The notes beneath the pieces were generated by a model, which ran no database searches, was not told the origin of the DNA, and saw nothing but the letters and a program-made list of their open reading frames with translations. Source: a virus. Taken from it: a DNA stretch of 23,592 nt. Position 1 is the first letter of the stretch, and each line of letters begins with the position of its first letter. The translations under genes and the position numbers were made by a program. Location of the stretch: IMG/VR virus record IMGVR_UViG_3300046506_000298, positions 1 to 23,592 of that record. One strand, 5' to 3'. Positions 1-23,592 of the stretch are shown piece after piece.

Positions 1-2
1 TC

Positions 3-125
3 GCCGGCTTGGAGCGGAGGTCGATCCAGCGCTACGAGAACGCGGTGCGGGACCCGCAGTATTCGGATCTGCTGCTCATTGCTCACGCCCTGCGGGTGCA
101 CGTCACTGACCTCTTCCACGGCTAG
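3..125 (+). CDS. XRE-family HTH regulator, C-terminal end (5' truncated by window)
   Basis: The window opens inside a reading frame that gives 40 residues before a TAG stop. The visible part reads as the second half of a Cro/C1-type helix-turn-helix: a recognition-helix-like RSIQRYENAVRDP, followed by a helix ending in the usual 'L..IA.AL.V...DLF' motif (LLLIAHALRVHVTDLFHG). This ending is typical of short XRE repressors, which bind operator DNA as dimers. The N-terminus and promoter are outside the window, so the total length and any extra domain are unknown. The family call is firm; the specific role (phage or plasmid repressor, or host regulator) cannot be judged. Confidence 0.8.
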   Translation, partial: AGLERRSIQRYENAVRDPQYSDLLLIAHALRVHVTDLFHG

Positions 126-329
126 GGAGACGCCCGGAAGGAGTTGTTCCGTTGCGACTTGAGTCCGAGTCAACAGCACGGCAGGTCGTAAGGGAAGTGT
201 GAAGGTTGCATATATCTGCGCGCATCTTGTGCATCCCGCACGTTTCCGTAACCGCAGGTCAATCCATGGCCAGCGCTTACCGTGGCGGCAACGCCAGCAC
301 CCGTTTAGTGCCTGTCAGGCAAGATCCCG
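126..329. other. Intergenic region with no supported gene
   Basis: About 200 bases separate the truncated XRE gene from the 3' end of the minus-strand Cys-rich gene. Overlapping reading frames here have no family signal and unlikely composition. A small hairpin at 309-321 (arms TGCCT/AGGCA, 3-base loop) is the only clear structure and could serve as a weak terminator for the minus-strand gene. Confidence 0.5.
309..321 (-). terminator. Small hairpin downstream of the Cys-rich gene
   Basis: A 5-bp stem (TGCCT/AGGCA) with a GTC loop lies 9 bases past the stop codon of the minus-strand gene ending at 330. The stem is short, so it is at best a weak terminator. Confidence 0.25.
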
Positions 330-566
330 TCACGCCTCTTCGGACAGCCGCTGGTACGCCTCATCTCCCTGTTCCTGGTAGGCGCCCCATAGCTGCTCGG
401 AGTCCTTGCACCGGCCGAGGTCGATGTCCCGGCAGACGTCGCAGTTCGTGGTGTGGGTGACGTAGCGGCTGTAGGCCTGCTGAAGCGGGGAGAGTTTCCC
501 GGCGACCGAGGTTATGACCGGCGGGCGGGTTACGGGCGGGGGCGGGGGTTCTCTACGCTCGTCCAC
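330..566 (-). CDS. Small Cys-rich actinobacterial protein (possible zinc knuckle)
   Basis: A 78-residue protein. A Pro-rich N-terminus (residues 6-16) is followed by a compact motif, YVTHTTNCDVCRDIDLGRC, that places His38, Cys42, Cys45 and Cys53 like a small metal-binding knuckle. The C-terminus is acidic and helical. Small Streptomyces proteins with this H-x3-C-x2-C-x7-C layout are common near phage and plasmid genes and have no assigned function. The GTG start at 566 is supported by a GGAG ribosome site 8 bases upstream, and no other in-frame start lies before the Cys motif. It is divergent from the GntR gene at 728, with palindromic DNA between them. Zinc binding is inferred from the motif alone. 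Confidence 0.7.
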   Translation of the reverse strand: MDERREPPPPPVTRPPVITSVAGKLSPLQQAYSRYVTHTTNCDVCRDIDLGRCKDSEQLWGAYQEQGDEAYQRLSEEA

Positions 567-628
567 GTCGACGGCTCCAGTTCGTCGGCACTGCCCCTGG
601 GGTGCGCTGCCTGCGCCTCGGGGGCTCT

Positions 629-638
629 TGCAATTGCA
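629..638. repeat. 10-bp palindrome TGCAATTGCA
   Basis: A perfect palindrome between the divergent genes at 566 (minus) and 728 (plus). It may be an operator or chance; it is listed because a second, longer palindrome lies 33 bases downstream. Confidence 0.4.
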
Positions 639-670
639 GGCTAGCCCGACTTGTATCGGCCTGTCTCGCG

Positions 671-684
671 ACGTATCGATACGT
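671..684. promoter_or_regulatory. 14-bp perfect palindrome, candidate GntR operator
   Basis: ACGTATCGATACGT reads the same on both strands and lies 32 bases upstream of the -10 box of the GntR gene. A further half-site GTATCG occurs at 653-658. GntR-family proteins bind palindromes as dimers and often repress their own gene, so autoregulation is a reasonable inference. The link between this site and this protein is not shown by the sequence. Confidence 0.5.
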
Positions 685-715
685 AGCCCAAGATGCTGGT
701 CTGTACTGCGCTGTC

Positions 716-721
716 TAGCTT
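716..721 (+). promoter_or_regulatory. -10 box TAGCTT of a leaderless GntR transcript
   Basis: The hexamer fits the actinobacterial TANNNT consensus and ends 6 bases before the ATG at 728, so transcription would begin at or within a base or two of the start codon. There is no ribosome-binding site in the gap. Confidence 0.55.
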
Positions 722-727
722 CGGATC

Positions 728-991
728 ATGGCCGTAGATCCCGATGCTGAGATTGACCACGAGGGTCCGATCACCCCGTACCGGCAGCTCGCCGACATCC
801 TGAAGGCGCGAATCGCGCGCGGGGACTGGACCGAGGGCAGGCCGTTGCCGTCGGAGCTGCGGCTAGTGCAGGAGTACGGGCTGGCCCGGTCCACGGTGCG
901 GCGCGCGATCGCCGTGCTGGCCGAAGAGGGCGCCGTATGGACGGTGCAGGGGCGCGGGACGTATGTGGGACAACCGCCCACCGAGGGCTGA
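728..991 (+). CDS. GntR-family transcriptional regulator, DNA-binding domain only
   Basis: An 87-residue protein that is almost entirely a GntR winged helix. It has 'PYRQLADILKARIARGDW' with the G..lPSE motif following (PLPSELRLVQEYGLARSTVR), then the wing, which ends in GRGTYV. Usual GntR proteins (about 230-250 residues) also carry an effector-binding domain, which is absent here, so the protein probably acts as an effector-independent repressor. Stand-alone GntR proteins are common in actinobacterial mobile elements. The ATG at 728 follows a TAGCTT -10 box by 6 bases, pointing to a leaderless mRNA. The palindrome at 671-684 is a candidate operator. The next gene downstream carries a second GntR domain fused to a nuclease-like domain. 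Confidence 0.88.
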   Translation: MAVDPDAEIDHEGPITPYRQLADILKARIARGDWTEGRPLPSELRLVQEYGLARSTVRRAIAVLAEEGAVWTVQGRGTYVGQPPTEG

Positions 992-1114
992 TGGTTGCTG
1001 CGCAAAGACCAGCAGAGACGACATCGGTGAAAGGTAGAATCGGGGAAACCAGAACGGCCCCCGATGGTGCTACCAACACCGAGCGAGGGCCTGACCAGAG
1101 GAATGGTGGTCCTC

Positions 1115-1711
1115 ATGGCTGTGCGTCAGCCTACCCTGCGCGGATTGCCGCGCAAGTCTCACCTCGGCGGCTACCTGTACGTCATCCGGTTCAGCATCGA
1201 CGTGGTCAAAGTCGGGATGACCGTAGCCCCAGCTAACCGCCTTCACGCTCATCACAGCTATGCGCGAGGGCTGGGCATAGCGGTCACCGACCAGTGGGTT
1301 TCCGAGCCCCACGTACAGGTGAAGAAGAACGAGGCAGAGCTGATCGACTTCTGTCGCACGCGTGCCGCGCAAGCCAACGCAAGGGAATACTTTGCGGGAC
1401 TCGGCTTCAGCGACGCGGTCGGGTTCGCCGAGACGCTGTCCTACATCCCAGCCCAGAACGGCATAGCGGCCGACGACGCCCCCAACCTCACGAGGTGGCG
1501 GCAGGTCTATGAAGTTCTGAGGGTACGGATCATCGACGGCACCTACGCTCGCGGGCAGAAGCTGCCATCGTTCGCGGGCATCTGCGACGAGTTCCCTGTC
1601 AGCCCCATGACCGCGAAGCGCGTGTTGACGGAGCTACGCAAAGCGGGCCTGGCGGAGGTGCAGGTCGGTATCGGGACCTTCGTCACCGAGCTGCCACGGC
1701 CCGAGGGCTGA
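1115..1711 (+). CDS. GIY-YIG (T5orf172/MUG113-like) domain fused to a GntR helix-turn-helix
   Basis: A 198-residue two-domain protein. Residues 18-110 look like a GIY-YIG fold of the T5orf172/MUG113 type: GYLYVI (19-24) as the GIY strand, VKVGMT (31-36) as the YIG strand, NRLHAHH (41-47) with the conserved Arg42, and acidic NEAEL (72-76) as the likely metal-ligand region. Residues 127-190 are a GntR winged helix (WRQVYEVLRVRIIDGTY ... VGIGTFV), similar to the gene just upstream. The fusion suggests sequence-directed nicking or DNA binding, but cleavage activity is unproven because T5orf172-type domains are often catalytically uncertain. ATG 1115 is preferred; ATG 1103 is possible, and AGAGGA at 1097-1102 serves 1115 with a 12-base gap. 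A TAGAAT -10 lies at 1035-1040, giving a leader of about 70 bases. Confidence 0.78.
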   Translation: MAVRQPTLRGLPRKSHLGGYLYVIRFSIDVVKVGMTVAPANRLHAHHSYARGLGIAVTDQWVSEPHVQVKKNEAELIDFCRTRAAQANAREYFAGLGFSDAVGFAETLSYIPAQNGIAADDAPNLTRWRQVYEVLRVRIIDGTYARGQKLPSFAGICDEFPVSPMTAKRVLTELRKAGLAEVQVGIGTFVTELPRPEG

Positions 1712-1731
1712 CCGCTGTCGTACCCGGCGGC

Positions 1732-1737
1732 TACGCT
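1732..1737 (+). promoter_or_regulatory. -10 box TACGCT (with CTGACC -35 at 1708-1713) for the gene at 1745
   Basis: TACGCT fits TANNNT and ends 7 bases before the ATG. CTGACC lies 18 bases upstream as a fair -35 element. With no ribosome-binding site present, the transcript is probably leaderless. Confidence 0.55.
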
Positions 1738-1744
1738 TTGATCT

Positions 1745-1933
1745 ATGCCTCCCACTCCCCCAGACCCGGGCCCCACGCGGCCGTCTGCCGTGGTGAATGA
1801 GGAGATCCGGGAGCTGGTCGCGCAGGCGGGCGGCTGGCTGTACGGGGAGACGCGGCAGCGGTACGAGATGCTGCGGGACGAGTGGACGGTCGCCACGGCC
1901 GCCGAGCGGGGCGAGATCGTCGAAGCGGCGTGA
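1745..1933 (+). CDS. Small hypothetical protein, acidic and helical
   Basis: A 62-residue protein of unknown function. A Pro-rich N-terminus (PPTPPDPGP) is followed by an amphipathic helical body with many Glu and Arg residues (NEEIRELVAQAGGWLYGETR, then 'QRYEMLRDEWTVATAAERGEI'). No metal-binding or membrane motif is visible. The composition matches neighbouring genes. A -10 box 7 bases before the ATG and a strong hairpin right after the stop make this a self-contained one-gene unit. It converges with the three-gene operon on the other strand. The gene is supported by codon bias and the promoter/terminator pair, not by a recognised family. Confidence 0.7.
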   Translation: MPPTPPDPGPTRPSAVVNEEIRELVAQAGGWLYGETRQRYEMLRDEWTVATAAERGEIVEAA

Positions 1934-1949
1934 CGGTACGCTGACACGG

Positions 1950-1984
1950 CGACGCCCCGCCCACTTTGACTGGGCGGGGCGTCG
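1950..1984. terminator. Bidirectional terminator, 14-bp perfect stem
   Basis: Arms 1950-1963 and 1971-1984 pair perfectly around a 7-base loop (CTTTGAC). The hairpin lies between converging genes (plus gene ending 1933, minus operon ending 1995) and can serve both. Like most actinobacterial terminators it has no clear U-tract. Confidence 0.85.
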
Positions 1985-1994
1985 TTCCGTGCGG

Positions 1995-2216
1995 CTACTT
2001 CTCGGCGGTGCGGATCGCGACGAGGCAGTCCGCGCACCACCGCTCACCCGGCTTGGCCAGACTGAGCGGCACGTCCTGCTTCGGCGCCGGGAGGACGATG
2101 CCGTCGGAGTCGGAGCACGCGATGGCCTGGAACTCTTCCTGTGCGCGGCCAACCGGCTTGTGCCAGATCAGGATTTCCGTCCGACCTTCCGTGACGCGTT
2201 CCGGCGTTGCAAGCAT
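1995..2216 (-). CDS. Small Cys-containing hypothetical protein, last gene of a three-gene operon
   Basis: A 73-residue protein. The first half is beta-like (EILIWHKPVGRAQEEFQAIA) with Cys34. The second half ends in a CxxC pair (WCADCLVAIRTAEK; Cys61 and Cys64), so Cys34, Cys61 and Cys64 with a His could bind zinc. The start at 2216 is well fixed: AAGGAG is placed 8 bases upstream, and the preceding gene stops two bases before this ATG, so translation is likely coupled. The ribosome site lies inside the last codons of the upstream gene. Similar short proteins occur in Streptomyces accessory regions without known function. Metal binding is inference. Confidence 0.72.
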   Translation of the reverse strand: MLATPERVTEGRTEILIWHKPVGRAQEEFQAIACSDSDGIVLPAPKQDVPLSLAKPGERWCADCLVAIRTAEK

Positions 2217-2218
2217 GG

Positions 2219-2518
2219 TCACTTCTCCTTGTGGGGTCGGGCTTCGTGGTTGCGGACGCTGGCTTCGGCGCCGACGTAGGTGCAGCCGTCGACGGAGCAG
2301 CGGACCCAGCCTCCACCGGTGACGGCGGCCTCGGTGACGGATTTGTCGGGGCCGTAGCCGTGGGCGGCGAGGAGCTTGGGGACGGTGCCGCCGTATTCGG
2401 CTGCGATGAGCGCGGCTTCGGCGATCTTGTCGTGGCCTCGGGCGAAGAAGGAGCCGATGCCGGTCTCCGTGCCGCAGCCACACCAGCAGGAGCCGGTGGG
2501 GATGAGTCGCTCGGTCAT
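2219..2518 (-). CDS. Small zinc-finger-like protein with N-terminal CxCxC motif and C-terminal C2H2 pattern
   Basis: A 99-residue protein, the middle gene of the operon. The N-terminus has 'SCWCGCGTETGIGSFFARGH' (Cys11, Cys13, Cys15 and His29), which continues 'DKIAEAALIAAEYGG', a pattern seen in uncharacterised Streptomyces proteins. The C-terminus has Cys74-x4-Cys79-x11-His91-x4-His96 (RCSVDGCTYVGAEASVRNHE), the spacing of a C2H2 finger, which could bind DNA or RNA. The start at 2518 overlaps the previous stop as ATGA, showing coupled translation. The C2H2 reading rests on spacing only; it could also be a structural zinc site. Confidence 0.75.
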   Translation of the reverse strand: MTERLIPTGSCWCGCGTETGIGSFFARGHDKIAEAALIAAEYGGTVPKLLAAHGYGPDKSVTEAAVTGGGWVRCSVDGCTYVGAEASVRNHEARPHKEK

Positions 2519-2685
2519 CGCGCGCCCTCCAGCAGCGCGCCGATGGCGGCCACGACGTCGGAGACGGCCTGGTTGTAGGCCTCGTCCTCCGGCATGCCGG
2601 TCGCGTCCTGCAGGTACTCGCCACGAGCGGCTTCGATGGCTTCATGGAGGATCTCGGCGCGAGTCTCACTCTCGTTTTTCGTCAT
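2515..2685 (-). CDS. Small acidic helical protein, first gene of the three-gene operon
   Basis: A 56-residue protein beginning MTKNESETRAEILHEAIEAA and ending VAAIGALLEGAR. It is strongly helical and acidic, with no Cys or membrane segment. The ATG at 2685 is preceded 6 bases upstream by TACCTT (-10) and, 16 bases further, TTGATT (-35), with no ribosome site, so the operon mRNA is probably leaderless. The stop codon overlaps the next start as ATGA. Its role is unknown; a small helical partner of the two Cys-rich products is plausible given the tight coupling. Confidence 0.72.
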   Translation of the reverse strand: MTKNESETRAEILHEAIEAARGEYLQDATGMPEDEAYNQAVSDVVAAIGALLEGAR

Positions 2686-2691
2686 GTAACC

Positions 2692-2719
2692 AAGGTAGCC
2701 AATCTAGGTTGACAATCAA
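2692..2719 (-). promoter_or_regulatory. Promoter TTGATT-N16-TACCTT of the small-protein operon
   Basis: On the minus strand the -35 TTGATT (2719-2714), a 16-base spacer and the -10 TACCTT (2697-2692) end 6 bases before ATG 2685. The segment is AT-rich against its surroundings. An overlapping plus-strand TTGACA (2709-2714) faces the gene at 2795 but has no good -10 partner. Confidence 0.6.
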
Positions 2720-2782
2720 GGTGAACTAGAAAAGATACGCACGTTGCTGTCGCGGCGGAGCGGGGACGTGACGACCGCGGCC

Positions 2783-2788
2783 TAGGAT
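2783..2788 (+). promoter_or_regulatory. -10 box TAGGAT for the gene at 2795
   Basis: TAGGAT ends 6 bases before the GTG start, the same spacing as other leaderless genes in the window. No convincing -35 is seen at 16-19 bases. Confidence 0.5.
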
Positions 2789-2794
2789 CTCCCG

Positions 2795-2995
2795 GTGGCA
2801 TCTATCGAATTTCCTGAAGATCTGATCGCGCTGGCCCGTACCTCCTGGGCTGAGATCCAGCGCGGCGAGCTGACCGTGGACACGGCGCGCGCCGTACACG
2901 AGGCCGTCACCGCGTTCGCCGAGCAGGCCGGGCTGCGGCGGATGGATGTTGAGCTCGGGCTGAAGACGCTCGTGCGGTACGAGACGGCGGCCTGA
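2795..2995 (+). CDS. Small hypothetical helical protein
   Basis: A 66-residue all-helical protein (MASIEFPEDLIALARTSWAE ... AVHEAVTAFAEQAGLRRMDV), acidic at the N-terminal half and without Cys. The GTG start lies 6 bases after a TAGGAT -10 box and has no ribosome site, so the mRNA is probably leaderless. A bulged hairpin terminator begins 10 bases after the stop, so this is a single-gene cassette. Comparable small helical proteins of unknown function are frequent in Streptomyces; no role can be assigned. Confidence 0.7.
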   Translation: MASIEFPEDLIALARTSWAEIQRGELTVDTARAVHEAVTAFAEQAGLRRMDVELGLKTLVRYETAA

Positions 2996-3004
2996 CAGCA
3001 GCGA

Positions 3005-3038
3005 GCCCCGCGCCCGGTGCATCACGCCGGGGCGGGGC
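3005..3038 (+). terminator. Hairpin terminator after the gene at 2795
   Basis: A stem of 7 bp (3005-3011/3032-3038), a bulged G at 3012, then 5 bp (3013-3017/3027-3031) with a 9-base loop. It lies 10 bases past the stop codon. Confidence 0.75.
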
Positions 3039-3051
3039 ATCAGCAACAACC

Positions 3052-3065
3052 CGACTAGCTAGTCG
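3052..3065. repeat. 14-bp perfect palindrome containing two CTAG cores
   Basis: CGACTAGCTAGTCG is a perfect palindrome between two convergent genes, each with its own terminator hairpin. CTAG is rare in high-GC genomes, so a symmetric site with two copies stands out. Operator, recombination or methylation target are all possible. Confidence 0.4.
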
Positions 3066-3108
3066 TTATGTTGACGTCCACTCTAGGGGCGGCCACTGAC
3101 AACGAGGC

Positions 3109-3142
3109 GCCCCTCGGCGACGGGGGACGACGACCGAGGGGC
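3109..3142 (-). terminator. Hairpin terminator for the minus-strand gene ending at 3147
   Basis: A 9-bp perfect stem (GCCCCTCGG at 3109-3117 with CCGAGGGGC at 3134-3142) begins 5 bases past the stop codon on the minus strand, with a 16-base loop. Confidence 0.75.
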
Positions 3143-3146
3143 AGGA

Positions 3147-3359
3147 TCAGTCTCGCAGGCGATCCGGCTCGTCGGACCACGACGTGAGGACCCGCTGTTC
3201 CTCCTCGTCGACGAGGGTGACCCGGGCGCCGGAGACGCTGCCGTGCTCGCCGATCCAGCGGCGGAACTTGTCGTCGGCCGTCGCGCGCTTCGACCACCAG
3301 CCGTGCATGACGGGCCGGCCGCCGGTCGACAGGGTGAGGTGATACCGCTGGGCGTTCAC
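3147..3359 (-). CDS. Small hypothetical protein (conserved-looking Streptomyces type)
   Basis: A 70-residue, beta-rich protein: NAQRYHLTLSTGGRPVMHGW opens with a strand-turn-strand. A mixed middle (FRRWIGEHGSVSGARVTLVD) follows, then an acidic tail. There are no Cys residues or membrane segment. The GTG start at 3359 is followed by AAC, and TAGGCT lies 6 bases upstream with no ribosome site, so the mRNA should be leaderless. It is divergent from the DUF6233 gene at 3389, only 29 bases away, and the two promoters interlock. A hairpin follows the stop. The function is unknown. Confidence 0.75.
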   Translation of the reverse strand: MNAQRYHLTLSTGGRPVMHGWWSKRATADDKFRRWIGEHGSVSGARVTLVDEEEQRVLTSWSDEPDRLRD

Positions 3360-3394
3360 GGGATCAGCCTACGCGTAATATCGAACACGTGAAC
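3354..3394. promoter_or_regulatory. Interlocked divergent leaderless promoters
   Basis: Plus direction: GTTCAC (3354-3359), 16 bases, TAATAT (3376-3381), 7 bases, GTG 3389. Minus direction: GTTCAC (3394-3389), 17 bases, TAGGCT (3371-3366), 6 bases, GTG 3359. Each -35 hexamer is the complement of the opposite gene's first two codons, GTG AAC. The whole control region is therefore 41 bases and overlaps both coding starts. Use of these hexamers in vivo is inferred. Confidence 0.55.
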
Positions 3395-3724
3395 GACCAG
3401 CCCGCCTCCCGCCTCGACCAGCTTCTCTTCCTCAAGCGCGTCCAGGAAGCCGACCTCGAGCGCACCCGCAGGTGGATCGCAGCAGAGGAACGGCGGCAGG
3501 CCGAGCAGCGACGCGGCGAACAGACCCGGCCGCCCGAACCCGACTGGCTCATCGAGCAAGGCCTCGACGGGCGGCAGCCGGTGTACGTGCACGTCGGCGG
3601 CTGCCACATGGCAGGCAAGCGCAGCCGCGGCGTCGAGCGGGACCAGGCGCTGCGGGCACTCGCCGAAGGGGTCGCCGCCTGCACGCACTGCCGGCCCAAC
3701 TCGGAGCTGGGATACCTCGAATAG
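3389..3724 (+). CDS. DUF6233-like protein
   Basis: A 111-residue protein matching the Streptomyces DUF6233 pattern as I know it. It has a basic/acidic helical N-terminus with 'ADLERTRRWIAAEERRQAE' (residues 21-39), a Pro-rich PPEPDWLIEQGL segment, then PVYVHVGGCHMAGKRSRGV. It ends with ACTHCRPNSELGYLE. Cys and His in GGCHMAG and CTHC could form a zinc site. The family is abundant in Streptomyces, often in several copies in accessory regions, and has no established function. The GTG start at 3389 follows the TAATAT -10 by 7 bases (leaderless). The collagen-like gene lies 38 bases downstream and has its own promoter-like TACACT. Confidence 0.82.
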   Translation: MNDQPASRLDQLLFLKRVQEADLERTRRWIAAEERRQAEQRRGEQTRPPEPDWLIEQGLDGRQPVYVHVGGCHMAGKRSRGVERDQALRALAEGVAACTHCRPNSELGYLE

Positions 3725-3730
3725 CTGCCC

Positions 3731-3759
3731 TACACTTCGGCTGTCCAGACCAAGGGGGG
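3731..3759 (+). promoter_or_regulatory. -10 box TACACT and strong ribosome site AAGGGGGG of the collagen-like gene
   Basis: TACACT (3731-3736) fits TANNNT. AAGGGGGG (3752-3759) lies 3 bases before GTG 3763 and decides that start. Unlike most plus-strand genes nearby, this gene has a leader and a Shine-Dalgarno sequence. Confidence 0.55.
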
Positions 3760-3762
3760 CAT

Positions 3763-4218
3763 GTGAACAGCGAAACCGAACCGCCGCGAAGACCGCGGCG
3801 TCACCTCATAGTCGGCGGCGTCCTCGTCGCCGTCCTGGCTGCCCAGTCGGCGGCGCTCATCGCCCAGCAGATGCAGATCAGCAACCTGAAAACCCAGCGC
3901 AGCACACCCGGCCCGGCGGGTCCATCCGGGGCGCCCGGCCCTGCGGGGCTGCCCGGTCTCCGCGGCCTTCCCGGGCCTGCAGGCAAAGACGGCAAGGACG
4001 GAAAGAACACCGTCGTCACCGTTCAGGGCAGCAACACTCAGACGCAGCTCACCGAGACCGAGGCCCGCGCCCACTGCGAGACTGTCGCCGACCAGGCCTT
4101 CCCCGGCAACAGCAACACCGGAGACACGACAGCCGACAGCCTCACAAACGCCTACTCCGCCACGATGCACGAGAAGACGCTCCAGCAGTGCATGGGCGAG
4201 CAGGGCTATCCGCAGTAG
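3763..4218 (+). CDS. Membrane-anchored collagen-like protein
   Basis: A 151-residue protein. A positively charged start (RRPRRH) precedes one membrane helix (about residues 15-35). Then come a short linker and a Gly-X-Y segment at residues 50-82 (GPAGPSGAPGPAGLPGLRGL onward to GKDGKDGKN). A polar C-terminal domain of about 68 residues has two Cys (105 and 143) that may form a disulfide. The topology suggests cytoplasmic N-terminus and exported trimeric stalk. Collagen-like proteins in bacteria and phages form rod-like triple helices for adhesion or structure; the role here is unknown. The frame is also open far upstream through the DUF6233 gene, but the GTG at 3763 with AAGGGGGG is the real start. 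A second, longer protein of the same plan is encoded at 12639-13292. Confidence 0.8.
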   Translation: MNSETEPPRRPRRHLIVGGVLVAVLAAQSAALIAQQMQISNLKTQRSTPGPAGPSGAPGPAGLPGLRGLPGPAGKDGKDGKNTVVTVQGSNTQTQLTETEARAHCETVADQAFPGNSNTGDTTADSLTNAYSATMHEKTLQQCMGEQGYPQ

Positions 4219-4239
4219 AGACACGGAGGGTCGCCTCGA

Positions 4240-5157
4240 CTAGGCGCTCCGCGGCTTCCGCCCCGTCGCCTTCTTGGCTGTCTTCTTCGCCGTGGCCTTC
4301 TTGGCGGGCTGCTTCTTCGCCGTCTTCTTGGCCGTGGGCTTATTCGGCATCTCGTGGATGGTGGCGTCCTCGCCGCGTGCGGTCCGGGCCTTGGCGACAG
4401 ACTCTTGGAGGGCGGCCATCAGGTCCACGACCTCTCCGGCCGGGGCCTCCTGCTCGGGCGTCTCCGGGGGTTCGTGGCCTTCCCGTTTCGCCTCGATGAG
4501 TTGTTCCACCGCCTCCGTGTAGTGGTCGGTGAACTCTTCGCCTTCGAGGTCGTCGCGGGTCAGGCGGTCGATGAGGAGCTCCGCCTCGGCGATCTCCTCA
4601 TCCGTGAGTTCCACCGCGTCGGGTGCCAGCTCGGACGGGTCGCGGATCTCGTCATCCCAGCGCATCGCGTGCAACACGATCACGCCGTCCCGGACCCGGA
4701 GCAGGCCGAGGCGCTCGCGGCCGGACCAGGCGAACTTCGCCACCGCCACCTTGCTGCTCCGCACGAGGGCCTGGGCCAAGAGCTTGTACGGCTTTGCCGC
4801 TACCTGGCCATCCGGCTGGAGGTAATAGCCGTCCCCCACCCGGATCGGGTCGATACTCTCCGCGGGCATGAACGCGACCAGCTCGATCGCCTTCGCCGTC
4901 GGCAGCGGCATCTGCTGCAGCTCCTCGTCAAGCACCGGGATCACGGTGTCCTTGGTCAGCTCATAGCCCTTGCCGATCTCCCCCTGCGTGACCTCGCGGT
5001 TCTCGAGCTCGCAGTACTTCCGGACGCGGACGCGGGCCATGTCGTCGAGGTGCACCTGGTGGAAGCGGACGCTGTGGTCCTCGGTGGCACTCACGACGTG
5101 AATCGGGACGGTGACCAGGCCGAACGAGATGGCGCCTGACCAGATGGTTCGGGGCAT
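4240..5157 (-). CDS. ku: Ku DNA end-binding protein (non-homologous end joining)
   Basis: A 305-residue bacterial Ku. The N-terminus is the classic 'MPRTIWSGAISFGLVTVPIH' followed by a beta-barrel core (for example 'CELENREVTQGEIGKGYEL' and 'SIDPIRVGDGYYLQPDG'). The C-terminus is a Lys/Ala-rich tail of repeated AKK units (about residues 276-305), which in bacterial Ku proteins increases DNA affinity. Ku forms a homodimeric ring on double-strand ends and recruits the ligase LigD; no LigD gene is in the window. The start at 5157 is fixed by GGAGG 7 bases upstream and by the conserved MPRTIW start; the longer frame is not coding. Streptomyces chromosomes often carry several ku copies, and some actinophages encode Ku too, so host or phage origin is open. 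A TAGGCT at 5194-5189 may be its -10. Confidence 0.95.
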   Translation of the reverse strand: MPRTIWSGAISFGLVTVPIHVVSATEDHSVRFHQVHLDDMARVRVRKYCELENREVTQGEIGKGYELTKDTVIPVLDEELQQMPLPTAKAIELVAFMPAESIDPIRVGDGYYLQPDGQVAAKPYKLLAQALVRSSKVAVAKFAWSGRERLGLLRVRDGVIVLHAMRWDDEIRDPSELAPDAVELTDEEIAEAELLIDRLTRDDLEGEEFTDHYTEAVEQLIEAKREGHEPPETPEQEAPAGEVVDLMAALQESVAKARTARGEDATIHEMPNKPTAKKTAKKQPAKKATAKKTAKKATGRKPRSA

Positions 5158-5236
5158 GGCAGACCTCCGCGACAGCCCCGAGAAGGCCAGCCTACGAGTC
5201 TGCACAGAAAAAGGCATACACGACAAAAAGCCCGAA

Positions 5237-5250
5237 TAGGGTGCCCCGGT
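5237..5250 (+). repeat. Promoter-like 14-bp repeat, copy 1 (upstream of the membrane gene)
   Basis: TAGGGTGCCCCGGT occurs here and again at 6398-6411 in the same orientation. TAGGGT fits a -10 box, and the plus-strand membrane protein gene starts 52 bases downstream. The shared downstream bases suggest a duplicated promoter or a protein-binding site. Confidence 0.55.
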
Positions 5251-5301
5251 CTGGGAACTTCGTCCAGGGAAAGCCATCCACCGCATCGAACGGAGCGCGC
5301 C

Positions 5302-5586
5302 GTGATCATCAAATCAATGCACGACATGGGCATCCGCAGCGAACACGCCTACCTCGCCGGCATGGCATCCATCGGCCTCAGCGTCGCCGCCTGGGCCACC
5401 TCGCTTCAACTCGAACCCGGACTCGGCCTCGCCCGCGCCGACCGGTGGGGACTCTTCGTCGGCGAATGGGCGCCCACCTTCTTCGGCCTCGGCCTCGCCC
5501 TCTCCCACTACGAACAGCAGGACGGCACCCTCAACGCGACCGTCCATGAAATCCGCGAACAGCACAAAGCTCAAGCGGTTGGTTGA
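5302..5586 (+). CDS. Small two-helix membrane protein
   Basis: A 94-residue protein with two predicted membrane segments: roughly residues 17-36 (YLAGMASIGLSVAAWATSLQ) and 47-68 (RWGLFVGEWAPTFFGLGLAL). Between them is a short acidic/basic loop, and the tail is polar and helical (HEIREQHKAQ). The sequence resembles small Streptomyces membrane proteins of unknown function. The GTG start at 5302 has a CGGAG ribosome site 6 bases upstream and follows the TAGGGT promoter-like repeat. It is divergent from ku. A cluster of hairpins follows the stop. The function is unknown. Confidence 0.75.
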   Translation: MIIKSMHDMGIRSEHAYLAGMASIGLSVAAWATSLQLEPGLGLARADRWGLFVGEWAPTFFGLGLALSHYEQQDGTLNATVHEIREQHKAQAVG

Positions 5587-5591
5587 CGGCG

Positions 5592-5725
5592 CGCGACCGC
5601 CTGTCAAGCGGAAGTCGTACCGTCGCGACGCAGCCGCATGGCCTCCCGTGGGGAGCCGGGAGGCGCGGCGGGCCCTGCCGCCCCCAGGACGGCAGGGACC
5701 GAAAGGGGCCCCCACCTGGGGGTGG
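5592..5725. other. Cluster of four to five inverted repeats, possible structured RNA or terminator
   Basis: Between the genes ending 5586 and starting 5845 lie successive inverted repeats: CGCGAC/GTCGCG (5592-5597/5622-5627) enclosing CCGC/GCGG; GCCTCCCG/CGGGAGGC (5641-5648/5657-5664); CCCTGCCG/CGGCAGGG (5673-5680/5690-5697); and CCCCCA/TGGGGG (5709-5714/5717-5722). No convincing gene is present. At least one stem may terminate the upstream gene; so many in a row could be a structured RNA. Confidence 0.45.
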
Positions 5726-5844
5726 TGGATCCCGCGCGATCAACGATGCACCCGAACCGGCCACAGGCATAGAGGTGTGACCGGAAAATGCCTCCGAGGC
5801 GCCTGTGCCTACCCGCTGTCAGTGCCGCCAGCGAGAATGCCCCC

Positions 5845-6030
5845 ATGGCGATCACGATGCAGAACTACAGCCTCACCTGGACCGACCCCGACGGCACGCC
5901 CCGAGCGTCCGGCGTCAGCTACGACAAGCCGAGCGCCGAGCAGCGAAAGGCCGAACTCGATGTCGGCGGGTGCACCGACGTACAGGTCGTTGAGACCCGG
6001 CCCGGGGAACTCGCGCAGCCGCGGGGCTGA
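5845..6030 (+). CDS. Small hypothetical protein
   Basis: A 61-residue protein (MAITMQNYSLTWTDPDGTPR, then a helix PSAEQRKAEL and a strand with 'CTDVQVVETRPGEL'). The beta-helix-beta outline resembles small Streptomyces proteins that begin with a YxLTWxDxDG-type motif; no function is known. The ATG at 5845 is chosen because upstream in-frame residues look non-coding. GAGAAT ends 6 bases before the ATG, the position used by other leaderless promoters here, but it lacks the T at position one of TANNNT, so promoter support is weaker. Confidence 0.68.
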   Translation: MAITMQNYSLTWTDPDGTPRASGVSYDKPSAEQRKAELDVGGCTDVQVVETRPGELAQPRG

Positions 6031-6090
6031 CGCGCAGACCCTCGGGCCCGCTACCTTGTCGCCCTCACAGCACACGCCTTGGGGGGCACC

Positions 6091-6258
6091 ATGAAGGTCG
6101 TCGCGTTCCTGCTCGCAATCCTGTTCACCTGCCTCACGCTCGGCGGGCTCGTGAGCGCGGCCCACGGAACGGACACCCCGTCCGTCGTCGGTGACCTCGT
6201 CATCAGCGCACTCCTCGGCTGGGTAGCCGTGAGCCTCTGGAAGAAGACGAGAAGCTGA
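6091..6258 (+). CDS. Small two-helix membrane peptide
   Basis: A 55-residue hydrophobic protein starting MKVVAFLLAILFTCLTLGGL, either a signal-like or first membrane helix. It has a short polar loop (HGTDTPSV), a second membrane helix (DLVISALLGWVAVSLW) and a basic end (KKTRS). The ATG is fixed by GGGGGG at 6081-6086, 4 bases upstream. TACCTT (6052-6057), with CTGACG 19 bases further up, is a plausible promoter. A strong hairpin follows the stop by 7 bases. It resembles small phage or Streptomyces membrane proteins; a specific function is not visible. Confidence 0.72.
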   Translation: MKVVAFLLAILFTCLTLGGLVSAAHGTDTPSVVGDLVISALLGWVAVSLWKKTRS

Positions 6259-6265
6259 CGCACGA

Positions 6266-6296
6266 GCGCCCGCCCCCACGTCTCAGGGGCGGGCGC
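6266..6296 (+). terminator. Hairpin terminator, 11-bp perfect GC stem
   Basis: Arms 6266-6276 and 6286-6296 pair without mismatch around a 9-base loop, 7 bases after the stop of the membrane peptide gene. Confidence 0.85.
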
Positions 6297-6397
6297 AAGG
6301 CTGGACGCTGGTTCATGAGGCCAGCAACGGCAACCGATCGGACGGCCCCAGGAGACCGCACTGCCGCAGGCCCGCCCGGCTATTCACCGACAGGATC

Positions 6398-6411
6398 TAG
6401 GGTGCCCCGGT
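6398..6411 (+). repeat. Promoter-like 14-bp repeat, copy 2
   Basis: TAGGGTGCCCCGGT, identical to 5237-5250. Here no plus-strand gene follows: only an 11-codon frame (GTG 6431) precedes the convergent end of the GIY-YIG gene at 6480. It may be an orphan promoter left by an insertion or deletion. Confidence 0.5.
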
Positions 6412-6471
6412 TTCCCGCGAGCAGACGAGCGTGGCCTACAGGGAGTGTGGCATGAGGGGCTGACGGGCGGG

Positions 6472-6485
6472 GCTTAGTTCTAAGC
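6472..6485 (-). repeat. Palindrome overlapping the stop codon of the GIY-YIG gene
   Basis: GCTTAG and CTAAGC are separated by TT, and the TAG stop codon lies within it. It could be a weak terminator or the edge of the recombinase/GIY-YIG unit. Confidence 0.35.
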
Positions 6486-8006
6486 TGCTCGCTTTGCCTG
6501 CAGGTTTCGCTCCAACTCTTCGAGCGCCCGCAAGCCCCTACCTCCCGGCATCCAGGTTCGCTTCGACCGTTCGATCGCAGCTACGAGCAGATCGCCGTCC
6601 GCGTCGTCGAACAGCCCGGCCGCACAGAAGCATGCCGTGGCTGATCGCATGGCCGGGATGTGGATCCCGGACCAGTCTGCATACTCCGGCACGGCAGGAG
6701 CATGGAAGGCTCCGGCGTTCCGCTGAAGGAGCTTGCCGATCTCGCTGTCGGGGTCTTGATGATCCGCGCCGAGAACCTTCGCGATGACCTGGGCGGCGAG
6801 CCCCGCGGGGAGCCCGAGCTCAGCATCAGCGATGGCCAAGCGATCCTTCCCGTAGACGGTGTCGAGGGCTTTCGGGTCGATCTCCTGCAGGAGGTTGCAC
6901 ATCTCGCTCGTGGCCTGACGATCCTTTGCGACCTTGACCAGCCTGTCGCGCAAGTCGGGCGTGAGCAGCTCGGGTACGACGAACCCTGGGATGTGGGCAG
7001 CTCCAAGCGCGAGGGTGAAGGATGCGATGTCGGTGTCCCACCGGTCGTAGCGACGACCCAGGTAGCCGGGAGTCTCCGCGTCCTGGAAGAGCTTGACCGC
7101 AGCTCGCGTGTCGGAGTCATCCGACACCCATTCGGCGAATGCCGCGTCGCGACTGTCGATGCCGGCAGCGTCGGCGAGCGCGACCCACGGGTCAAGGCTC
7201 CGTGCTGCCCAAGGGATCAGGCTGAGGTAGCGCGCCATGTGGGATGGGTCCGTGAAGGCGACTTCGTAGGCGTCGTCGCCTCGCCCGAAGATCCCGTCGC
7301 CGTAGCGCTCGCCATCGTCGATGGCAGAGAAACTGCGGCTGAACGTGCGCATGAAGTCCTCTAGGCCGTCCTTGCAGCGTTGCCTCAACCGCCGGATCTC
7401 CTGGCGTTCACGCGCCTCCGGGGAGTCTTCCGCTGCGGTCACACCTACGCCGGGTATCAGGAGGTACCCGCCCGAAGCGTGGTGTGCCAGCCAGTCCTCG
7501 GCCTCACGGTAGGACTGGTAGGTCTCCCAGACCGCCTCGGGGATGCGGCGTGCCGGGATGTCGCTGGGCGGTATAGGGCCGCCCGTCGCGGCCCGGATTT
7601 GGTCAGCGACCAGCCGCCAGGACGCCTGTCGCCATGACAGATCCATCGCCTTCTCTTCGGCTTCCCGGCGCTTCGCCTCTTCGCGGCTGGCTTTGCGTCG
7701 CTTGGCGTTCCCGACTGCGTTGCTTGCCACGTTGAGCAAGTCGCCGCTGGTGGCGTGCAACGCGATCTCTTCCCGCTCGGCCAGATCAAGTTCGGCGGTG
7801 GGGACTTGTTCGCGTATGGGTGTGATCTCGGGGCGCCGACCTTCGACCGCGAGCTCTTCGATCCAACCCTTGACGAGTGGGGCGGGGGCAGTGAGATGGC
7901 CGGCAAGTCTGACTTCGATCGGCTTGGTCGTCTGGCCGACGTAACGCACCGCCTCGGTACGCGGGTCGATGAGCGCGTAGATCGTGCCCGTGGAGGCATC
8001 TGTCAC
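6480..8006 (-). CDS. GIY-YIG nuclease-domain protein with a long uncharacterised C-terminal region
   Basis: The protein has 508 residues. Residues 6-95 form a GIY-YIG domain: GTIYAL (7-12, GIY strand), RYVGQT (21-26, YIG strand), Arg33 in EVRLAGHL, an acidic helix AEREEIAL (76-83) with the likely catalytic Glu, and Asn92 in LLN. These are the expected catalytic-core positions, so metal-dependent single-strand cleavage is plausible. A basic/acidic coiled stretch (about 100-125) follows, then nearly 380 residues, largely helical, that I do not recognise; this part may bind DNA or a partner. The GTG start overlaps the stop of the serine recombinase gene (GTGA), so the two are translated as a pair. 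I know no standard mobile element with this exact gene pair. The fold call is strong; the biological role is inference. Confidence 0.82.
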   Translation of the reverse strand: MTDASTGTIYALIDPRTEAVRYVGQTTKPIEVRLAGHLTAPAPLVKGWIEELAVEGRRPEITPIREQVPTAELDLAEREEIALHATSGDLLNVASNAVGNAKRRKASREEAKRREAEEKAMDLSWRQASWRLVADQIRAATGGPIPPSDIPARRIPEAVWETYQSYREAEDWLAHHASGGYLLIPGVGVTAAEDSPEARERQEIRRLRQRCKDGLEDFMRTFSRSFSAIDDGERYGDGIFGRGDDAYEVAFTDPSHMARYLSLIPWAARSLDPWVALADAAGIDSRDAAFAEWVSDDSDTRAAVKLFQDAETPGYLGRRYDRWDTDIASFTLALGAAHIPGFVVPELLTPDLRDRLVKVAKDRQATSEMCNLLQEIDPKALDTVYGKDRLAIADAELGLPAGLAAQVIAKVLGADHQDPDSEIGKLLQRNAGAFHAPAVPEYADWSGIHIPAMRSATACFCAAGLFDDADGDLLVAAIERSKRTWMPGGRGLRALEELERNLQAKRAA

Positions 8007-8656
8007 GGTGCGATCTCCTTCCGGCTTTCGACGGCGACCAGGGACGCGCGTCCGGCAGCCAGCTCCGGGACGTACTTGTAGATAGTCATGCGACTGACGC
8101 CGAGGAGCTTCGCAATCGAGGTTATGGACGCTTCGGGGTCGGCGAGCATGGCACGAGCGTGCCGGACCTGCTCTTCCGTCATGGCCGGAGGCCGGCCGAG
8201 CCGTTCCCCGCGAGCCCTCGCCGCGGCGAGACCTTCATGGGTTCCCTGGACGATGAGCTCACGGATGAACTCGGCGAGCGCGGCGAAGACGTGGAAGACG
8301 AGTCGGCCGCCGGGCGTGGTCGTGTCGAGGGACTCATGCAGGGAGCGGAAGCCGATGCCTTCTTCGCGGAGACTGCCGACGATGCCGATGAGGTCTTTGA
8401 TGGAGCGCCCAAGGCGGTCGAGTGACGGCACGATGAGGGTGTCGTTCGGGCGGAGGTAGTCGAGGGCCTTTTGGAGCTCCTCGCGTTCAGCGTTCTTGCC
8501 GGACTTCTTGTCGGAGAAGATCCGTTGGCAGCCGGCCGCTTCGAGGGCGGCTATCTGACGGTCGAGTAGCTGCCCCTTGGTGCTGACGCGGGCGTAGCCG
8601 ACGAGGGCCCCTCCCCCGCCGACGGGCGCGAGGAGGTCTGGGGAGTCGGGTTCCAT
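8003..8656 (-). CDS. Serine recombinase, resolvase/invertase type
   Basis: A 217-residue site-specific recombinase. The catalytic domain starts at VGYARVSTKGQ with nucleophile Ser25 (after Arg23), then DRQIAALEAAGCQ. The conserved LDRLGRS carries Arg81 and Arg84. A long E-helix leads to GERLGRPP and a C-terminal Hin-like helix-turn-helix (ITSIAKLLGVSRMTIYKYVP, 178-197). This is the length of resolvases and invertases, not of large phage integrases. It cuts and rejoins DNA through a phosphoserine link at paired inverted half-sites. ATG 8656 is preferred to a GTG at 8716 because the extra 20 residues look non-coding; GACAAT lies 6 bases before ATG and suggests a leaderless mRNA. Repeats at 8665-8810 are candidate binding sites. 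The stop overlaps the GIY-YIG start. Confidence 0.92.
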   Translation of the reverse strand: MEPDSPDLLAPVGGGGALVGYARVSTKGQLLDRQIAALEAAGCQRIFSDKKSGKNAEREELQKALDYLRPNDTLIVPSLDRLGRSIKDLIGIVGSLREEGIGFRSLHESLDTTTPGGRLVFHVFAALAEFIRELIVQGTHEGLAAARARGERLGRPPAMTEEQVRHARAMLADPEASITSIAKLLGVSRMTIYKYVPELAAGRASLVAVESRKEIAP

Positions 8657-8662
8657 GACTCC

Positions 8663-8730
8663 ATTGTCTAACAAAGGGTCACCCCCAGTACATGGACATT
8701 GAGACTTCCTGTACACCCTTTTTGGACAAT
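8663..8730. repeat. Long imperfect inverted repeat at the recombinase promoter
   Basis: Left arm 8663-8679 (ATTGTCTAACAAAGGGT) and right arm 8715-8730 (ACCCTTTTTGGACAAT) are imperfect inverted copies. An inner imperfect pair GTACATGGA/TTCCTGTAC lies at 8688-8696/8706-8714. TGTCYA half-sites on opposite strands at 8665 and 8698 span 34 bp. Position and half-site form fit recombinase binding sites. Confidence 0.6.
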
Positions 8731-8764
8731 CGAGCGGGCGGGTATGCCCGTTTCGTCACTCGGC

Positions 8765-8800
8765 TGTCCAACTAGCCAACAATCGATCGATTGTTGGACG
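8765..8800. promoter_or_regulatory. Candidate recombinase core site with a 22-bp perfect palindrome
   Basis: A 22-bp perfect palindrome fills 8776-8797 (half-site CCAACAATCGA) with central dinucleotide AT at 8786-8787. Outer GTCCAAC (8766-8772) and GTTGGAC (8793-8799) add a second inverted pair. Resolvases cut at the centre of a symmetric site, so this is the best candidate crossover site; an operator is the alternative. Confidence 0.5.
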
Positions 8801-8839
8801 GTTGCCGACAGTTAGGCACCCCTCGCTTGACGCCGTGGC

Positions 8840-8845
8840 TAGCCT
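8840..8845 (+). promoter_or_regulatory. -10 box TAGCCT for the gene at 8852
   Basis: TAGCCT ends 6 bases before ATG 8852, with no ribosome site between, as in other leaderless genes here. Confidence 0.55.
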
Positions 8846-8851
8846 CCGAGC

Positions 8852-9130
8852 ATGAACACGTACAAGGGCACTTCCCTTCTGATCCTCGACGTCGACACAC
8901 TGCTCCCCGTGGGGGCAGACCTCAGCAAGGACGCGTCGGGCACCTGGAGCGGCACGCTCACCTTCCCGGCCGAGGCGAGAACGCCGGAGCTGATGAACCT
9001 CGCCACAGGAGCGCTGCGGATCAGTGGGCGCGACGGTGCCTTCGTCCGGCCGGACACCTCAGACTGGGTCGGCTCCCCGGCAGGCCCGTTCCAGATCCGC
9101 ATCGAGGGCAACGGCGACGCCCCGTTCTAG
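8852..9130 (+). CDS. Small hypothetical beta-rich protein, paralogue of the next gene
   Basis: A 92-residue, beta-rich protein of a type seen in Streptomyces. It has TWSGTLTF at residues 31-38, GALRISGRDGAF (about 53-64) and a C-terminal IRIEGNGDAPF. The same three blocks recur in the gene at 9152 (TWAGSVTL, GILRMPDGRESEF, GVAGLGPAPF), so the pair probably arose by duplication. It has no Cys, membrane helix or signal peptide. The start is set by TAGCCT 6 bases upstream (leaderless). The function is unknown. Confidence 0.75.
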   Translation: MNTYKGTSLLILDVDTLLPVGADLSKDASGTWSGTLTFPAEARTPELMNLATGALRISGRDGAFVRPDTSDWVGSPAGPFQIRIEGNGDAPF

Positions 9131-9139
9131 CGGCCCCGC

Positions 9140-9145
9140 TACCCT
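9140..9145 (+). promoter_or_regulatory. -10 box TACCCT for the gene at 9152
   Basis: TACCCT ends 6 bases before ATG 9152, inside the 21-base gap after the previous gene, so the paralogue has its own leaderless promoter. Confidence 0.55.
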
Positions 9146-9151
9146 CGCGGC

Positions 9152-9487
9152 ATGACGACCCGCCCCCGCTTCCATCCCGACGACGGGCGCCCCCGATACG
9201 TGGGTCCCGCCACCGTCGTGCTTCCTGACGGCCGCGAGGTGCCCGTCACCGCATCCCTCGTGCTGCGCTTCGACCCCAACCGCACAGACAACCGGGAGTC
9301 CGACCGCGACAGCACGTGGGCCGGCAGCGTCACGCTGTCGGATCCATCGGGCGACGTCGATCTCTTTGACGCGGCGCCCGGGATCCTGCGCATGCCGGAC
9401 GGCCGTGAGAGCGAGTTCATGGCAACGAGCGGACGGAGCGAAGTCGGTGTCGCAGGGCTCGGCCCAGCCCCGTTCGTGGAGCCTTAG
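9152..9487 (+). CDS. Small hypothetical beta-rich protein, paralogue of the previous gene
   Basis: A 111-residue protein. The N-terminal part has YVGPATVVLPDGREVPVTAS, followed by a polar insertion with Asn, Arg and Asp. It then has the three blocks shared with the gene at 8852 (TWAGSVTLSDPSG, GILRMPDGRESEF, GVAGLGPAPF). The repeated 'LPDGRE/MPDGRE' turns suggest a small beta-sandwich or barrel. It has its own TACCCT -10 box 6 bases upstream of the ATG. No catalytic residues are recognisable and the function is unknown. Small stem-loops lie after the stop. Confidence 0.75.
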   Translation: MTTRPRFHPDDGRPRYVGPATVVLPDGREVPVTASLVLRFDPNRTDNRESDRDSTWAGSVTLSDPSGDVDLFDAAPGILRMPDGRESEFMATSGRSEVGVAGLGPAPFVEP

Positions 9488-9869
9488 CCGCACGCGACGG
9501 AGAGCCGTTGCCCGAGAGCTCTCCCAACCCGAACTTCGGGATACAGGGGAACCCTCCCGGGCCTCTCGGCGACCGACTTCCTGGCGACCACGCACGCCTG
9601 CGACTGCCGGGGTGTTGCTCGCTATCACCACCAGGAACCTGACGCCCAGCCTACGGCGAACTGCCGCCAATCTCTTGTCGGTTGACAGGGAGCCTGGCCA
9701 GGCCCCAGATGCGCGACCCCGCAAGCGTCCGTTCGGATCCTGCGGCGGGCCTTGTTCGTTGAAGGTTCACATTTCGTTACGGTTTCATCACCGTGCCCCC
9801 ACAGCTCTTACAGAATCCTCATCTGCACCGTTACGGTCATCCCTCCACGAACCATCCCTGGGGGGACAC
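9488..9869 (+). other. 382-base intergenic region with short inverted and direct repeats
   Basis: No supported gene lies here. Downstream of the 9487 stop are two compact palindromes, GAGAGCTCTC (9514-9523) and CCCGAACTTCGGG (9528-9540), possibly a terminator. Near the MmpS-like gene, CGTTACGGT occurs twice (9775-9783 and 9829-9837), the second as the inverted repeat ACCGT-T-ACGGT (9827-9837). A TTGACA at 9682-9687 has no good -10 partner. The 9770-9840 part probably holds the promoter and an operator of the next gene. Confidence 0.5.
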
Positions 9870-10490
9870 ATGTCGCAGAATCAGCCGCCAGTCGGGCCTC
9901 CGAGCTGGATCCAGGCACCGCCGCCGCCCCCGATGCCGTCGCAGCCCACCGGCCGCCCGAAGTGGGCGCGTAAGAAGGTCGTCATCCCGGCCGCCCTGGT
10001 CATCCTGTTCATCGGCGTCGGCATCGGACAGTCCGGCGACGACCAGAAGACGACCGCCAGCGACAAGCCGGCGCCGCGCGTTACCGTCACCGAAACCGCG
10101 AAGAGCAACGCCAAGGCTGCGCCTGCCCCGACGGTGACCGTGACGAAGACCGCGAAGCCTGCCGCCGTGAAGGCGACGCCGAAGAAGGCGGAACCGGCCG
10201 CGCCCGCCGACAAGGTCGTGTTCAAGGTGTGGGGCAGCGCGTCGGCCGGCGTGGACATCACCTACGGCAGCGACACTGACAACCTGCAGGGCCGCGGGCT
10301 GCCGATGACGAAGACCCTCACCCTGAAAGACGACGCGATGTACTACGACGTCACCGCGCAGTTGCAGGGCGGCGGCGACATCCACTGCTCCGTAACCGTG
10401 GACGGGCAGACGAAGACGGGGCACGCCGCCGGCGGATACAACATCTGCTCCGCGCAGCTCAGCGACGACTTCCTCGGCGGCTGGAGCTAG
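9870..10490 (+). CDS. MmpS-like membrane-anchored exported protein
   Basis: A 206-residue protein. The Pro-rich cytoplasmic N-terminus (APPPPPMPSQP) precedes a basic patch and a single membrane helix (about residues 37-53, VVIPAALVILFIGVGIG). Next is a Lys/Ala/Pro/Thr linker with a repeated TVTxTAK motif, then a beta-domain of about 90 residues (VVFKVWGSASAGVDITYGSD ... MYYDVTAQLQGGGDIHC). It ends NICSAQLSDDFLGGWS; Cys173 and Cys193 may form a disulfide. The beta-domain resembles actinobacterial MmpS-type accessory proteins; that name is moderately supported and no MmpL partner is present. ATG 9870 has GGGGGG at 9860-9865 as its ribosome site; the open frame upstream of it is not coding. A long terminator follows. 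Confidence 0.75.
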   Translation: MSQNQPPVGPPSWIQAPPPPPMPSQPTGRPKWARKKVVIPAALVILFIGVGIGQSGDDQKTTASDKPAPRVTVTETAKSNAKAAPAPTVTVTKTAKPAAVKATPKKAEPAAPADKVVFKVWGSASAGVDITYGSDTDNLQGRGLPMTKTLTLKDDAMYYDVTAQLQGGGDIHCSVTVDGQTKTGHAAGGYNICSAQLSDDFLGGWS

Positions 10491-10509
10491 AACCCCCCTA
10501 CATGACCGA

Positions 10510-10550
10510 ACGCCCCCGCCCGCTGCCATTTGGCAGCAGAGCGGGGGCGT
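10510..10550. terminator. Two-part hairpin terminator between convergent genes
   Basis: An outer stem of 10 bp (10510-10519/10541-10550), a small internal loop (CC/AGA), then an inner stem GCTGCC/GGCAGC (10522-10527/10532-10537) with loop ATTT. It can serve the plus gene ending 10490 and the minus operon ending 10642. Confidence 0.85.
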
Positions 10551-10641
10551 CGCTACTCGGTCTCGTCGTCGGGCGCCGGAGTCGAGCTACAGGCGGCCTC
10601 GGCCGGGGATGATCCGGCCGGGCCTGGTCCTGCTCTGTGCG

Positions 10642-10863
10642 TCAGGGACCTGGATAGTCCGGGTCGTCTTCGGCTCGCGGCAGTTCCGTGTCTCCCTGCG
10701 ACCAGTGGTTGACCCAGCCGCAGAGCCCGCAGGCGTAGCGCCCGTTCAGGCCGTGCACCTGCGCACCGCACTCACGGCATTCCGTCGCCGTGATCTCGGA
10801 GCCGCCCTGCGCTGCGGCCGTGTCAGTGTGCGGCACGGCTTCCGGTGGCCATTCCTGCTTCAT
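10642..10863 (-). CDS. Small zinc-ribbon protein (third of three overlapping zinc-ribbon genes)
   Basis: A 73-residue protein with a treble-clef or rubredoxin-like zinc ribbon: TECRECGAQVHGLNGRYACG contains Cys29, Cys32 and Cys45, and Cys48 follows (x2 and x2 spacing), then WVNHW. N- and C-terminal tails are acidic. A zinc ion held by four Cys is expected. ATG 10863 is preceded by TAGTCT ending 6 bases upstream, so a separate leaderless transcript is possible, while its first 41 bases overlap the previous zinc-ribbon gene in another frame. The function is unknown. Confidence 0.75.
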   Translation of the reverse strand: MKQEWPPEAVPHTDTAAAQGGSEITATECRECGAQVHGLNGRYACGLCGWVNHWSQGDTELPRAEDDPDYPGP

Positions 10864-10978
10864 GGGCCGAGACTACCCGCGGGGCGGGCGCGCACCCGCT
10901 TTGCCATCCGCAGTTGCCGCACAACCAGCCTCCGCTCGGCCCCTGCGAGGTTGCTGCGCCACAGTTCGGACAGTTCAT
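10823..10978 (-). CDS. Second overlapping zinc-ribbon gene
   Basis: A 51-residue protein beginning MNCPNCGAATSQGPSGGWLC and then GNCGWQSG, with Cys3, Cys6, Cys20 and Cys23 forming a complete ribbon; the tail is not conserved-looking. The ATG at 10978 has AGGAGG 5 bases upstream, a strong ribosome site. Its ribbon lies inside the previous gene's 3' part but in a different frame, and its own 3' part overlaps the next gene by 41 bases, again in another frame. The first 20 coding-strand bases are identical to those of the gene at 11090, so it arose by tandem duplication. Confidence 0.68.
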   Translation of the reverse strand: MNCPNCGAATSQGPSGGWLCGNCGWQSGCAPAPRVVSAHEAGMATGSRAAH

Positions 10979-11090
10979 AGCTGCCTCCTAATCCCGGGCT
11001 GATCCCGGTTTCCCATCCGCAATGGTTGGAGCAGATCCATCGGCCTCGGTTGTCCTGGTAGGTCCAGGCCCCACAGTTCGGACAGTTCAT
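10860..11090 (-). CDS. First overlapping zinc-ribbon gene, with an out-of-frame extension
   Basis: A 76-residue frame beginning MNCPNCGAWTYQDNRGRWIC and then SNHCGWETG, with Cys3, Cys6, Cys20 and Cys24 as a zinc ribbon. After residue 37 the frame runs on through the second zinc-ribbon gene in the wrong frame (ELSELWRSNL...), giving a basic tail. This tail could be accidental: either the functional part is the first 35 residues, or a single double-ribbon gene was split by a frameshift. The start overlaps the previous stop as ATGA and has GGGAGG 7 bases upstream. Zinc binding is likely; partners are unknown. Confidence 0.65.
   Translation of the reverse strand: MNCPNCGAWTYQDNRGRWICSNHCGWETGISPGLGGSYELSELWRSNLAGAERRLVVRQLRMAKRVRARPAGSLGP
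10870..10875 (-). promoter_or_regulatory. -10 box TAGTCT for the zinc-ribbon gene at 10863
   Basis: On the minus strand TAGTCT ends 6 bases before ATG 10863, the same spacing as the other leaderless promoters of this window. It lies inside the two overlapping upstream genes. Confidence 0.45.
10959..11090 (-). repeat. 20-bp direct repeat marking the zinc-ribbon duplication
   Basis: CCACAGTTCGGACAGTTCAT occurs at 10959-10978 and at 11071-11090, 112 bases apart. It encodes MNCPNC plus the next base pair in both copies. A spacing of 112 is not a multiple of three, so the second copy is out of frame with the first. Confidence 0.85.
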
Positions 11091-11215
11091 CGCCCCGCCT
11101 CCCGCATGAGCCGGTACAGGCCGCGGGCTTGCTGCTCGGACGGGCCGGTCAAGGACGGGAGCGCCAGGACGTCGACCACTGTGGGCGATGGGTGGTGGGT
11201 TGTACCTTGCTGCAT
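11087..11215 (-). CDS. Small hypothetical protein, first gene of the zinc-ribbon operon
   Basis: A 42-residue protein: MQQGTTHHPSPTVVDVLALP, then SLTGPSEQQARGLYRLMREA and a final GR. The second half is a likely helix; two adjacent His residues lie near the N-terminus. The ATG at 11215 has AGGAG 5 bases upstream. Its stop overlaps the start of the first zinc-ribbon gene as ATGA, so the two are co-translated. It is divergent from the XRE gene at 11292, with a strong hairpin between them. The function is unknown. Confidence 0.65.
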   Translation of the reverse strand: MQQGTTHHPSPTVVDVLALPSLTGPSEQQARGLYRLMREAGR

Positions 11216-11239
11216 GTCGACTCCTGCTAGTCGGCCACT

Positions 11240-11268
11240 CCCCGGGACCGGTCGCACGGTCGCCGGGG
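11240..11268. promoter_or_regulatory. 11-bp hairpin in the divergent intergenic region
   Basis: CCCCGG/CCGGGG (11240-11245/11263-11268) encloses GACCG/CGGTC (11246-11250/11257-11261) with one bulged G and a 6-base loop. It lies between the zinc-ribbon operon and the XRE gene and could be an operator for the XRE protein or a leader RNA structure. Confidence 0.4.
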
Positions 11269-11291
11269 TCTGTCTTGAAGAGGGTCGGCTG

Positions 11292-12137
11292 ATGTGCGGG
11301 ACGTATCTGCCCACCGCGCAGGGACAGTTCGTCCCTCTGGGCGCTACCGTGGAAAAGGCCCAAACGTCCGCTGGGGGACTCTTGAATACAGCGCTCAGAA
11401 CAGCTATGGACGCGGCCGGAATGTCACCCCGGCAACTCGCCGTGCGCACCGGAGTGACGATCAAGACCGTTGAACGATGGCTCGCGGACGCCGAACTCAC
11501 CCCGCACGCGCGGAACCGCGATGACGCCTGCCGGGCGCTTGGAGTTGACGAAGAAATGCTGTGGCCGAAGGTCGTGAAGGACCGCATCAAGAGCGGTGGG
11601 GACCTGGAGATCACCCAGACGTATCCGTACCGATCCGCGGCCCCATCGGCACTGTGGGCAGATCTGACGGAGAGCTCCACGCAAGACATTCTGCTCGCTG
11701 GCTACACGGGGTATTTCCTGTGGTCGCAGGTCCCCCGGTTCTCGGAGGTGCTGACCCATAAGGCCAGGTCGGGGTGCCGGGTCCGGTTCCTCATCGGTGA
11801 CCCCGAAGGCGAGGTGACGCGGCAGCGCGAGGTCATCGAAGGTACGGCCCTGTCGGTCTCCACGCGTATCCACATCACCCTTGAGCACCTCGCCCGCCTC
11901 GCTCCGGTGCAGGGCATCGAGGCGCGGCACAGCGCCCCCGAGGACGCGGTGAACCATGTCAGCCTCTCGGTGTTCCGATTCGATGACGACGCCCTGGTGA
12001 CGCCTCACCTTGCCCGCCTGGTCGGCCACGATTCCCCGCTCCTGCACCTGCGCCGCCGCGGCGAGGGCGGCATGTTCGACCGATTCGCAGAGCACGCGGA
12101 AGAGCTTTGGGGTCGCGGCGTGCCCATCTGCGGCTGA
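11292..12137 (+). CDS. XRE-family HTH regulator with a large C-terminal sensor-like domain
   Basis: A 281-residue protein. An N-terminal stretch of about 30 residues precedes a helix-turn-helix (about 31-88; ALRTAMDAAGMSPRQLAVRT, then GVTIKTVERWLADAELTPHA). The C-terminal 170 residues have blocks such as 'DILLAGYTGYFLWSQVPRF', GCRVRFLIGDPEGEVTRQRE and HVSLSVFRFDDDALVTPHLA. These are characteristic of a common Streptomyces XRE subfamily, whose C-terminal half resembles phospholipase-D-like or TIR-associated sensor folds without a clear HKD motif. ATG 11292 is chosen because GAGGG lies 7 bases upstream; GTG 11349 and TTG 11382 are alternatives closer to the helix-turn-helix. It is divergent from the zinc-ribbon operon, which it may regulate. 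Confidence 0.8.
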   Translation: MCGTYLPTAQGQFVPLGATVEKAQTSAGGLLNTALRTAMDAAGMSPRQLAVRTGVTIKTVERWLADAELTPHARNRDDACRALGVDEEMLWPKVVKDRIKSGGDLEITQTYPYRSAAPSALWADLTESSTQDILLAGYTGYFLWSQVPRFSEVLTHKARSGCRVRFLIGDPEGEVTRQREVIEGTALSVSTRIHITLEHLARLAPVQGIEARHSAPEDAVNHVSLSVFRFDDDALVTPHLARLVGHDSPLLHLRRRGEGGMFDRFAEHAEELWGRGVPICG

Positions 12138-12146
12138 CCCCGGACA

Positions 12147-12199
12147 CAACGAATACGCCCCCGCCCTCTGCCGAAGCAGGGGCGGGGGCGTATTCGTTG
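12147..12199. terminator. Very long bidirectional terminator, 20 uninterrupted base pairs
   Basis: Arms 12147-12166 and 12180-12199 pair perfectly. After a bulged T (12167), CTGC/GCAG extends the stem 4 bp and closes with a CGAA tetraloop. It separates the XRE gene (stop 12137) from the minus-strand late operon (stop 12203). The outer part is AT-containing on both sides, so each strand ends with a few U residues after a GC-rich core. Confidence 0.93.
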
Positions 12200-12202
12200 G
12201 CA

Positions 12203-12520
12203 TTACAGGGTGGGTGCTGGCGTGAGCCCGTGCGCTGCCGCGACGGCCAGCCCTCGCCGTGCGAGGGTGACGCAGCGGGGCGGGAGCGCGGTCACGTCCC
12301 GGCCCGCGAGGATCCCGTCGAGGGCGGCGTGCACGTCGTAATGGCACGTCGGGCAGATCGCGGCCAGCGGCGTATCGATCGCCTGCCCCGCGGCTATCCA
12401 CCACGATTTGGGGGCGATGTGGTGCTGCTCGATGACCGCACACGCGTGCCCCTTGTACAGGGAGCAGGCCTGGAGCAGGACCCGGCCGTCGACGACGGCC
12501 AGCTTCCGCGGCGTACTCAC
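12203..12520 (-). CDS. HNH-type nuclease-like protein, last gene of the late operon
   Basis: A 105-residue protein with the HNH/treble-clef layout: an N-terminal Cys pair region (ACSLYKGHAC), then EQHHIAPKSWW with His33-His34 as the metal/catalytic motif, and ICPTCHYDVHAALDG with Cys56, Cys59, His60 and His64. Small HNH proteins of this kind are frequent in phages, where they assist terminase in packaging or act as homing-like nucleases. The GTG start overlaps the previous stop as GTGA. Its location at the very end of the late operon, before the long terminator, fits a phage gene. No terminase is visible in the window to support a packaging role. Confidence 0.8.
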   Translation of the reverse strand: MSTPRKLAVVDGRVLLQACSLYKGHACAVIEQHHIAPKSWWIAAGQAIDTPLAAICPTCHYDVHAALDGILAGRDVTALPPRCVTLARRGLAVAAAHGLTPAPTL

Positions 12521-12630
12521 TCAGGCTCCGTATCGTCGGGCTGGTACCCGTCGGGCAGGCCCGAATAGACCGGCTCCCGGAACGGGCGCGGCGACAGCCA
12601 GAACGGCTCGCCTTCGTCTTCATCGGGCAT
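12517..12630 (-). CDS. Short acidic protein (37 residues)
   Basis: MPDEDEGEPFWLSPRPFREP followed by VYSGLPDGYQPDDTEPE: very acidic, Pro-rich, aromatic, probably unstructured. The ATG at 12630 has AGGAG 5 bases upstream, overlapping the stop of the collagen-like gene, and its stop overlaps the HNH start as GTGA. The tight spacing on both sides supports a real gene. The function is unknown; it could be a small adaptor or regulator of the HNH protein. Confidence 0.65.
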   Translation of the reverse strand: MPDEDEGEPFWLSPRPFREPVYSGLPDGYQPDDTEPE

Positions 12631-12638
12631 GCGTGCTC

Positions 12639-13292
12639 CTATATGTACTGGCGGCGGCTGGGGTCGAGGCCCATGCCGAGCAGGCCGCCGCTCTTCTTCT
12701 GCGACGGTTGCGGCGCCCCGTCCTTGCGGCAGACGAGAGCGTCCGGATCGTAGGCGGGGGCCTGGAGACTGTACCCGTCCGGGCAGGTCTGGCCGTCCCT
12801 CCCGTCCTTGCCGTCGACTCCATCCTTGCCGTCGGCGCCAGCTGGCCCCTGAGGTCCGGTGGAGCCGACCGGCCCAGGTTCGCCTTGAGTGCCTTGCTGT
12901 CCGGCCGCACCGTTGGTACCCGCGGCGCCCGTCTGGCCCACGCCGTTGCTGCCGGCAATGCCGTTCTTGCCTGGCGCGCCAGAGGGTCCGATCGGGCCGA
13001 CGGGACCCGTCGAGCCGATGGGTCCGGGCAGCCCCGGATCGCCCTTCGGCCCTTGGGGTCCGACGACACTCTTGCCAGCTTCACCGCGGGGTCCGGCCAC
13101 AGGCTTCCCGCCTAGAGCGCGTACCTGCTGCGAGAGCGCGGCGATGTCTGAGTCCTTCGCGTGCAGGTCGTGCGCCATGCTCTGGATAGTGATGACGATC
13201 CACGCCAGCACCAGAAGCCCGACCGCGGCAGCCATCGCGTACCCGACGTCGACGCGACGGTGCACCTTCGCCCGGGAGCTGTGAGCCCTCAC
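12639..13292 (-). CDS. Membrane-anchored collagen-like phage protein
   Basis: A 217-residue protein. A basic N-terminus and one membrane helix (about 17-36) are followed by a short coiled coil (about 40-60, DSDIAALSQQVRAL), which probably sets the trimer register. A Gly-X-Y region of about 100 residues follows (67-168), with units such as GPKGDPGLPGPIGSTGPVGP, ending in GKDGRDGQ. The C-terminal part has Cys170 and Cys188 and a basic tail. Collagen repeats are frequent in phage tail and surface proteins. Here the anchor and the place just after the holin suggest a role at the membrane during lysis or superinfection control. The GTG start overlaps the preceding stop (GTGA). It shares its plan with the protein encoded at 3763. 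Confidence 0.85.
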   Translation of the reverse strand: MRAHSSRAKVHRRVDVGYAMAAAVGLLVLAWIVITIQSMAHDLHAKDSDIAALSQQVRALGGKPVAGPRGEAGKSVVGPQGPKGDPGLPGPIGSTGPVGPIGPSGAPGKNGIAGSNGVGQTGAAGTNGAAGQQGTQGEPGPVGSTGPQGPAGADGKDGVDGKDGRDGQTCPDGYSLQAPAYDPDALVCRKDGAPQPSQKKSGGLLGMGLDPSRRQYI

Positions 13293-13636
13293 GAACCCGC
13301 TCCCCTCGCCGACAGATACGCCTGCAGCAGCAGGATTAGCACTGGTGCGATCAGCGCGGTGAAGGCGAGGCGCCGGTCCGCGCGGCGGCGTTCGTCGGTT
13401 GCCCGACTGTCCTGCTCCCGCTGCTGCTTCTCTCGTTCCCGGGACGTCTCAATGGCGGTGACCCGCTCTATGACCTGGCGGTGCACGTCGTCGGCAGCGC
13501 GGCGTTCCAGCTCGTACCGCTCGATGGACACCTTCGAATCGAGCCGGGCCCCGTACTCGCGGAGGTCTTCCTTGAGGTCGGCGTGAATGGCCTCAAGGCG
13601 TCGAACGACCTCCCCGAGCGTCGGCTCATCGGCCAC
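13289..13636 (-). CDS. Coiled-coil protein with C-terminal membrane anchor, lysis-region
   Basis: A 115-residue protein. Residues 1-88 are a long charged coiled coil (EVVRRLEAIHADLKEDLREY, later a stretch rich in Arg, Glu and Gln), and residues 90-108 form one membrane helix (LAFTALIAPVLILLLQAYLS). The topology (cytoplasmic coil, C-terminal anchor) resembles small proteins next to holins in actinophages. The GTG start at 13636 has a modest GGGGC upstream. The stop overlaps the collagen-like gene's start. It may be a second holin-like, spanin-like or anti-holin component, but this is inference from position. Confidence 0.78.
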   Translation of the reverse strand: MADEPTLGEVVRRLEAIHADLKEDLREYGARLDSKVSIERYELERRAADDVHRQVIERVTAIETSREREKQQREQDSRATDERRRADRRLAFTALIAPVLILLLQAYLSARGAGS

Positions 13637-13648
13637 GTGCTGCCCCGA

Positions 13649-14032
13649 TCAGACGCCCTGCGGGGCGGCAGGCTTGATCGGGCTGGACTGCTCCAGCCGC
13701 ACGGACGACACGGGGGCGGTGACACGTTCGCGCAGCCACAGTGTGACGAGTGCGGCGATTGCGGCCATGACCTTGCTCTGATGGTCGGCGGACCAGTCGA
13801 GGCCGAGGCCGACGCAGAGCGCTATGGCGGCCTGCGCGAACTGGACGATCATTGCGGCGAGTGCGCCTGTCTTCAGCACGATCGCTGCAATGAGGCCGAC
13901 GGCGGCTGCGGCGGCGGCGTTGATGAGCGTCTGGGTGTTGTCGGAGATGTCGACGCCGAACGCGGACAGCGCCTGCAGGGCTGCGGCAATGAAGCCAAGG
14001 ATGTAGATCGGTTCCCGTCCGAAGAACTTCAC
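13649..14032 (-). CDS. Phage holin-like membrane protein
   Basis: A 127-residue protein with at least three hydrophobic helices: about 9-26 (IYILGFIAAALQALSAFGVD), 38-54 (INAAAAAAVGLIAAIVL) and 58-77 (ALAAMIVQFAQAAIALCVGL). A further amphipathic one lies near 87-100, with a polar tail. It lies two genes downstream of the endolysin, which fits a holin that makes membrane lesions for lysis timing. GTG 14032 overlaps the preceding stop (GTGA) and has GGAAG upstream. No sequence motif defines holins, so the assignment rests on size, topology and place in the lysis cassette. Confidence 0.82.
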   Translation of the reverse strand: MKFFGREPIYILGFIAAALQALSAFGVDISDNTQTLINAAAAAAVGLIAAIVLKTGALAAMIVQFAQAAIALCVGLGLDWSADHQSKVMAAIAALVTLWLRERVTAPVSSVRLEQSSPIKPAAPQGV

Positions 14033-14583
14033 GGTGTTCTCGCTTCCTGCTCGGCGAGCCAGCGCCGAACTGTCTGGTTGTGTCTGGCGTCGGCGAGCGC
14101 GTTGTGCTCGCCGCTTTCCTGCTGGGGAAGGTCGTCCCAGGCGAGGCCGAGGCGGGATCGTTCCTGCTGGATGTCGTGCGTGAACATCGGCATGCCCTCG
14201 GGGAGGTCGATCATTCGGCCCCAGAGTTGGGCGAGGGCGACGTGATCGTAGGCTCCATAATTCGCCCAGAGCTGCACGTCTGGTCCGGCTGCGCGGATGA
14301 AGTCCATGACCTCGTTGGCGATGTGCTCGCGCCGCTTCACGACCGGGTCGGCGTAGTCGAACAGCCAGGACTTCGGTACGTAGTTGCGCCGGTCCCCATG
14401 TCCCTTGGGCAGGCTGGGGACTACGTTCTCCATCAGCCACTTGTGCTTGCGGATCTTCCGCACGGGCATGTCTCGGTTGACGGCGTAGTACTCGCGGCCG
14501 TCGTCGCAGACCATGCCGATGGAGATCAGTTCGATGGTCCGGCCGTTCTCCAGGAATTCGAGGTCGTAGTCCAGTGCGGTCAT
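14029..14583 (-). CDS. DEDDh-type 3'-5' exoribonuclease (polyadenylate-specific-like)
   Basis: A 184-residue nuclease. Motif I is YDLEFLE (Asp7, Glu9), followed by RTIELISIGMVCDDGREYYA. Motif II is WANYGAYDHV (Asp113). Motif III is GEHNALADARHN (His160, Asp165). These are the four acidic ligands and general-base His of DEDDh exonucleases. Its opening closely resembles actinobacterial proteins annotated as polyadenylate-specific 3'-exoribonuclease AS. It probably trims RNA (or DNA) from the 3' end using two metal ions. Both ends overlap neighbours (ATGA start with the endolysin stop, GTGA with the holin), so it is co-translated with the lysis genes, an unusual place for an RNase. Confidence 0.88.
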   Translation of the reverse strand: MTALDYDLEFLENGRTIELISIGMVCDDGREYYAVNRDMPVRKIRKHKWLMENVVPSLPKGHGDRRNYVPKSWLFDYADPVVKRREHIANEVMDFIRAAGPDVQLWANYGAYDHVALAQLWGRMIDLPEGMPMFTHDIQQERSRLGLAWDDLPQQESGEHNALADARHNQTVRRWLAEQEARTP

Positions 14584-15755
14584 GCGACCACCTGGAATCC
14601 GTGCTTGGCGCCAAGCTTCGCGAGGGAGGTCTGGCCGGGGATGCCGTCGGCGGCACTGCCGGTGTAGCCCAGCCGTTTCTGCCACGCCTTGTACGCGGAG
14701 ACCGTCAGCGAGCCGAAGGAGCCGTCGACGTACCCGCTGGCCAGAAGCCCTTCGGCCTTCAGCGCCTTCTCGACGACGAGGACTTCGGCCTTGTAGGAGG
14801 TGTGGCCCTGCGCGGCGGCGGGGTCGTGCTTCGCCGCGTACACGACGTGTGCGAGGGAGACCTTCGGCTTCGCGGCCGGCTTCGGCGGCGCGGGCGGGGG
14901 TGGGGCGGGAGCGACCGCCTTCCCAGGCACCTTGGCCGCGTCGATGCCGCCCGGGTCCCAGTGCGTGTTGCCGGGAACGTGGCAGTGCCCGTAGTGCCCG
15001 GCCTTGGACTGCCAGATGTCGCGCCGGCGTGGCATCGGATCGCTCGACCGTGCGACGGGGGGTCCTGCGGGCCAGACGTCGGGGATGCCGTGCGCCCGGC
15101 CTGCGGCGAGGAGCTTGCGGAAGTTCGGTTTGACGGCCGGGTCGAATCCGTCGGTCCAGGACGGGGACGGCATGGCGACGACCTCGACCTGAATGTTGAC
15201 GAGGCCTTCGCGGTTGGTGCGGCGGGTGCCGTCGTTCTGCAACGCCCGCGCGGACTGGGTGAGGGGCCCGAACTGGCCGAGCCTGTCCGTCTTGGGGTCG
15301 TACAGCACCTGAGGCTCGAACCCGGCGTTGATCAGGTAGGACGCCATCGAGGTGAAGTAGCCCTGCGGCGACACGGTGACGTGCCAGGTGAACCGGGGCC
15401 CGGATTCGGGGTGGTCCATGGCGCCGCCGATGACCTGCCCGCCGAGACGCTCGACGCCGTCGATGTAGGCGGGCCCGCTGGTGGCGGTCCGCGGCGCGAC
15501 GGCGCTCTCGAGTCCGGGAGCGCGGACGGTGAACGGGGCAGCGTCGGTGGGCTGGTACCAGTCGAGGGCGCCGCCCTCCTCGTCGGGGCGGAGGACGAAG
15601 AACGCGCCGCCCTGCCTCGGGTGCTCCTTGACGAACCGCGGCACGTCCTCGAGACCGGCAAGGGCCCGCACGGTCTCGACGTGGTCATGGTCGACCTCGC
15701 CGCAGTAGGTGACGGTCTGGTCGGGGTGGACGATCGCGGCGTGGAATGTGGTCAT
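14580..15755 (-). CDS. Endolysin: amidase-like domain plus peptidoglycan-binding domain
   Basis: A 391-residue protein. The N-terminal 95 residues are not recognised. Residues about 100-270 resemble a PGRP/N-acetylmuramoyl-L-alanine amidase fold: RFTWHVTVSP (His125) and HYGHCHVPGNTHWDPGG (His257, His259, His265 and Asp267 as zinc or catalytic candidates). A Pro/Ala linker (280-298) leads to a peptidoglycan-binding repeat (about 300-385; SLAHVVYAAK ... GYVDGSFGSLTVSAYKAWQ ... GIPGQTSLAKLG). It should cut the bond between muramic acid and the stem peptide during lysis, reaching the wall through the holin. ATG 15755 has AAGGGG upstream and forms TGATG with the previous stop. It could also be a virion-associated lysin. 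Confidence 0.82.
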   Translation of the reverse strand: MTTFHAAIVHPDQTVTYCGEVDHDHVETVRALAGLEDVPRFVKEHPRQGGAFFVLRPDEEGGALDWYQPTDAAPFTVRAPGLESAVAPRTATSGPAYIDGVERLGGQVIGGAMDHPESGPRFTWHVTVSPQGYFTSMASYLINAGFEPQVLYDPKTDRLGQFGPLTQSARALQNDGTRRTNREGLVNIQVEVVAMPSPSWTDGFDPAVKPNFRKLLAAGRAHGIPDVWPAGPPVARSSDPMPRRRDIWQSKAGHYGHCHVPGNTHWDPGGIDAAKVPGKAVAPAPPPPAPPKPAAKPKVSLAHVVYAAKHDPAAAQGHTSYKAEVLVVEKALKAEGLLASGYVDGSFGSLTVSAYKAWQKRLGYTGSAADGIPGQTSLAKLGAKHGFQVVA

Positions 15756-16645
15756 CACAGCCCCTTCGCGGTGAGCCACGCCCGGGCGGCCTTGGCCATG
15801 GCGGCGTCGACCGAGGCGGGCGTGGGAGCCGGTGTCGGCGTCGGGGTGGGCGCCGGGGTGGGCGCCGGGGTGGGCGCCGGGGAGGTGAGCGGCACGAAGA
15901 ACGTGACGTCGCCCTGCTCGTCGAGGAGACGGCCCCAGTCGTCGAAGGAGAAGCAGAACGTGCCGTTCATGCCCCAGTCGGCCGTCCAGGAGTTGCGGGC
16001 CCAGACGAGCTTGTTGACGGCGTCAATGCCGTACACGCAGAACTCGTGACCACCGCGGACCGAGCCGGAGATCTTCACGCGGCCGGAGCTGTCGGGGTTG
16101 TCGAATCCCTCGTACCAGTTGACGCCGGTGACGCACGGCAGCGAGCCGAGCCCCTTGAGGGCGGCGTCCAGGGAGAGGGCGTGCTGGTAGCCGGATATGA
16201 GCCCGGCCTTCTCTGCGGCCTTGGCTCCGGCCAGTCCGACCGATCCAGTGTCGTCCGACTTCCATGAGCCCTTGATGTTGTCGAGGCTGGTGGCCGAGGA
16301 GTACAGGGCGAGACCCTGCATGTTGTCGGTGGCGACGTCTGCCGTAGGCCGGGCCTTCACCGTGGTGGGGATCGCCGCGTAGAACGGATCGGCGCTGACG
16401 CAGGCCTCGGTGCCGAATCCGACGCAGGCGCCGACGTTGGCCTGGTCGAGGACGGGTGCGTTCACCTTGTGGGTGGCGGAGGTGTAGCCAGTGCCGAGAA
16501 GGTCCTCGGACAGGGCGTAGGCGCGCGAGCGTTCGTCGTGCTCGACGTGCCGGCCGAGCCTGCCGCCGGTTTCGCTGGGGTGTTCTTCGATGTGCCGGGT
16601 GACGATTACGGTCAACGGGGGCTCCGGGAAGGCGCGATGGGGCAT
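15755..16645 (-). CDS. Papain-like (C1 family) cysteine peptidase, phage late gene
   Basis: A 296-residue protein with a complete papain-type catalytic set: Gln68 and Cys74 in LDQANVGACVGFG (the Gln oxyanion residue 6 before the Cys), His200 in RGGHEFCVYGID, and Asn218 in WARNSWTADWGMNGTF, the standard C1 block. There is no long propeptide: only about 60 residues precede the catalytic region. The C-terminus has a Pro-Thr-Ala spacer (about 254-278, encoded partly by a 12-bp tandem repeat) and a short helix, DAAMAKAARAWLTAKGL. A role in virion maturation, wall entry or lysis is possible; its position beside the endolysin is the main clue. ATG 16645 has AGGGG 7 bases upstream, and that site lies in a hairpin. 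Confidence 0.88.
   Translation of the reverse strand: MPHRAFPEPPLTVIVTRHIEEHPSETGGRLGRHVEHDERSRAYALSEDLLGTGYTSATHKVNAPVLDQANVGACVGFGTEACVSADPFYAAIPTTVKARPTADVATDNMQGLALYSSATSLDNIKGSWKSDDTGSVGLAGAKAAEKAGLISGYQHALSLDAALKGLGSLPCVTGVNWYEGFDNPDSSGRVKISGSVRGGHEFCVYGIDAVNKLVWARNSWTADWGMNGTFCFSFDDWGRLLDEQGDVTFFVPLTSPAPTPAPTPAPTPTPTPAPTPASVDAAMAKAARAWLTAKGL
15843..15878 (-). repeat. 12-bp tandem repeat (three perfect units) coding for a Pro-Thr-Ala spacer
   Basis: GGGGTGGGCGCC occurs three times without change, with imperfect units on both sides. It codes for the APTP spacer of the papain-like protein and could vary in copy number by slippage without breaking the frame. Confidence 0.85.
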
Positions 16646-16652
16646 ACGAAAG

Positions 16653-16675
16653 CCCCTGGGCCAGCGGCCGAGGGG
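16653..16675 (-). promoter_or_regulatory. Hairpin that holds the ribosome site of the papain-like gene
   Basis: CCCCT/AGGGG (16653-16657/16671-16675) encloses GGCC/GGCC (16659-16662/16666-16669) with a 3-base loop and one mismatch. On the minus strand the AGGGG at 16657-16653 is the gene's Shine-Dalgarno sequence, so folding would hide it. Confidence 0.5.
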
Positions 16676-16702
16676 TGGGAAGCAAGCAGTGCGCGCAGTC
16701 GG

Positions 16703-16912
16703 TCAGGAGAAGACGGGCTGCGGGTCCAGCAGGGTCGCGGTGAGGATCTCCATCAGCTGGCTGCAGATACCGCACTGCACGTAGCAGTGCACGCCGTCAT
16801 TGGAATAGAACGGGTTGACGTCGAAGGTCTCCCCGAAGTTGCGGCAGGCCTCGTTGTTGTCGCGGACGGTGATGGCGTAGTAGAGGGCGGGCGCGAGAAC
16901 GGGCGTGCTCAT
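16703..16912 (-). CDS. Small Cys-rich phage protein
   Basis: A 69-residue protein. A hydrophobic start (TPVLAPALYYAITVRDNN) is followed by Cys23 and a cluster 'VHCYVQCGICSQLMEILTAT' with Cys43, Cys47 and Cys50. Four Cys and His42 could bind zinc or form disulfides. The start overlaps the previous stop as ATGA, so it is coupled to the tail protein gene. It lies between tail genes and the lysis cassette. I do not recognise the family; a small virion or tail accessory protein is the simplest reading. Confidence 0.72.
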   Translation of the reverse strand: MSTPVLAPALYYAITVRDNNEACRNFGETFDVNPFYSNDGVHCYVQCGICSQLMEILTATLLDPQPVFS

Positions 16913-17646
16913 ATCCCCATCACCATCCAGCTGATTCCGGTCGAGGTCGTGTTGGTGCGGGTCAGCCACACCGTGAGGCCGGTTGCGCTGACGCTGGTGA
17001 CGCCGACGCCGGTGACCTGGGTGCCGGGCAGCGTCGTCTGTGCCGTGGCGAACGCGGTGAACGTGGTGCCCATCAGGTTCAGGCCGTTGATGGTGAACGA
17101 AGTCGGCGTGTTCGCGACCGGGGTGATGTTGATCGTGCCGTAGGCGATGTTCGAGGCTGTCAGGATCCCAAGGACGTCGAACGTGCACGGGGAGGAGTTC
17201 TCGCCCTGGATGGACGCGTGTGCCGTGCCGTCGAACAGGGACTCCAGGATGAGCAGCGCCTGGTGGTCACTCGGGTTGACGGCTCCCGAGGTGAGGACGA
17301 GGTCGCTGTACTGGAAGGCATCGCTGTCGTAGTAGATGCTCGCAGGATCCGCGACCAGGTTGTTTTCCACAGGCCGGAACTGCAGCTGCCCGCTGCTCAG
17401 GTACCCGCTCATGTTGATCGGGTCCTGCATGCCGCGCGTCCACAGCCCACCCCCGCCGTTGCCGGCGTCCGGGCCGAGCTCGGCCAGCAGGGTCGTGCCG
17501 TCCTCCGAGTACACGCGGAGGGTTCCGACGGATGCGGTCCCCATGCGGCGCGCGGCCCGCATCTCCCTCACCTCGCGTTCGAGGGCGGCCAGGCGGCGGG
17601 CCAGGCTGGTGGCGTCGGGAGGGAGTTGGTCGAGTTGCCGGGGCAT
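16909..17646 (-). CDS. Phage minor tail/baseplate protein with N-terminal coiled coil
   Basis: A 245-residue protein. Residues 10-35 form a coiled coil (ATSLARRLAALEREVREMRA), which usually drives trimer formation. It is followed by VGTLRVYSEDGTTLLAELGP, a beta-turn motif common in actinophage minor tail proteins, a Gly-rich loop, and a beta-rich C-terminal half of Thr/Ser/Asn/Val strands (for example TPTSFTINGLNLMGTTFTAF). This is the pattern of a trimeric fibre or baseplate component. The ATG directly follows the previous stop (TGAATG). Its exact position in the virion cannot be told. Confidence 0.75.
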   Translation of the reverse strand: MPRQLDQLPPDATSLARRLAALEREVREMRAARRMGTASVGTLRVYSEDGTTLLAELGPDAGNGGGGLWTRGMQDPINMSGYLSSGQLQFRPVENNLVADPASIYYDSDAFQYSDLVLTSGAVNPSDHQALLILESLFDGTAHASIQGENSSPCTFDVLGILTASNIAYGTINITPVANTPTSFTINGLNLMGTTFTAFATAQTTLPGTQVTGVGVTSVSATGLTVWLTRTNTTSTGISWMVMGI

Positions 17647-18732
17647 TCAGCTCTCCTCTACGAGGATGGGCCGGACGCGGTCGGCGTCCGGGTCGAGTTC
17701 CCAGGACCAGCAGCGGGCGACGACGTTGGCGCCTTGTGGGTGCCGTGGTGAGCGTTCGACGGCCATGCGGACGGTGTCGCCGAGCGCCCAGTCCCGTCCC
17801 AGGCGTGGGGCGCGGGAGGCGACGGCTTCGATGGACCAGACTTGGGCGCCTTGCTGCATGAGTGTCAGCGACTGTGCGGCGTGGGCGTCCAGCTGGTCGG
17901 GGTCGGTCACGCCGGTCGCGGGGGTGTAGCGGTATTCCCAGCGGGGCCAGCCTGCGGTGATGAGCGCGGTCGCTTCGTGCGGGCTGGACGTGAGCCGCGA
18001 TGATCCTTCGCCTTCGCCGCGGGCGAGGACGACGGTGGCGCCTTTGCCCTGCTCGTAGGACTCGGCGAGGGTGTACGACGAGACGCATCCCGGGAAGTCG
18101 AACGTGGCCTCGGGTGTTGCAGCTTGGATACCGACGGCCGAGCGGACGCGCAGGGGGAACTGGAAACCGCTATGGGTGCCGTTCCAGGCTACGTCGATCG
18201 TCCACTCGGGACCGCCTTCCAGGGCCATGAGCTCTTTGAGGCAGGACAGGATCGACTTGTCGTCGCCGTCCTCGGTCAGGTAGGTCATGGTGACGCCTGT
18301 GTTCGGCGCGTCGATGACGATCGGCGGGCCGTTCGTGAGGGCGGGGGTGGCGAGCGCGGAGATGACCGCGGCCTGGTCAGCGGCGATGAGGGTCTGCGTT
18401 CCGGGGAATCGGGCGTCCAGGTAGGCCTCGAGGGTGATGGCCCCCAGAGACAGGGTCTGCGGGCTGCCGCCGCCGCGGGTCAGTACCGCGCCCGCCCAGA
18501 GGGGCGTGTCGGTGGCCCGGTCGACGGCCACGAGCACGGACTGGCCGGGCGTGGTCGCCTCGGTCCATCCGCTCGGAGCGCCGGGTAGGTTGAGATCGAG
18601 CTGGAGAGTGGTGCTGTCGCCGAGCTTCCGTGTGAGCGCCCCGGTCTGCTTGAGGGAGCGGAGATCCTCGACGATGCCGCCTGTGCGCAGGTCGCAGCCG
18701 TACCAGGCGAGTTGGTAAGGCGTCTCCGTCAT
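17647..18732 (-). CDS. Phage tail hub-like/minor tail protein
   Basis: A 361-residue protein. The N-terminus ('YQLAWYGCDLRTGGIVEDL' followed by RSLKQTGALTRKLGDSTTLQ) and the middle (LSLGAITLEAYLDARFPGTQ, LTEDGDDKSILSCLKELMAL, GGPEWTIDVAW) resemble actinophage proteins of the Gp37-like family. These form the tail hub or baseplate platform next to Dit. The C-terminal section (AVERSPRHPQGANVVARCWS) ends in a usual strand-rich domain. The ATG forms TGATG with the preceding stop, so it is coupled to the tail fibre gene. The place downstream of tape measure and Dit supports the hub call. Confidence 0.8.
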   Translation of the reverse strand: MTETPYQLAWYGCDLRTGGIVEDLRSLKQTGALTRKLGDSTTLQLDLNLPGAPSGWTEATTPGQSVLVAVDRATDTPLWAGAVLTRGGGSPQTLSLGAITLEAYLDARFPGTQTLIAADQAAVISALATPALTNGPPIVIDAPNTGVTMTYLTEDGDDKSILSCLKELMALEGGPEWTIDVAWNGTHSGFQFPLRVRSAVGIQAATPEATFDFPGCVSSYTLAESYEQGKGATVVLARGEGEGSSRLTSSPHEATALITAGWPRWEYRYTPATGVTDPDQLDAHAAQSLTLMQQGAQVWSIEAVASRAPRLGRDWALGDTVRMAVERSPRHPQGANVVARCWSWELDPDADRVRPILVEES

Positions 18733-19763
18733 CAGACGGACTCGTAGGAGCCGGTGATGCGGACCTGGGTGGTGCTGTTCATGGTCTCGGGCACCGTCGG
18801 GCTATGGAAGGCGAGCCGACAGTCGCCCGACGAGGGCGGGAAGAACGTGCTGACGCTCGTCGCGGTCGGCGAGATCACGGTCTGCCCTGCCCACCGGTTC
18901 GTGCCGAGCAGCTGGGCGACGCCGATCATGGAGGCGCCAAGGTTGGCGGCCGCGAAGGGCGGCAACGTCCAGTTGTAGTTGCCCGCCCCGAATGTGGTGG
19001 TCGACCCACACGTGAGGTTGATGTGGAAGACCACCTGGCGGCCGATCTTCTGGTAGCGGCCGGCCAGCGTTCCGTTCCCCGGATTCGGGTTGGTGGTGGA
19101 GCCGGTCCACACCGGCGTGTAGGACGTCCAGAGGCCCGGCACCTTGTAGTAGGTGTCCCAGGAGGATCCGTTCCAACGCAGCAGGTCGGTGCCGTTGTCA
19201 TAGAACTGGCCGATGTACGGAGTCGCGGGCGCGGTCGACGAGGGCAGGATGCCGCCCGGGGACACCGTCGACGGGCGGACCGCGGTACTCACGGAGGCCG
19301 TGCCGCCGTTGGACACCGACAGCACCGTGATATTGGCCAGCGGCATGTAGATCTGCGTGCCCGCCGGGGTCGGCGCGACCGGCGACGCCGACGGGGTGCC
19401 CGCCAGGTAGACCACGTCTCCCTTGGCCAGGCCGGACGCGTCGACCGAGTTGTCCCACACCCGCAGATAGACCAGGTCGACCCTGTTCAGGGTGGCGTGC
19501 GCTGCCGTGTACGTGCCCGGGGACACCGACGACGGAATCGCCACCCGGTACACGCCCTGCCCGCTGTAGCCGATCGCGGCCACGCCGGCCGAGCAGTTGA
19601 TGGTGGTGCCCGCCAGGGTGACCGTGAGGCCCGGGTCGCCGGGGCGGACTCCGGAGCGGGAGCCGAGCGCGGTGCCGTCGTTCATGACGAGCATGGCGTC
19701 CGCGTTGCGGGCCTCGAGGCCCGAGAACGTCAGGGTGTCGATGGCCCACACGTCTACCGGCAT
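18732..19763 (-). CDS. Phage tail fibre/receptor-binding-like minor tail protein
   Basis: A 343-residue protein, rich in Thr, Ser, Gly and Ala. The N-terminal part (VWAIDTLTFSGLEARNADAM, VTLAGTTINCSAGVAAIGYS, LNRVDLVYLRVWDNSVD) resembles the N-terminal domain of actinophage minor tail proteins. A linker follows with 'PYIGQFYDNGTDLLRWNGSS', a short motif typical of fibre stalks, and a C-terminal beta-rich domain (WTSYTPVWTGSTTNPNPGNG ... TQVRITGSYESV) likely to bind the host surface. ATG 19763 has GAGGAGG 6 bases upstream. The gap to the Dit gene is only 10 bases. Confidence 0.8.
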   Translation of the reverse strand: MPVDVWAIDTLTFSGLEARNADAMLVMNDGTALGSRSGVRPGDPGLTVTLAGTTINCSAGVAAIGYSGQGVYRVAIPSSVSPGTYTAAHATLNRVDLVYLRVWDNSVDASGLAKGDVVYLAGTPSASPVAPTPAGTQIYMPLANITVLSVSNGGTASVSTAVRPSTVSPGGILPSSTAPATPYIGQFYDNGTDLLRWNGSSWDTYYKVPGLWTSYTPVWTGSTTNPNPGNGTLAGRYQKIGRQVVFHINLTCGSTTTFGAGNYNWTLPPFAAANLGASMIGVAQLLGTNRWAGQTVISPTATSVSTFFPPSSGDCRLAFHSPTVPETMNSTTQVRITGSYESV

Positions 19764-19773
19764 AACTGCCTCC

Positions 19774-20646
19774 TCACATCCAGGCAGATCGCCACGTGGC
19801 GGTCAGCATCGCGGTCGCGTTGTAGGTGCTGGACTGGAACTGGTAATTGACCGAGCTGGCTGCCGGGATCGTCGGCCAGCCGGAGGGGACGGACATGAAC
19901 CGGCGCCTGCTCACCCCGCCGTTGAGGATCACGGTGTGCGCGTCGGTGTCGATCGTGAGAACGTCGCCAGTGGCCAAGTCGAGCGAGTAGATGAGCTGCC
20001 GCACCGTGCCGTCCGGGTAGAGAGTGGACACGGTGGGTGCCACGACGGGCCCGGCGATCGTGAGGACCGGTCTGGTGTCCATGGATCCCGAATTGACGGC
20101 GTTGATCTGCCCGGACACCGTCGTCGCCGAGAAGGTGATCGGGAACGTCGCCGGAAAGGTCAGGCCGCCAGTCGTGGTCGGTAGGCCTGTCGTCCCGGAC
20201 TGCAGGCTGGTGCTGTAGCGGCGAGGGTCGGCGGCCGTCATCAGCACGCTGTAGGTGGCGATCCGGTCCGTCACGTAGGCCATCAGCGGTTTCCCGGAGC
20301 GCCGTACCGTCGCCTGTTTCGACCCGGACAGCTCGTACACCACCAGCGTGGTGTCGCCCAGAGTGACGGCCGTCCGCAGCCGCTCCAGGGCGTCCTCAAG
20401 CGTTGGCCGGTCCGGCGCGGTGACCGTGCCGGCCAGAGTGATGGGTCGGGAGCCGAGGTAGACGGGGCTGGCCCACGCCCCGTGGTCGGCTTCCCGTTCG
20501 GTGTATTCGGAGCGGACCTCGGCGCTGTCCCAGCCGTCGAAGGACTGCAGGGACCAGGCGACCCCGTTCGCGTCCACCCTGCCGAGCGGGATGGCGCCGA
20601 GGTCGACCGAGAGTCCGCCGAGATCCTGTCCTACGGTGAATGGCAC
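19774..20646 (-). CDS. Distal tail protein (Dit)-like phage tail protein
   Basis: A 290-residue protein. The N-terminal domain has 'WSLQSFDGWDSAEVRSEYTE', HGAWASPVYLGSRPITLAGT and 'RPTLEDALERLRTAVTLGD', the pattern of the siphovirus distal tail (Dit-type) N-terminal ring domain. The C-terminal part is beta-rich (INAVNSGSMDTRPVLTIAGP, DVLTIDTDAHTVILNGG), like the galectin-type domain of Dit proteins. It makes the hexameric ring joining tail tube and fibres. GTG 20646 has GGGAGGGGG upstream. Its position directly after the tape measure gene is the standard order. Confidence 0.88.
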   Translation of the reverse strand: MPFTVGQDLGGLSVDLGAIPLGRVDANGVAWSLQSFDGWDSAEVRSEYTEREADHGAWASPVYLGSRPITLAGTVTAPDRPTLEDALERLRTAVTLGDTTLVVYELSGSKQATVRRSGKPLMAYVTDRIATYSVLMTAADPRRYSTSLQSGTTGLPTTTGGLTFPATFPITFSATTVSGQINAVNSGSMDTRPVLTIAGPVVAPTVSTLYPDGTVRQLIYSLDLATGDVLTIDTDAHTVILNGGVSRRRFMSVPSGWPTIPAASSVNYQFQSSTYNATAMLTATWRSAWM

Positions 20647-20661
20647 CGCGCCCCCTCCCTG

Positions 20662-23592
20662 TCAGCCGACGAAATTCATGTGGCGTGCGATGTCGGCGGC
20701 CTGTTCGGCGCTGGACTGCTTGGCGCCGTTGAGGGTGATGTTGGTGACGCGGTCGCCGCCCCCTCCGCCCCAAGGGGTGCCGTAGCCGCTGCTGGCGTAC
20801 CGGCTGGCCGGGACCAGGTGGTAGCCGAGCGCGGCTGCGCTGGCCGCCAGCAGGGCCCGGCTGCGGGCGGTCGCGGTGAGCGGGATGAACGCCTCCGGCC
20901 CCGCCTCCCCGGCGAGGACCGGGGTGGCCCGGCTGAGGATTCCGCCGAGCGCCATGGCCTTCCCGCCCTGGGACACCCACTGCCGGACGAAGACGTCCTT
21001 GTTCGGCGCCGGTAGCGCGCCGATCGCCCCGGTCATCTTCGGCACGAGGGCCTTGATGACGTCGGTGCCCAGGCCTGCGGCAATGAGGTCGGCATAGCCG
21101 CGCCCAGTGCCGCCGCGCAGCGTGGACAGCAAGATCAGGCTGTTGGTGAGGTCGTCACCGGTGAGCGTGCCCTCAGCCTTGCCCACCGCCTGGTTGGCTT
21201 TCGCCGCCTGCGTCTTGCTGCCGACCGCCTGGTGGGCGACGGCCTGCGCATTGGAGTCGCCCTGCGCAGCAAGCGCCTGGGCCAGGTCGCCGAAGCCCTC
21301 CGCGGCCAGCGTCTGCAGGTCCTTGGCGAACTGCTGGTTCTGCTGGGTCGCGCTGCCGAGCTGCTTGGTGAAGTCCTGCAGCGTGGCCTTGGCGACGTCG
21401 CCGGTCTTCTGGAGCTTGGCGACGATCGACTTGAACTGCTTGTCGCTCGCGCCGGCCAGCGAGTTGACGAGGGCGTAGCCGTCCTCGCCCATTCCCTCGA
21501 GGAGGGATTCCACCTCGGCCCCGCCGCGCTTGGAGATCTTTGCGAGGTTGCCGCGCCACTTGTCGGTCGCCGCCACGGACTTGTTGAGCTGCGCCTCGTA
21601 GGCCGCCAGATTGAACGACGTGGGCGCCTTGGCGCCCTTCTTCAGCCCGAGGGCCGCATCGTCGGCATTGACCTTCTTCCGGTCGTCGGAGACCGTCTTG
21701 TCGGCCGCCTTCTTCGCCGACCTCGCCTTGTCGACCCGTGACTCGGCCGCCCGTAGCTGCGCAGCCGTGTGATGGCCGTGCCGCACTCTGGCAAGGTTCT
21801 TCTCGGCGTTGCTGAGATCGTCGGCCTTCTTCTTCGCGTCCTTCAACGCCGAGTTGAGCTTGTCCCACGCGTCCTTGAGGTCCTGGACCGCCTTGTCGTA
21901 GCGGGTCTTCGGGTCCGACGGGCCGCCCAGCACCGCCTGCCCGGACGGCGTGTAGGTGAAGCCCGCGAGGCCGCCCGAGGCATACGTGGTGATGCCGCCG
22001 GCGCCGTACCACATGACCGGGCCGCCGCCGAGCTGCTTGACGGTCTCCTCCGCGATCCGCCGCGACCGAGACCGCTTGGACGTGGCCAGCGGAATATAGG
22101 CCTCGCCGCCAGTTTCATCCTCCGCCCACACCCGCCACATGCCAGCCTTGGCGATCTGGGCGACATGGTCTTCTCTGCCGCCGTTGGCGTAGTAGATCGC
22201 CCCGTTGGCGTTGTAGTTGCCGCCCTCGTGGGCGACAGTGCCGTGATCGGTGTGCGTGGTCACGATATTGACAGCGACGGTCTTGCCATGGACGCCGTTG
22301 ATGTAGCCCTGGATGGTGGCCGCTGCCGAGATCGGCCCGCCCGTCGGCAGCGTGATCGTGACCTGCTTGCCGTGCGTGCGGGAGATGTGGAACCCGAGCG
22401 ACGAAAGCGCACCCTCGGCCGTCTTGGTCAAGGCACTCACCGTGACGGTCTTGCCCTTAGTGGAGGCAACCTTGCGCCGCACGGCGTCCAGATCTGACAG
22501 CGCCTTGGCGGTCGCGGCACTGACAGCCACGTTCTTGCCGGGCAGCCTTTTCGCGATCAGCGCGTCAAGGGCGGCAGCCGCTTTGCCAGTCGGGGCGGTG
22601 ATCTCCATCTGCCGTCCGCCCGGCAGCGTCTTGACCTTGAAGCCGACCGATTCGATGTCCTTCTTGGCGTCGGCGGTCAGCGCCGACACCCGGATCGTCG
22701 ACCCCTTCGGCATGTGCCCGGCAAGCCCCTGGACGTAGAGCAGCTGCTTCTGGGTGTCCGACAGGCCGGGCGTGGACATGGTGATGGCCAGCGACGACGG
22801 AATGAACCCCATCTGGGCAGCCAGGATCTTGGCCTGGTCAGCGGTGAGGCCGAACTTCTGCCCGGCTTTGACCGCGGCCTTCCACGACGACTCCATGCGG
22901 GCCTCGGCCTGCTGCAGCGCCGGAACGACCCCTGTCTTGTTGGCCCGCGCGAAATCGTAGGTGGCCTGCGCCGCGGACGCCGTCTGCTCGTTGAGGCCCT
23001 GCAGCTTGGTCCAGAGGCTCTGGCCATTCTCCGACGTCGTATTCAGTGATCCGTCGACCTGCAGAAGGGCTTTGCCATACCCCTTCGCGTGGTCGGTGCC
23101 GTCCTTGTACGAGCTGTTGAGGTCGAGCAGCGCCTGGTTCTGGTTGGCGACCGCCGCCTGCACGTCCAGCTCGCCACCCGACAGCAGGTCGAGGGCGGTG
23201 TGCAGCGCACGCGCCTTGGTGTCCGCGTCGCTCGCGGAGTCCCCCAGCGTCTTGATCGCACCCTGCAGCCGCCCCGTGGGGTCGGTGGCGTCCAGCGCGG
23301 CCGTGCCGGAGCCCTTCGTGGCGGCGGCGAGGTCCTTCTGCCGCTTGCTGGCCGTCTCGAACTCGCCGCTGAGGGATCCGAGCGCGTTGGCGGCCTTCTT
23401 GTAGGCGAGCCCCTGCGGCGTGTAGACCTTCTCCGAACTCCGGCCGGCCAGCACCATCTTGGAGTTTTCCTCGGCCGCGGCAGAGAGCCGCTTACGCAGG
23501 GCATCAAGGCTCGTGCCCTGCCCGAGGTAGGCGTCCGTGAGCTGGGTCGTACCGATGTGGGCGGACTGCATGACGTCCAGCAAGGCCGTCTT
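20662..23592 (-). CDS. Phage tape measure protein (5' end outside window)
   Basis: At least 976 residues, open through the right edge, so the true start is not in the window; the TTG at 23583 is internal. It has long Ala/Lys/Asp-rich helices, for example KKADDLSNAEKNLARVRHGH, and an internal repeat VSALTxxAxxxLxSxGF...GxxVxITxPTG (about 22709-22588 and 22457-22340). Two copies of a GEAYIPL/GPEAFIPL motif lie near 22100 and 20890. The end is Gly-rich (GTPWGGGGGDRVTNITLNGA). Tape measure proteins set tail length and take part in DNA ejection. The size and the following Dit gene confirm the call. Confidence 0.93.
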   Translation of the reverse strand, partial: KTALLDVMQSAHIGTTQLTDAYLGQGTSLDALRKRLSAAAEENSKMVLAGRSSEKVYTPQGLAYKKAANALGSLSGEFETASKRQKDLAAATKGSGTAALDATDPTGRLQGAIKTLGDSASDADTKARALHTALDLLSGGELDVQAAVANQNQALLDLNSSYKDGTDHAKGYGKALLQVDGSLNTTSENGQSLWTKLQGLNEQTASAAQATYDFARANKTGVVPALQQAEARMESSWKAAVKAGQKFGLTADQAKILAAQMGFIPSSLAITMSTPGLSDTQKQLLYVQGLAGHMPKGSTIRVSALTADAKKDIESVGFKVKTLPGGRQMEITAPTGKAAAALDALIAKRLPGKNVAVSAATAKALSDLDAVRRKVASTKGKTVTVSALTKTAEGALSSLGFHISRTHGKQVTITLPTGGPISAAATIQGYINGVHGKTVAVNIVTTHTDHGTVAHEGGNYNANGAIYYANGGREDHVAQIAKAGMWRVWAEDETGGEAYIPLATSKRSRSRRIAEETVKQLGGGPVMWYGAGGITTYASGGLAGFTYTPSGQAVLGGPSDPKTRYDKAVQDLKDAWDKLNSALKDAKKKADDLSNAEKNLARVRHGHHTAAQLRAAESRVDKARSAKKAADKTVSDDRKKVNADDAALGLKKGAKAPTSFNLAAYEAQLNKSVAATDKWRGNLAKISKRGGAEVESLLEGMGEDGYALVNSLAGASDKQFKSIVAKLQKTGDVAKATLQDFTKQLGSATQQNQQFAKDLQTLAAEGFGDLAQALAAQGDSNAQAVAHQAVGSKTQAAKANQAVGKAEGTLTGDDLTNSLILLSTLRGGTGRGYADLIAAGLGTDVIKALVPKMTGAIGALPAPNKDVFVRQWVSQGGKAMALGGILSRATPVLAGEAGPEAFIPLTATARSRALLAASAAALGYHLVPASRYASSGYGTPWGGGGGDRVTNITLNGAKQSSAEQAADIARHMNFVG

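Follow-up and report, generated by a model that had tools for sequence, protein, structure and literature searches.

A phage resolvase gene overlapped by a GIY-YIG nuclease-like gene in an exchangeable second slot

Homing is normally directed at one sequence, and coupling by start/stop overlap is unusual among free-standing homing genes. The homing endonucleases of phages include GIY-YIG, HNH and endonuclease VII folds (PMC10448857, PMC6083498, PMC2988022), homing enzymes with an endonuclease VII motif being already described (PMC6083498), and nuclease genes are known to lie at the exchange boundaries of phages generally (PMC10448857). Here, we describe a phage locus in which a gene for a GIY-YIG protein directly follows a recombinase gene. 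The window, that is, the whole stretch of 23,592 bases that was analysed, is the record of a Streptomyces virus (phage) with tail and lysis genes toward its right side. A sequence-only reading had proposed that a serine recombinase gene overlaps by GTGA the gene of a 508-residue GIY-YIG protein, and this pair is confirmed (Table 1). The overlap suggests that the two genes are translationally coupled. Both are under purifying selection (dN/dS ~0.13 for each, window versus locus L003) and, since the same overlap also recurs in independent phages, the pair is not a product of chance.

Table 1. Positions of the module and associated features (window coordinates unless a locus is named).
Feature	Position	Strand	Remarks
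Homology block res-resolvase-GIY-YIG	6444..8802	-	conserved between phages; flanks mostly differ
Candidate res site	8666..8799	-	three-part half-site array (TGTnCAnnAA-like), just upstream of resolvase start
res site I, presumed crossover site (GTCCAACAATCGATCGATTGTTGG..)	8772..8799	-	left edge of inter-phage homology block
res site II	8706..8728	-	two direct-orientation half-sites, 13 bp apart
res site III	8666..8697	-	half-sites 32 bp apart, adjoining ATG
Serine resolvase gene	8003..8656	-	217 aa from ATG; PF00239 catalytic domain and C-terminal HTH_7
GTGA stop/start overlap of resolvase and GIY-YIG genes	8003..8006	-	GTG is the GIY-YIG start
GIY-YIG nuclease-like gene	6480..8006	-	508 aa; domain ~5-95, all-helical C-terminal part ~97-508
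GC-rich inverted repeat, possible terminator	6266..6297	.	downstream of GIY-YIG gene; read by eye
G596 prophage att core (43 bp) with tyrosine integrase	L086 8392-9808 and L042 15901-15943		at start of TetR-like gene

The region of the possible terminator is also conserved in L003 and L004. Elsewhere, the window encodes another GIY-YIG-like protein, which is a fusion with a GntR-type HTH (1064-1711, + strand; PF00392, phrog_23624 and, weakly, phrog_681), a Ku protein with a lysine-rich tail (4240-5286, - strand), similar Ku genes being common on Streptomyces plasmids, and a collagen-like Gly-X-Y repeat protein adjoining the lysis region (12639-13292, - strand), which is present in L003 and L004 too.

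What kind of recombinase is it? The protein carries PF00239 at residues 39-171 (1.2e-42) and a C-terminal HTH_7 at 174-218 (2.1e-11). The array next to its gene consists of six half-sites with successive spacings of 72, 13, 17 and 32 bp, those of site I forming an inverted pair around GATCGATC. This array also contains an in-frame GTG (8716), which is unlikely as the resolvase start. Some half-sites are degenerate in the window's own phage group, and the spacings are common to this group, to a second phage group and to circular plasmids with the same resolvase alone. With a catalytic domain followed by a C-terminal HTH, and a multi-subsite res array adjoining the gene, the recombinase is, as judged from its sequence, a small serine resolvase of plasmid type. 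There is one res array per record, the complete prophage of genome G596 included, which fits multimer resolution and not an invertible switch. A phase switch had been among the roles first suggested for the pair, and the recombinase belongs to phrog_125, a family that PHROGs names DNA invertase; nevertheless, we consider DNA inversion extremely unlikely, since the single array has no inverted second site, even in the complete prophage, and shows the accessory-site layout of a resolution site. The Hin/Gin arrangement, in which an invertible segment lies between two inverted crossover sites, was not found.

Relatives of the resolvase that are 77-86% identical over most of their length occur alone on Streptomyces plasmids, and the plasmids inspected are all circular (8/8), several of them with ParA and MobF. 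A relative is present in 31 of 296 Streptomyces genomes and, among the loci inspected, only that of the G596 prophage is followed by the GIY-YIG gene. Regarding the partners of the recombinase, what would have refuted the initial proposal of a two-gene unit is half the case: outside phages the recombinase is normally alone, and its usual coupled partner in phages is a nuclease, which is not always of the GIY-YIG type. On one circular plasmid, a second short recombinase-family gene overlaps the resolvase by 4 bases (L052, 5747-6202, + strand).

The tandem of a serine recombinase and a nuclease, together with the sharp edges of the homology block, also recalls a mobile element of IS607 type with a GIY-YIG nuclease in the place of TnpB, a comparison that the sequence-only reading had drawn. 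We regard such an element as very unlikely. The recombinase has the domain order of a resolvase, with the HTH at the C-terminus and a res array, its score with the IS607 transposase model NF033518 is 24.2 bits against a cut-off of 110 bits, and the genomes compared showed neither an insertion site nor an empty site for the pair itself. Besides, the borders of the G596 prophage, 43-bp exact att repeats at 6343391 and 6403900, belong to a different integrase, and the module lies ~4 kb inside attR. This separate tyrosine integrase, which adjoins attL and was missed by the PF00589 genome search, led us to reject a phage integration module as well. PF13614, which served as a test for ParA and thus for a plasmid-prophage, had no match in the virus records, most of which are fragments.

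The GIY-YIG domain of the window protein was missed by Pfam, PHROGs, NCBIfam and PADLOC, and PF01541 matches weakly in two of seven family members. In the AlphaFold2 model of the 508-aa protein (pLDDT 81.3, from a 7-row alignment), residues 6-95 match the folds of I-TevI (1ln0, Z 10.2 over 84 residues), PD-T4-3 (Z 9.5) and UvrC (1yd6, Z 7.2), and the GIY-YIG assignment is therefore right. The expected key residues are all there, as initially read (Y10, Y22, G24, R33, E80 and N92); Y10, Y22, G24, E80 and N92 are invariant among 11 relatives, and R33 and H37 are lost in L032 only. The protein is presumably an active nuclease. Also borne out is the large unrecognised remainder, a helical C-terminal part of ~400 aa that has no match in family libraries. 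Modelled alone, this part reaches a pLDDT of 83.7, and almost only helices follow the N-terminal domain; structure matches over residues 145-321 are helical and of low Z, and a sequence search of solved structures returned chance matches only.

How constant is the partnership? We collected 12 GIY-YIG relatives, the window included; a genome scan with a 4-row profile gave 0 matches and a 7-row profile worked. Members are rare, occurring in 3 of 393 Streptomyces genomes, in 2 of the 395 of a second draw and in 2 of 251 Streptosporangiaceae. Of the 12, 10 are coupled to a recombinase, mostly by an ATGA or GTGA overlap, and the partner is sometimes another resolvase or a tyrosine recombinase. Seven genes lie behind a window-type resolvase (window, L003, L004, L006, L007, L031 and L037), one behind another resolvase, from which an 88-aa gene separates it (L020), and two behind tyrosine recombinases (L005 and L008), L005 being a phage-plasmid with ParA/ParB, capsid and terminase genes. 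The two relatives with no recombinase directly upstream, L032 and L039, have no intact GIY-YIG domain either, the former having lost the motif Arg/His and the latter being truncated with stops. The GIY-YIG tree places the tyrosine-paired members inside the serine-paired clade (99/98), and phage backbones with 82-86% identical capsids carry the serine version with the GIY-YIG gene in G007 and G010 and the tyrosine version with it in the NBC_01369 plasmid. These relationships indicate that the class of the recombinase has switched while the GIY-YIG gene stayed coupled. The resolvase tree leans towards two independent serine pairings, a single origin appearing in 1% of its bootstrap trees; as such an origin is not rejected by the AU test (p 0.35), we do not claim them.

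Just upstream of the L008 tyrosine recombinase, at roughly the position of res in the serine version, there is a 36-bp inverted repeat (4844-4879; 15-bp arms, 6-bp spacer), possibly a lox/dif-like crossover site. In L005 (the NBC_01369 phage-plasmid), the tyrosine recombinase and GIY-YIG genes have a third, overlapping gene behind them (9427-10503, + strand; weak LacI-type HTH only). A gene for a TROVE/Ro60-like protein, with a vWA-like ILVDxSxSM motif read by eye, occurs close to the module in L003 (3110-4900, + strand) and L006 (7822-9501, + strand), upstream in one phage and downstream in the other.

The nuclease is exchanged as well. We compared the second slot behind three resolvase lineages that are 35-50% identical to each other, Ser-A (window-type), Ser-B (that of L139) and Ser-C (that of L140), counting loci on viral contigs, some of which are closely related (e.g. 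L195 and L196), so that a binomial figure for these counts is indicative only. Behind Ser-A (18 phage loci), where the slot genes mostly keep the 4-base ATGA/GTGA stop/start overlap, there are seven GIY-YIG genes, seven endonuclease VII genes and one zinc-ribbon/GIY-YIG gene (L127, phrog_681); the slot of L130 holds a tyrosine-recombinase-like gene (3145-3789) and that of L125 an unknown gene. These endonucleases VII were assigned by PF02945 (L121, L124, L126, L131), by similarity (L118, L120) or, because the resolvase frame of L123 is broken, by position only in that locus. Ser-C (25 loci) is followed by endonuclease VII in five cases, HNH in five and zinc-ribbon GIY-YIG in four, and Ser-B (14 loci) by endonuclease VII in three, two of them non-overlapping, so that 11 loci in each of these two lineages have a slot with no recognised nuclease. 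HTH regulators occur among the non-nuclease genes behind phage resolvases (L184, L195, L196). A relative of the L008 tyrosine recombinase, L225, has endonuclease VII directly behind it with a GTGA overlap.

Two comparisons illustrate the swap at the DNA level. Between L121 and L207, homology (88% identity) begins 8 nt past the junction, with none found upstream, and the window and L121 show the converse pattern, with homology upstream of the junction and none past it. Read from such alignments, the same endonuclease VII gene stands behind unrelated resolvases, with DNA homology from the junction on. Because both recombinase and nuclease are swapped while the tight two-gene layout stays, the arrangement can be described as a combinatorial recombinase-nuclease operon.

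The homology block begins at res site I and ends ~36 bp beyond the stop codon of the GIY-YIG gene, and its flanks are unrelated in most phage pairs compared; with such a discrete block, and a GIY-YIG protein nearly always coupled to a recombinase, the two genes are indeed the recurring unit that had been suspected. In L003 and L004 (G009 and G010), the flanks are unrelated, the res-resolvase part is ~80-90% identical and the GIY-YIG gene is 97-100% identical, in a tract that starts near the end of the resolvase gene. The dS of 0.03 in the GIY-YIG gene versus 0.51 in the resolvase, together with the unrelated flanks, points to a recent gene-centred exchange, and the nuclease gene would hence move at its own scale inside the module. 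Lone resolvase alleles exist as well. These breakpoints at the junction raise the question of whether the slot is simply an insertion hot spot, an expressed and tolerated site that gathers selfish nuclease genes with no functional tie to recombination. Non-nuclease genes in the slot fit this explanation, as does the general position of phage nuclease genes at exchange boundaries (PMC10448857). We nonetheless find it unlikely, because coupled genes of whatever kind nearly all retain the stop/start overlap, tblastn matches to nucleases within the 5-kb loci fall only at or just after the slot, and the GIY-YIG gene is still coupled after the recombinase class switched.

A functional tie could take the form of DNA processing. 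Endonuclease VII, which occurs in the slot as PF02945 proteins, is a branched-DNA nuclease. The nuclease may be the processing partner of the recombinase, trimming or resolving branched, concatemeric or Holliday-type DNA from phage replication while the recombinase monomerises genomes, and any structure-selective nuclease could then fill the slot; some GIY-YIG nucleases (SLX1) are also branched-DNA nucleases (PMC9071465). That serine and tyrosine recombinases alike show the coupling suggests a DNA-processing need independent of the recombination chemistry. However, plain HNH and zinc-ribbon GIY-YIG proteins, neither of which is to our knowledge a junction resolvase, occupy the same slot, many loci lack a nuclease, and plasmids achieve resolution with none. 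We therefore judge a processing role rather unlikely.

Tentatively, we favour a reading in which the resolvase monomerises phage genomes and the nuclease cuts the DNA of competitors or DNA that lacks the module. The architecture, the conserved coupling, the res array, the reciprocal swapping and the gene-centred exchange are read in the DNA itself, and the proposal is built on them. The module would have three parts: a res site, a serine resolvase of plasmid type that acts there, and a co-translated nuclease whose place as second gene is open to exchange. The resolvase would most likely act at res to resolve the circular phage genome when it forms multimers, and the nuclease (GIY-YIG, endonuclease VII, HNH or zinc-ribbon/GIY-YIG), possibly in physical cooperation with its partner, would most likely cut competing or module-less phages and plasmids, favouring the spread of the module itself or excluding competitors, with homing-like exchange taking place at the resolvase/nuclease junction. 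A single conserved homing site is unlikely, since the partner recombinase differs in class. Also against this proposal are the start/stop overlap, noted above as unusual for free-standing homing genes, the location of the G596 module within an integrated prophage, and the Ser-C and Ser-B slots with no recognised nuclease (11/25 and 11/14).

In a broader and more doubtful interpretation, actinobacterial phages would possess a general two-component system of nuclease-coupled site-specific recombination, built with several nuclease folds and either recombinase chemistry, where the co-translated nuclease might, for example, destroy unresolved or competing DNA or DNA lacking the recombination site. 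The parts are of known kinds; it is their recurrent and reciprocal pairing that appears as the new, testable point, and no report of a recombinase-nuclease operon as such was found in a non-exhaustive search of the open-access literature. A functional coupling would mean that phages assembled this partnership of a recombinase and a nuclease repeatedly, each time from unrelated enzymes. The TnpA/TnpB logic of insertion sequences would then have a counterpart with ordinary protein nucleases, and many orphan phage genes for endonuclease VII, HNH and GIY-YIG proteins would gain a role. The clean natural swaps lend themselves to experiments, and the res/resolvase pair, with its defined site layout, is ready for use.

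How does the module compare with described systems? With the Tn3/gamma-delta and plasmid multimer resolvases, the window resolvase shares the catalytic domain, the C-terminal HTH and the gene-adjacent multi-site array; it would differ from them in being co-translated with a nuclease when in phages. IS607 and IS200/IS605 (TnpA+TnpB) offer the same idea of one nuclease type combined with recombinases of different chemistry, but the module has neither TnpB nor a guide RNA, its recombinase is a resolvase and not a transposase, and four nuclease kinds are exchanged. PD-T4-3, a GIY-YIG restriction enzyme of modified phage DNA, has the GIY-YIG fold in common with the window protein (the Z of 9.5 given above) and a different C-terminal part; the window protein has no PADLOC match, and we know of no recombinase partner of PD-T4-3. 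Finally, the slot nucleases share catalytic folds and, apparently, gene-centred exchange between phages with the homing endonucleases I-TevI, Seg and F-CphI; they are set apart from these by the long helical C-terminal part of the GIY-YIG protein, which belongs to no known family, and by their place as the second gene of a recombinase operon with a conserved 4-base overlap.
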